Both the position numbers and the translations under genes were made by a program. A DNA stretch of 47,357 bases from Chloroflexota bacterium (lineage in GTDB: Bacteria > Chloroflexota > Anaerolineae > Anaerolineales > Anaerolineaceae). Positions 1 to 47,357 of this stretch are shown piece by piece. The DNA lies in contig JAJXZS010000038.1 in NCBI GenBank assembly GCA_021779955.1, positions 1 through 47,357 on the forward strand, in the 5' to 3' direction. The notes under the pieces were generated by a model. The model was given only the letters and a program-made list of their open reading frames with translations. It was not told where the DNA came from and did not search any database. Each line of letters opens with the position of its first letter. Positions within the stretch are counted from its first letter, which is position 1.

Positions 1-1895
1 GCCATCACAGCTTTCACTTCTCCATCTACAACCAGCACGAGTGCCGTCTTTGCCTCTTTCTGGAATCTGTCAAGGATGCCCAGTGTCGCAGGGGATGATT
101 CGACGTCTTTCAGGATTTTGTCACTCCCGACAGTAACCTCTTTACCATTGATCGTTGCAGTTGCACCCAAACCTGGAAGCGCTTTAAATCCTTCAGGTTG
201 GAACAGTCGCAGACTCCGATTTCCGGCTTCCGCCAGAAGCGCTTCGCCCACGGGATGTTCACTTCCTTTTTCAACGCTCGCTCCCAGAGCCAGCGCATCG
301 TCCTCAGTCAGCTTCAGAGATTCGTTACCCTTGATAAGCACTATGTCGGTTAAAACCGGCTGTCCGCGGGTGATCGTGCCTGTCTTGTCAAGCGCAATCA
401 AATTGACCTTGCCTGCAAGTTCCAGAGCTTCACTTGACTTGAAAAGGATGCCGTTTTCGGCGCCCTTGCCGGTGCCGACCATGATCGCGGTTGGCGTTGC
501 GAGTCCCATGGCACACGGGCAGGCAATCACCAGTACCGCCACCATGTTAATCAGCGCCCGCGTGAACGCGCTGATGTCTGAGCCTTGTGCAGGAGCCGGC
601 ACAACAAAGTACCAGATCGCAAAAGTGATCAGTGCAATTGTGATCACTGCAGGAACAAAAACGGCCGAGATGCGGTCTGCCAGTCTTTGTATGGGAGCCT
701 TGGATCCCTGGGCTTCATCCACCAGCTTGATGATTTGCGCCGACGCGGTTTCTTTGCCTACCTTAACAGCTTCCATTTTTATATTACCAAGCTTGTTCAA
801 GGTTGCGCCTATCACTTTTGATCCAGGCATCTTTTCGACGGGGAGTGATTCGCCGGTAAGCATCGATTCATCAGCACTTGTGCGTCCTTCGATGACTACG
901 CCGTCCACCGGGAATTTCTCTCCAGGGCGAATGACAATCACATCGCCAACGTTGACCTGGTCGATGGGGATATCGCATTCTTCACCGTCGCGAATGACGC
1001 GAGCTGATTTGGCTTGCAAGCCCATCAACTTCTTAATTGCTTCGGATGTGCCGCCCTTTGCCTTCGCTTCGAGAAACTTGCCAAGACGCACAAGTGTGAT
1101 GATCACTGCAGCGGTCTCGAAGTAGGCATGTCCGGGCAGCAAGCCCAAGGCTACAGGGATCGAGTAGAAGTAAGCCACCGAAGATCCCATAGCGATCAGG
1201 ACATCCATATTTGCAGATTTGTTGCGCAAGGCTTTGTAGGCTCCAACGTAATACTGCCACCCTACGTAGAACTGCACCGGTGTTGCCAGCGCCCACAGCA
1301 GGTACACGAACCAATTGGCTCCCATGATCGACATGGGCAGCAAGTTGAAATCGTGAAGCATTGATAATATAAAAAGAGGAAGAGTAAACGCAATTCCTGT
1401 TACAAGTAGATTGCGCTGCCGCCTGATTTCATCTGCCCTGGCTTTCCCCTCAACGTCCTCGACGCTGCCCGATGATTCGATCGGCTCGAAACCTGCAGCG
1501 CTGATTTTCTCCCGAAGTTCTTTCTGCGAAAGGATGGTCGGGATATAACTCACAAGCACTTTTTCGCTGGCGAGGTTTGCTTTTGCCTCGATCACGCCTT
1601 CGGTCTTGAGCAGTGCTTTTTCCAGTCGTTGAGCATCGGCTGCATCGCTCAAGCGCTTCAGGGAGATTTCCGCATCGCCGCTCGCCACATCATAACCGGC
1701 GCGCCTCACCCGCGCGACGATGCCATCGACACCCAGAAGTGCAGGATCATAGACAATTGTCGCCCGCTCTGACGCAAGGTTGACCGCTGCAGATTCAACT
1801 CCGTCCAACTTTTTGACGTTGCGTTCGATCGTCGCAACGCAATTTGCACAAGTCATGCCGGTTACCGGTAAGATGACCTGTTTGGTTTCAGCCAT
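1..1895 (-). CDS. copA: Copper-translocating P1B-type ATPase (N-terminal 631 residues, 3' end outside window)
   Basis: This is a copper-exporting P-type ATPase of the cytoplasmic membrane, which drives Cu(I) out at the cost of ATP. An N-terminal HMA domain with the MTCANC metal site comes first, then a second HMA-like domain in which the Cys pair is replaced (LSDAADA). The membrane CPC motif (ACPCAMG), the phosphorylation motif DKTGT and the nucleotide-domain SEHP motif are all readable. The final hinge (GDGxND) region lies beyond base 1, so the gene is cut by the window edge and not by a mutation. The start is ATG at 1893-1895 with a CGGAG Shine-Dalgarno sequence just upstream, 27 bases after copZ. 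It is the last gene of the csoR-copZ-copA operon, presumably induced by copper through CsoR. Identity is very sure; Cu(I) specificity is inferred from CPC and the neighbours. Confidence 0.96.
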
Positions 1896-1922
1896 GAATG
1901 CTCCGTTCTAAAATAAATACCG

Positions 1923-2129
1923 CTACTTCTTTACCGGATAGTTGATCTCAGCCAGCAGATTCTCGATGGATTCTGGGGTCGCAGGTGCATCATAGTCAAC
2001 CTTCACCATTTTGGTGTCAAGAGAAACATCGACATTCTTCACACCCGGAAGATCGCCCAGTTCAGTTTTTACAGTGTGAACGCAGTGCATGCAGTGCATC
2101 GATGGAACTTCATAATTAATTTCGTTCAT
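1923..2129 (-). CDS. copZ: Copper chaperone, HMA domain
   Basis: A 68-residue stand-alone heavy-metal-associated domain with the motif MHCMHC at residues 11-16, where the two Cys would bind one Cu(I). Proteins of this family ferry Cu(I) in the cytoplasm to the N-terminal domain of CopA. The length is that expected for CopZ. A strong AAGGAG ribosome binding site precedes the ATG. It lies between csoR (17 bases upstream) and copA (27 bases downstream) on the same strand, so the three are almost certainly co-transcribed. The extra His next to each Cys (H12, H15) is mildly unusual for this family. Confidence 0.94.
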   Translation of the reverse strand: MNEINYEVPSMHCMHCVHTVKTELGDLPGVKNVDVSLDTKMVKVDYDAPATPESIENLLAEINYPVKK

Positions 2130-2146
2130 TTCAAATCTCCTTGGTT

Positions 2147-2416
2147 CTATACTCTTGTCGCAGCGTCATAGATTTCTGCGATCTCATTTAATACTCTTTC
2201 CCGCTCGGCGGGGTCATCGCCACGCAAAGCAGTGATCACGCATGAATTCAGATGGCTATCCAAAATTGTGGAGTTCACCTTGTTCAGCGCTGACTGCACT
2301 GCCTGTATCTGGCGGATGATGTCGATACAATACTGGTCTGCTTCAACCATTTTTTCGATGCCTCGAATGTGGCCCTCGATGGTCTTCAACCTTTCCAGCG
2401 CGGTTTGATTCTTCAC
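2147..2416 (-). CDS. csoR: CsoR-type copper-sensing repressor (DUF156 family)
   Basis: An 89-residue all-helical CsoR/RcnR-family repressor. The Cu(I) ligand set Cys-His-Cys is visible as C30, H55 and C59, the H and second C sitting in the order H-x3-C expected for CsoR; this favours copper over nickel/cobalt or formaldehyde sensing. The start codon is GTG at 2414-2416, four bases after AAGGAG. In the family, metal-free tetramers bind a G/C-rich operator and let go when Cu(I) binds. A matching ACCC-N5-GGGT inverted repeat is at 2440-2452, directly at the predicted transcription start of this operon, so the gene likely controls itself together with copZ and copA. Confidence 0.94.
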   Translation of the reverse strand: MKNQTALERLKTIEGHIRGIEKMVEADQYCIDIIRQIQAVQSALNKVNSTILDSHLNSCVITALRGDDPAERERVLNEIAEIYDAATRV

Positions 2417-2439
2417 ATTGCTCCTTATCCACCCCCCCC

Positions 2440-2452
2440 ACCCGGGATGGGT
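2440..2452 (-). promoter_or_regulatory. Putative CsoR operator
   Basis: The inverted repeat ACCC-N5-GGGT lies between the -10 box (2460-2465) and the csoR start codon. G-tract inverted repeats of this form are the usual CsoR-family binding sites. A repressor bound here would cover the transcription start. Assignment rests on position and form only. Confidence 0.6.
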
Positions 2453-2459
2453 TTATTCG

Positions 2460-2489
2460 ATTATAAGCCAGGCAATTCAATAATGTCAA
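2460..2489 (-). promoter_or_regulatory. Promoter of the csoR-copZ-copA operon
   Basis: Reading the minus strand, TTGACA (2484-2489) and TATAAT (2460-2465) are both perfect sigma-70 consensus boxes, separated by 18 bases. Transcription would start near 2453, next to the putative CsoR operator. Such a strong core promoter is typical of genes held off by a repressor. Confidence 0.8.
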
Positions 2490-2507
2490 GAGTACAAATT
2501 CTTGACA
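2484..2507. promoter_or_regulatory. 24-bp palindrome holding both divergent -35 boxes
   Basis: The arms TGTCAAGA and TCTTGACA are perfect 8-base inverted repeats around an 8-base centre. Each arm contains one TTGACA -35 element, one facing the copper operon and one facing the folate operon. The symmetry may arise simply because two identical -35 boxes face each other, or it may be a binding site for a shared regulator. Confidence 0.6.
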
Positions 2508-2530
2508 TTCCGCCCTAACCCTTCTACCAT
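2502..2530 (+). promoter_or_regulatory. Promoter of the folM-like/folB/folK operon
   Basis: TTGACA at 2502-2507, a 17-base spacer and TACCAT at 2525-2530. The predicted start near 2537 is only about ten bases before the ATG at 2547, so the 5' leader would be very short and just include the GAGGTGA ribosome binding site. Confidence 0.6.
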
Positions 2531-2546
2531 TGATGAGAGGTGAGTC

Positions 2547-3272
2547 ATGAACTTTTCAGGTAAAGCATTCCTCATCACAGGTTCTGCCCGCCGGATCGGA
2601 CGCGAAATCGCCCTCGCGCTGGCTCAAAATGGCGCCGATATTGTGATCCATCATTCTCACTCCCCTTCACAGGCAGAAGAGGTGGCCGGCATTATCAGCA
2701 CTATGGGCAGTAAAGCCTGGATAATAGAATCTGACCTGACCGATCCAAACAATGCCGAGCAATTGATTGGCAAAGCCTGGCAATTCAGTCCGCTGGCAGG
2801 GATCATCAACAATGCTGCCATATTTCCTAAGAATGAATGGTTCGATACAACCATCGAGCTCTGGCAACAGACCTTCGCGCTCAACCTTACCGCGCCATTC
2901 CTCATCAGCAAAACCTTTGCGCAAACCCTATCAGAGATGGACCAAGGAACAATCGTGAACATTTTGGATTGGCGGGCTATGCGGCCTGGCGAAGATCACC
3001 TGGCATACACAATCAGCAAGGCAGCCCTTGCTGCGCTAACCCGTTCGCTTGCCCAATCCTTTGCCCCGCGAATCTCGGTCAATGCCTTGGCTCTGGGCGC
3101 CGTTTTGCCCCCCGCGGATGGAAGCGTCGATTTGGAGATCGAGAAAAAGATACCGCTTCATCGTTGGGCAACGGCCGATGAGTTGACGCAGGCAATGATG
3201 TTTCTTCTTACTGCTCCGCCTGACCTGACCGGTGAGATCATTTATCTGGACGGCGGCAGACACCTCAATTGA
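2547..3272 (+). CDS. Pteridine reductase-like SDR (FolM/PTR1 type)
   Basis: A 241-residue short-chain dehydrogenase. The nucleotide motif TGSARRIG (residues 11-18) has the Arg typical of NADPH-using pteridine reductases. The usual catalytic Ser is replaced by Asp (D141 in NILDWR), followed by Y154 and K158 (YTISK), and the protein ends in LDGGRHLN; Asp for Ser and this C-terminus are hallmarks of FolM/PTR1. The likely role is reduction of dihydropterin or dihydrofolate to the tetrahydro form. Its position directly before folB and folK supports a folate or pterin role. A general SDR function cannot be excluded from sequence alone. GAGGTGA precedes the ATG. Confidence 0.75.
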   Translation: MNFSGKAFLITGSARRIGREIALALAQNGADIVIHHSHSPSQAEEVAGIISTMGSKAWIIESDLTDPNNAEQLIGKAWQFSPLAGIINNAAIFPKNEWFDTTIELWQQTFALNLTAPFLISKTFAQTLSEMDQGTIVNILDWRAMRPGEDHLAYTISKAALAALTRSLAQSFAPRISVNALALGAVLPPADGSVDLEIEKKIPLHRWATADELTQAMMFLLTAPPDLTGEIIYLDGGRHLN

Positions 3273-3289
3273 ACCATCAAGGAGATTTC

Positions 3290-3643
3290 ATGGACGAGAT
3301 TTTTATCAAGGATTTATTGATTCGCGGAGTGATCGGCATTTCCGATCGAGAACGTGAGCAGCCTCAAGATATTTTGGTCAATATCACGATCTACTCAGAC
3401 AGCAAAAAGGCGAGCCAATCCGATGATGTTTTGGACAGCGTCAATTACCGGACAATCGCAAAAAAGATCCTGGCCTATGTCGAAGGCGCCAAACGCTACA
3501 CCGTCGAAGCGCTTGCTGCCGATATCATGTCCCTGGTCCTAGAGGAGAAAAATGTTCTTGGAGCACGCGTCAGAGTCGAAAAACCTGGTGCGGTTCGCTT
3601 CTCACGCTCTGTTGGAATCGAGATCACCCGGATGAAGGAATAA
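3290..3643 (+). CDS. folB: Dihydroneopterin aldolase
   Basis: A 117-residue protein of the FolB family, which cleaves 7,8-dihydroneopterin to 6-hydroxymethyl-dihydropterin and glycolaldehyde in folate synthesis. It shows the family features: an N-terminal strand followed by RGVIGISDREREQPQ, the SVNYRTIA segment, and the C-terminal V-x-K-P-x-A stretch (VEKPGAVRF) with the catalytic Lys. I chose ATG at 3290 because AAGGAG lies 5 bases upstream; an earlier TTG at 3269 overlaps the previous gene and has no support. It sits 17 bases after the pteridine reductase-like gene and 8 before folK. Confidence 0.93.
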   Translation: MDEIFIKDLLIRGVIGISDREREQPQDILVNITIYSDSKKASQSDDVLDSVNYRTIAKKILAYVEGAKRYTVEALAADIMSLVLEEKNVLGARVRVEKPGAVRFSRSVGIEITRMKE

Positions 3644-3651
3644 GTCTTACG

Positions 3652-4140
3652 ATGCTGCACTCAGTGTATCTGAGCCTCGGATCGAACATACGACCCCAAG
3701 AAAACATCCCAAGGGCACTTCAGCAATTGTCCGGGCAGCTCTCTTTGCTCGAAACGTCATCAGCCTGGCATACCAAAGCTATCGGCACGACCGGCCCGGA
3801 TTTTGTAAACATGGCGGTGCACATTCAAACTGAACTCAGTTTGTATGCGCTCAAAGATGATGTCTTATGCAAAATCGAAGAGGGTCTTGGCCGCGTTCGC
3901 ACGGACAACAAGTATGCTCCCCGCCCGATCGACATCGACATCACACTCTTTGATGGAGAGGTAATCGACTCTAATTTGAACCACCTTGATTACCTCATCT
4001 TGCCTCTTTCAGAGCTTCTCCCCGATTTTTCTCCCACGCCCGGCGGCATTACGATGCAAGAACTCGCCACAAGCGTTCGAACCGAATCCTTGGCGGTCCA
4101 GCTTCCCCACTTTCCCGATTTTCGCATATCGGTATCTTAG
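3652..4140 (+). CDS. folK: 2-amino-4-hydroxy-6-hydroxymethyldihydropteridine pyrophosphokinase
   Basis: A 162-residue HPPK, which transfers pyrophosphate from ATP to the pterin made by FolB. The motifs are LSLGSN near the N-terminus, TTGPDFVNMA, and the ATP/Mg signature RVRTDNKYAPRPIDIDI with the paired Asp. Length is normal for the family. It is the last gene of the fol operon and is followed by a convergent prenyl synthase gene. folE (GTP cyclohydrolase) and folP (dihydropteroate synthase) are absent from this window and must lie elsewhere if the route is complete. Confidence 0.95.
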   Translation: MLHSVYLSLGSNIRPQENIPRALQQLSGQLSLLETSSAWHTKAIGTTGPDFVNMAVHIQTELSLYALKDDVLCKIEEGLGRVRTDNKYAPRPIDIDITLFDGEVIDSNLNHLDYLILPLSELLPDFSPTPGGITMQELATSVRTESLAVQLPHFPDFRISVS

Positions 4141-4177
4141 AACGCAGGTACTTCATCTCGTGCACTGCAAGATGAAT

Positions 4178-5191
4178 TCATTTTAAGCGCGTCAGGATGC
4201 TCTTTATTAACGTCCCGAGATGGTCTTTCCGATCCTCGGGCAGATCGATTGATTCATACAAAGCAAGAGCAGAAGAGTATTCCTGGCTAAAAGCATCTTC
4301 CGTCTTTTTCTTGATGCCATCGCTCTCCAGCAGCCTGGCAAGCCGAACAGCATCTTCAGTTTTTACCGTATCGAGCTTTTCCCACTCGGTCTTAAAAGCT
4401 GCACCAGCTTCGATCCCGAGTATGACGGGATAGGTCTTTTTCCTCTCGAGAAGATCGGTTTGAGCTGATTTACCAGTGATCTGATTGGTGCCCCAAATTC
4501 CCAACCAGTCGTCCTGAATTTGGAACGCCCGCCCCACAATCCTACCGAATTCTGCCATTCGCGCAACCTGGGCGGCTTGTGCCCCGCCCAGCTCGCTGCC
4601 GATTTCCATGCAGCCCGAGATCAATGCTCCAGTTTTGCCATCCACCATCCAATGATATTTTTCCATGGGTATGAAAGCACGATTTTCGTATTCAAGATCA
4701 AGAAATTGACCGCGCGTCAATTCGACAAAGGTTGTGTTAAATTGTTTGGCGATGCGGGCAACCAGATCAGCCGGAAAATAATCCTCCAGTTCAAGTAGAG
4801 TCAATTGCGCCAGTCCAAGCATGCAATCTCCCGCGTTGATCGCCTGGGCAACGCCCCATCTCGTCCATACTGTGGGTTTCCCGCGCCGCAACGGGCTTTG
4901 ATCCTGAATATCGTCGTGAATCAGTGTGAAATTGTGCAGCAGCTCCACTGCCCCGGCAGCGGGAAGCGCCTGCTCCCAATCGCCGCATGCAGCATAAGTG
5001 CTGAGCAGCAAGATAAGCGGGCGTAATCGCTTTCCACGCGAAGACGAACCTTCCGGTTCGTCCCATCCCATCTGGTAATCCAGGATCGCTTTAAATTCGG
5101 GTAAATGTCGAACCAATGCATGATCGACCGCCTTTCTCAGGCGCAGGTCGATCTTTGCCTGCATTTTTTGTTCGAGCGATTCTTCAAGCAT
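4178..5191 (-). CDS. Trans-polyprenyl diphosphate synthase (FPP/GGPP synthase type)
   Basis: A 337-residue class I prenyltransferase that condenses isopentenyl diphosphate with allylic diphosphates. The first Asp-rich motif is complete (D93-D94-x-x-D97, followed by RRGKPT). The second is DDWLG at 227-231, lacking the last Asp of DDxxD; DDxLG variants occur in short-chain synthases, so activity is still expected. The residues before the first motif (LLHNFTLIH) have no very bulky blocks, but chain length cannot be set from sequence alone. It starts inside the end of the upstream IDI gene (8-base overlap, ATGCTTGA), which points to coupled translation: one enzyme makes DMAPP, the next elongates it. 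Confidence 0.92.
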   Translation of the reverse strand: MLEESLEQKMQAKIDLRLRKAVDHALVRHLPEFKAILDYQMGWDEPEGSSSRGKRLRPLILLLSTYAACGDWEQALPAAGAVELLHNFTLIHDDIQDQSPLRRGKPTVWTRWGVAQAINAGDCMLGLAQLTLLELEDYFPADLVARIAKQFNTTFVELTRGQFLDLEYENRAFIPMEKYHWMVDGKTGALISGCMEIGSELGGAQAAQVARMAEFGRIVGRAFQIQDDWLGIWGTNQITGKSAQTDLLERKKTYPVILGIEAGAAFKTEWEKLDTVKTEDAVRLARLLESDGIKKKTEDAFSQEYSSALALYESIDLPEDRKDHLGTLIKSILTRLK

Positions 5192-6227
5192 GAAGTGTAG
5201 GCTCTCTTGTCAGTGGAACTGCTTTCAAGGCATCTATATTTGCCGTTCCGATGCCAAACATGGCTACGCGCAACTCGCGGCTAATTTCATCGATCAGGTC
5301 TACAACGGCCTGCTCCGAAAGGACTGCGGCTTTCAAAAACCTACCTGCCATACCTGCTAGCGAAGCGCCAAGCGCAATGCTCTTCGCAACCTCGATGCCG
5401 TTGGTCAACCCACCTGACGCAATGATCGGCAATCCTTCCACTGCCAGTCGAACCATTCGGATGGACTCAGCGGTTGGAATACCCCAGCTCACGAAATGCG
5501 AACTGATACGCGCCTCCGATTCACTCCTGCTGCGGAACATTTCCACTTGTGACCAGGAGGTTCCTCCCGCCCCAGCCACATCGATCGCGGCAACGCCTGC
5601 ATTCTTCAATCGGCGGGCTGCAGCTTCCGAGATACCCCAGCCCACTTCCTTGACAATAACCGGCACGGTCAGCGCATGGCAAGCCAATTCGATTTTGGGT
5701 AATATTCCAGCGAAATTGGATTGTCCTTCCGGCTGCAATGCTTCCTGAATTGGATTCAGATGCAGGATAAGCGCGTCCGCTTCCACCATCTCGACGACTT
5801 TCCTGCATTCATCCACGCCGTAACCATAATTCAATTGAACGGCGCCAAGGTTGGCAAATAAGGCAATATCCGGAGCATACTGCCGCACTTTGAACGACTT
5901 GCGTGCGTTTTCATCTTCGAGAGCAACGCGCATCGAACCCAGCCCCATGCCAATACTGCGCTCCTGCGCAGCAATCGCAAGGTTACGGTTGATCGTTTCG
6001 CTCTCGCTTGCGCCGCCGGTCATCGAAGAGATCAAAAGCGGCAGGCCTAGGGCTTTGCCAAAGAACATGATCTTCGTATCGATGTCTGAAAGATTCAGCT
6101 CGGGCAATGCATTGTGGACGAAAAAATAACGCTCGAACCCGTTCGTCAAGCCCGAGCGGACATTTTCCTCCAGATTGATCCGGATATGATCCGATTTTCG
6201 ATTTTCAGTGTTATATGTATTATCCAT
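5184..6227 (-). CDS. fni: Type 2 isopentenyl-diphosphate delta-isomerase (FMN/NADPH dependent)
   Basis: A 347-residue TIM-barrel flavoprotein that interconverts IPP and DMAPP. It shows the conserved N-terminal RKSDHIRINLEENV block, the SSMTGG loop, LFANLGAVQLNYG, HLNPIQEALQPEG and the FMN phosphate-binding AGAGGTSWSQVE region. I chose ATG at 6225-6227; an in-frame start 30 bases further up adds a hydrophobic tail not expected in the family and would overlap the promoter region. It is the first gene of a two-gene operon with the polyprenyl synthase. This enzyme is unrelated to the type 1 isomerase and fits an MEP-pathway bacterium needing to balance IPP and DMAPP. Confidence 0.94.
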   Translation of the reverse strand: MDNTYNTENRKSDHIRINLEENVRSGLTNGFERYFFVHNALPELNLSDIDTKIMFFGKALGLPLLISSMTGGASESETINRNLAIAAQERSIGMGLGSMRVALEDENARKSFKVRQYAPDIALFANLGAVQLNYGYGVDECRKVVEMVEADALILHLNPIQEALQPEGQSNFAGILPKIELACHALTVPVIVKEVGWGISEAAARRLKNAGVAAIDVAGAGGTSWSQVEMFRSRSESEARISSHFVSWGIPTAESIRMVRLAVEGLPIIASGGLTNGIEVAKSIALGASLAGMAGRFLKAAVLSEQAVVDLIDEISRELRVAMFGIGTANIDALKAVPLTREPTLHA

Positions 6228-6247
6228 GACCGCCTGCAGATAAAAAT

Positions 6248-6256
6248 AGTATACCA
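6248..6256 (-). promoter_or_regulatory. Extended -10 promoter of the fni operon
   Basis: On the minus strand TATACT (6248-6253) is preceded by TG one base upstream (6255-6256), an extended -10 element. I see no good -35 box at the usual distance, which is tolerated by extended -10 promoters. Start would be about 15-20 bases before the ATG. Confidence 0.5.
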
Positions 6257-6305
6257 AAAGTGTGACGAATCAACTATTAGCAGAAATCTCGCAGTTCAAA
6301 CGGTC

Positions 6306-6333
6306 TTGACAGAAACAAGAGGAAAGCTAAAAT
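6306..6333 (+). promoter_or_regulatory. Promoter of the acyl carrier protein gene
   Basis: TTGACA at 6306-6311, a 16-base spacer and TAAAAT at 6328-6333. It diverges from the fni promoter about 55 bases away. Confidence 0.6.
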
Positions 6334-6376
6334 TCAATTGATATCTCAGCCCAGAAGACAGCCAGGAGGTTTTTCG

Positions 6377-6613
6377 ATGAGTGATACGTACGATAAAGTG
6401 AAAGAAGTGATCGTGGATGTTTTGAAAGTGGATGATAGCGAAATTCAAGAAAGCACCCGCTTTGTTGAGGATCTCAAAGCGGACTCGATGGACCAATTCT
6501 TCCTTATTGATGGTTTTTGCGAAAAATTCGACATCAATATTAACGATGAAGATGCCCGCACGATCAAGACGGTCGGTGACGCGGTGTCTTATGTCGATAG
6601 TCACAAGAAATAA
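6377..6613 (+). CDS. acpP: Acyl carrier protein
   Basis: A 78-residue acidic carrier protein. The phosphopantetheine attachment Ser is S37 in KADSMDQF, in the place of the usual DSLD motif; the rest of the helix II region (FFLIDGFCEKFDI) follows the family. A perfect AGGAGGT lies six bases before the ATG at 6377; an upstream in-frame start at 6338 would translate the leader and is rejected. The gene stands alone between its own promoter and a strong terminator, not next to fab genes. It probably serves fatty acid synthesis, though a specialised ACP cannot be excluded. Confidence 0.9.
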   Translation: MSDTYDKVKEVIVDVLKVDDSEIQESTRFVEDLKADSMDQFFLIDGFCEKFDININDEDARTIKTVGDAVSYVDSHKK

Positions 6614-6615
6614 CC

Positions 6616-6654
6616 AAAAAGAGAGGTGTTTCTAAGCGAACACCTCTTTTTTCG
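6616..6654. terminator. Bidirectional hairpin terminator between acpP and sucD
   Basis: Nine-base perfect arms AGAGGTGTT and AACACCTCT (6622-6630, 6639-6647) around an 8-base loop, flanked by A-runs on the left and T-runs on the right. It can end the acpP transcript and, read from the other side, the sucCD transcript. Confidence 0.85.
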
Positions 6655-6657
6655 TCT

Positions 6658-7521
6658 CTATTGCATTAATTCGATTATCTCTTCTGGATGTTTGGCGACC
6701 TTAACCCCTGCAAGTTCCAGGGCTGAGATTTTACTCGCAGCGGTCCCTACATTTCCTTCGATAATGGCGCCTGCATGCCCCATGCGTTTGCCCAGCGGGG
6801 CCGATATTCCTGCAACATAGGCGTAGACCGGCTTGGTCATGTAACGCGTGATGTACTCAGCGGTTACTTCTTCGTCATTGCCGCCGATTTCACCGATCAT
6901 GACGATCTCATCCGTTTTTGCGTCCGCTTCGAAAAGTTCCAGCGCATCAATGAAACTCGTACCTTTGATCGGGTCTCCCCCGATGCCCACGCAGGTTGAG
7001 ACTCCCTTGCCGGCCTTCCTCAACGCATCCAGCACCTCATAAGTCAGCGTACCCGAACGCGATACCACCCCGATATTCCCCGGTACTGTTATCCCGCCAG
7101 GGATGATCCCTAATTTCGCTTCGCCTGGCGTCAGAATTCCGGGACAATTGGGGCCAACAAGCCTGCATTTCGATTGCTTTACGTATTGGATTACCTGCAT
7201 CATATCTTGAATCGGCAGACCCTCGGTGATGCATACGATCAAAGGAAGGCCTGCATCCACAGCCTCGAAGATTGCATCCGCTGCATACTTTGCCGGCACA
7301 AAGATGGCTGTGGCGTTTGCCCCCGTCGCTTCGATTGCAGTTTTCACCGACTCGAAGATGGGAACCTTGCCGTCCAGAACCCATTCGCCGCCTTTACCAG
7401 GTGTAACTCCCGCGACCACCTGAGTGCCGTATTGGAGCATTTGCCTGGAATGGAAAAGTCCTTCGTTTCCAGTGATCCCCTGGATGAGCACCTTGGAATG
7501 TTTATTGATAAGAATGCTCAC
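6658..7521 (-). CDS. sucD: Succinate-CoA ligase (ADP-forming) alpha subunit
   Basis: A 287-residue CoA-binding subunit of succinyl-CoA synthetase, which in the TCA cycle couples succinyl-CoA cleavage to ADP or GDP phosphorylation. It has the Rossmann CoA-binding start ([11 protein letters not shown]), [12 protein letters not shown], and the phosphohistidine loop GHAGAIIEG near the C-terminus. I place the start at GTG 7519-7521 with AGGAG six bases upstream; the 35-residue longer form would lie wholly inside sucC and has no family support. It overlaps the end of sucC by 20 bases, which fits coupled synthesis of the two subunits. Confidence 0.95.
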
Positions 7522-8659
7522 TGACGACTCCTTTTGCCAGATTGACAGACATCTCTGCAGCTTCAAGCAGCGTGGATGCAGTCTGATATGGAACTTCTTC
7601 AAGGATCTTGTACCCTTCGTTTGCATTCGTACCTACGAAGCGCACCACCAGGGGAAGGTTTGCGCTCTTTCCGGTCAGTGCATCCATGACTCCTTTGGCT
7701 ACCTCGTCACAGCGGGTGATGCCGCCAAATACGTTGACCAGGATCACTTTCACCTTCGGGTCACTGAGGATTAGCTTTGTTGCAGCTGATACCTTTTCAG
7801 CATATGCGCCACCTCCAATATCGAGGAAGTTTGCCGCTTCGCCGCCTTTCAGCTTGATCAGATCCATCGTAGACATGGCGAGCCCTGCGCCATTGACAAG
7901 ACACCCGATTGTCCCACTCAGCTTGATGAATGTCACGCCATACTTTCGCGCCGTCACTTCTCCGGGATCTTCCCCATCTGTATCCCGCAGATCTGCAAGG
8001 TCTGGATGCCTGAAAAGGGCATTGTCGTCGAGGATGATCTTCGCATCCAGGCAATAAAGGCGTCCCTCAGAGGTGATCACAAGAGGATTGACTTCCGCCA
8101 GCTGCGCATCGCAATCAGCGAAGACCTTCCAGAGTGACCGCGCAATGTCCATGAAAGTTTTCAAATAAATGCGGTTAAGATCGATGCTTACTGCGATATC
8201 CCGCAGTTGGTAATCCCTCAGTCCAAGCAGAGGATTGATCAGGCATCTCGCGATTTTCTCCGGCGCACTTTGGGCGACTTCTTCGATATTCATGCCGCCT
8301 TCACTCGATGCGATAAGTACAGGTTTCTGATTGATTCTGTCGGTGGTGATTCCAAGGTAAATTTCCTGAGAAATGGATACTGCTTCTTCGACAAGAACCC
8401 TGCGCACAGGTATGTCCTTGATCTCCATTCCCAGAATTTGTGTTGCCAGGTCTTCAGCTTCTTCTGGCGATTTTGCCAGGCGAATGCCTCCTGCTTTCCC
8501 TCTACCCCCCACCAGAACTTGCGATTTGACGATTACGTTTCCCCCAAGCTCTTCACTTATCTGTCTGACTTCGCTGGACGTGCCAGCAATCCTGCCTTTT
8601 GGAATCGGAATACCATATTTCGCAAAGATTTGCTTTGCCTGGTACTCATGAAGTCTCAT
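7502..8659 (-). CDS. sucC: Succinate-CoA ligase (ADP-forming) beta subunit
   Basis: A 385-residue ATP-grasp subunit of succinyl-CoA synthetase. It opens with the family signature [16 protein letters not shown], has the nucleotide-binding [15 protein letters not shown] stretch and the C-terminal ligase domain [15 protein letters not shown]. Length matches the family. It is the promoter-proximal gene of sucCD, with a GGGGTGG ribosome binding site and an extended -10 promoter about 45 bases upstream. Confidence 0.96.
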
Positions 8660-8703
8660 CGGCCACCCCGTTGTATGGAAATTGTCTTGGATCGTCCAAA
8701 AAA

Positions 8704-8712
8704 ATTATACCA
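8704..8712 (-). promoter_or_regulatory. Extended -10 promoter of sucCD
   Basis: On the minus strand a perfect TATAAT (8704-8709) follows TG one base away (8711-8712). No convincing -35 box is present. The leader would be about 38 bases. Confidence 0.55.
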
Positions 8713-8755
8713 TTTTATGGATTCAAGCATGTTTTGTTGCCCATCCCAACTTAAT

Positions 8756-8798
8756 GCAAAAAAAAAAAGCTGTGCACAATCAACCTGCGCACAGCTTT
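8756..8798 (-). terminator. Terminator of the SPFH operon
   Basis: Perfect ten-base arms AAAGCTGTGC and GCACAGCTTT (8766-8775 and 8789-8798) with a 13-base loop, followed on the minus strand by an uninterrupted T-run (the A-run at 8758-8768). It ends the transcript of the gene at 8815-9864 and isolates sucCD. Confidence 0.88.
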
Positions 8799-8814
8799 TA
8801 GCCATCACTGCACC

Positions 8815-9864
8815 CTAGCCCTTCAAATAAGCATCCAGGGCGTCTTTGCTGATGCGATACGATTCGCCAATCTTCTTCGCCTTCAATTCGCCAGAATTGA
8901 TGGCAGCCAGAACATCTGCTTCGGCAACCTTCAATACATTGGCCGCCTCTGCAGGAGTCATCACTGCAGGAACATTGGCGGTGGCTGCTGCGCCTGCAGC
9001 AGCATTGGCTTGCTGCCCTGCAGCCATGCCCGAAAGGGACTGGCTGAGCACGCTTCCAATGCCCATACCGGCTCCAATACCAGCCGTCAATCCTGCTCCC
9101 CCGCTCGGATTCTGTGCCGCTTCGCGCATGGCATCCGCAGCCTGCAACTGGGTATAAGTTGCCATATCCAACATACCCATTGCCCGCAGTTCTTCAGCCG
9201 ACTTATCTGACGGCTTCAAGTTACCGATATAGAAACTCTTGAGCGTCATGCCGATGGCAGCGAAATCGTCCTGCGCTTTTGCGCGTACTGCGGCGCCTAA
9301 TTCCTCGGTCAGGCCGATCAATTCCATCACGTTTTGTTTGGCTGCTGTTTCGCCTAACACATCCTGAAGCTTGGAAAGGATCATTGTGCGGAACCGGTTA
9401 TCGATGTCCGACATCCGGTATGTGCCAGTCGCACCCACAACCTGAGTCACAAATTGCTGCGGGTCGGCAACCTGTACGCTATAGGTGCCAAAACCAACCA
9501 GCAGAGCGATTCCAAGTCCAACCCCTGCATTACGCACAATAATGGGTTGTGGTGTTCCCCACTTCATATCGACGAATTCCTTCATCGATACATAGTAGAC
9601 CTCAGCAGTAAAAGGCGTCCGGTCGTTGAAAGCCTTGCCGAGGAAATCGATCAGGACTGGTATGTTTGCAGTAACGATGGTATGCCGGCCTGGACCAAAC
9701 ACATCCAGTGCGTGGCCATCGCGCATAAATACAGCCTTTTGAGCTTCCCTCACGATAACCTGCGATCCGATTCTCAGGTCAGCAACACCGACTTCAGGAA
9801 AACGATGCACGATCTCATCGGTCATCTCACTTGGATATTCCACTACATCGAAAATTCGAGCCAT
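8815..9864 (-). CDS. SPFH/Band-7 protein with C-terminal excisionase-type HTH domain
   Basis: A 349-residue two-domain protein. Residues about 20-230 resemble the YdjI-like branch of SPFH (stomatin/flotillin) proteins once called virion-core-like: REAQKAVFMRDGHALDVFGPG near the start, then a long helical stretch. Residues about 235-295 are Ala/Gly/Gln-rich and flexible. Residues about 300-349 form a MerR/excisionase-like HTH (MTPAEAANVLKVAEADV, then SGELKAKKIG, ending ALDAYLKG). SPFH proteins oligomerise at membranes; an attached DNA-binding fold is uncommon and its target is unknown. There is no signal peptide or clear membrane span. It is the second gene of an operon with the helical protein at 9912-10430. 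Confidence 0.8.
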   Translation of the reverse strand: MARIFDVVEYPSEMTDEIVHRFPEVGVADLRIGSQVIVREAQKAVFMRDGHALDVFGPGRHTIVTANIPVLIDFLGKAFNDRTPFTAEVYYVSMKEFVDMKWGTPQPIIVRNAGVGLGIALLVGFGTYSVQVADPQQFVTQVVGATGTYRMSDIDNRFRTMILSKLQDVLGETAAKQNVMELIGLTEELGAAVRAKAQDDFAAIGMTLKSFYIGNLKPSDKSAEELRAMGMLDMATYTQLQAADAMREAAQNPSGGAGLTAGIGAGMGIGSVLSQSLSGMAAGQQANAAAGAAATANVPAVMTPAEAANVLKVAEADVLAAINSGELKAKKIGESYRISKDALDAYLKG

Positions 9865-9911
9865 TTGAACACTCCTGTTCCTATCTAGACTATTTCACAA
9901 AAGAACTGAGC

Positions 9912-10430
9912 CTATTGTCCCAGCTTTAGTAAATCTACACGTTTGTTGAACGCATCCAGGCAATCCTGGGATTTCTGAACCAGGTTTCGAATGGCAGCTG
10001 GCAATCCGTCACTATCGAGCGAGGCTTCCAGGTTATCGACGGCGGCGGAAAGATCATCTGCAAGCGTTACAAGCGATAGATCGTACTCGTAGATCTTCGC
10101 CAGCGTATCTTCACGGATCTTTACTGCATCGAAGAAGCCGCCATAACCATATGCTGCGGTATTCACCCGGTCGATGAACTGCCTGATTTTGATTTCGGCG
10201 CTCTCTAAATTATCGAGCAGATCGATTCTCCCGGCATTGACAAGGTCGCGCTGAATGCCTGAGATTCGCATCCAGATCGCCTGGAATTTAGCCGCCAGAG
10301 ATTCGCGAAATAGTTTGTCGGCTGACCGCCGATTCTCACGTTCGACGTACCCATCAAAACCCGGGATCTTGCTGACCAGTTTCTTGAATATGTCTTGCTG
10401 GGACGTTATCCGTTCGTAAAGATCACTCAT
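9912..10430 (-). CDS. Helical protein of unknown function, SPFH partner gene
   Basis: I do not recognise this 172-residue protein. It appears wholly alpha-helical and cytoplasmic, with heptad-like stretches (KLFRESLAAKFQAIW, then a middle and a C-terminal helix), no Cys pairs, no signal peptide and no membrane span. It has its own strong promoter and an AAGGAG site before the ATG, and the SPFH-HTH gene follows 47 bases downstream with no terminator between. Co-transcription suggests that it binds or scaffolds the SPFH protein, in the way that PspA-like coiled coils accompany YdjI-type SPFH proteins in some bacteria; that is inference by position. Confidence 0.75.
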   Translation of the reverse strand: MSDLYERITSQQDIFKKLVSKIPGFDGYVERENRRSADKLFRESLAAKFQAIWMRISGIQRDLVNAGRIDLLDNLESAEIKIRQFIDRVNTAAYGYGGFFDAVKIREDTLAKIYEYDLSLVTLADDLSAAVDNLEASLDSDGLPAAIRNLVQKSQDCLDAFNKRVDLLKLGQ

Positions 10431-10462
10431 TCTTATCTCCTTTTTCGACCAGATACAAAATG

Positions 10463-10491
10463 ATTATAACGAGTATTGAGTTCAAGTACAA
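10463..10491 (-). promoter_or_regulatory. Promoter of the helical protein/SPFH operon
   Basis: On the minus strand TTGTAC (10486-10491), a 17-base spacer and a perfect TATAAT (10463-10468). The start would be about 25 bases upstream of the ATG at 10430. Confidence 0.65.
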
Positions 10492-10562
10492 TTTTCCTTT
10501 TTTGAGCCATAGAGTATACGTTTTTGTTAAGTTAAAGTGGCGTAAATATTCACTTTTTTCAA

Positions 10563-10590
10563 TTGTAAAAGAATTTTGATTTTGTATAAT
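10563..10590 (+). promoter_or_regulatory. Promoter of the first Flp pilin gene
   Basis: TTGTAA at 10563-10568, a 16-base spacer and TATAAT at 10585-10590, in an AT-rich region. The same 16-base spacing recurs before the other two pilin genes. Confidence 0.6.
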
Positions 10591-10626
10591 GAATTTATCA
10601 TTTTTTAATATTCAAAGGAATCGTCT

Positions 10627-10779
10627 ATGATAAAAACTAAAAGGAAGGAGCGCGGACAGGGGTTAGTTGAATACGCACTGATCCTGGTATTGATCGCCGT
10701 CGTCGTAATTGCTGTAGTGACCGCATTCGGTCCGTTCGTCGCAGGTTTGTATAGCCAGATCGTTGGCATGTTCCCATAG
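10627..10779 (+). CDS. Flp/Fap-type pilin 1
   Basis: A 50-residue prepilin. The short basic leader ends at ERG, and cleavage before QGLVEYALIL would give a mature pilin with the Glu5-Tyr6 pair that marks Flp pilins, followed by a hydrophobic helix of about 20 residues and the tail AGLYSQIVGMFP. It is shorter and more diverged than the two pilins that follow. AAAGGA precedes the ATG. The product would be the major or a minor subunit of a Tad-assembled pilus. The prepilin peptidase (TadV/CpaA) that would process it is not in this window. Confidence 0.88.
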   Translation: MIKTKRKERGQGLVEYALILVLIAVVVIAVVTAFGPFVAGLYSQIVGMFP

Positions 10780-10826
10780 ATCTCCAAATAGGGAGTTGGC
10801 TGTAAGGTGTTTGTAATGTATTTGTA

Positions 10827-10854
10827 TTGATTTTCAGTTTCAGATTTGTATAAT
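10827..10854 (+). promoter_or_regulatory. Promoter of the second Flp pilin gene
   Basis: TTGATT at 10827-10832, a 16-base spacer and TATAAT at 10849-10854, followed by GAAATCA, which is also found after the third pilin's -10 box. Confidence 0.6.
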
Positions 10855-10887
10855 GAAATCAACATTATATTCGAAGGGAGAAATCTT

Positions 10888-11037
10888 ATGTTATTCGCAG
10901 CGAAAGAAAAAGGGCAAGGTTTGGTCGAGTACGCGTTAATTCTCGTCTTGATCGCAGTTGTCGTCATCGCCGTCTTGAGCCTCATGGGACCGGCAATCGC
11001 TAACATCTTCCAGGAGATCATGCAGTATTTGGCCTAA
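10888..11037 (+). CDS. Flp/Fap-type pilin 2
   Basis: A 49-residue prepilin with the leader MLFAAKEKG and predicted cleavage before QGLVEYALIL, leaving Glu5-Tyr6 and a hydrophobic helix. The ATG at 10888 follows GAAGGGAG; an in-frame start at 10846 would begin inside the promoter's -10 box and is rejected. The protein is identical in every residue to pilin 3, and the two genes differ by three silent changes. Own promoter and own terminator suggest that it is made in large amounts, as expected for a major pilin. Confidence 0.92.
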   Translation: MLFAAKEKGQGLVEYALILVLIAVVVIAVLSLMGPAIANIFQEIMQYLA

Positions 11038-11105
11038 TCGACTCAAGTCCAACAAGTTATAGCTCTACAAGAATAAGAAAGGCTCTTTCGAGAGCCTTTC
11101 TTATT
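10888..11105 (+). repeat. Tandem duplication, copy A (pilin gene and terminator)
   Basis: These 218 bases, covering the pilin gene, its downstream spacer and most of the terminator stem, recur at 11324-11541 with five single-base differences by my reading: three silent in the gene, one in the spacer and one in the hairpin loop. Upstream sequence is not conserved apart from the promoter core. Confidence 0.9.
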
Positions 11106-11108
11106 CTT
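11069..11108 (+). terminator. Terminator of pilin 2
   Basis: A perfect 18-base stem (11069-11086 and 11091-11108) closed by a TTCG tetraloop. The 3' arm is T-rich. It lies 31 bases after the stop codon. Confidence 0.85.
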
Positions 11109-11254
11109 CAACAGGCTCTAGATTCATTATCCGATTCATAGCACTTCATAATCATTCATTGGTCTCTGAGGTTCGCTGGACTCGTAGGTTCGTGCTGATG
11201 CATAAAAATATCATTAATTTCCCCTAATTTAAGTAATTTTCTTGTTGTACTTCC

Positions 11255-11282
11255 TTGCATTTTCGTAACAAAACCATATAAT
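11255..11282 (+). promoter_or_regulatory. Promoter of the third Flp pilin gene
   Basis: TTGCAT at 11255-11260, a 16-base spacer and TATAAT at 11277-11282. The rest of the gap 11109-11323 shows nothing else I can name. Confidence 0.6.
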
Positions 11283-11323
11283 GAAATCATCCAAATTCTT
11301 TTATACAGAAAGGGGTATTAAAA

Positions 11324-11473
11324 ATGTTATTCGCAGCGAAAGAAAAAGGGCAAGGTTTGGTCGAGTACGCGTTGATTCTCGTCTTGATCGCAGTTGTCGT
11401 CATCGCCGTCTTGAGCCTCATGGGACCGGCAATCGCTAACATCTTCCAAGAGATCATGCAGTATTTGGCATAA
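11324..11473 (+). CDS. Flp/Fap-type pilin 3
   Basis: A 49-residue prepilin identical in protein sequence to pilin 2, with leader MLFAAKEKG and cleavage before QGLVEYALIL. The gene is too short for most automated calls but has its own promoter, an AAAGGGG ribosome binding site and its own terminator. The identical product suggests gene dosage or recent duplication and not a distinct minor pilin. Confidence 0.92.
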   Translation: MLFAAKEKGQGLVEYALILVLIAVVVIAVLSLMGPAIANIFQEIMQYLA

Positions 11474-11507
11474 TCGACTCAAGTCCAACAAGTTATAGCA
11501 CTACAAG

Positions 11508-11541
11508 AATAAGAAAGGCTCTTTCCAGAGCCTTTCTTATT
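11508..11541 (+). terminator. Terminator of pilin 3
   Basis: A 15-base perfect stem (11508-11522 and 11527-11541) with loop TTCC. It separates the pilin unit from cpaB and the assembly genes. Confidence 0.85.
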
Positions 11542-11600
11542 TGTAAAGTAAAAACGCTAAACTAACATCTTCGTCAGGTCTAAACTATTTTATTGTGCCT

Positions 11601-11606
11601 TATAAT
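11601..11606 (+). promoter_or_regulatory. -10 box upstream of cpaB
   Basis: A perfect TATAAT about 45 bases before the cpaB ATG. The -35 region is weak. It is the likely start of the cpaB-cpaE-cpaF-tadBC transcript. Confidence 0.45.
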
Positions 11607-11651
11607 TAACGGCAGTACTACCCTGGTTACAACAACTTAGAGGAGGGTCTT

Positions 11652-12722
11652 ATGGCTGCGGGAAAAAAGAAAAGCGGAAGTCTCATTCTAGTCCTGGTAC
11701 TGATCGTGATTATTGGGGTGGTTTTAGTGTATATGGCAATGTCCGGTAATCTTTCAGGTATTGGGCAGACGCCCCCCACTCCAACCCCCAACTTCGATAT
11801 GATCGACATCGTGGTCGCCTCACAAGCGATTACACGCGGCACATTGATTACAGCTGATGTGCTGACCACGATTAAGTACCCACTCGTCGAAGCTCCTTCG
11901 GGAACTTTTTTTGGCAGCGTTGCTGATGCAGTCGGCACGAAGGCGAAGTACAACATCGAGCCGGGTGTCCCTCTAACAACGAACATGGTGATCCAACAGA
12001 ATGACGGATCGTTGGCATCTTTCGATGTTCCCGCAGGTATGACTGCATACTCTCTCGCCGTCAATGCTGAGACGGCAGTTTCGTATGCCGCCCAAAAAGG
12101 TGATCATGTGATGGTTGTGGGTTGTATGCTGATGACTGATGTCGATATCCAATTCCAGACCCGTCTTCCCAACTACCTGGGTGTCACCTCGGCCGCCGGT
12201 TCATCCGACTCCGGGACCAAGACTGCTCTTTCTGTGCAGCCTTGGGCTTATGAGAGTCCGCAGTCTCAGGGCCGGTACGAACAAGACCAGTCATCAGGTG
12301 AAACCATCTACGTTGTACCTTCCGAAGTACAGCGCCCCCGCCTGGTTTGCCAGACGATCATTCAAGACGCCATGGTTCTGCAAGTTGGCATGTTCCCACT
12401 CGGAGCTGGCATGGATGCTGCATCCGTTAATGCGACTGCTCAAGCGACCCAACAGGTCAATGCCACAGCTCCCGCGAATGAGCAGGGCCAACCGGTCTAT
12501 CCTGCTGACATTACCCTCGTCGTCTCTCCGCAGGATACCTTGATCTTGAACTACCTGGCCCTTTCCGGTGCGAAACTGTCCATGGCATTGCGCAGCGCAG
12601 GCGATTTGGGAACGGTTGTTACGGATCCGGTTACGCTCCAGTACGTGATGGATTCCAAGAACATTCCTGCTCCTCTCAAACTGCCTTACGCCATCGAACC
12701 TCGTGTAGATACGTTGCCCTAG
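11652..12722 (+). CDS. cpaB: Flp pilus assembly protein CpaB/RcpC
   Basis: A 356-residue protein anchored by one membrane helix (residues about 10-30), followed by a Pro/Thr linker (PPTPTPN) and a SAF domain (about 51-115, starting IDIVVASQAITRG). The C-terminal half fits the CpaB/RcpC pilus assembly domain. In diderm bacteria CpaB works in the periplasm with the secretin; here no secretin gene is present, so it likely acts at the outer face of the membrane or in the wall. AGGAGGG precedes the ATG. It opens the assembly gene cluster. Confidence 0.88.
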   Translation: MAAGKKKSGSLILVLVLIVIIGVVLVYMAMSGNLSGIGQTPPTPTPNFDMIDIVVASQAITRGTLITADVLTTIKYPLVEAPSGTFFGSVADAVGTKAKYNIEPGVPLTTNMVIQQNDGSLASFDVPAGMTAYSLAVNAETAVSYAAQKGDHVMVVGCMLMTDVDIQFQTRLPNYLGVTSAAGSSDSGTKTALSVQPWAYESPQSQGRYEQDQSSGETIYVVPSEVQRPRLVCQTIIQDAMVLQVGMFPLGAGMDAASVNATAQATQQVNATAPANEQGQPVYPADITLVVSPQDTLILNYLALSGAKLSMALRSAGDLGTVVTDPVTLQYVMDSKNIPAPLKLPYAIEPRVDTLP

Positions 12723-12794
12723 CAGTCACGCTTGACCCTATGGAACTACATTATTCGATGATTTAGAGGTTTAGTTTGTCGAACGGAGAAGGAT

Positions 12795-14006
12795 ATGACT
12801 TTGCAGGGCAAAATTCAGGTAGCAGTTGTTGATGATACCGATGACTCTCGGGATATGATTCTTCGCATGCTTCAGTTCGATCCCAACATTGAAGTTGTTG
12901 GCACTGCCAGAACTGGGCTCGAAGCCATATCGCTGGCACAGAGACTCAAGCCAGATGTGATGGTCATGGACATTAACATGCCCGACATGGACGGAATTAC
13001 TGCAACCGAGAATATCCGCAAGAAGGTGCCCTTCGTGCAGGTTGTTATCCTATCGGTTCAGAGTGACCCGAACTATATGCGCCGGGCAATGCTTGCCGGA
13101 GCGCGTGATTTCTTGACCAAACCTCCCATGATCGACGAGCTAACTTCGGCGATTCGCAGGGCTGCAGTTCTTGCTCAAGAAGAACGCGCAAAAGAAGCGG
13201 TTGTCGTTGCCTCAGGTCTGACTGGATCATTGTCCGGCGCTCGAATTCCCGGAGTGGATGGGAAGATCATTGTTGTCTACAGCCCGAAAGGCGGCACCGG
13301 GGCAACCATGCTGGCCGCCAATTTGGCGGTCTGCCTGAAGAACGACAACAATAATGTAGCCATTGTCGATGCCAACTTCCTGTATGGAGATGTTGGCGTC
13401 TTCATGAATGAACACACGCGAAACACCGCTCTTGACCTGATCGATCGCGTCAACGATCTTGATCGCGACATCATCCAGGATGTTATCACGGTAAATAAAC
13501 AAACCGGCATCCATTTGCTGGCCGCGCCAAACCAACCCGAACTTGCCGATGCCGGATTTGGCGAACCCTTTGGCAAGATACTTAACTTCATGCGGCAAAT
13601 CTACAACTTCATCATCGTAGATACCACCTCCTATTTGACTGAAATTGCTCAATCCTGCCTCGACGTTGCAGATTTGATCGTGCTCGTAACCACGCAGGAT
13701 ATCCCTGCCATCAAGAATACGAACCAATTCCTTTCCATTGCCGATGCTTCGAAAATTGAGCGCAGACGCATACTTTTGGTGATGAACCGTTACGACAAGC
13801 GCATCGCCATATCACCTGAACGGGTCGGCGCAAGCCTGAAACAGCCGATTGTCGTGGCGATCCCGTTCGAGGAAAAAGTTATCGTTAATTCAATTAATCG
13901 CGGAATGCCTTTCATGGTAGACAATAAGACCATTCCAGCAAGTAAAAGCATTCAACAACTCTCCGATCTGGTAAAGAAAACCATTGAAGAACAGATCGGT
14001 GCATGA
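12795..14006 (+). CDS. cpaE: TadZ/CpaE-type protein: receiver domain plus ParA/MinD-like ATPase domain
   Basis: A 403-residue protein that in Tad systems marks the pole or site of pilus assembly. Residues 8-125 form a response-regulator receiver that is complete: acidic pair D13/D14, phosphoacceptor D59 (VMDINMP), S87 and K109. Residues about 155-400 form a ParA/MinD-like domain. Its Walker A is KGGTGAT (165-171): the signature Lys K165 is kept, but the second Lys is Ala170. Non-canonical Walker A motifs are known in TadZ proteins; many CpaE receivers have lost the Asp, so the intact one here hints at control by phosphorylation. No histidine kinase gene is near. Confidence 0.9.
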   Translation: MTLQGKIQVAVVDDTDDSRDMILRMLQFDPNIEVVGTARTGLEAISLAQRLKPDVMVMDINMPDMDGITATENIRKKVPFVQVVILSVQSDPNYMRRAMLAGARDFLTKPPMIDELTSAIRRAAVLAQEERAKEAVVVASGLTGSLSGARIPGVDGKIIVVYSPKGGTGATMLAANLAVCLKNDNNNVAIVDANFLYGDVGVFMNEHTRNTALDLIDRVNDLDRDIIQDVITVNKQTGIHLLAAPNQPELADAGFGEPFGKILNFMRQIYNFIIVDTTSYLTEIAQSCLDVADLIVLVTTQDIPAIKNTNQFLSIADASKIERRRILLVMNRYDKRIAISPERVGASLKQPIVVAIPFEEKVIVNSINRGMPFMVDNKTIPASKSIQQLSDLVKKTIEEQIGA

Positions 14007-14040
14007 GATGTCATCTGTACATTTATAGGAGCATATTTCC

Positions 14041-15444
14041 ATGTCTATTTTGAGAAGGATACAGAATGGTGAGACGTCACCGTTACCAGCGCCCACCAAT
14101 GGAAATAATGACACGCCGGCCCCGCAGCCCAGTCAAGCAGCACCACGCAAAATTGCCACCGCGACCGCACAAAGTAACCAGGATACTTATCAGGACTTAA
14201 AAGCAAGGGTCCAGGCCAAACTTCTTGGGGTTCTCGACCCTTCGATGGACGTATCGCAGGTCGATGAAGTCCGCAAGACCATCCAAAGCTTGTTCGATCA
14301 GATCCTTGTCGAAGAGAATTTCGTCCTCTCCCGATCGGAGAAAGCGCGCCTGTTTGAGCAAATATCGGCAGAAATACTTGGCTTCGGTCCTCTACAGCCC
14401 CTGCTTGAAGATGACGCGATTACAGAAATTATGGTCAACGGCGCGAAACATATTTATGCAGAGCGCCGTGGCAAGATCACGCGTGAACCAGTCACATTTG
14501 AAAGTGATGATCATGTGATGCGGATTATCGAAAGAATTGTCGCACCCCTCGGACGACGTATTGACGAGTCAAGTCCATATGTAGATGCCCGTCTCCCGGA
14601 TGGTTCTCGTGTCAATGCCATTATTCCTCCTCTGTCGCTTGTTGGCCCGGTCCTTACCATTCGAAAATTCTCCAGAACCCCCTTCACTGTCGATCAGCTG
14701 GTTCAGTTTGGAACATTAACCCCAGAAGCTGTGCAATTCCTGGATGCGTGCGTGAAATCCAGGATCAACATTGTGATCTCGGGCGGTACCGGCTCTGGTA
14801 AAACCACTCTTCTCAATGTTCTTTCTGCTTTCATTCCCGGGGACGAACGTATCGTCACGATCGAAAATGCGGCAGAGCTGCAGCTTCGCCAGGAACACGT
14901 GGTCACATTGGAATCTCGCCCGCCGAACATTGAAGGTAAGGGTGAGGTCACCATTCGCCATCTCGTGATCAACGCATTGCGCATGCGTCCAGACCGCATC
15001 ATCGTCGGTGAAATTCGCGATGAAGCTGCTCTCGACATGCTCCAGGCTATGAATACAGGTCACGATGGTTCAATGACCACGCTGCACTCCAATAGCCCTC
15101 GCGATACCCTCGCTCGTCTCGAGACAATGACCATGATGGCTGGTATGGAACTGCCTGTTCGTGCTATTCGCGAACAGGTCAGCTCAGCTATCGACCTGGT
15201 CGTCCATCAGGAGCGTTTGCGTGATGGCCGGCGTAAAGTTGTCAACATCACAGAGGTGACCGGCATGGAAGGCGAAGTGATCACCATGACCGACATTTTC
15301 ATCTTCGAGCAGACTGGATTCGAGAATGGACAGGTGGTTGGTAGGTTCCGCCCTACGGGATTGAGGCCGAAGTTCATGGATAAACTTGAGGCCTCTGGTA
15401 TTCATTTGCCTCCTTCGGTTTTTGGCATTGGCGTGAGAAAGTAG
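14041..15444 (+). CDS. cpaF: Secretion ATPase TadA/CpaF
   Basis: A 467-residue hexameric type II/IV secretion ATPase that powers Flp pilus extension. A variable N-terminal 50 residues precede the CpaF N-domain. The Walker [10 protein letters not shown] is at 248-256, and the Asp and His boxes and Walker B are present ([16 protein letters not shown], then [13 protein letters not shown]). Length is normal. The ribosome binding site TAGGAG lies upstream of the ATG, 34 bases after cpaE. It faces TadB and TadC in the membrane. Confidence 0.95.
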
Positions 15445-15468
15445 TTGAATCTTTGATCAGGTGACTTT

Positions 15469-16443
15469 ATGAATCCAACAACCGTTCTTTGGATAGGTGG
15501 CGCGATCTTACTAATTCTCGTCGCAATCGGGGTGGTGATCTCGATCAGTTCTAAGCGCTCGGCTGAGGAAGAACGACTTGGTGAATATGTAGATCTTGAT
15601 GAAACGCCTTATGAAGCCAAATCGAGCCGCTCATCGGTAATGACCGATTGGTTGACCAAGAGCGTTGAAAAGACCTCATTTGGCGACCGAATGGCCAAGG
15701 AACTTGCTCAAGCTGATATCAAGTTCAAACCGGGCGAGTACATCACCTTTATGGTGATTTCTGGTATTGTTTGTGCCATTTTCCTTTATGCCGTCAGTGG
15801 TCCCTCGATCTTGTTTGGTCTCGGAGGAGCAGTTCTTGGCTCGATGCTGCCAAGGATCTATGTCAAATCGCAGCAGAAGAAGCGGTTGATCAAGTTCGGT
15901 GATCAGCTCGGCGACATGCTCAACCTTATGGTCAATGGTATCCGCGCAGGTTATTCCACTTTGCAGGCCATGGAAGCTGTATCCAAAGAACTACCCCCTC
16001 CCATCTGCGATGAATTTCACAGGGTCGTCCAGGAAGTCCAGCTAGGCGTTCCAATGGAGTCGGCGCTGGACAATCTTCTGCGCCGAATCCCAAGCGATGA
16101 CCTGGACCTCGTCATTACAGCGATCAATGTCCAACGCGAAGTTGGCGGTAATCTCGCCGAAATTCTGGACACAATTTCGCACACTATCCGCGAGCGCGTT
16201 CGCCTCAAAGGCGAAATTCGCGTGCTTACCGCACAGATGTCATATTCAGGTAAATTGCTGGCGGTCCTTCCGGTGGGTCTCTTCGTTGTGCTGTATTTTC
16301 TAAATCGCACCTATATTACGACTCTCTTCACTCCGGAATCGAATGCACCATTGCCTTGTGGTTACATTGCCACAGGCTCGGCATTACTCTTAATTACCAT
16401 CGGTTACTTCGTCATGACTAAGATGACGCAGATCGAAGTGTAG
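15469..16443 (+). CDS. tadB: Pilus assembly membrane protein TadB (T2SSF family)
   Basis: A 324-residue integral membrane protein with an N-terminal helix (about 5-27), a helix pair near 90-130, a cytoplasmic T2SSF domain (DQLGDMLNLMVNGIRAGYS) and two C-terminal helices. It forms the inner-membrane platform of the Tad pilus with TadC, on the CpaF ATPase. AGGTGA precedes the ATG; tadC follows after 16 bases. Confidence 0.92.
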   Translation: MNPTTVLWIGGAILLILVAIGVVISISSKRSAEEERLGEYVDLDETPYEAKSSRSSVMTDWLTKSVEKTSFGDRMAKELAQADIKFKPGEYITFMVISGIVCAIFLYAVSGPSILFGLGGAVLGSMLPRIYVKSQQKKRLIKFGDQLGDMLNLMVNGIRAGYSTLQAMEAVSKELPPPICDEFHRVVQEVQLGVPMESALDNLLRRIPSDDLDLVITAINVQREVGGNLAEILDTISHTIRERVRLKGEIRVLTAQMSYSGKLLAVLPVGLFVVLYFLNRTYITTLFTPESNAPLPCGYIATGSALLLITIGYFVMTKMTQIEV

Positions 16444-16459
16444 CCTTCAGGAGATAATC

Positions 16460-17398
16460 ATGCCTGCCATTCTGATCTTGGTCTTATTGATAGTCGGCGC
16501 TGCCGTTGCGCTCGTTGTTGTGGGCATTCGTAATCCACAGGCGCAGAATGAACGACTCCTGCAAGATCGCCTGGAAGAATTCAGCCAATCTGGCCAGCAA
16601 TTCAACCTCGAAGAGCTCGAAATGTCAGCTCCTTTCACGGATCGTATCGTTCTTCCGATCGCCAGAAAACTGGGCGAGTTGACCATGCACTTTACTCCGG
16701 AAAATTGGCTGACCAGCATTTCTCGAAAATTGGAGTTGTCCGGATCTAGTAAAATGGATCCGACGTTATTCTTGGCGCTTCAGTTGGTATCAGCAGTTTG
16801 TTTTGGCGCTGGTATTTTGATTATTCTTTCCGGTTCAAATGCCATGTCAAGCGGCATGAAGCTGGTCTATACAGCGATTCTCACCCTGGTCGGCTTCTTC
16901 TTTCCGCAGTATTCTCTTTCATCGAAAATCACCAAACGTCAAAAGGAAGTCCGCAAATCACTGCCTGATGCACTGGATCTTCTCACAATCTGCGTCGAAG
17001 CAGGCCTCGGTTTTGATGCCGCCATGGCAAAAGTCGCCCAAAAATGGAATTCACAGCTTTCGCTCGGCTTCACACGCGTTCTGCAAGAGATTCAGCTCGG
17101 TAAATTACGCCGAGAAGCCCTTCGTGACATGGCTGAGAATGTTGAGGTCAGCGAATTGACGTCTTTCGTCGCAGCCGTGATTCAGAGTGAATCGTTGGGT
17201 GTGAGTATGGCTCGCGTACTGCGTATCCAGGCGGACCAGATGCGCATCAAACGCCGTCAGCTTGCCGAAGAGGAAGCACATAAAGCGCCTATCAAAATGT
17301 TGCTGCCCATGGCATTTATCATCTTCCCGGCATTGATGATCGTTCTCCTCGCTCCTGCGGCATTGACCCTCATGCAATCCGGAATGTTCGGAGGCTAA
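16460..17398 (+). CDS. tadC: Pilus assembly membrane protein TadC (T2SSF family)
   Basis: A 312-residue paralogue of TadB with the same plan: N-terminal helix, central membrane helices near 105-160, the T2SSF domain (KSLPDALDLLTICVEAGLGFD) and a C-terminal helix ending in LMQSGMFGG. CAGGAG precedes the ATG. It closes the recognisable tad gene set; tadD, tadE/F/G, tadV and a secretin are not seen here. comF follows after only eight bases. Confidence 0.92.
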   Translation: MPAILILVLLIVGAAVALVVVGIRNPQAQNERLLQDRLEEFSQSGQQFNLEELEMSAPFTDRIVLPIARKLGELTMHFTPENWLTSISRKLELSGSSKMDPTLFLALQLVSAVCFGAGILIILSGSNAMSSGMKLVYTAILTLVGFFFPQYSLSSKITKRQKEVRKSLPDALDLLTICVEAGLGFDAAMAKVAQKWNSQLSLGFTRVLQEIQLGKLRREALRDMAENVEVSELTSFVAAVIQSESLGVSMARVLRIQADQMRIKRRQLAEEEAHKAPIKMLLPMAFIIFPALMIVLLAPAALTLMQSGMFGG

Positions 17399-17406
17399 AT
17401 TTTTCC

Positions 17407-18171
17407 ATGAGCAAGATCTCTCAAACCGGATCCAGCACACCTGGATTCGGTTATTTTTTCTACCATTATGTCTGGATGGTGATCGACGTTTTCTATCCAC
17501 CGGTTTGCTCTGGTTGTGAAAAACCTGGAATCCGTTGGTGTGACGAATGCAATTCGAAAGTGCAGATCATTAAAGCACCGTTTTGCCAGGTTTGTGGAAC
17601 ACCGCTTCAACGGGGAGGATCGTGCGATGAATGCAGGGAGCATCCTCCCCAATTCGATCGTCTTCGTTCTTTGGCAGTATTCGGTGGCCCGCTGCGAACG
17701 GCTTTGCATGGTCTTAAATATCGCAGAGACCAGGGAATCGCTGAGATCCTGGCGGCGCCTCTGATCAATATCGTTGATCGTGAAGCTTGGGAGTTCGACA
17801 TCATCGTCCCCGTTCCTTTGAGCAAGCCTCATCTCCGCGAACGTGGTTACAACCAGGCCGAGATGATCGCCAGACCTCTTGCGCTTGGATTAAAAAAACC
17901 ATGTGTCGTAGATGCGGTCATTCGCTCCAAAGAGACCTCCTCCCAGGTAGCGCTTTCTCCAGCAGAACGATATGCAAATCTGCAGGATGCATTTTCTGCA
18001 AATCCTGCTAAACTTAAGGGTAGAAATGTGCTTTTGCTGGATGATGTAGCGACGACTGGAGCAACATTGAATTCCTGTTCGAAAGCGTTGAAAGATGCGG
18101 GTGCAAAGACAGTGTTATGTCTGACAGTCGCGAAAACGCTCAGAAAAGGAAATGTGGCTTCAGTCGGTTGA
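17407..18171 (+). CDS. comF: ComF family phosphoribosyltransferase-like protein
   Basis: A 254-residue protein with an N-terminal zinc-ribbon region carrying eight Cys in four pairs (C34/C37, C45/C48, C60/C63, C73/C76) and a C-terminal phosphoribosyltransferase fold with the PRPP loop LDDVATTGAT (211-220). ComF homologues are needed for DNA uptake in naturally competent bacteria, where they are thought to work with ComFA or PriA on incoming single strands. Here it follows tadC by eight bases and is probably co-transcribed with the pilus genes, which raises the possibility of a pilus-competence link. Family assignment is firm; the competence role is inference. Confidence 0.9.
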   Translation: MSKISQTGSSTPGFGYFFYHYVWMVIDVFYPPVCSGCEKPGIRWCDECNSKVQIIKAPFCQVCGTPLQRGGSCDECREHPPQFDRLRSLAVFGGPLRTALHGLKYRRDQGIAEILAAPLINIVDREAWEFDIIVPVPLSKPHLRERGYNQAEMIARPLALGLKKPCVVDAVIRSKETSSQVALSPAERYANLQDAFSANPAKLKGRNVLLLDDVATTGATLNSCSKALKDAGAKTVLCLTVAKTLRKGNVASVG

Positions 18172-18203
18172 TAAATATCCAACATATTCTATGAGGAGGT
18201 AAT

Positions 18204-18764
18204 ATGGCACAGAAGTATGAAATCACGGTTAAGAACATGGAAGTAACCGACAGAATCAAAGAATATGTGCAGAAAAAGATCTCCCGATTGGACCGGATGT
18301 TGACCGATATCGACGATGCCAGAGTAGATTTAGCGTATATTAAATCTGCAAGAAGTGCCGCAGATCGTCAGGTTGCGCAGATTACCATTCGCGGCAAAGG
18401 CTATATTCTGCGGACTGAAGAACGCGATGCAGATCTGTTTGCCGCTTTTGACGTTGCGCTTGACAAGATGCAGCGCCAGATTGAAAGATACAAAGGCAAG
18501 CGCAATCGAGGTCGCGGGGATGGTACATCAGCAGCCGAAGTAGTACCTGAAGCCCCGGCTGAAGAGGAACCACGTGTAAGCTCGATCGTTAGGCGAAAAT
18601 CCTTCACTCTCGTGCCCATGGATGAGAACGAAGCCATCGAGCAGATGGCTCTCCTCGAACATGAGGACTTTTTCGTATTCTATAATGTCACCACAAATGC
18701 GATCAATATCCTCTATAAGCGGCACGATGGCAATTATGGAATCATCGAACCGCGAATAGGATGA
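18204..18764 (+). CDS. hpf: Ribosome hibernation promoting factor, long form
   Basis: A 186-residue long HPF. Residues 1-100 are the HPF/RaiA domain that sits in the decoding region of idle ribosomes; a charged linker (about 98-125) leads to the C-terminal dimerisation domain (VPMDENEAIEQMALLEHEDF to the end), which pairs ribosomes into 100S dimers. An excellent GAGGAGGT lies six bases before the ATG. It may be co-transcribed with comF, 32 bases upstream, and is followed by a terminator. Confidence 0.95.
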   Translation: MAQKYEITVKNMEVTDRIKEYVQKKISRLDRMLTDIDDARVDLAYIKSARSAADRQVAQITIRGKGYILRTEERDADLFAAFDVALDKMQRQIERYKGKRNRGRGDGTSAAEVVPEAPAEEEPRVSSIVRRKSFTLVPMDENEAIEQMALLEHEDFFVFYNVTTNAINILYKRHDGNYGIIEPRIG

Positions 18765-18785
18765 TCGGACACTGATCGTTTACCG

Positions 18786-18810
18786 CCGGCTGCATATGCA
18801 GCCGGTTTTT
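18786..18810 (+). terminator. Terminator after hpf
   Basis: A perfect 20-base palindrome (CCGGCTGCAT and its complement, 18786-18805) followed by TTTTT. It separates hpf from the TetR operon. Confidence 0.85.
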
Positions 18811-18892
18811 CTTTCTATCCAAAGTCATTGCGCTCCAAAGGCATGTTGTGTCGATATACACATACTTGGGTTGCGTCAAGCGCTTAGAATTA

Positions 18893-18904
18893 GACTGACC
18901 AGTC
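18893..18904. promoter_or_regulatory. Putative TetR-family operator
   Basis: The inverted repeat GACTG-AC-CAGTC lies 13 bases before the TetR-family gene. Symmetrical sites of this type and place are usual for autoregulated TetR repressors. I could not define the promoter boxes with confidence. Confidence 0.6.
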
Positions 18905-18916
18905 GGTTTTATTTCT

Positions 18917-19516
18917 ATGCAAAAAAGAAGCCAGGAAACCCGCACCCGAATATTGAACACGTCGCTCGAACTCTTTTCAACCATTGGATACGAAAAGACC
19001 GGCGTGGCGCTTATCTGCGAAAAAGGCTCCATCAGCAAAGGATCCTTTTATCACCATTTCCCAAGTAAGCATTCAGTGTTTGAAGCTTTACTCGATCGTT
19101 GGCTGACGAATATCGATAATCAATTTGAATCGGAGATCGCTCTGTCGGTAGATGTTCCATCGAGTATTCTGGCGATGAGCGAAACGTTCGCTCAGCTCAC
19201 CCAGCTTTCCACAGATTACCTTCCCCTCTTTCTCGAGTTTTGGCTCCAGTCGGTGCACGATCCAATGATCTGGCAGCGTACAACTGCACCGTATCAGAAA
19301 TATGTCGACCGCTTCAATCTCTTGTTCGAAAAAGGGATTAGCGAGGGATCGATCCAAAAGATGGATCCCAAAGAAGCATCCTACATGCTGATCAGTCTGG
19401 CGCTTGGCTTGCTTCTGCAAAAAATGATGAGCCCTCAATCTGAGGATTGGTCATCTATGAGTAAAAACTGCATCAGTCGTCTGATCCAGGGAATTAAAGG
19501 AGTACCCAATGCTTAA
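18917..19516 (+). CDS. TetR/AcrR family transcriptional regulator
   Basis: A 199-residue TetR-type regulator. The N-terminal 50 residues hold the HTH (TRTRILNTSLELFSTIGYEKT, then ISKGSFYHHFPSK); the C-terminal ligand domain is helical and of unknown specificity. Its stop codon overlaps the start of the following epimerase by eight bases (ATGCTTAA), so the regulator and the two dehydrogenase genes form an operon, which the palindrome at 18893-18904 may control. The ligand is probably a substrate of those enzymes. Confidence 0.9.
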   Translation: MQKRSQETRTRILNTSLELFSTIGYEKTGVALICEKGSISKGSFYHHFPSKHSVFEALLDRWLTNIDNQFESEIALSVDVPSSILAMSETFAQLTQLSTDYLPLFLEFWLQSVHDPMIWQRTTAPYQKYVDRFNLLFEKGISEGSIQKMDPKEASYMLISLALGLLLQKMMSPQSEDWSSMSKNCISRLIQGIKGVPNA

Positions 19517-20516
19517 TCTCGTCACAGGCGGTACAGGCCATATCGGCAATGTATTGATCAAAGAATTGTTACGCCGAAACGAAAAGGTCCGTGCCCTAAT
19601 CTTACCTAATGAAGACCTGACCCCCATACAAGATTTGGATGTCGAAATCGTCTACGGTAATGTGTGCGATTATGAATCACTCTTGCATGCGCTGGATGGC
19701 GTAGACTATGTGTACCATCTTGCCGGGATTATTTCGATCATGTCCGGCAGCGATCCCATCGTTCAGGAAGTAAATGTCACAGGTACGGAGAATATCGTTC
19801 GCGCTGCTCACGAAAGCGGCGTGAAGAAATTCGTATATACCAGTTCGATTCATGCCTTCAAGCGCATGCCGCATGGGATCACCATAGACGAAGAGATACC
19901 CATCGATCCCAAGGAAAACATGGCCGCTTACGACCATTCCAAGGCAGAAGCCACGCTTGCAGTAATCGCTGAAACGAAAAAGGGGTTCCCTGCCGTGATC
20001 GTGTGCCCAACCGGCGTCATCGGTCCCTTCGATTATAAGAAGTCCGAACTTGGCTCACTCGTCGATGGATGGAGTTCGAAAAGCTTGAATTTCCTCATCG
20101 ATGGCGAATACGATTTCGTAGACGTTCGGGATGTCGTCCAGGGCATGATCAAAGCGCGTGAAAGGGGTCGGGTTGGACAAATCTACATTCTCTCCGGGCA
20201 TCTCATCCGCGTGATCGACCTGTGGCGGCTGGTGAAGGAATTGGTACAGTCACGCGCCTATCAAATCAATATCCCCCTCCGTCTTGCCAAATTCGTTGCC
20301 AGGTTCGCCGAGAAATACTTCGTGCTGACCCACACCAAACCCAGCCTTACCGCCTATTCGATTGAGACACTCCAGACGAACGCTGTCATCAGCAACGCCA
20401 AGGCAGCCAGTGAATTGGGATATTCCACACGATCTATACGGGAAACCATACAGGATACGATCCAATGGTGGCAAGATGCTAATCGAGCTTCGAGAGCAAA
20501 AGGCAGATCTCGCTAA
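19509..20516 (+). CDS. NAD-dependent epimerase/dehydratase (extended SDR)
   Basis: A 335-residue extended short-chain dehydrogenase with NAD(P) motif TGGTGHIG (7-14), the HLAG motif and catalytic Y-x3-K (YDHSK). It resembles the dihydroflavonol reductase/3-beta-HSD-like branch of the epimerase family; substrate unknown. It is translationally coupled to the TetR gene and followed 27 bases later by a classical SDR. The overlap choice of ATG at 19509 is supported by GGAGT in the preceding coding sequence. Confidence 0.85.
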   Translation: MLNLVTGGTGHIGNVLIKELLRRNEKVRALILPNEDLTPIQDLDVEIVYGNVCDYESLLHALDGVDYVYHLAGIISIMSGSDPIVQEVNVTGTENIVRAAHESGVKKFVYTSSIHAFKRMPHGITIDEEIPIDPKENMAAYDHSKAEATLAVIAETKKGFPAVIVCPTGVIGPFDYKKSELGSLVDGWSSKSLNFLIDGEYDFVDVRDVVQGMIKARERGRVGQIYILSGHLIRVIDLWRLVKELVQSRAYQINIPLRLAKFVARFAEKYFVLTHTKPSLTAYSIETLQTNAVISNAKAASELGYSTRSIRETIQDTIQWWQDANRASRAKGRSR

Positions 20517-20543
20517 TCCGCGGTTTTGATCGAGAATTCAAGT

Positions 20544-21353
20544 ATGGATTGGAAAAATGCAACAGTCCTGATCACGGGTGCATCAAGTGGAATTGGTGCC
20601 ATAACCGCCAAATCTCTCGCATTTCGCGGTCTAAATGTGATCCTGGTAGCCCGACGCGAAGAGCGACTCGTCGAAATTCAAGAGGCTATAACCCGGGCGG
20701 GTGGCAAAGCCGAGGTCATCCAGGCAGACCTCTCGATTGAATCTGAACGAGAATGCGTATACAACCAGATTGTCGAAGAATGCGGCTGCCCCGACATCTT
20801 GATCAATAACGCAGGTTTTGGCTGGTATGGTTACTTCTCAGAAATGCCCTGGGACATATGCAAGAAAATGATCGACGTGGATATTATCGCTACGGCGCAT
20901 CTGACCCGGTTGTTCCTTCCCGAAATGATCAAAAAAGAACAGGCGCGTATCATCAGCATTGGATCGATCGCCGGAGGTCTTCCCGAACAAGGCGTGGTCG
21001 TCTATGCAGCCTGCAAGTCGTTCCTCGATTCCTTTTCTACAGCGCTCTATCGCGAATTGAAAGGCACATCGACAACCGTCTCAGTCATCCGCTGCGGACC
21101 TGTAAAAACCGAGTTCTTCGACCGGGCACGCGCCTTGCCAAGCGGCCATTCTGTCCCTGCTGAGCGAATGGCTATTCCTCCCGAGCAAGTCGCTGAAGGC
21201 ATCTGGAAACTGATCATGCATCCAAAACGAACCCGTTACGAGCCTTTTTACTATATTTTCTCTCCGCTTCTTGAAATCTTCTTCGGTCAGATTATCGACC
21301 GTGTGGGTCCGGTATTGCTGCGCCGGAATGTCAAGAAATATCCCAAAAAGTAG
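20544..21353 (+). CDS. Short-chain dehydrogenase/reductase (classical SDR)
   Basis: A 269-residue classical SDR with cofactor motif TGASSGIG, NNAG, and catalytic Ser (SIGSIAG) plus Y-x3-K in the form YAACK. The C-terminal 50 residues are hydrophobic and basic (YIFSPLLEIFFGQI, then RRNVKKYPKK), suggesting a membrane-associated protein acting on a lipid-like substrate. I prefer ATG at 20544; a TTG six codons earlier is possible. No strong ribosome binding site is visible for either, so translation may depend on the upstream gene. Confidence 0.85.
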   Translation: MDWKNATVLITGASSGIGAITAKSLAFRGLNVILVARREERLVEIQEAITRAGGKAEVIQADLSIESERECVYNQIVEECGCPDILINNAGFGWYGYFSEMPWDICKKMIDVDIIATAHLTRLFLPEMIKKEQARIISIGSIAGGLPEQGVVVYAACKSFLDSFSTALYRELKGTSTTVSVIRCGPVKTEFFDRARALPSGHSVPAERMAIPPEQVAEGIWKLIMHPKRTRYEPFYYIFSPLLEIFFGQIIDRVGPVLLRRNVKKYPKK

Positions 21354-21376
21354 TCGGCAATCGTCAGCAATTTGCC

Positions 21377-21405
21377 TTGTCAGCCTTAAAAGCCTGAGCT
21401 ATAAT
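21377..21405 (+). promoter_or_regulatory. Promoter of efp
   Basis: TTGTCA at 21377-21382, a 17-base spacer and a perfect TATAAT at 21400-21405. The leader would be about 35 bases. Confidence 0.75.
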
Positions 21406-21446
21406 TCCCCTGCAAATTTGATAGAAATCAGAGAGGTCTTCAATTC

Positions 21447-22004
21447 ATGATCGATGTTAATGATCTTCGCAAAGGCGTGATTTTTGAGATGGACGGGAAT
21501 CTTTACCGCGTCCTGGAATATTCTTTCAACAAGCCGGGCCGCGGTAATGCTACCATCCGCATCAAAGCGCGCGACTTGCGTCGTGGGGCTACCCTGGAAA
21601 AGACTTTCACTTCGGGGGAGCGTATTCAGGATGTCAGGTTGGATTTCCACAATGTGCAATATCTCTATAATGATGGCGAGCTTTATTATTTTATGGATCT
21701 GGAAACTTACGAGCAACCTGCTATTCCGAAGTCCATCATTGGCGATTACGCAGGTTACTTAAAACCTGAAATGGAAGTAAAACTGACTTTCTACAACAAC
21801 GAACCAATAGACATCGAGCTTCCGACAACGGTCGATCTCGAGGTCACGTATGCAGAACAGGCTGTTCGCGGTGATACTGCCACAGGCGTGACCAAGAAAG
21901 TAACAACCGAAACCGGACTAGAAGTCAGCACACCCTACTTCGTCTCAACCGGGGACAAGATCCGTGTGGATACCCGCACGGGTGAATATGTTACACGCGT
22001 CTAG
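21447..22004 (+). CDS. efp: Elongation factor P
   Basis: A 185-residue EF-P that rescues ribosomes stalled at polyproline. All three beta-barrel domains are present, ending GDKIRVDTRTGEYVTRV. The loop that reaches the peptidyl-transferase centre reads KPGRGNA with Arg at position 32, where many bacteria have a modified Lys; Arg32 is the residue rhamnosylated by EarP in some proteobacteria, but no earP or rmlD is near. Whether this Arg is modified here is unknown. GAGAGG lies about ten bases before the ATG. Confidence 0.95.
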   Translation: MIDVNDLRKGVIFEMDGNLYRVLEYSFNKPGRGNATIRIKARDLRRGATLEKTFTSGERIQDVRLDFHNVQYLYNDGELYYFMDLETYEQPAIPKSIIGDYAGYLKPEMEVKLTFYNNEPIDIELPTTVDLEVTYAEQAVRGDTATGVTKKVTTETGLEVSTPYFVSTGDKIRVDTRTGEYVTRV

Positions 22005-22060
22005 ACGCTCTTGAACAAGGGAATATGGATCGATTGGCAAGTTGATAACAGGGTTTCGAT

Positions 22061-22399
22061 TTGAGAACACCTGCCGGAACTGAATGTCCGTATTTCTACG
22101 GCGACTATTACCGCGGCAAGAACGTTGAGGAATGCCGTCTGATCGGTCACGTGCCTCCACCCCGCAATTGGACGCGCGATCTTTGCGCCGTATGCCCTGT
22201 TCCGGGGATATCCAGGGCGAATTCTTGTGAATTTATGATCCTGACGCCTACTGTCCACAGAGGTGTTTTGGGCGTTGGGAAGAAGGTTACCATAACTGCT
22301 TATTGCCGCAAGGCCAACGCTGTTGTGAAGGTTCCTGAAATCGGCTGCGGTATTTGCCATCCCATCGGCCTCTTCGGCAATTCCAATAAAACCGGATGA
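22061..22399 (+). CDS. Small eight-cysteine protein of unknown function
   Basis: A 112-residue protein that I cannot assign to a named family. It has eight Cys (9, 25, 42, 45, 56, 82, 96, 99), including CxxC pairs at 42/45 and 96/99, which suggests zinc or Fe-S binding. Aromatic CPYFYGDYYRG opens the protein. There is no signal peptide. The only in-frame start is TTG at 22061, since a stop codon lies just upstream. It overlaps the next gene in an ATGA junction, so the two are almost certainly translated together. Its codon use and placement look like those of a real gene. Confidence 0.7.
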   Translation: MRTPAGTECPYFYGDYYRGKNVEECRLIGHVPPPRNWTRDLCAVCPVPGISRANSCEFMILTPTVHRGVLGVGKKVTITAYCRKANAVVKVPEIGCGICHPIGLFGNSNKTG

Positions 22400-23610
22400 C
22401 ATTAACCCTCCTGATCGATCTCGACGACACTCTGCTGGTCAATCCGCTGGACAAGTTTTTCCCGGAATATATCGCAGCCCTCTCTACTCACCTCTCGCCT
22501 TATGTCGATCCGCATAAAATGGTGCCGCAGTTATTGCACGCGACGGACCTGATGATTGCCAAAGAGAATCCTTGCGACACCCTTCAGGCCGTTTTCGAGT
22601 CCGATTTCTACCCAGCGCTGGGCGTTCAGAAATCGCAGCTCAGCCAACCGATCGCTGATTTCTATGCAGGTCCCTACGACAAACTTCGTCATGTAACCAA
22701 ACCTATCCCCGCTGCTGCCCGAATTATGGACATGGCTCAAGAGCAGGGTTGGCATGTCGTGATTGCCACAAATCCCCTCTTTCCTTGCAGCGCCGTCTTG
22801 AAACGCCTCGAGTGGGCGGGTCTCGATGCCGGCAAGTACAACTATTCGATGCTCACCTCTTACGAGAACATGCACTTTTCCAAACCCAATCCAGCTTTTT
22901 ATGCCGAAATCCTTGGTCAGCTTGGTTGGCCTGAGGGTCCTGTGTGCATGGTTGGCAACAGTCTTTCAGACGATTTGGCTCCAGCGGCCAGGCTAGGGAT
23001 CCCCTGTTTTTGGGTGAATGGCGCGAGCCAGGATTCACTCGATTCGCTTCCAGGCAACTCGACGATGGGAAAGCTTGACGAACTGATTCCCTGGCTTAAC
23101 AGGATTTCCAAATTGCCCCCCCTGCCTGAGATCACCGATCCCGAAGGCATCCTGGCCGTACTGAAGTCAACCTCTGCGGCACTGGAAGCCCTCACAAAAA
23201 AGCGTAAGCATCTTGATTGGCGCCTGCGCCCCATTGATGGCCAGTGGAGCCTGCTCGAGATCATGTGCCACCTGCGGGATGTCGAGCGCGAGGTAAATCT
23301 GGTGCGTTTCGAGTTGCTTTCCACCACCCCCAACCCATTCATCCCCGGCGTAGATTCAGACCGTTGGGCAATCGAACGCAACTACAACGAGCAGGATGAC
23401 TCAAGTGTTTTCGACGATTTTTGCATCAGCCGCAGCCGCCTACTTGAGATCGTCAAGAAATATTCCCCCGACGATTGGATGCAATCTGTAAGGCATTCAT
23501 TCTTCGGACGCACTACCCGCCTGGAGTTGGCCCAATTCATAGCCGCTCACGACCGTACGCATTTGCAGCAAATGGCTCAAACCATTAATGCCATGAGTCA
23601 AGCTCGATGA
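22396..23610 (+). CDS. Fusion of a HAD-type hydrolase and a DinB-like domain
   Basis: A 404-residue two-domain protein. Residues 1-225 form a haloacid dehalogenase-like phosphohydrolase: DLDDT at the N-terminus (motif I), the ATNP motif II, the KPNP motif III Lys and GNSLSDD motif IV. Residues about 245-400 resemble a DinB/YfiT four-helix domain, with WSLLEIMCHLRDVE and the terminal AHDRTHLQQM, whose His residues usually bind a metal. The start overlaps the Cys-rich gene (ATGA). Both domains look complete, so this is more likely a real bifunctional protein than a sequencing join. Substrates are unknown. Confidence 0.85.
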   Translation: MTLTLLIDLDDTLLVNPLDKFFPEYIAALSTHLSPYVDPHKMVPQLLHATDLMIAKENPCDTLQAVFESDFYPALGVQKSQLSQPIADFYAGPYDKLRHVTKPIPAAARIMDMAQEQGWHVVIATNPLFPCSAVLKRLEWAGLDAGKYNYSMLTSYENMHFSKPNPAFYAEILGQLGWPEGPVCMVGNSLSDDLAPAARLGIPCFWVNGASQDSLDSLPGNSTMGKLDELIPWLNRISKLPPLPEITDPEGILAVLKSTSAALEALTKKRKHLDWRLRPIDGQWSLLEIMCHLRDVEREVNLVRFELLSTTPNPFIPGVDSDRWAIERNYNEQDDSSVFDDFCISRSRLLEIVKKYSPDDWMQSVRHSFFGRTTRLELAQFIAAHDRTHLQQMAQTINAMSQAR

Positions 23611-23670
23611 TCGAGTGATAACAGGGTGGTATAAGAGTTATGTTAATATTCGCCGGTAATCGTTTGAAAG

Positions 23671-23701
23671 AATGGCATGCATGCCATTAGCTTGGTATAA
23701 T
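23671..23701 (+). promoter_or_regulatory. ftsH promoter with an 18-bp palindrome
   Basis: An extended -10 element (TG-N-TATAAT, 23693-23701) lies about 50 bases before the ftsH start. Immediately upstream, covering the -35 position, AATGGCATG-CATGCCATT (23671-23688) is a perfect 18-base palindrome. No -35 box is evident, which fits a promoter whose use depends on, or is blocked by, a protein bound there. Confidence 0.6.
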
Positions 23702-23749
23702 TCCTTAACGATACCCATTGAGATATGGGCATGTCTGACGGAGGACTAG

Positions 23750-25618
23750 GTGAATTCACGCAATCAATCGTATATCGTTTACATTCTCCTCTTCGTTGCG
23801 ATCATTGCATTGGTAATCTACGGATTCAGTAACAGCGCATCTAGCAGTAGCGTTATCAGTATCAACCAACTCGCCGACGAAGTAAAAAGTGGGAATGTTT
23901 CTCAAATTACAGTAGAAGAGAATAAACTTACTGTCTTGTATAAAGACGGTGTGACCGAGAAAACATCCAACAAGGAACCCGAATCAACCCTCGTTGCTCA
24001 ATTGCTTGAACTTGGCGTTACACCTGCAGAGCTTTCCCCAAGTGTGATCAATATCAATGTCAAGCCACCCAGCCCCTTGCTGGGTATCTTGAGCTCTCTC
24101 ATCTACATAGTGCCTTTCATATTCGTAGCCGGTGCAATCTACTTGCTCTTTCGCCAGGCGCAGGGCAGTAATAATGCAGCCATGTCGTTTGGTAAATCGA
24201 GGGCCCGTATGTTCACAGGCGACCATCCTACGGTGACTTTCGAAGATGTTGCCGGTGTGGATGAATCGAAAGAAGAACTGCGCGAAGTCGTCGAATTCTT
24301 GCGTGAACCTCAAAAATTCATTGCCCTGGGAGCTCGCATTCCAAAAGGGGTACTGCTCGTAGGCCCTCCAGGGACAGGCAAGACGCTTCTCGCCAAGGCT
24401 GTCTCAGGAGAAGCGGGCGTACCTTTCTTCTCTATTTCAGGTTCTGAATTCGTTGAAATGTTCGTAGGCGTGGGCGCAAGCCGCGTTCGCGACTTGTTCG
24501 ACCAGGCAAAACGCAACTCCCCCTGCATCGTCTTCGTGGATGAGATCGATGCTGTGGGCCGCCAACGTGGTGCCGGTCTGGGTGGCAGTCACGACGAACG
24601 CGAACAGACCTTGAACCAGATGCTTGTCGAAATGGACGGTTTCGACACGGATACCAATGTCATCATCATGGCAGCCACGAACCGCCCTGACATTCTTGAC
24701 CCAGCTTTGTTACGGCCAGGCCGTTTCGATCGCCGTGTCACCCTCGACCGACCCGATGTGCGCGGTCGCGAAGCGATCCTCAAAGTCCATATCAAAGGTA
24801 AACCTGTCGGCCCAGATATCGATCTGGCTGTTATCGCCCGCTCTACTCCAGGATTTGTTGGCGCCGATCTGGAGAACCTCGTGAACGAGGCAGCCATTCT
24901 CTCGGCTCGCCGTAACAAGAAATCCATTGGCGAAAGTGAATTCGAAGAATCGATCGAACGGGTCATCGCAGGCCCTGAACGCAAGAGCAGGCTGATCAGC
25001 CAGGAAGAGAAACGAATCGTGGCTTATCATGAAGCAGGTCATGCCGTAGTGATGAACTCGCTTCCTGAATCCAACCCGGTACAGAAGGTTTCGATCATGG
25101 CCCGCGGCATGGCAGCCGGCTACACCATCGGCTTACCCAAGGATGATCAAACCCTGATGCCTCGCAAAAAGCTTATTGCTGAAATGGTAGGTTTGCTTGG
25201 TGGCCGTGCCGCCGAGGAAATCGTCTTCGACGATATCACTTCCGGAGCATCAAACGATATCGAGAAGGTTACTCAACTTGCCCGCGCCATGGTCACACGC
25301 CTGGGCATGAGCCAGGAACTCGGACCCATGGTTTATGGCCAAAAAGAGGAATTGATCTTCCTGGGGCGCGAGATCTCGGAACAACGCGATTATTCTGAAT
25401 CCATCGCCGAAAAGATCGACTCTGAAGTGCGCATCCTCGTCAATGATGCATACGTCGAAGCGAAGCGGATTCTCAGCCAGCATCGTCAAAATCTTGACGA
25501 TGTCGCTCAGAAACTGCTCGAGGTTGAGACCCTTTCGCGTGATGAATTCGAGAAAATCTTCCCGCCTCCCGTGCCCCACAAGAGCGGCACACCGGAAATC
25601 GTCGAGGATATGCGATAA
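23750..25618 (+). CDS. ftsH: ATP-dependent zinc metalloprotease FtsH
   Basis: A 622-residue membrane AAA+ protease that degrades damaged membrane proteins and regulators. Two membrane helices (about 8-26 and 112-134) flank a small extracytoplasmic domain; the AAA module has Walker A GPPGTGKT (205-212), Walker B FVDEID and the second region of homology ([17 protein letters not shown]). The protease domain has the zinc motif HEAGH (427-431). The start is GTG at 23750, four bases after GGAGGA. Single-gene transcription unit with a strong terminator. Confidence 0.97.
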
Positions 25619-25623
25619 AGAGA

Positions 25624-25661
25624 AAATCGGGAGCTCAAAAAAAAGCTCCCGATTTATTTTT
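25624..25661. terminator. Terminator between ftsH and miaA
   Basis: Perfect 12-base arms (25624-25635 and 25644-25655, AAATCGGGAGCT and its complement) with an A-rich loop and a T-run after. It serves ftsH and may also act for the convergent miaA transcript. Confidence 0.85.
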
Positions 25662-25679
25662 TCCCGTATTTACCAATTG

Positions 25680-26615
25680 TCATACAACATTGGCTATGCG
25701 CAAATCAGTAAGGATCTGCTCGAGTGGATCTGGGGTCATTGCGTACCAGTGAATTTGCTCGTCCGTTTTCTTGAACCAGTTTGCCTGTCTCCGGATGAAC
25801 ATCCTGGTCTTTCGGCGCATCAATATTTCCGCTTCCTCGCGATTGATCTCTCCCTGGAGATATTGAACCACCTCGCGATACCCGATCGCTGATAACGAAG
25901 GGTTCTGGGGTCCATATCCCCTGGCGAGTAAAGTTTTCACTTCATCAACGAGGCCGCAATCGAACATCGCTTCGATTCTCTCATCGACTCGTCTATACAA
26001 TTCCTCTCGCGGCCGGTCAAGACCGATTATCCAGAAATTGAGATTTGGTGGATTCCTGGTTTGCTGGATCGAAAACTTCCGCCCTGACTTGAAGATCACC
26101 TCAAGGGCACGCACGACACGGCGCAGATTGCTCGGCTCAATCGATTCGCCAGCTTCAGGATCGACGAGGGACAATTTCCGGTGCAGCTCTGGCGACCCTA
26201 TTTCGTTGCCCCACTCCTCGAGCACCGCTCGCATGGCGTAATCCGGTTTCTGGCTCGGAATCTCCCACCCCTCCATCAATGCTCGTACATATTGCCCCGT
26301 TCCACCCACCAGTAGCGCGGTGTGGCCTCGAGCCCGTATGGCATCGATTTCTAGCAGCACCTCGCGCCTGAACAACGCCAACGACCAGACTTCGTCAGGT
26401 TCGGCAATATCAATCATATGGTGCGGCAAGCGGGCCATCTCGCTCTGGCTGGGCTTTGCTGTTCCAATATCCATGCCCCTGTAAATCAGTCGCGAATCCA
26501 TCGACACGATCTCTCCGTCCAGCGCTTCTGCCAACCGCAGCGAAATCTCCGTCTTGCCGACTGCGGTCGGACCAACAATCACCAGAACGCCAGGATGCTT
26601 AGGAGACTTCAACAT
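25680..26615 (-). CDS. miaA: tRNA dimethylallyltransferase
   Basis: A 311-residue enzyme that transfers a dimethylallyl group to N6 of A37 in tRNAs reading UNN codons. The P-loop GPTAVGKT is at 15-22; DSRLIYRGMDIGTAKPS and the GGTGQYVRALMEG substrate motif are intact. I place the start at ATG 26613-26615, giving the normal family length and a 17-base overlap with yraN; longer forms reach deep into yraN. No clear ribosome binding site is visible, consistent with coupling to yraN. The DMAPP substrate comes from the isoprenoid genes at 4-6 kb. Confidence 0.95.
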   Translation of the reverse strand: MLKSPKHPGVLVIVGPTAVGKTEISLRLAEALDGEIVSMDSRLIYRGMDIGTAKPSQSEMARLPHHMIDIAEPDEVWSLALFRREVLLEIDAIRARGHTALLVGGTGQYVRALMEGWEIPSQKPDYAMRAVLEEWGNEIGSPELHRKLSLVDPEAGESIEPSNLRRVVRALEVIFKSGRKFSIQQTRNPPNLNFWIIGLDRPREELYRRVDERIEAMFDCGLVDEVKTLLARGYGPQNPSLSAIGYREVVQYLQGEINREEAEILMRRKTRMFIRRQANWFKKTDEQIHWYAMTPDPLEQILTDLRIANVV

Positions 26616-27033
26616 CTTTGAACCATTCAACTTCAATAATTCCGGATTCGGGTTTTCCATAAACTGCCACAACGTCGAGATGCCAATCCTCGATAGATTT
26701 CTCCAGTTTACTCAGATAGCTTTCGGCCGCAGCCACCATATGCTCGTACTTGACTACTGTGATCGATTCTTCAGGGTAGCCGAATTTTCGCGACGTACGC
26801 GACTTCACCTCGACGAATCGGGTCTCCCCGGCCAGTTCAACCACCAGGTCGATCTCGCCCTCGCTCGTACGCACGTTCGCCGCCAGAATATTGCACCCAT
26901 TTGCAGCAAGATACTCGGATGCAATAGCTTCTCCCCATTTACCGATCTTCTGCCTGTATAGATTCTTCAAGAATCCACTGCTCCTTTTGACACCGGCTGC
27001 GCTCGACCTTTCCGATTCTACACTCAATTCCAT
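26599..27033 (-). CDS. YraN/UPF0102 family nuclease-like protein
   Basis: A 144-residue small protein of the UPF0102 family, with a restriction-endonuclease-like core: GKWGEAIASEYL, then EGEIDLVVE and the FVEVKSR motif, matching the D-x(n)-E-x-K pattern of PD-(D/E)XK nucleases. The biological role of the family is still unclear; a link to recombination or DNA uptake has been proposed because it often lies near dprA or rnhB. It is the first gene of a two-gene unit with miaA. Confidence 0.9.
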   Translation of the reverse strand: MELSVESERSSAAGVKRSSGFLKNLYRQKIGKWGEAIASEYLAANGCNILAANVRTSEGEIDLVVELAGETRFVEVKSRTSRKFGYPEESITVVKYEHMVAAAESYLSKLEKSIEDWHLDVVAVYGKPESGIIEVEWFKDVEVS

Positions 27034-27115
27034 CTTCTTGCCATTTCATCGAATCATGATAGGATAAGTACCAAATTTGGGATATGATTAATCCAACTAC
27101 TTTGATCGAGGTCGA

Positions 27116-28282
27116 ATGCCCTCAGCCGAATTGATTGCCATCGGAACTGAACTCCTCCTGGGAGAGATCCAGGACACAAATTCTCGTTTCCTTGCCCGCT
27201 CGTTACGTGAAATTAATGTAGACCTGTTTCGTACAACTACGATTGGCGATAATGCGGTCAGGATTTCCGCCCTGATGCTTGAAGCCCTTTCGCGATCGGA
27301 TATCGTCATCTGCACGGGCGGCCTTGGCCCCACAGTGGACGATCCGACTCGCGAAGCCGCAGCCAAAGCATTTGATGTGCCTCTCGAATATCATCCCGAG
27401 CTGTGGGAACAAATTCAAACCCGTTTCAGCTTCAGGGGAATCATCCCGTCCGAAAACAATAAACGCCAGGCTTATATCCCTGCTACTGCCATACCCATCG
27501 AGAACCCGGTCGGGACCGCACCTTCCTTCATCTTGCGAAAAGCAACGAAATCGCTCATCTGCCTTCCCGGCGTTCCCCACGAAATGGAGACCTTGATGCA
27601 GACGAGGGTCATTTCCTACCTGGTGCAAACCTACAATCTGCGCGGGCTGATCAAAGTCAAAGTCCTTCATACGTCAGGCGTGCCCGAGAGCCGCGTTGAC
27701 CAACTGGTGTCTGATTTCGAAACCTGGCAGAACCCCACCCTGGGTCTGCTGGCACATCCAGGTGTGGTCGATATTCGTATTTCCGCCAAAGCCGAATCGG
27801 ATGCCGATGCCGATGCCCTGATTGCATCCATTGAAAAACCCGTCCGCGAACGTTTCGGTGACGATATTTTCGGTGAAAATGATACGACCCTCGTCGAATG
27901 TGTAAAAGCACTTATGGAACAATCATCAAGACGACTAAATTTTATCGAAGGTGGTCCTGTACCGCTTTTACGCGATACCCTGGCAACTGCCCCTAATATG
28001 AGCCGCGCCGAGTATTCAGTTGAAATATTCTCTGCCGGCGAGATCAAGCAGAAAGTGGTTCCACACTGGCTTGAAGATGACGATTTGATCTTCTACAGCT
28101 TGCATTGGCCATCTGATGGCGGATTTACATGCATTTCCGGTATAATCTCATCTATTCTCGAAGAACAGCTCGAACGGAATTATAAAGGCCCTGAAGGAAA
28201 TCGCAATACATGGGCGGCTAACACCTCACTCGATTTTATGCGCAGAAAGCTCATCCAAATAAACACAGGGAAGGACCACTAA
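27116..28282 (+). CDS. CinA-like protein with degenerate C-terminal domain
   Basis: A 388-residue protein. Residues 1-170 are a clear CinA/MoaB-like (COG1058) domain: AELIAIGTELLLGEIQDTN, CTGGLGPTVDDPTRE and CLPGVPHEM. These domains cleave ADP-ribose-type dinucleotides. The KH-like middle part follows. The C-terminal 130 residues lie where CinA carries its nicotinamide-nucleotide amidase, but the catalytic ESCTGG signature is replaced (NFIEGGPVPLL) and later GGxVxY features are missing. It is therefore probably active only as a pyrophosphatase. GAGGTC precedes the ATG. Its stop overlaps the start of the next gene by one base. Confidence 0.85.
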   Translation: MPSAELIAIGTELLLGEIQDTNSRFLARSLREINVDLFRTTTIGDNAVRISALMLEALSRSDIVICTGGLGPTVDDPTREAAAKAFDVPLEYHPELWEQIQTRFSFRGIIPSENNKRQAYIPATAIPIENPVGTAPSFILRKATKSLICLPGVPHEMETLMQTRVISYLVQTYNLRGLIKVKVLHTSGVPESRVDQLVSDFETWQNPTLGLLAHPGVVDIRISAKAESDADADALIASIEKPVRERFGDDIFGENDTTLVECVKALMEQSSRRLNFIEGGPVPLLRDTLATAPNMSRAEYSVEIFSAGEIKQKVVPHWLEDDDLIFYSLHWPSDGGFTCISGIISSILEEQLERNYKGPEGNRNTWAANTSLDFMRRKLIQINTGKDH

Positions 28283-30249
28283 TGGAATCTGCTGACATCA
28301 TCTTCAAGAACGCCATCATTCTTACTATGGATGCCAATTTCCACCAATATGAGCCGGGAGCTCTGGCTGTCCGCGGGACGGACGTTCTGGCGGTCGGCAT
28401 TGAATCGGACATCACATCCGCATACAGCGCGCCCCAGATCATCGATTGCGGCGGAAAGGTCTTGATGCCGGGATTGGTCAATGCACATACCCACGTTCCG
28501 ATGACTCTGCTGCGCGGACTTGCGGATGATCTTCGTCTTGATGTCTGGCTGATGGGCTACATGATGCCTGTCGAGCGGGAGTTCGTATCGCCTGAATTCA
28601 TTCAACTCGGCACCCGTATTGCCTGCGCCGAAATGATACGTTCGGGTACTACCACATTTGCAGACATGTACTATTTCGAAGAGGATGTCGCCAAAGCCAC
28701 AGCAGATGCCGGCATGCGCGCCATCTGTTCTCAAACTGTGATGAAATTCCCAACGCCTGATGCGAAGTTCTACGAAGAATCTCTGGCGATGTCGCGTGAT
28801 TTTATTCAGCGCTGGAAAGGCCATGAATTGATCGTCCCTTCCGTTGCGCCTCACGCCCCTTACACGTGCACTGCAGAGATCTTGCGAGCCACTGCCGAGC
28901 TTGCCATCGAATTTGATGTACCGCTTCACACGCATCTCTCCGAAACGGCAATTGAAGTGGAGAACATGCGAAATGAACAAGGCATGCCTGTCATTCCATA
29001 CGTTAAGAAGCAGGATCTTTTCGAAGCCAAGGTAATTGCCGCACATTGCGTCCATATCGATGAAGGAGAAATTCGCACCTTGCTGCACGGTAAGGCTGGC
29101 GTTGCCCACAACCCTTCATCCAACCTGAAATTGTCGTCAGGCATTGCGCCTGTAAAACGGATGCTCGAACTGGGCCTCAATGTGGGCATTGGGACGGACG
29201 GACCTGCTTCGAATAACGATCTTGATATGTTCGAGGAAATGCGCCTGGCCTCCTTTGCTCAAAAGGTCGCAAGCGGAGATCCGACGACTTTACCTGCACG
29301 TACAACCCTCGAGATGGCCACCCGCATGGGCGCAAGCGCTCTGCATATTGGCGAAATCACGGGTTCGCTCGAGCCCGGAAAACGTGCAGACCTGATCCTC
29401 GTGGATCTTTCCCCCGTCCATAACACTCCTCAATTTCGCCGCGACCCGAATTCAGTGTACGCCCAGATCGTCTATGCCTCGCACTCCTCTGACGTGAGTG
29501 ATATGATGGTGAACGGTAAGTTCCTGATGCGCAATAAGCAACTGCTTACCCTGGACGAACCCGCGCTTCTCGCCGAGAGCCAGGCATACGCCCGCAAGAT
29601 CGACGTCTTCCTCATGGAACGTGAAGGTTCAGTATTATCCAAACTGATCGCCATCGGCGGAACCTCAGAGGAAGAGAGCTTCGAAATTCAGTCCAAAGTC
29701 CGCATCCCAAGCGTCGAGCCAATCCTCCGCGCACTGATGAATCCTGAAATTGAGATTATCCGCAAACGCCATTACCGTGAATATGACGATTACTTCTTCT
29801 TCACCAGCGTCGAACAAGGCCTCCTCCGCTATCGTGAAGATTCTTTCATTGAAAATGATGTGGTCACCAAGGTGCGTTCCCGCCTTACTCTCATCGGCCC
29901 AACCCGCGAAGACGAATTCCCGCTGTCGGTGCTTCTCTCTCGCAGCCGCTATCTGGCGCCCGCAAATCAGAGTGTTCGCTTTTATCGCGAGTACTTCCGA
30001 CCGCACCAGGAAAAAGAAATCGAAAAAGATCGCCTCCGCTTCCTGGTGAAGTATCACGATATTGAATTTTTTATCAACCTCGATACCATTTCCAAACCCA
30101 ACCTGGGCTGCTTCCTCGAAGTCAAGAGCCGTACCTGGAGCCGCCAGGATGCTGAATTGAAATCCAAGTTGGTGGTCGACCTGATCAATTTGATCGGCGC
30201 TGACCCCACCGAGACGACTTCGGAAGATTATATCGAGATGGTACGGTAG
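28282..30249 (+). CDS. Fusion of an MtaD-like amidohydrolase and a CYTH-like domain
   Basis: A 655-residue protein. Residues 1-450 are a metal-dependent deaminase of the ATZ/TRZ family, close to 5'-methylthioadenosine/S-adenosylhomocysteine deaminase: metal ligands H69-x-H71 (NAHTHVPMT), HTHLSE, AHCVHID and GIGTDGPASNND. Residues about 460-655 resemble the CYTH triphosphate tunnel fold: an E-x-Q-x-K variant of its first strand (FEIQSKVRI), YDDYFFF, LRYRED, LTLIGPTRE and FLEVKSRTWS near the end. CYTH domains act on or bind triphosphates and nucleotides. The fusion is unusual and may tie adenosine-derivative deamination to a nucleotide or polyphosphate signal; that is inference. It starts on the last base of the cinA stop codon. 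Confidence 0.85.
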   Translation: MESADIIFKNAIILTMDANFHQYEPGALAVRGTDVLAVGIESDITSAYSAPQIIDCGGKVLMPGLVNAHTHVPMTLLRGLADDLRLDVWLMGYMMPVEREFVSPEFIQLGTRIACAEMIRSGTTTFADMYYFEEDVAKATADAGMRAICSQTVMKFPTPDAKFYEESLAMSRDFIQRWKGHELIVPSVAPHAPYTCTAEILRATAELAIEFDVPLHTHLSETAIEVENMRNEQGMPVIPYVKKQDLFEAKVIAAHCVHIDEGEIRTLLHGKAGVAHNPSSNLKLSSGIAPVKRMLELGLNVGIGTDGPASNNDLDMFEEMRLASFAQKVASGDPTTLPARTTLEMATRMGASALHIGEITGSLEPGKRADLILVDLSPVHNTPQFRRDPNSVYAQIVYASHSSDVSDMMVNGKFLMRNKQLLTLDEPALLAESQAYARKIDVFLMEREGSVLSKLIAIGGTSEEESFEIQSKVRIPSVEPILRALMNPEIEIIRKRHYREYDDYFFFTSVEQGLLRYREDSFIENDVVTKVRSRLTLIGPTREDEFPLSVLLSRSRYLAPANQSVRFYREYFRPHQEKEIEKDRLRFLVKYHDIEFFINLDTISKPNLGCFLEVKSRTWSRQDAELKSKLVVDLINLIGADPTETTSEDYIEMVR

Positions 30250-30254
30250 AACTG

Positions 30255-31727
30255 ATGGTTGAAATAACCAGGCAGGTCATCAATGTCCTCTACATCGCTG
30301 CCGAGGCAGAGCCTTTTGCGCGCGTCGGCGGGCTCGGCGATGTTGCAGGAGCGCTGCCTTTGGCGCTGCGAGCCATTCCGATCGAATTGAATTCTCATGC
30401 GAGGTTGGATGTCCGCCTGGCGATCCCCTATTATGCCAGGATCAAATCAGCGGGTTATCATACGCAACTGGTCACAGAATTCGATATTCAAACTCGGAAA
30501 AGCCCTGTCCACGCATTGGTTTATGAAACAAAGTCAGGCGATCTGCCTGTCTATCTCATCGATGGCCAACCCATTCAGAGCGTCGATGGTATTTACGGCA
30601 CAAGCGTTCAAGCGGATGCGGAGAAATTCATCTTTTTCTCACTTGCTTGCCTGCGGCTGCCTGAGGAAATTGGCTGGCACGTGGATATCCTCCACGCCAA
30701 TGATTGGCACACAGCCGCGGCGATCCACCAGATGAAGCGTCTCCGCCGGGCGAATCCTTTTTATAAGCAAACCAAATCCACGATTTCGATTCACAACCTT
30801 CCCTTCATGGGAACCGGTGCAAAGGAAGCTCTCCGGCTTTACCAGATTTCTCCCGCTCGTAATCCTTCCATGCCCCCATGGAGCCGGTCTTTGCCGCTGC
30901 CGATGGGCATCGATGCTGCTGATTGGGTGCTTACCGTATCCCCCCACTATGCAGAAGAAATCTTAACATCAGGCTTCGGCTGCGATCTACAGGAATACCT
31001 CAAAACGAGAGCCGGTCGATTAACGGGCATCTTAAATGGTCTCGACACTGATCTCTGGGATCCGGCTAACGACAGAAATATCAAGCAGCCTTTCGATGCG
31101 AATTCGCTTTCTGCGCGATGGAGCGATAAAAAGGAGCTTCAAAGCGAGCTCAACTTGCCGCAGGATGTGAGCATTCCAATCCTTGCCTACGTGGGCAGGA
31201 TGGAGGACCAAAAAGGGGTCGACTTGATCTTGCAGGCGATCTCGAAGCTCAAGCCTGATGGATGGCAGTGCGTCATCCTGGGAACGGGCAACAAGAAGAT
31301 CGAAGCGGCTGCCCTGGCATTGCAGGCTGCCCAGCCAGGCAACATCCGAGTCCTCACCAAGTTTGATATCCCGCTCTCTCACCGCATATATGCCGGCGCA
31401 GACATGCTGATGATGCCCTCACGCTATGAACCCTGCGGCCTGGCGCAGATGATCGCCATGCGTTATGGCTGCATTCCTGTTGCCAGCGCCACAGGTGGAT
31501 TGGTCAATACCATATTCGATCATACCGTTCATGAAATCGGCACCGGTTTTCTTTTCGATCTTGGACAAAAAGATGGCCTATATAAAGCTATCGTCAAAGC
31601 GTTGAAAATCTTCAAGAATCAGACAGAATGGCAGCAGATTCAGATCAACGCCATGCATCAAGATCACTCCTGGAAGAACTCTGCCCTCGAATATGCTGCG
31701 CTTTACAGGAAATTGCTTCGCAGCTGA
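30255..31727 (+). CDS. glgA: Glycogen/starch synthase (GT5)
   Basis: A 490-residue GT-B glycosyltransferase that adds glucose from ADP- or UDP-glucose to alpha-1,4-glucan. The N-terminal domain has AEPFARVGGLGDVAGALP, where the usual K-x-G-G sugar-nucleotide motif has Arg23 in place of Lys. The C-terminal domain has LAYVGRMEDQKG and the catalytic EPCGLAQMIAMRYG segment. Length is normal. It starts five bases after the deaminase-CYTH gene and is followed by malQ, so the operon mixes nucleotide and glycogen genes. ADP-glucose preference is not certain given Arg23. Confidence 0.92.
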   Translation: MVEITRQVINVLYIAAEAEPFARVGGLGDVAGALPLALRAIPIELNSHARLDVRLAIPYYARIKSAGYHTQLVTEFDIQTRKSPVHALVYETKSGDLPVYLIDGQPIQSVDGIYGTSVQADAEKFIFFSLACLRLPEEIGWHVDILHANDWHTAAAIHQMKRLRRANPFYKQTKSTISIHNLPFMGTGAKEALRLYQISPARNPSMPPWSRSLPLPMGIDAADWVLTVSPHYAEEILTSGFGCDLQEYLKTRAGRLTGILNGLDTDLWDPANDRNIKQPFDANSLSARWSDKKELQSELNLPQDVSIPILAYVGRMEDQKGVDLILQAISKLKPDGWQCVILGTGNKKIEAAALALQAAQPGNIRVLTKFDIPLSHRIYAGADMLMMPSRYEPCGLAQMIAMRYGCIPVASATGGLVNTIFDHTVHEIGTGFLFDLGQKDGLYKAIVKALKIFKNQTEWQQIQINAMHQDHSWKNSALEYAALYRKLLRS

Positions 31728-31756
31728 AATAGACTTTCTTTACTGGGGAGGAATTC

Positions 31757-33244
31757 ATGCAACTAATACGATCTTCAGGTGTTCTGCTTCATCCTACCAG
31801 CCTGCCCGGCCCGGATGGCATGGGTGATCTTGGCCCGCAAGTCTATACCTGGATCGATTTCCTGGTCAAATCGGGCTGCAAGCTCTGGCAGATCCTTCCA
31901 CTCGGCCCAACCGGCTACGGCGATTCCCCCTATCAATGCTTCTCAGCCTTCGCCGGAAACCCCTATCTGGTCAGTCCCTCACTCTTAATGGACCAGGGTT
32001 TGCTCAAACGCTCTGACCTCACCGACCGCCCAGATTTCCCCATTGAAAAGGTTGATTTTGGCCCTGTGATCCCCTGGAAGCTGCTGGTCCTGGACAGGGC
32101 TTTCAAGCGTTTCCAAAATCACAAAGATACGAAGATTACAGCAGATTACGCAAAATTCTGCCTCGACGAAGCTTCCTGGTTGGACGATTTTGCCATCTTC
32201 ATGGCTTTGAAAGAAACCCATGGCGGCGCATCCTGGGACAAATGGACAGATCCATATCGCTTGCGAGATGAACAGGCGTTGAAAGCATTCTCCTCATCGA
32301 ACGCGGAATCGATCGAAAGGCACAAATTCAGGCAGTTCGTTTTCTTTGCCCAATGGAATAAAGTCCATGCGTATGCCAAATCTAAAGGTATTCAGATCAT
32401 CGGTGATGCTCCGATCTTCGTTGCATTCGATTCGTCGGATGCATGGTCTCACCCTGAGCTTTTCATGTTCGATGAGGACCGCAAGCCTACTTTTGTTGCT
32501 GGGGTTCCGCCCGATTACTTCTCTCCCACCGGTCAGCTTTGGGGCAATCCCATATACAATTGGCAGGTACACAAGGAAACGGGCTACAAATGGTGGATCG
32601 AGCGCCTGGGCGCCACGCTTAAGACCGTCGACCTTGTCCGCCTGGATCATTTTCGCGGCTTTGCCGGCTACTGGGAAATCCCCTTTGGCATGCCCACAGC
32701 AGAGATCGGCAAGTGGAAGAAGGGGCCTGGGAATCCGTTCTTCAATGCCCTTAAAAAGGCATTTGGCGACCTGCCAATCATTGCTGAAGATCTGGGCCGG
32801 ATCACTCCGGATGTCATCGCTCTGCGCGATGGACTTGGCCTCCCCGGTATGAAGATCCTTCAATTCGCCTTTGCGGCAGACGCGGCAGATCCGTTCCTCC
32901 CTCACAATTATCCGGTCAATTGCGTTGCCTACTCGGGCACGCATGACAATGATACTGTCGTAGGTTGGTATAAGACGGCTACTGAACATGAAAGAGATTT
33001 CTACCGCCGCTACATGGCTCGCTCAGGGAATGATGTCGCGACCGATATTGTCCGTAGTGTTTGGAGTTCTGTGGCAGCATATGCCATTTGCCCACTCCAA
33101 GATCTGCTCTGCCTTGACACGGAAGGTCGCATGAACTTCCCCGGAAAACCTGCTGGCAATTGGTCCTGGCGCATGTCTCCGGACACGCTTTCCGATTGGT
33201 TACTCAACAAGCTTCAAGAACTGAACAGGCTCTATCTGCGCTGA
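31757..33244 (+). CDS. malQ: 4-alpha-glucanotransferase (amylomaltase, GH77)
   Basis: A 495-residue amylomaltase that moves maltodextrin segments between glucans. It opens with SSGVLLHPTSLPGPDGMGDLG, has the 250s loop GQLWGNPIYNW, the nucleophile region VRLDHFRGF, the acid/base AEDLG and GTHDNDT. GGGGAGG lies before the ATG. It follows glgA by 29 bases, fitting joint handling of storage glucan. A terminator follows directly. Confidence 0.96.
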   Translation: MQLIRSSGVLLHPTSLPGPDGMGDLGPQVYTWIDFLVKSGCKLWQILPLGPTGYGDSPYQCFSAFAGNPYLVSPSLLMDQGLLKRSDLTDRPDFPIEKVDFGPVIPWKLLVLDRAFKRFQNHKDTKITADYAKFCLDEASWLDDFAIFMALKETHGGASWDKWTDPYRLRDEQALKAFSSSNAESIERHKFRQFVFFAQWNKVHAYAKSKGIQIIGDAPIFVAFDSSDAWSHPELFMFDEDRKPTFVAGVPPDYFSPTGQLWGNPIYNWQVHKETGYKWWIERLGATLKTVDLVRLDHFRGFAGYWEIPFGMPTAEIGKWKKGPGNPFFNALKKAFGDLPIIAEDLGRITPDVIALRDGLGLPGMKILQFAFAADAADPFLPHNYPVNCVAYSGTHDNDTVVGWYKTATEHERDFYRRYMARSGNDVATDIVRSVWSSVAAYAICPLQDLLCLDTEGRMNFPGKPAGNWSWRMSPDTLSDWLLNKLQELNRLYLR

Positions 33245-33254
33245 CTTACTCCAT

Positions 33255-33282
33255 AAAGAAGGCAGCCTTCGGGCTGCCTTTT
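33255..33282. terminator. Terminator between malQ and the DMT transporter gene
   Basis: Nine-base arms AAGGCAGCC and GGCTGCCTT (33259-33267, 33272-33280) with a TTCG loop. It has T-rich flanks on both strands and so may serve both converging transcripts. Confidence 0.85.
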
Positions 33283-34241
33283 CATTCTTCGACATATTGC
33301 GGTTTGGCGGTCTGAGACGAGATCAATATCCCGCCCAGGATCATGACCCCACCCACAATCTCGATCACAGTCGGCGCCTCAGCCAGGAACAAATAAGCCA
33401 GGATTACCGTTCCAACCGGTTCACCGAGCAGTGCGATCGAAACGTAAGTTGCCGGCAGATATTTTAGCGCCCAATTGAATGAAGAATGCCCCACAAGTTG
33501 CGGTACCAATCCAAGCAATACCAGCCACACATAGGACATGGGCGGAAGGCCGGTGACTTGCTCACCGCTGATCAGGACGAGTAAGATCAAAACGGTCGCC
33601 GCCACTCCGTAGACGACAAATGCGTAGGCAGGCAGACTCAACTTCCCGCGTGACACCCTTCCCACCATCAAATACCCTGCAGAAAGAAAGGCTCCAGCTA
33701 ACGCCAGCACATTCCCCACGAAAGCTTTGCCCTGCAGTATCTGTTCGAAACCATCGCAGGTGAGAAACCGTCCCGTTATTTGACAATTGCTGCTCAACGT
33801 GACCACTGTGCTGCCTGCCAACGCGATGGCCAGGCCGATCAACAGGTTCCTGGTTAACTTTTCGTGCAGAACAAGCGGTGCGAGGATTGCCACCCACAAA
33901 GGCGCAGTCGTCACAAGCACCACAGAGCTTGCCACACTCGTATATTCCAGCGAGGTAATCCACGTGGCAAAATGGAACCCGAGAAACACTCCACCCAGAA
34001 GGAGCATCAGCAACTGTTTTCGACTCAAGCTTCCAAGCTCATGTCTATAACTTGTCAACACAACAGGCGTAAGCACCAGGGTGGCCACTGCCATTCTCAC
34101 TGCAGCAATGACCAGCGATGCAGTCGTCTCTTGGGCGAAGCGGATGAACAAGGATGCAGTCGAGACCGCCAGTATACCGATGCCCAAAACGATCGATGGA
34201 GGAAATCTCTTTGTACCGATAACTTCAACTCTTGCGCTCAT
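33282..34241 (-). CDS. EamA/DMT superfamily transporter
   Basis: A 319-residue membrane protein with about ten hydrophobic helices in two EamA repeats, the usual plan of drug/metabolite exporters. Typical features are the second-helix Arg-rich start (VIAAVRMAVATLVL) and the conserved end of the repeat (ALLGEPVGTVILAYLFLAEAPT). Substrate unknown. GAGGAG precedes the ATG. An unusual Cys-containing loop (NCQITGRFLTCDGF) between the two repeats could form a disulfide outside the cell. It is a single-gene unit. Confidence 0.9.
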   Translation of the reverse strand: MSARVEVIGTKRFPPSIVLGIGILAVSTASLFIRFAQETTASLVIAAVRMAVATLVLTPVVLTSYRHELGSLSRKQLLMLLLGGVFLGFHFATWITSLEYTSVASSVVLVTTAPLWVAILAPLVLHEKLTRNLLIGLAIALAGSTVVTLSSNCQITGRFLTCDGFEQILQGKAFVGNVLALAGAFLSAGYLMVGRVSRGKLSLPAYAFVVYGVAATVLILLVLISGEQVTGLPPMSYVWLVLLGLVPQLVGHSSFNWALKYLPATYVSIALLGEPVGTVILAYLFLAEAPTVIEIVGGVMILGGILISSQTAKPQYVEE

Positions 34242-34283
34242 TTCTCCTCAGTTATTGCCTGGAATAGCCGCGATGACTTTACC

Positions 34284-34312
34284 TTGACAAACAATTTTTG
34301 CACAGCTAGAAT
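34284..34312 (+). promoter_or_regulatory. Promoter of the superoxide dismutase operon
   Basis: Perfect TTGACA at 34284-34289, a 17-base spacer and TAGAAT at 34307-34312. The leader is about 57 bases. Confidence 0.75.
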
Positions 34313-34375
34313 GCTATTGTACATGAATTCAACTGCATAGTCGGTAATTCCACATTTGTTATAAGGAGGAATACC

Positions 34376-34993
34376 ATGGCATTTGAACTTCCGCCCTTAC
34401 GTTACGCCTACGGTGCACTCGAACCGGAGATTGATGCTCAGACTGTTGAAATTCATTACTCCAAACATCATGCCACGTACCTGAAGAATCTTAACACCGC
34501 CCTCGAGAAAGCTCCTCAATTCTTCGACATGAAACTTGAAGATATCCTCTCGGATCTTTCGAAAGTCCCTGAGGAGATACGCACCGCAGTTCGCAATAAT
34601 GCTGGCGGCGTCTACAATCACAACCTATATTTCGCCAATCTGACGCCGGACAAGGGCACCAAACCTTCCGGAAACCTGGCTGCTCAGATCGACAAGGCCT
34701 TTGGCGGTTTCGATAATTTCAAAGCTGAATTCGAAAAAGCAGCCCTGGGACGCTTTGGCAGCGGATATGGATTCCTGAGCGTCAACAACCCTGGTCGGCT
34801 GCTCATCCATTCGACCGCAAATCAGGACTGCCCGCTGTCGGAGGGCAACTACCCTCTGCTCGTTGTAGATGTTTGGGAACACGCATACTACCTGCATTAT
34901 CAGAACCGCAGGGCAGAATACTTGACCAACATTTGGAATGTGATAGATTGGAAAGAAGTCGAAAAAAGGTTCGATAGCTATAAGAACAAATGA
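34376..34993 (+). CDS. Superoxide dismutase, Fe/Mn family
   Basis: A 205-residue Fe/Mn superoxide dismutase. The metal ligands are H27, H82, D165 and H169 (DVWEHAYYLHY). The Gln in TANQDCPL (149-151) is where manganese-type enzymes keep it, favouring Mn or cambialistic use. The active-site Trp of the common GSGWAWL motif is replaced: GSGYGFL at 128-134. No signal peptide, so cytoplasmic. A ferredoxin gene follows after 21 bases. ATAAGGAGG precedes the ATG. Its presence shows that this organism meets oxygen, even if it is mostly fermentative. Confidence 0.94.
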   Translation: MAFELPPLRYAYGALEPEIDAQTVEIHYSKHHATYLKNLNTALEKAPQFFDMKLEDILSDLSKVPEEIRTAVRNNAGGVYNHNLYFANLTPDKGTKPSGNLAAQIDKAFGGFDNFKAEFEKAALGRFGSGYGFLSVNNPGRLLIHSTANQDCPLSEGNYPLLVVDVWEHAYYLHYQNRRAEYLTNIWNVIDWKEVEKRFDSYKNK

Positions 34994-35014
34994 TGCGTTG
35001 AGCGGAGGAGAAAA

Positions 35015-35425
35015 ATGACACATGTAATTACGAGTTTGTGCCTGCGAGATGGGGGTTGCGCCACGGTATGCCCTGTTGAATGTATCATACCGGGAAAACC
35101 AGAAGACAAATATCCCTGGTATTATATCGATCCTGATACTTGTATCGACTGCGGCGCCTGCATCCCGGAATGCCCATTCGAAGCCATCTTCCCGCAGGAT
35201 GAGGTTCCTGCAGCTTACAAAGCCAAGGGCGGCGAGCGATTATCCCAGCCTGTTGGCACGCCAGGATTTGGCGAAGTCTATGACGGTAAAGATCACGATT
35301 CTGTTCCGGTTCATGTCGAGGGAACCCGCACGCTAAAGGCCGGAGAGGTGATCGACTTGACACCCGACATCGAGGTGAATGCGGCATACTTCAAATCTGG
35401 ACCCGGATATTCGACTGCCCCCTAG
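35015..35425 (+). CDS. Ferredoxin, 7Fe/8Fe bacterial type
   Basis: A 136-residue low-potential electron carrier. The N-terminal 55 residues hold two clusters: C9, C15, C19, C23 in the first half and CIDCGACIPECP in the second. The wide C9-x5-C15 spacing, with no second Cys in the first CxxC, suggests one [3Fe-4S] and one [4Fe-4S] cluster as in 7Fe ferredoxins. An 80-residue C-terminal tail with no Cys is longer than usual. It is co-transcribed with the superoxide dismutase, suggesting a role in redox defence or in supplying electrons under oxidative stress. Terminator directly after. Confidence 0.9.
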   Translation: MTHVITSLCLRDGGCATVCPVECIIPGKPEDKYPWYYIDPDTCIDCGACIPECPFEAIFPQDEVPAAYKAKGGERLSQPVGTPGFGEVYDGKDHDSVPVHVEGTRTLKAGEVIDLTPDIEVNAAYFKSGPGYSTAP

Positions 35426-35443
35426 ATCGCCCCATTAATATCA

Positions 35444-35476
35444 GAAGAAGAGGCTTGTAGCCTCTTCTTTTTTTGT
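35444..35476. terminator. Terminator after the ferredoxin gene
   Basis: Stem AAGAAGAGGCT with AGCCTCTTCTT (about 35445-35455 and 35459-35469), three-base loop, then a T-run. The convergent mltG gene ends right beside it. Confidence 0.85.
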
Positions 35477-36613
35477 TTATTTACATTCGTTTGCGACATG
35501 TTCTTCGAAGGTTCTGGCAAATACGTGTTCGCCTGAGCCATCGCATTTGGCTCTGAAATAATAGTAATCTGTCGACGCCGGTGACGCCACTGCCAGGATT
35601 GAAGAAAGATCCGGGTTACTAATCGGTGCCGGAGGCAGGCCAGAGATGATGTACGTATTGTAAGGCGAATCGATCGTCAAATCTGCGGCAGTCAAAGGAC
35701 TTTTCCACCAATTCCCCCACTCCGCGTTGTAGCCCAACGCATACTGTACGGTTGGGTCCGTTTCAAGCTTCGCGCCAGCAGCCAGCCGGTTGAAGAAAAC
35801 CGATGCGATTGTCGGCCGTTCGGCGTCGAAATAAGTTTCGCGTTGGACGATGGACGCCAGGATGATCGCTTGGTAAAAGGTCAATCCGTGGCTCTCGAGC
35901 TGCTGCCGGACTTCCGGACTTATTTGCGACTGGAATCGCTGCACGAAGGTCAGTGCAAGTTGCGCGGGGCTGATATCACGCTTGATCTTGTATTCACCGG
36001 GGAACATGAACCCCTCAAGGCTCGTTCCGGCAGGCAAATATTCGCCGAGCCCCATCTGCGATGGATCTTTCACCACCGCCATAAACTGCTCGGGCGTCAC
36101 GTCGATTCCACTCGTCGGCAAGGCTGCTGCGATTTCTTCGGCCCGCCAACCGGGGAGGATGTTGAACGTTACGGTATCACTGTAGACGTTCAGAATCTCC
36201 TGCGCGATCTGGATGGGCGTGCTTGCTGCCGAAATCATATGGCTGCCTGCCTTGATCTGCGTATCGTATCCCTTATAAATCAGATAGTTCCTGAAAGCCA
36301 TCGCGTCTGGGATCAGCCCCGCGTTTTCAAGTTGGAGCGAGATCGCATTGATCGACTCCCCCATCTCGATCGTGAATTCAACTTCTGGAGCGCTCGTTGC
36401 CACAGGTTTTTCGAGAGCGTTACGGCTAAGCAGGATTTGCCCGCTGTATTGAATCTTTTGCACGATCGTAAGCGCAGAACTGGGCGTTCCGAACACTGAT
36501 TGCGCCAGAATCGGGATTCCCATCAGTATGAACAGTCCAAGCCCTGCAATCGCGATCAACAAAACTGTGACGAGCAGGCATGAACCTGATCTTTGAGTTC
36601 TCCTTCTACTCAT
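35477..36613 (-). CDS. mltG: Endolytic murein transglycosylase MltG (YceG family)
   Basis: A 378-residue protein with one N-terminal membrane helix (about 11-33) and an outer YceG domain that cleaves nascent peptidoglycan strands and sets their length. Catalytic Glu259 lies in LASIVQRET; DPTVQYALG and SPYNTY...GLPPAPISNP are family signatures. I chose ATG at 36611-36613, which overlaps the ruvX stop in an ATGA junction; a start nine bases earlier is possible. Its presence indicates a peptidoglycan wall. Third gene of a unit with ruvX and the large membrane protein. Confidence 0.94.
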   Translation of the reverse strand: MSRRRTQRSGSCLLVTVLLIAIAGLGLFILMGIPILAQSVFGTPSSALTIVQKIQYSGQILLSRNALEKPVATSAPEVEFTIEMGESINAISLQLENAGLIPDAMAFRNYLIYKGYDTQIKAGSHMISAASTPIQIAQEILNVYSDTVTFNILPGWRAEEIAAALPTSGIDVTPEQFMAVVKDPSQMGLGEYLPAGTSLEGFMFPGEYKIKRDISPAQLALTFVQRFQSQISPEVRQQLESHGLTFYQAIILASIVQRETYFDAERPTIASVFFNRLAAGAKLETDPTVQYALGYNAEWGNWWKSPLTAADLTIDSPYNTYIISGLPPAPISNPDLSSILAVASPASTDYYYFRAKCDGSGEHVFARTFEEHVANECK

Positions 36614-37038
36614 TTGATGCATCTCTCATCTAAATAGGACTGTAATATTACCACAGCAGCGTATTCGTCGAAGTGACCGGAGCGTCTTGTCCGGCTCACA
36701 CCAAGTTCCAGTTTCGCTTGCCGCGCTGCTTGCGTGCTGCCGCTTTCATCCCACAGGATGACCGGGATTTGCACCTGCCTGTGGATCGCCTCTGCCAGCT
36801 TTACCGCATGCCGCGAAGCTGGCGTCTCTTCGCCATCTGAACCCAGTGCTTCACCCACGATGATGGCAATCGCATTGTGCTCAGAGGCAACTTGCCCGAT
36901 TTGGGCGGCATCGATCGGCATCGATTCGTGTTCGATCAGCGTCAAAGGCGAAGCAATCGTGAATGTTGGGTCACTGATTGCCATACCAATCCTCTTTTCG
37001 CCTGGGTCCACCGCCAGGATCCTTCTCTCCTCTGACAT
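36610..37038 (-). CDS. ruvX: Holliday junction resolvase-like/pre-16S rRNA nuclease RuvX (YqgF)
   Basis: A 142-residue RNase H-fold protein. It shows LAVDPGEKRIGMAISD with the first catalytic Asp, the VGEALGSDGEE loop, and the last Asp in HFDEYAAVVILQSYL. The common DER motif after strand 4 reads DES. In E. coli this family matures 16S rRNA; elsewhere it acts on branched DNA. GAGGAG precedes the ATG, which directly abuts the stop codon of the upstream gene. The ruvX-mltG pairing is common in many bacteria. Confidence 0.93.
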   Translation of the reverse strand: MSEERRILAVDPGEKRIGMAISDPTFTIASPLTLIEHESMPIDAAQIGQVASEHNAIAIIVGEALGSDGEETPASRHAVKLAEAIHRQVQIPVILWDESGSTQAARQAKLELGVSRTRRSGHFDEYAAVVILQSYLDERCIK

Positions 37039-38535
37039 CTACTGCTCCTCGATTGCGATCCTGAAAGAGACGAAAGGCATCCGTATCCACCAACGCGGAC
37101 GGAGAATCACCTCGCCTGGGGCTCGAAAGTTGCCCTGACTATTGAGAATGCCCTGCACATCGGTGACCGGCACGCCTACCAAACTTTGCACAAGTGCATC
37201 CGTGGAGATCGAGATTTCAGTCTGTCGAATTGCGTGCACGTTCCAACTGTATGTTCCGGAGTCTTGCCGCACGGCTTTAGATAAATCTTTGAGTTCAAGC
37301 ATCCCCGAGACCGCTTTGATCCCTGGCTCAAGGTTTGCGTTCATAATCGAGCTGGCAAGGTACGTAAGATCCGCTTTTGAGTAAGTGGTTGCGGTAAACA
37401 GCACTTTGATTTCCAATGAAAACCGGTCGGATGGGGTTCCCGGTGAGATGGATCGAGTCTCGCTTACAACTTCACTATTGTCAAGGCTCGCCGGGATCAG
37501 CGCATCTCCTTCAGGCAACTGGCCCGTGATCGTTTGGATGGCCTGGTTCTTCAAATCGCTCAACAACTGGGTGCGCAGCGTCGAATAATCTGCTTCAGAG
37601 GGAGTGGGCGAATCAGCCGAAACTCCACCTGAAATTTTTGCAGCATTTGTGATGCTGACAGCTCCAGCCCAACTGGCTTGCGCTAAAAATCCTGTTCCTT
37701 CTGCCAGGTTCCACTCCACCCCTGCGTTTTCCGCTTCGACCGGCACAATCCCCGGGTTGCCTCCCCTGGAGTCGATGGTTACATCGGCAGTTGATACATA
37801 TATTTTTTCGTCGCTGCTGATTGTGCTAAATCGAGTACCCTGGGGAATTGTGATCTTAGAATCAAAATTGTTCGATAGAGTCAAACTACCCCTGGCTTTG
37901 GCTGTACCAACCTTCATCGTCCCGCTGCTAACGCCGGTTCCGGTTTCACTGAGCTCAAGCTTCGTAAGCTTGCCAGGTAGGATCCCGGCAAGGTTGACAT
38001 CGGTGGCCGCCGGGTTCACCAGAACCGCAAGGTCGATGGTTTGCTCAACTCTGCGCGGAAAAATCTTGATCTCCGCCGAAGGATAAAAGTACCCGACCAA
38101 TGCAAACACTGCCAACAATCCTGCGATGAAAATCAGCGCCTTGCCTACCGGTAAGCCCCGGTTGGTTCTGAGAGGCGGGTGGATCGAATCTCGCTGGGCC
38201 ACAAGTTCGTCATAACCTGTCGGTGGGGTGCGCTCGATCATCTTCCGTGACCCCGGCTTCCAGTGCCTTCGTTCAGCCTGGCTCACCGAGTCGAATACGT
38301 TGATTCCCAATTCGCGGGCGTTCTCGCGTACCTGCCCATCTTTGGAGATGAAGCTGATCTCCACCCCCAATCTCTCGGCATCGCGTTTAAGCATCGAAAG
38401 AGGATAATACTCCGAGAGCAACTTCCCCTTTTTAGGCCAAATGAAAATCACCCTGCGGGCTTTTGCCCAAGCAAGTTTATCCCTGGCCGAAACCAGATCG
38501 TCGTGCGCTTCGAGCTGAATGATATAGGTCTTCAT
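37039..38535 (-). CDS. Single-span membrane protein with a large outer domain, baseplate J-like
   Basis: A 498-residue protein. Residues 1-100 form a small alpha/beta domain (MKTYIIQLEAHDDLVSARDK, then FIWPKKGKLL) with a Rossmann-like look; a single membrane helix lies at about 131-151; residues 152-498 are outside the cell and beta-rich. I recall similar proteins in Anaerolineae being labelled 'baseplate J/gp47', but nothing here shows a phage origin. I chose ATG at 38533-38535; ten further residues upstream would read through the -10 box. Co-transcription with ruvX and mltG suggests a cell-envelope role. Function unknown. Confidence 0.7.
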   Translation of the reverse strand: MKTYIIQLEAHDDLVSARDKLAWAKARRVIFIWPKKGKLLSEYYPLSMLKRDAERLGVEISFISKDGQVRENARELGINVFDSVSQAERRHWKPGSRKMIERTPPTGYDELVAQRDSIHPPLRTNRGLPVGKALIFIAGLLAVFALVGYFYPSAEIKIFPRRVEQTIDLAVLVNPAATDVNLAGILPGKLTKLELSETGTGVSSGTMKVGTAKARGSLTLSNNFDSKITIPQGTRFSTISSDEKIYVSTADVTIDSRGGNPGIVPVEAENAGVEWNLAEGTGFLAQASWAGAVSITNAAKISGGVSADSPTPSEADYSTLRTQLLSDLKNQAIQTITGQLPEGDALIPASLDNSEVVSETRSISPGTPSDRFSLEIKVLFTATTYSKADLTYLASSIMNANLEPGIKAVSGMLELKDLSKAVRQDSGTYSWNVHAIRQTEISISTDALVQSLVGVPVTDVQGILNSQGNFRAPGEVILRPRWWIRMPFVSFRIAIEEQ

Positions 38536-38548
38536 ACAGGTCCAGACT

Positions 38549-38554
38549 ATTATA
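38549..38554 (-). promoter_or_regulatory. -10 box upstream of the baseplate J-like gene
   Basis: A perfect TATAAT on the minus strand ends 13 bases before the chosen ATG, so the transcript would have a leader of only about seven bases and little room for a ribosome binding site. No good -35 box is seen. Confidence 0.4.
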
Positions 38555-38689
38555 CAATGGTACACGTTTCCAAAGCCGGCAGTTGCCCGTATGCACCAAT
38601 TTCCCTTTTAGCGTTTATAAGGCCTTCATTTTGAGCATGGTGTTACACTATAGTAAGTTACTGAAACCCTGTAGAAAGGAGTCGCCAAC

Positions 38690-39517
38690 ATGCTCAAAAG
38701 ACTGCCCTTCTGGATAGCAGCAGCTTTACTGTTATCTGCATGCAATCTTCCATTGCAGCAAAACACGCCAAACCCGCAAGACGTTGCCACCAAGGTGGCT
38801 CAAACTCTTACTGCCTGGCCTACCCAACCGGCAACCTTAACCCCAAATCCGTCCGCAATTCTGCCCACGCTCACCCCGACCGGTAGTCCTACCCCAACAG
38901 TATCAGCTACACCCACAGCTTCACCGAATGATCCTGCGCTCACCCTTGGCACACCAACATTCCTGGACACTTTTGTTACGGGAAGTGCTTTCGGATTGAA
39001 GACTCCATATGAAGACTCGGCCCTTCAAATTGAAGCCACAGATGGCGCGTTGGTCTTCCGCAGCCTGGCGCTGCAACTTGGCAAACGTTGGCGTCTCACC
39101 TACCCATATGCAAAGAACCTATACCTCGAAGGCACCTTCGAAACTGTCTCATGCTCGGGTTCTGATCAGTATGGCCTGATGTTCCGGGCACCTGAGTACA
39201 ATGACGGCATTGGTTATTATGTTGCGCTAACCTGCGATGGGCAGGTCTCCATGCAATTTTACGATGGCACAAATACCCACACGATTCTGAATTGGACAGC
39301 CGCTCCGAGCACGCTCGCTGGAAAGGGGCAGACAAATCGTTTGGGAGTCATGGCTCAGGAAAACTCGTTTTCCATCTACGTCAATGGGGTGCTCGTCAAA
39401 ACCATCGGCGACAACTCATTGAACGAAAAGGGACATTTTGGCGTTTTTGTCAGTGCAGTCGACACGCCCAACTTCACGGTCAAGCTGACTGAAATCAAAG
39501 AGTGGGACCTACCCTGA
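38690..39517 (+). CDS. Secreted lipoprotein with Pro/Thr linker and a beta-sandwich-like domain
   Basis: A 275-residue lipoprotein. The signal peptide ends in a lipobox LSAC with C18 as the lipidated residue. Residues about 40-80 are a Thr/Pro linker (TLTPTGSPTPTVSATPT) of the kind common in Anaerolineae surface proteins. The rest resembles a concanavalin-like or DUF1080-type beta-sandwich (LMFRAPEYNDGIGYYVAL, SFSIYVNGVLVKTIGD), often glycan-binding. AAAGGAG precedes the ATG. It ends 17 bases before the exonuclease gene and may be the first gene of that transcript, though its function appears unrelated. Confidence 0.85.
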   Translation: MLKRLPFWIAAALLLSACNLPLQQNTPNPQDVATKVAQTLTAWPTQPATLTPNPSAILPTLTPTGSPTPTVSATPTASPNDPALTLGTPTFLDTFVTGSAFGLKTPYEDSALQIEATDGALVFRSLALQLGKRWRLTYPYAKNLYLEGTFETVSCSGSDQYGLMFRAPEYNDGIGYYVALTCDGQVSMQFYDGTNTHTILNWTAAPSTLAGKGQTNRLGVMAQENSFSIYVNGVLVKTIGDNSLNEKGHFGVFVSAVDTPNFTVKLTEIKEWDLP

Positions 39518-39534
39518 TTATAGGAGAACAATTC

Positions 39535-40113
39535 GTGGACAACGTAACTTCATCGCGTGAAAAGGCGATGCTCCTGGCACAGGCGATGATCGCCGAGAAA
39601 CCTGTCTATATCGACACCGAGACAACCGGTCTGCGGCAAAGCGACGAAGTGGTCGAAATTTCCATCGTCGATTTCGACGGTACGATTCTGCTCTCGTCAC
39701 TGGTCAAACCCACCCAACCCATTCCGGTGGATGCCCAGTATATCCACGGCATCAGCAACGAGATGGTCAAGACCGCGCCGATGTGGCCTGTGCTCTGGCC
39801 GCAGATTCGCGAAATCTTCCATGGACGTGTGATTGCAGCCTATAACGCTCCGTTTGACTTGAAAATGATGCAGCAATCTCATTCGCGCTATAAGCTTCCC
39901 TGGCGTGAAAGCCTTAAGCTGGTCGATGTGCTTTTGATCTATTCCGATTACAAGGGGATTTGGGATCCGGTTCGGCGTTCCATGCGCTACTTCAAACTGC
40001 AAGAAGCAGGCAGCTCTTTCAATATCCCGTTACCCAACGCGCACCGTTCTACCGCCGACGCTCTTCTCACCCGCGCCGTCCTTCACAGCATCGCAGGAAT
40101 AGAATACGCTTGA
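39535..40113 (+). CDS. DEDDh 3'-5' exonuclease (DnaQ-like)
   Basis: A 192-residue exonuclease of the DnaQ/RNase T fold. The acidic residues are readable: YIDTETTGL (Exo I), the IHGIS segment, AYNAPFDLKMM (Exo II) and HRSTADA (Exo III with His, DEDDh type). I chose GTG at 39535 because AGGAGA lies seven bases before it; an in-frame ATG at 39502 would overlap the lipoprotein gene. The protein is too small to be a polymerase subunit by itself. It sits 17 bases before the helicase-like gene, so it likely trims ends in the same process. Confidence 0.9.
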   Translation: MDNVTSSREKAMLLAQAMIAEKPVYIDTETTGLRQSDEVVEISIVDFDGTILLSSLVKPTQPIPVDAQYIHGISNEMVKTAPMWPVLWPQIREIFHGRVIAAYNAPFDLKMMQQSHSRYKLPWRESLKLVDVLLIYSDYKGIWDPVRRSMRYFKLQEAGSSFNIPLPNAHRSTADALLTRAVLHSIAGIEYA

Positions 40114-40130
40114 CCGGATAGGAAGACATC

Positions 40131-42254
40131 GTGGCACTCACTGAACTCACCCAGGAGCAGCAGGCGTTTCTTGAGCAGCCGTTCGAAAGCAAGTTGCTTT
40201 TGATAGGCTCTGCAGGCAGCGGCAAAACTACTGCCGCTGTGGAACGCTTGAAATCGCTGGTGGGAAATGGAATACCTGCTCGCAGTGTTTTGATCCTCGT
40301 TCCGCAAAGAAGTCTTGCCATACCATACGTTGAAGCGGTCCAAAATGCCGGGTTCCCCGCAGGTGGTGAACCCGCTGTGGTCACCCTCGGCGGTCTTGGC
40401 CAGCGAATGATATCGCTCTTTTGGCCCATGATCTCCAAAACATCCGGTTTTGCGAAACCAAATTTCCCTCCGCAATTTCTCACCCTCGAATCTGCCCAAT
40501 ATTACATGGCGCAGGTTATCCAACCCTTCCTGCAGAAAGGCTACTTCGAGAACATCAGCATCGATCCGAACCGCCTCTACAGTCAGATCCTGGACAATAT
40601 CAATAAGGCAGCAGTGGTCGGTTTTCCACTTGGCGAGATCGGCGAGCGCCTTAAGAAAGCCTGGTCAGGCGAAGCTTCGCGATTGATCACCTATGATCAG
40701 GCACAGGAATGCGCAGTTGAATTCCGCAAATTCTGCTTGAAGAACAATCTGCTCGATTACTCGCTCCAGTTCGAACTTTTTACGGGTACCCTGTGGAAGA
40801 CGCTCCTTTGCCACGAATACCTGATCAGGAATTACCGCCACCTGATCTACGACAATATCGAGGAAGACGTACCCGTTGCGCACGATCTTGTCTCGGAATG
40901 GCTACCTGAAATGGACTCCGCTTTGCTCATACGCGATACTGCCGGCGGCTTCCGTTCCTTTTTAGGCGCCGATCCGGATTCAGCTCAAAACCTGGGCAAC
41001 CTCTACGAGCAGATTCATTTTTCGAGATCGCTGAACCAGTCCGAGGGAATAAAATCGTTCCAATCGGCCCTCCATTACGCAATTCAAGATCGCAAAGCCC
41101 CGGAATCTGACTCGTCCGACTGGCAGGATGCCTTTGAAGTCCAATCCTTTCGCTTTTACCCTGAAATGATGGATTGGACCGTAGACCGCATCTCGCTCTT
41201 GCTCCAACAGGAGGTTCGGCCTGACGAAATCGCAGTATTAACACCCTACCTGAGTGATTCACTTCGCTTCTCGCTATTCAACCGGTTTGAGCTCAAAGGA
41301 ATACCTGTCAAGACTTTTCGGCCTTCCCGCAGCCTGAAAGACGAACCGGTCACACGCGCGCTGCTCAGCCTGGCGAAGATTGCATACCCGCAGTGGCACA
41401 TGATTCCTTCAAAGCAGGATATTCGTTTTGCTTTGACGCAAAGCATTGCTGGCGCCGATCTGATCCGCGCCGACCTTCTCGCGCAAACCCTCTACCAGCC
41501 TGGCAAACCCGATGGTCCATTTGCTCCATTCGAGCAAATCCGCCCCGAGATGCAATCCCGAATCACTTTTTCCATCGGTGAGCGGTACGAGCGTCTGCGT
41601 CAATGGTTAATCGAATTCCGCAGCAGGCAGGTGAACGAGCTTGACATTTTCTTGAGCTCCATTTTCGGGGAGATCCTTTCACAGGAGGGTTTTGATTTTC
41701 ACCAAAACCTCGAGGCGGCAGCGGTCACAGCCAGGTTGGTCGAATCTGCGTTGAAATTTCGCCGCGCAGTTCTCGTCGAAAACGTGCCTCTGCAGATCCC
41801 CATTGGCAAGGAATACACCAACTTGCTCGATCGCGGTTTGATCGCTGCCCAATCAGTGAGCAGCTGGAGACAGCAGATGCAAGCCAACGCCGTGCTCCTG
41901 ACCCCTGCGTTCACCTTCCTGATGAGCAACCGCCCCGTCCGCTACCAGTTCTGGTTGGACGTTGGTTCGCACGGATGGTGGACACGCCTGGATCAGCCGC
42001 TTACCCAACCCTATGTCCTTAGCCGCCAATGGGATCCTTCCATGCGATGGTCGCATGATTTCGAGGTTGTGAATAACCAAAAGAACCTCGATCGCCTGGT
42101 TTCAGGACTCCTGAGTCGCTGCCGCGAGAAAGTCTTCCTCGGAATTTCAGGCATGAATGAGCAAGGGAATGAGGAACGCGGCGAACTGGTCAACGCGGTG
42201 CAGGTTTTGCGCAGAAAAATGATTGCCATGGGGTCAAAGGTCGAGCATGTTTAA
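40131..42254 (+). CDS. AddB-like/UvrD-like ATPase with degenerate helicase motifs
   Basis: A 707-residue protein of UvrD-helicase-like design. A Q-motif-like start (TQEQQAFLEQP) leads to a complete Walker A GSAGSGKTT (26-34) and a motif Ia-like VLILVPQRSLA. In place of motif II (DExQD) it reads YDNIEED (240-246), and in place of motif III (GDxxQSIY) it reads IRDTAGGF, although the following RSFLGADP is kept. A later DEIAVLTPYLSDS block matches the motif IV region; no motif V/VI pair and no nuclease domain are visible. This pattern suits a regulatory or structural partner, as the helicase-like half of AddB is to AddA. GTG start at 40131. It overlaps the helicase gene by eight bases. Confidence 0.75.
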   Translation: MALTELTQEQQAFLEQPFESKLLLIGSAGSGKTTAAVERLKSLVGNGIPARSVLILVPQRSLAIPYVEAVQNAGFPAGGEPAVVTLGGLGQRMISLFWPMISKTSGFAKPNFPPQFLTLESAQYYMAQVIQPFLQKGYFENISIDPNRLYSQILDNINKAAVVGFPLGEIGERLKKAWSGEASRLITYDQAQECAVEFRKFCLKNNLLDYSLQFELFTGTLWKTLLCHEYLIRNYRHLIYDNIEEDVPVAHDLVSEWLPEMDSALLIRDTAGGFRSFLGADPDSAQNLGNLYEQIHFSRSLNQSEGIKSFQSALHYAIQDRKAPESDSSDWQDAFEVQSFRFYPEMMDWTVDRISLLLQQEVRPDEIAVLTPYLSDSLRFSLFNRFELKGIPVKTFRPSRSLKDEPVTRALLSLAKIAYPQWHMIPSKQDIRFALTQSIAGADLIRADLLAQTLYQPGKPDGPFAPFEQIRPEMQSRITFSIGERYERLRQWLIEFRSRQVNELDIFLSSIFGEILSQEGFDFHQNLEAAAVTARLVESALKFRRAVLVENVPLQIPIGKEYTNLLDRGLIAAQSVSSWRQQMQANAVLLTPAFTFLMSNRPVRYQFWLDVGSHGWWTRLDQPLTQPYVLSRQWDPSMRWSHDFEVVNNQKNLDRLVSGLLSRCREKVFLGISGMNEQGNEERGELVNAVQVLRRKMIAMGSKVEHV

Positions 42255-44484
42255 CCCGCGTCTGCACCAGGCAGAAGTTCTTGAATATGGTGGCGGCTGG
42301 ATGGGTGTCTCCGCCGTCCCTGGCAGCGGTAAAACCCACACGCTTTCTGCCCTGGCTGCACGTCTGATCCTGGAAGGCCAGCTTCAGTCCGACCAGGAAG
42401 TGCTCATTGTCACTCTGGTCAATTCTGCCGTGGACAACTTCTCCAGCCGCATTGCCGGCTTCGTCAAGGCTTCAGGGCTCCTCGAAAATGTTGGTTACAG
42501 AGTACGCACGCTGCACGGCCTGGCCCATGATATCGTCCGTGAAAGCCCCGATATTGCCGGTGTCTCGGATCAATTCTCCATCATTGATGATGGTGAGTCC
42601 ACGAAGATGATTGACGAGATTACGGCTGCCTACTTGCGCGAGCATCCGGAATTGACCGAGGTATACATCACTAGCTCGGCCGATGATTCATCCTCCAGCC
42701 GTCTGGGCGCCCAGTGGAACAGCCTGCTCAATTCCATCAATTCCAGCTTCATCTCCCAGGCCAAGGATCTTCAGGCTGAGCCCGGCGATATTCGCAAGGC
42801 GCTTGAAAAGCGCAAGTTCCACGATCCGCTTATCGAGATGGGAATTGAAGTCTATACGCAATATCAGCGAGGTTTGCACTTCAGGAATGCCGTCGACTTC
42901 ACCGATCTCATTCGAATGGCCTACACAGTCCTTCGTTCGGATCCTCAATATCTTGAGCGGCTGCGTTTCCGCTGGCCCTACGTGCTCGAGGATGAAGCCC
43001 AGGATTCCTCTTACTTGCAGGAGCAGATCCTGAGATTGCTGATTGGGCCCTCCGGAAATTGGGTACGCGTTGGCGATCCAAATCAGGCAATCTATGAAAC
43101 TTTTACTACAGCTAATCCCAAATATCTAAAGGAATTCCTCGATACTCCAGGCGTGATCCGCCGCGAACTGCCTAATTCAGGCCGGTCGAACCTCAGCATC
43201 ATTAACCTGGCCAACCAACTGATCCGCTGGACGGAATCCGGGCACCCTGTTGAAACCTTGCGGAAATCGCTCACCAGCCCCTATATCGAGCCTGCCCCTC
43301 CTGGCGACCCGCAGCCCAACCCACCCGACTCCCCCAATGCCATTTATGTTCACAAGAATAAGCTCAAGCCTGACCGCGAGCTCGAGGTCGTGATTAATTC
43401 ATTGAAAAGTTGGCTTCCAGGCAATACCGACAAGAGCGTCGCTGTCCTCGTCCCGATTGCCAAACGAGGCGAAAGAGTCGTCGAAGAGCTCGACGGGGCT
43501 GGCATCAAAGTTGTCGAAATGCTCAAAAGCAGTCAGTCCACGCGTAAAACCGCGAAGATGATCCAAAAACTGCTCCTTTCCCTGGCCGACCCATCCTCCC
43601 CGCCGAAATGCTCGAATGCCTTTCAAGAAATTTATCAATCTCCGCAGCATAATGTGGAAGACAACGAGCGGGTCGAGCGCCTTGCAATGCTCTTGCGAAA
43701 AACCTTGAAACTTGAGGATTTCTTCTACCCGTTTTCCGGGCGTTCACTTACAGCCTTGTTTGATGCTTCCGACCTCGATGAATCTGATATTGCCTTACTC
43801 GACGATTTCCGCAAGAAAATGGTTCGTTGGCAGGCAGCATCCTCTTTGCCCATCGATCAACTTGTGCTCACGCTCGCCCAGGACCTCTTCACTACGCCCG
43901 CCGACTTGGCGTTGACCCACAAGTTTGCCTTGCTGCTCGAATTCAGCGCCGCCAACCATCCCGAGTATAAGTTGGTCGATTTTGCAGATGAACTGCGCGA
44001 GATAGCCAGCAACGAGCGGCGATTCATAGGCTTCAGCGAAGAAGAGACGGGCATCGACCCTGCCAAGCACAAGGGTGAGGTCTTCGTTCTCACTTACCAC
44101 AAGGCCAAGGGCCTCGAATGGGACCGTGTCTACCTTCTCTCTGTCAATAACTACGATTTCCCGTCCGCGGTAGAAGGTGACGAATATCTGAGCGAGAAAT
44201 GGTTTGTCAAAGACCATGCCAATCTCGAAGCCGAAACATTGGCCAAACTGAAAGCAGTCGTTGGCGAGGATATTCCCGCGCTACACACCTCTACCAATGA
44301 TGCCACCCTGCAGGCGCGTGAAGATTATGCCGCCGAGCGCTTACGCTTGTTTTACGTCGGCATCACCCGCGCCAGGGAAAATCTGATCATCACCTGGAAC
44401 AGCGGCAAGCGTGATGCCTGCACCATGTCACTACCTTTGCAGGCAATGCTTGCATGGATGGAGAATAATAATGCTCCCGACTGA
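42247..44484 (+). CDS. UvrD/Rep/AddA-like SF1A helicase
   Basis: A 745-residue 3'-5' DNA helicase with all motifs: I (PGSGKT, 25-30), Ia (LIVTLVNSAVDNF), Ic (TLHGLAHDI), II (EDEAQD), III (VGDPNQAIYE), V (TYHKAKGLEWDRVYL) and VI (LFYVGITRARENL). It ends right after motif VI, so it lacks the C-terminal nuclease of AddA or RecB. I chose ATG at 42247; it overlaps the AddB-like gene by eight bases (ATGTTTAA), and its own end overlaps the nuclease gene by 14. This tight packing implies one complex: motor here, partner upstream, nuclease downstream. Confidence 0.9.
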   Translation: MFNPRLHQAEVLEYGGGWMGVSAVPGSGKTHTLSALAARLILEGQLQSDQEVLIVTLVNSAVDNFSSRIAGFVKASGLLENVGYRVRTLHGLAHDIVRESPDIAGVSDQFSIIDDGESTKMIDEITAAYLREHPELTEVYITSSADDSSSSRLGAQWNSLLNSINSSFISQAKDLQAEPGDIRKALEKRKFHDPLIEMGIEVYTQYQRGLHFRNAVDFTDLIRMAYTVLRSDPQYLERLRFRWPYVLEDEAQDSSYLQEQILRLLIGPSGNWVRVGDPNQAIYETFTTANPKYLKEFLDTPGVIRRELPNSGRSNLSIINLANQLIRWTESGHPVETLRKSLTSPYIEPAPPGDPQPNPPDSPNAIYVHKNKLKPDRELEVVINSLKSWLPGNTDKSVAVLVPIAKRGERVVEELDGAGIKVVEMLKSSQSTRKTAKMIQKLLLSLADPSSPPKCSNAFQEIYQSPQHNVEDNERVERLAMLLRKTLKLEDFFYPFSGRSLTALFDASDLDESDIALLDDFRKKMVRWQAASSLPIDQLVLTLAQDLFTTPADLALTHKFALLLEFSAANHPEYKLVDFADELREIASNERRFIGFSEEETGIDPAKHKGEVFVLTYHKAKGLEWDRVYLLSVNNYDFPSAVEGDEYLSEKWFVKDHANLEAETLAKLKAVVGEDIPALHTSTNDATLQAREDYAAERLRLFYVGITRARENLIITWNSGKRDACTMSLPLQAMLAWMENNNAPD

Positions 44485-45286
44485 TTTTGCATTCAACCAG
44501 CAAAACCTTCAGGATTTTGAGGACTGCTACAGGCGTTTCCATTTACGCTACGTCGAGCATCTTGAATGGCCTGCCATAGAATCGGAGCCTGTTTTGATTC
44601 AGGAAAGGTTGATGGAACTCGGCCAAACTTTCCACACCATGGTACAGCAAAGCCTTTCAGGTGTTCCCGCAGACGTCATCCGCGCAGGCATCCATGATGA
44701 ACAACTCGAACGCTGGTGGCGTAATTTCGAATCGTTCGATCTCGATCTCTCGAACAAGACTTTTCTGGTCGAAGAGCTGATCTCCGTCCCACTGGCCGAT
44801 TTCCGCCTTGTCGCAAAATTTGATCTTTTTACCATCGACGAGAAGCACAATATCCTCATCTATGATTGGAAGACTTCTCAAAAACCTCCCATTCGCAAAA
44901 ACCTGCTAGCCAAGACCCAATCCAAGGTTTACCCATTTGTAGCCGTCAGAAGCAGCGCTGCCCTGACCCATTCTGACCCGGTTGGACCAGAAAAAGTCAA
45001 AATGATTTACTGGTTCCCCGAATTTCCTGAAGATGCCGTCGAATTGGACTACTCTGCATCTCAATATGAAAAAGCCGGGCAATCCTTCACGGATACCATC
45101 AACGAGATCAATACCCTCGAAGGACGCGAAGCATTCCCGAAGACTGAAGATCGAAAACGCTGTGCTTACTGCGCTTTTCGCTCATTTTGCGGCCGCGGCG
45201 ACACACCCGGAAGCAATGACGAGGACGCGCTCCCCATCTCGAGCGCTTCTGACGAGGCGTTCGACATCAATTTTGATTCCTTCTAA
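44471..45286 (+). CDS. Stand-alone Fe-S PD-(D/E)XK nuclease (AddB/RecB/Cas4-like)
   Basis: A 271-residue nuclease. H55 (GQTFHTMVQ), D118 (AKFDLF) and D132-W-K134 (IYDWKTS) make up the PD-(D/E)XK site. C19 (EDCYRRF) together with C231, C234 and C240 (CAYCAFRSFC) match the split four-Cys site of the [4Fe-4S] iron-staple fold seen in AddB and Cas4. I chose ATG at 44471, inside the last codons of the helicase gene; a start 60 bases earlier lies deep in motif VI. It should provide the cutting activity of the complex; a single nuclease contrasts with the two of AddAB. Confidence 0.88.
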   Translation: MLPTDFAFNQQNLQDFEDCYRRFHLRYVEHLEWPAIESEPVLIQERLMELGQTFHTMVQQSLSGVPADVIRAGIHDEQLERWWRNFESFDLDLSNKTFLVEELISVPLADFRLVAKFDLFTIDEKHNILIYDWKTSQKPPIRKNLLAKTQSKVYPFVAVRSSAALTHSDPVGPEKVKMIYWFPEFPEDAVELDYSASQYEKAGQSFTDTINEINTLEGREAFPKTEDRKRCAYCAFRSFCGRGDTPGSNDEDALPISSASDEAFDINFDSF

Positions 45287-45306
45287 GCTGAAGAATCCAG
45301 GCATCC

Positions 45307-47357
45307 ATGAAGATCGCCCCGAATTGGATCTTTTCACCCCCGGTCGAGATTCCCCCCGAGCTCAAAAGCGACCTCGCTGCCCCTGATTTCCTACTCGAAT
45401 GCCTGGTGCGGCGCGGCATCACCACGTCACAAGCGGCGCTTGCCTTCCTGGACTTCCACAAGTACACGCCCACGTCTCCGGATACGTTGCCTGATTTGCC
45501 CAAAGCTGTCGAACGGATTCGTAAAGCGGTTGAAAATCGTGAAACCATTGGCGTTTGGGGTGATTTCGATGTCGACGGCCAGACGGCTACTGCCGTGCTG
45601 GTAGATACACTACGCAGAATTGGCGCTGACGTTGATTTTCACATCCCTGTTCGAGGCATGGAATCACACGGCATCAATCTCGATCCGCTTAAAGTCTTTC
45701 TCACCCATTCGATGAAGGTGCTGCTGACTTGTGATACCGGCGTCTCGGCAAACGAAGCTGCAACTTACCTGCAATCAGTCGGGGTCGATCTCATCATCAC
45801 CGATCATCACCAGCTTCCCGAAATTCTCCCATCCGCGCTGGCGATCATCAATCCCCAATTGCTGCCCACAGACAATCCATTGCACGATCTGGCCGGCGTT
45901 GGTGTCGCCTATAAGCTTGCAGAAGCGCTTCTTTTGAGTTATGGCAAGGATGATACCATAGTGACCCTTCACGATCTTGTGGCTTTGGGCTGTGTGGCAG
46001 ATCTGGCAACCCTGCGCGGTGACACACGTTATCTTGTCCAATCGGGAATCGATCGCATGCGCAACTCTCCCCGCCTCTTCCTGGCGAAGATGGCCTCAAA
46101 ACTCGAATTGACTCTCGAATCGTTCAGTGAGGAGAATATCGGCTTCGACATTGCTCCGCGCATGAACGCAGTCGGCCGGCTCGATGATGCGAATCCGATG
46201 GTGGATTTCCTGCTTTCGGATGATGCAGAAGAGATCGAGACCATCCTCACCCACATGGAAGCGTTGAATGCTAATCGCAAGCTCCTGGTCAGCCAGGTCT
46301 TTCAAGGCTGCCTCGCGCAACTCGAGACCAACCCTGGTTTGGCAGATCGATCCATTTTGATCCTATCCCATCCGGATTGGCCTGCAGGTGTCGTCGGTAT
46401 CGCTGCAGGCAGGCTTGCTGAATGGACTTACAAACCCGTCATCTTGTTGAGCGGAGCAAAAGAAGAGATCCTGCGTGGCTCTGTGCGTTCCATCCCAGGC
46501 ATCGACATCACTGCGGCTCTCGCTCAAAATCAGGACCTGCTGCTGACGTTTGGCGGACATCCCATGGCTGCCGGACTTTCCCTCAATGCAGAAAACCTCC
46601 CTGAATTCCGTGCGCGGATGCATCTGACCGTCGCCGCGATGGCGGAAGCGACGCATGTCGAAGCTGAATTGCCTGTGGAAACCGCCTTGAATCTCGACCT
46701 GGTGGATCTCAATCTACTCGCCGATCTCGACCGCCTGGCTCCCTTTGGCCCTGGCAATCCTTCTCCCATTTTCGCTGCACCTGGCCTCACGCTTCAAGAC
46801 ACCTCCGTTCTGGGCCACAATGGAGACCACCGCCAGGCGATCGTCGAAGACGAACGCGGGGACGATTACCGCATCCTTTGGTGGCAGGGAGCCGATCTAC
46901 CTCTCCCGGAAGGCCGCTTCGACCTGGCATACAAAGCTCGCTTGAATGTCTACAAAGGCACTCCCAAGGTCCAGTATGAATGGGTGGATTTTCGCCAATC
47001 ACAGGAGCCAACACCTGTTACACTGGCCAAATCGGCGAAAAAATATGAATTGCTCGATTTTCGTCAATTTTCATCACACGCTCCCGAAATTCAGGCTGTG
47101 ATCGACCTGAACCAAGCCTTCTTCTGGCAAGAAGGCGCAAATGCGGCAGTCGCTTCACGTGACCGCACAAGCTTCGAGAAATCATCCACTCTCGTAATTC
47201 AAACGGTTCCGCCTTCGTCCGCAGACCTGCTCGAAGCAGTGTCGAAAATTAAACCCGCAAAGATCCTGTTTCTTGGAGAAATCCCGCCTGAGAACGATCT
47301 TGGGGTCTTCCTGCGGGAATTGGGCGCGTTCCTCAAGCAAGCTGCGCAACAGGGCAG
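45307..47357 (+). CDS. recJ: Single-stranded-DNA exonuclease RecJ (3' end outside window)
   Basis: At least 683 residues of a RecJ 5'-3' exonuclease, cut by the right edge. DHH-domain motifs are GDFDVDG (motif I), TCDTGVSAN (II), ITDHHQLPE (III, DHH) and GCVADLATL (IV); the DHHA1 domain shows HPDWPAGVVGIAAGRL and TFGGHPMAAG, and an OB-like domain follows (FGPGNPSPIF). A region beyond residue 580 continues into an extra C-terminal part. ATG at 45307 is 20 bases after the nuclease gene; the ribosome binding site is weak. Being the fifth DNA-processing gene in a row, it likely joins the same repair pathway. Confidence 0.94.
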   Translation, partial: MKIAPNWIFSPPVEIPPELKSDLAAPDFLLECLVRRGITTSQAALAFLDFHKYTPTSPDTLPDLPKAVERIRKAVENRETIGVWGDFDVDGQTATAVLVDTLRRIGADVDFHIPVRGMESHGINLDPLKVFLTHSMKVLLTCDTGVSANEAATYLQSVGVDLIITDHHQLPEILPSALAIINPQLLPTDNPLHDLAGVGVAYKLAEALLLSYGKDDTIVTLHDLVALGCVADLATLRGDTRYLVQSGIDRMRNSPRLFLAKMASKLELTLESFSEENIGFDIAPRMNAVGRLDDANPMVDFLLSDDAEEIETILTHMEALNANRKLLVSQVFQGCLAQLETNPGLADRSILILSHPDWPAGVVGIAAGRLAEWTYKPVILLSGAKEEILRGSVRSIPGIDITAALAQNQDLLLTFGGHPMAAGLSLNAENLPEFRARMHLTVAAMAEATHVEAELPVETALNLDLVDLNLLADLDRLAPFGPGNPSPIFAAPGLTLQDTSVLGHNGDHRQAIVEDERGDDYRILWWQGADLPLPEGRFDLAYKARLNVYKGTPKVQYEWVDFRQSQEPTPVTLAKSAKKYELLDFRQFSSHAPEIQAVIDLNQAFFWQEGANAAVASRDRTSFEKSSTLVIQTVPPSSADLLEAVSKIKPAKILFLGEIPPENDLGVFLRELGAFLKQAAQQG

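Follow-up and report, generated by a model that had tools for sequence, protein, structure and literature searches.

End-resection enzymes determine bacterial break repair and the destruction of linear foreign DNA. In AdnAB of Mycobacterium, each of the chains carries a motor plus a nuclease. AddAB (RexAB) combines an SF1A motor, an inactivated SF1A partner and an AddB-type iron-staple nuclease in two chains, each with a C-terminal nuclease domain. RecBCD has three subunits, of which RecB bears the only nuclease, RecC is a dead helicase-fold subunit and RecD is a second motor. A passage of one paper (PMC4824097) assigns Chi scanning to the inactivated helicase domains of AddB and RecC, and a passage of another (PMC7430649) describes the iron-staple domain of AddB. 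AdnAB was found only in Actinobacteria according to the relevant passage of one survey (PMC6452273). Unfused operons of UvrD and Cas4-like genes, mostly from Clostridiales, appear in section 8 of PMC5704561 with no assigned role and a suspected link to repair. A 2005 survey, in the portion relevant here, recorded genomes that recombine without many of the presynaptic enzymes, from which still-unknown presynaptic mechanisms were inferred (PMC1193525).

The window, i.e. the whole stretch of 47,357 nucleotides that was analysed, carries three + strand genes overlapping in series that encode a dead helicase-fold partner, an SF1A motor and a PD-(D/E)XK nuclease (hereafter, the set). It resembles the bacterial machines that process broken DNA ends, of which it appears to be an undescribed variant. 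The coordinates, common strand and overlaps of 8 and 14 bases given in the earlier note were reproduced: the stop codon of the dead partner (42252-42254) overlaps the motor ATG (42247) by 8 bases, and the motor gene, with its stop at 44482-44484, runs 14 bases into the nuclease gene, which starts with ATG at 44471. The features are:

39535..40113, + strand: DEDDh 3'-5' exonuclease (Pfam RNase_T, 65.6 bits), a neighbour mainly in near relatives
40131..42254, + strand: AddB-like or dead SF1A helicase-fold subunit, GTG start, 707 aa (Pfam UvrD-helicase)
40206..40229, + strand: Walker A of the dead partner, residues 26-33, GSAGSGKT
40851..40868, + strand: motif II of the dead partner, residues 241-246, DNIEED
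42247..44484, + strand: SF1A (UvrD-type) helicase without nuclease domain, ATG start, 745 aa
44471..45286, + strand: stand-alone iron-sulphur PD-(D/E)XK nuclease, ATG start, 271 aa (PDDEXK_1, 82.7 bits)
44864..44872, + strand: catalytic D-W-K of the nuclease, residues 132-134
45161..45190, + strand: CX2CX5C, the C-terminal cysteines of the presumed iron-sulphur "staple" (fourth Cys at 44525-44527)
45307..47355, + strand: recJ (TIGR00644, 467.5 bits, above cut-off), truncated where the contig ends; usually the next gene

Motor, broken partner and nuclease are three separate chains, as first proposed, where AddAB has two. In neither the helicase nor the AddB-like protein did Pfam detect a nuclease domain such as each AddAB subunit has at its C-terminus. 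The UvrD N-domain of the dead partner is weak (28.7 bits against a Pfam cut-off of 23). G26, G31 and K32 of its Walker A are invariant (42/42 alignment rows), while 41 of the 42 have Asn in place of the catalytic Glu of motif II, a position assigned by profile alignment to the corresponding AddA motif. Homologues are 44-65% identical to the window protein in this 42-row alignment, window included. ADDB_N (PF21445), the helicase-like domain at the N-terminus of AddB and found in 4/4 of the Chloroflexota AddB scanned, gave no Pfam match in the dead partner at E up to 1. The earlier name "AddB-like ATPase" holds by analogy: Walker A is retained, but the motif II Glu has become Asn and ADDB_N is undetected; from its sequence, the protein is not recognisable as AddB. 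Profile comparison matched it to the N-terminal half of AddB with 95.1% probability, nearly equally to AddA (94.3%), and to the motor with 25.2% only, and a search of PDB sequences returned nothing significant (best E 1.3). The AlphaFold model (pLDDT 88.3) matches UvrD (Z 29.7), AdnB (Z 25.7, 4.8 A, 615) and AddB (Z 22.0, 6.2 A, 608); in these match lists, the lack of a family is no evidence of its absence. As modelled, the dead partner has a general UvrD fold rather than a specifically AddB one and is closer to UvrD/Rep and AdnB.

The motor has strong UvrD N and C domains (Pfam, 152.4 and 77.1 bits), lacks the nuclease domain borne by AddA, and retains all 19 helicase positions checked, each in 42/42 rows; its homologues are 44-60% identical to the window protein (42-row alignment, window included). 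Its profile matches AddA strongly. In the tree, whose root is weak (49/34) and where some rows are stop-to-stop frames and one was trimmed at the N-terminus, it forms a separate clade (support 100/100) outside that of AddA and RecB (96/100); its stem is long, at 3.16 changes per column. Alignments A5, A8 and A7 included 41 of 76 (listed homologues, plus the window), 41 of 45 and 41 of 54, respectively; A7 and the structure inputs were hand-picked.

In the nuclease, C19, C231, C234, C240, H55, D118, D132 and K134 are invariant (42/42 rows), as are the Q and Y of the H/D/D/K/Q/Y set, at 32-46% identity of homologues to the window protein (42-row alignment, window included). The predicted model (pLDDT 87.8) is closest to the nuclease domain of AdnA (Z 18.4, 2.9 A over 220 residues), followed by AddB (Z 15.7), with a poorer match to the RecB nuclease (Z 11.5). 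By hhalign, the probability of a profile match is 97.3% (E 2e-11) for the C-terminal domain of AddB and 6.3% for the nuclease of AddA. The protein thus resembles the iron-staple domain of AddB and AdnA, with its four cysteines, and is homologous to their C-terminal domain. As for Cas4 of CRISPR systems, the nuclease scores far below the cut-off of the equivalog TIGR00372 (20.8 against 65 bits) and barely above that of Pfam Cas_Cas4 (22.8 against 22.7). The genome encodes two further PDDEXK_1 proteins, one a nuclease associated with an Argonaute and the other small and Cas4-like.

The original wording, a "split AddAB", implies descent by gene fission, with an AddA stripped of its nuclease and an AddB divided into helicase-like and nuclease parts. 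The matches of the nuclease and of the dead partner to the C-terminal domain and N-terminal half of AddB, and that of the motor to AddA, would fit such an origin. We nevertheless consider it improbable and set it behind because of the tree, which has long branches, and the structure ranks; these put the motor outside the AddA/RecB clade and the dead partner nearer to UvrD/Rep and AdnB. The near-equal match of the dead partner to AddA, its missing ADDB_N and the position of the nuclease gene 3' of the motor, not of the dead partner, also argue against fission. Among the best 80 of 290 loci, some of which stop before the nuclease, no true fused frame was found; an apparent uvrD-nuclease fusion in L039 consists of frames merely joined by a run of N, and a 1180 aa frame in G092 is only an upstream open frame. 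Classical AddA also coexists with the set in some of the genomes described below; descent by fission is not supported.

The set reads instead as a three-chain functional counterpart of AddAB and AdnAB, and not as a simple split. It is probably a presynaptic helicase-nuclease of Anaerolineae that does the job of AddAB, AdnAB or RecBCD with three chains, which would associate in a physical complex. The complete SF1A helicase would open double-stranded ends as a 3'-5' motor, and the dead partner may travel alongside, serving as scaffold and scanning the strand like AddB and RecC. The separate nuclease would cut the unwound strand to leave a 3' overhang for RecA, and RecJ, the product of the next gene, may assist. 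Compared with AdnAB, the set has one active motor, one motor with a changed motif II and an unattached nuclease, and nuclease motifs occur on just one of its chains. It shares with RecBCD the three subunits, the single nuclease and the dead helicase-fold subunit, but its nuclease is separate and no RecD-type second motor lies within the locus.

Co-occurrence of the genes is near-perfect, and this is shown, as are the proteins, their motif states and the predicted folds of two of them. Dead partner and motor occur in the identical 21 of 201 Chloroflexota genomes, and the nuclease in 20 of these 21. The other 180 have none of the three genes at the thresholds chosen, i.e. at least 390 bits for the dead partner, E up to 1e-50 for the motor and E up to 1e-12 for the nuclease; the last two are strict, and weaker matches elsewhere fall outside the counts. 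The dead-partner search reached 103 of the 201 genomes at E <= 0.001, of which the 21 at or above 390 bits were counted; the remaining 82 matches score below 43 bits over short stretches, nearly all in the N-terminal ATP-site region. The sample is restricted to Chloroflexota at one genome per species, and the counts are uncorrected for kinship. The genes are co-inherited, and chance is excluded as the explanation of the three-gene observation. They diverge in step with each other (Mantel r 0.89-0.94; 33 of 80 loci, from the best 80 of 290). Relatives beyond the phylum were sought by a contig scan only, in which the best 80 of 290 confirmed relatives were retained, all titled Chloroflexota or its lineages, including one Chloroflexus.

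No classical addA, addB or recB gene was detected in the genome of the window; their presence had been proposed as a refuting test. Its three UvrD N-domain proteins are the motor, the dead partner and a PcrA-like protein (801 bits, under the cut-off of 911), none of them a RecB with a fused nuclease, and AddB gave 0 matches. The expected absence of addAB from set-bearing genomes thus holds here but not throughout, as five of 24 such genomes also encode classical AddA, and four of the five AddB too (in G048, AddA is present and AddB undetected); therefore, the set is not the sole option there. Chloroflexota AddA and AddB matches all lie below the NCBIfam cut-off, and "classical" refers to length, domains and neighbourhood. 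Of nine near genomes without the set, six also lack detected AddA and AddB, where another system may substitute, or none be needed.

Linkage is looser. The dead partner is found in 24 of 33 near genomes, and within the genus in 11 of 12 sampled relatives (G005, 80% complete, lacks it), and the order of the genes, which the earlier note expected to be conserved, is kept in the genus and in many, though not all, relatives. In 12 of the 24 genomes, at least one gene is separated from the others by more than 100 kb or sits on a different contig, which, contig breaks blurring some cases, is atypical of a tight complex. The one-contig genomes G025 and G132 keep the set with the nuclease 128 kb and 352 kb, respectively, from the dead partner. 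Dead partner and motor are present without a detected nuclease in G172 and in the fragmented assembly G018; a 399 aa frame following uvrD in G172 has no match to the nuclease profile, and its translation, judged by eye, resembles a sugar nucleotidyltransferase. These cases would suit proteins that share a repair or replication pathway but no single resection complex, e.g. a motor and a nuclease acting on forks or flaps with the dead partner as a regulator. The PcrA-like size of the motor, its own clade and the unfused operons reported mostly from Clostridiales (PMC5704561 section 8) point the same way. Such an arrangement is nonetheless rather unlikely: a conserved dead SF1A partner marks AddB and RecC, as described in the cited passage of PMC4824097, and no classical addA, addB or recB was found in the genome. 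In those Clostridiales operons, as in the set, the UvrD-type helicase and iron-sulphur nuclease are separate genes in one predicted operon; compared by the description in section 8, they have two genes, to which the set adds a co-inherited dead helicase-fold gene.

The set is unevenly spread across the class, occurring in 8 of 17 sampled families, and among eight members of the order from other families, five lack it. This patchiness would fit an anti-phage defence set, and section 8 of PMC5704561 places UvrD-Cas4 fusions in defence contexts, beside restriction systems; PADLOC GajB models match the motor, as may be expected of any UvrD-type helicase. We regard a related defence role for the set as very improbable and place it behind because the set and recJ diverge together (Mantel r 0.90-0.94) and because of the absence of dead-partner relatives from the viral collection, searched with this protein as sole query (0 found). 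The set is present as one full-length copy per genome. The fusions are single chains in restriction-modification neighbourhoods, whereas the set consists of separate genes with recJ, ruvX and mltG as neighbours in the genus.

If the set is a presynaptic helicase-nuclease, it may even be a fourth lineage beside RecBCD, AddAB and AdnAB, derived from none of them, with an independently inactivated SF1A scanner, an SF1A motor of its own clade and a never-tethered nuclease; we put this tentatively, at somewhat less than even chances. In that case, binding and release could serve as the switch for nuclease recruitment, in place of the swinging of a fused domain. Being a free protein, the nuclease would allow a direct test of whether processive, regulated resection requires nuclease and motor to be fused. 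The set is a concrete candidate, found across many members of the little-studied class Anaerolineae, for the kind of presynaptic mechanism inferred in 2005.

Around the set, an Rfam scan of the locus gave 0 matches, neither cas1 nor cas2 was among the subset of window genes scanned, and the short repeats at the locus are imperfect only. The DEDDh exonuclease that had been noted ahead of the trio is present, but does not look like a core part, because its gene turned up in 15 of 80 loci (best 80 of 290), many of which end short upstream. Downstream, recJ follows the nuclease in 32 of the 50 loci that extend 6 kb or more on that side, and lies within 300 nt of it in 25 of the 50.

The overlapping three-gene set described in the earlier note proved real and correctly placed, with overlaps of 8 and 14 bases between its members:

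39535-40113, DEDDh exonuclease, upstream neighbour
40131-42254, + strand, dead partner (AddB-like protein)
42247-44484, + strand, motor (helicase)
44471-45286, + strand, nuclease
from 45307, recJ, downstream neighbour

Walker A is preserved in the AddB-like protein (707 aa), whose motif II reads DNIEED, with Asn at the position of the catalytic Glu in 41 of 42 alignment rows and Glu-Glu after that position in all 42; Gly or Ala occupies the motif III Gln position in 42/42 rows. The positions, assigned via profile alignment pairing, are those that we take to be motifs II and III. The helicase had been called complete, and all 19 positions checked are kept in 42/42 rows. That the nuclease is a chain apart from the helicase was likewise confirmed: the helicase carries no nuclease domain by Pfam. 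H55, D118, D132, K134, Q150, Y154 and the four cysteines of the nuclease are present in 42/42 rows. Three conserved proteins with these motif states are found together.

The three genes are also inherited together. Among 201 Chloroflexota genomes, the AddB-like gene (scored present at 390 bits or above) occurs in 21, the helicase in the identical 21 and the nuclease in 20 of them, all co-occurrence counts being raw, with kinship ignored; the remaining 180 hold none of the three at the thresholds used. The holders are the genome of the window, 4/4 others of its family, 12/12 of its order (all one family) and 4/8 others of its class. In the near-relative sample, the AddB-like gene is present in 3/8 order members, each from another family. 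Pooling of the near genomes places it in 24/33, corresponding to 8/17 families. Those 24 are also the ones that carry the helicase, and 22 of them carry the nuclease, which was not found in G018 and G172. The three genes lie at most 10 kb apart in 8/24 genomes and within 17 kb in G048, and a contig break interrupts the helicase in G017. In 12/24, one or more set genes are over 100 kb distant or on a different contig, and in two one-contig genomes the nuclease lies 128 kb (G025) and 352 kb (G132) from the dead partner. Retention of the three genes despite this unlinking argues for a common function rather than hitch-hiking. The distances for the AddB-like gene, helicase, nuclease and recJ rise and fall together (Mantel r 0.89-0.94; 0/999 permutations as high) in the 33 loci with all four genes complete among the best 80 of 290 confirmed dead-partner relatives, and this divergence is in keeping with vertical descent.

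Conservation of gene order stood within the genus and weakened beyond it. All 10 genus loci examined have the order exonuclease, AddB-like gene, helicase; in L020 the exonuclease is split across two frames. The gene after the nuclease is recJ in 8/10, and the contigs of the other 2 stop earlier. Upstream on the opposite strand, the genus has ruvX and a Baseplate_J-like gene, and also mltG where the stretch extends far enough; in the window the Baseplate_J-like domain protein (37039-38565, - strand) adjoins ruvX and mltG. More widely, 50 of the best 80 of 290 loci have at least 6 kb downstream. Here the helicase follows in 45/50 (at most 300 nt away in 33), helicase and nuclease in 40/50 (at most 300 nt apart in 34), and helicase, nuclease and recJ in 32/50 (recJ at most 300 nt from the nuclease in 25). 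The exonuclease was seen in 15 of the best 80 loci, many of which end early upstream, and no genuine fusion among set genes was seen in these 80, some of which stop short of the nuclease.

In profile comparison, the nuclease pairs with the AddB C-terminal domain of Chloroflexota (97.3%, E 2e-11, 229 columns), and the AddA nuclease gives no match (6.3%). Its predicted model (pLDDT 87.8) resembles AdnA (Z 18.4; 2.9 A, 220 residues), Argonaute-associated ACE1 (Z 16.4; 3.3 A, 219), AddB (Z 15.7; 3.2 A, 227), Cas4 (Z 12.2; 3.6 A, 184) and RecB (Z 11.5; 3.7 A, 177). Of the AddAB features tested for the likeness claimed earlier, the nuclease is the one that falls within the definition. The predicted dead partner (pLDDT 88.3) has an SF1A fold, close to UvrD (Z 29.7; 9.6 A, 573), Rep (Z 29.1; 3.2 A, 444), AdnB (Z 25.7; 4.8 A, 615), AddB (Z 22.0; 6.2 A, 608) and RecB (Z 20.3; 5.7 A, 577); AdnB has the top Foldseek TM by query length (0.66) among the matches listed. 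Its profile is about equally near AddB (95.1%) and AddA (94.3%), and is weakly similar to that of the motor (25.2%). In a tree whose root lacks firm placement and whose long branches are flagged by the program, the motor sequences group together (100/100) at the end of a long stem and fall outside both the PcrA/UvrD/Rep group (98/97) and the AddA/RecB group (96/100).

A standard addAB elsewhere in the genome would have weighed against the earlier proposal. In this genome (2.83 Mb, 56 contigs, completeness rating 100%), the AddB model gave 0 matches and the Chloroflexota AddA profile reached at best 196 bits, with a PcrA-like protein; elsewhere the same profile exceeds 1400 bits or matches at full length in 6 genomes and scores 1188 bits in G108. 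The PcrA-like protein (TIGR01073 801 bits, below the cut-off of 911; PcrA/UvrD Tudor domain present), the AddB-like protein and the window helicase are the three with a UvrD N-terminal domain, and UvrD_C occurs only in the first and last. PcrA-like matches in four other genomes (G084:C27, G092:C5, G038:C105, G100:C49) fall in reading frames 998-1133 aa long, where a wide, insertion-like gap, perhaps an intein, separates the matched stretches. The genome of the window has two further PDDEXK_1 proteins, a small Cas4-like protein and an Argonaute-associated nuclease. The latter, Cas4-like, overlaps by 29 bases a 775 aa long Argonaute of pAgo class II (G000:C27, L173:1546-4855, - strand; PADLOC 88.9 bits; VbAgo E 8.6e-15), a pair of known kind.

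Among near genomes, where all classical AddA/AddB matches fall below the NCBIfam cut-off, fused AddA and AddB are adjacent in four set holders (G025, G038, G100, G156), and a fifth, G048, has AddA at a contig end with AddB not detected. As these are the only such holders, 19/24 are without detected AddA/AddB. Genomes without the set include G108 and G204, with the fused pair, and G014, with AddB and an AddA fragment. Both set and classical AddA/AddB were undetected in the other 6/9 (G013, G015, G016, G020, G148, G212); there another system may be present, or none may be required, which is a warning. G212, a member of the class, has a row of genes that is a possible defence locus (L172, 2687-11740): a DUF1156 anti-phage-type protein, a UvrD-like helicase of 697 aa and a frame of 1285 aa, consecutively.

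The anatomy of the set is similar to that of AddAB, AdnAB and RecBCD. By analogy with AddAB and RecBCD, as covered in PMC4824097 and PMC7430649, the motor would unwind the DNA end, the dead helicase fold would guide one strand and may scan it, and the iron-staple nuclease would cut the guided strand. A free nuclease could permit regulated recruitment, and RecJ from the neighbouring gene would be suited to finishing 5´-strand removal. The open-licence papers searched yielded no published description of the three-gene set, although wider print may differ; the nearest printed layout found is an operon of unfused UvrD and a Cas4-like protein, mostly in Clostridiales (PMC5704561), which as described lacks the third gene.

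Two other single frames of the window combine domains: SPFH/Band 7 with a C-terminal HTH_17 helix-turn-helix (8815-9864, - strand), and a HAD-type hydrolase followed by DinB_2 (22396-23607, + strand).
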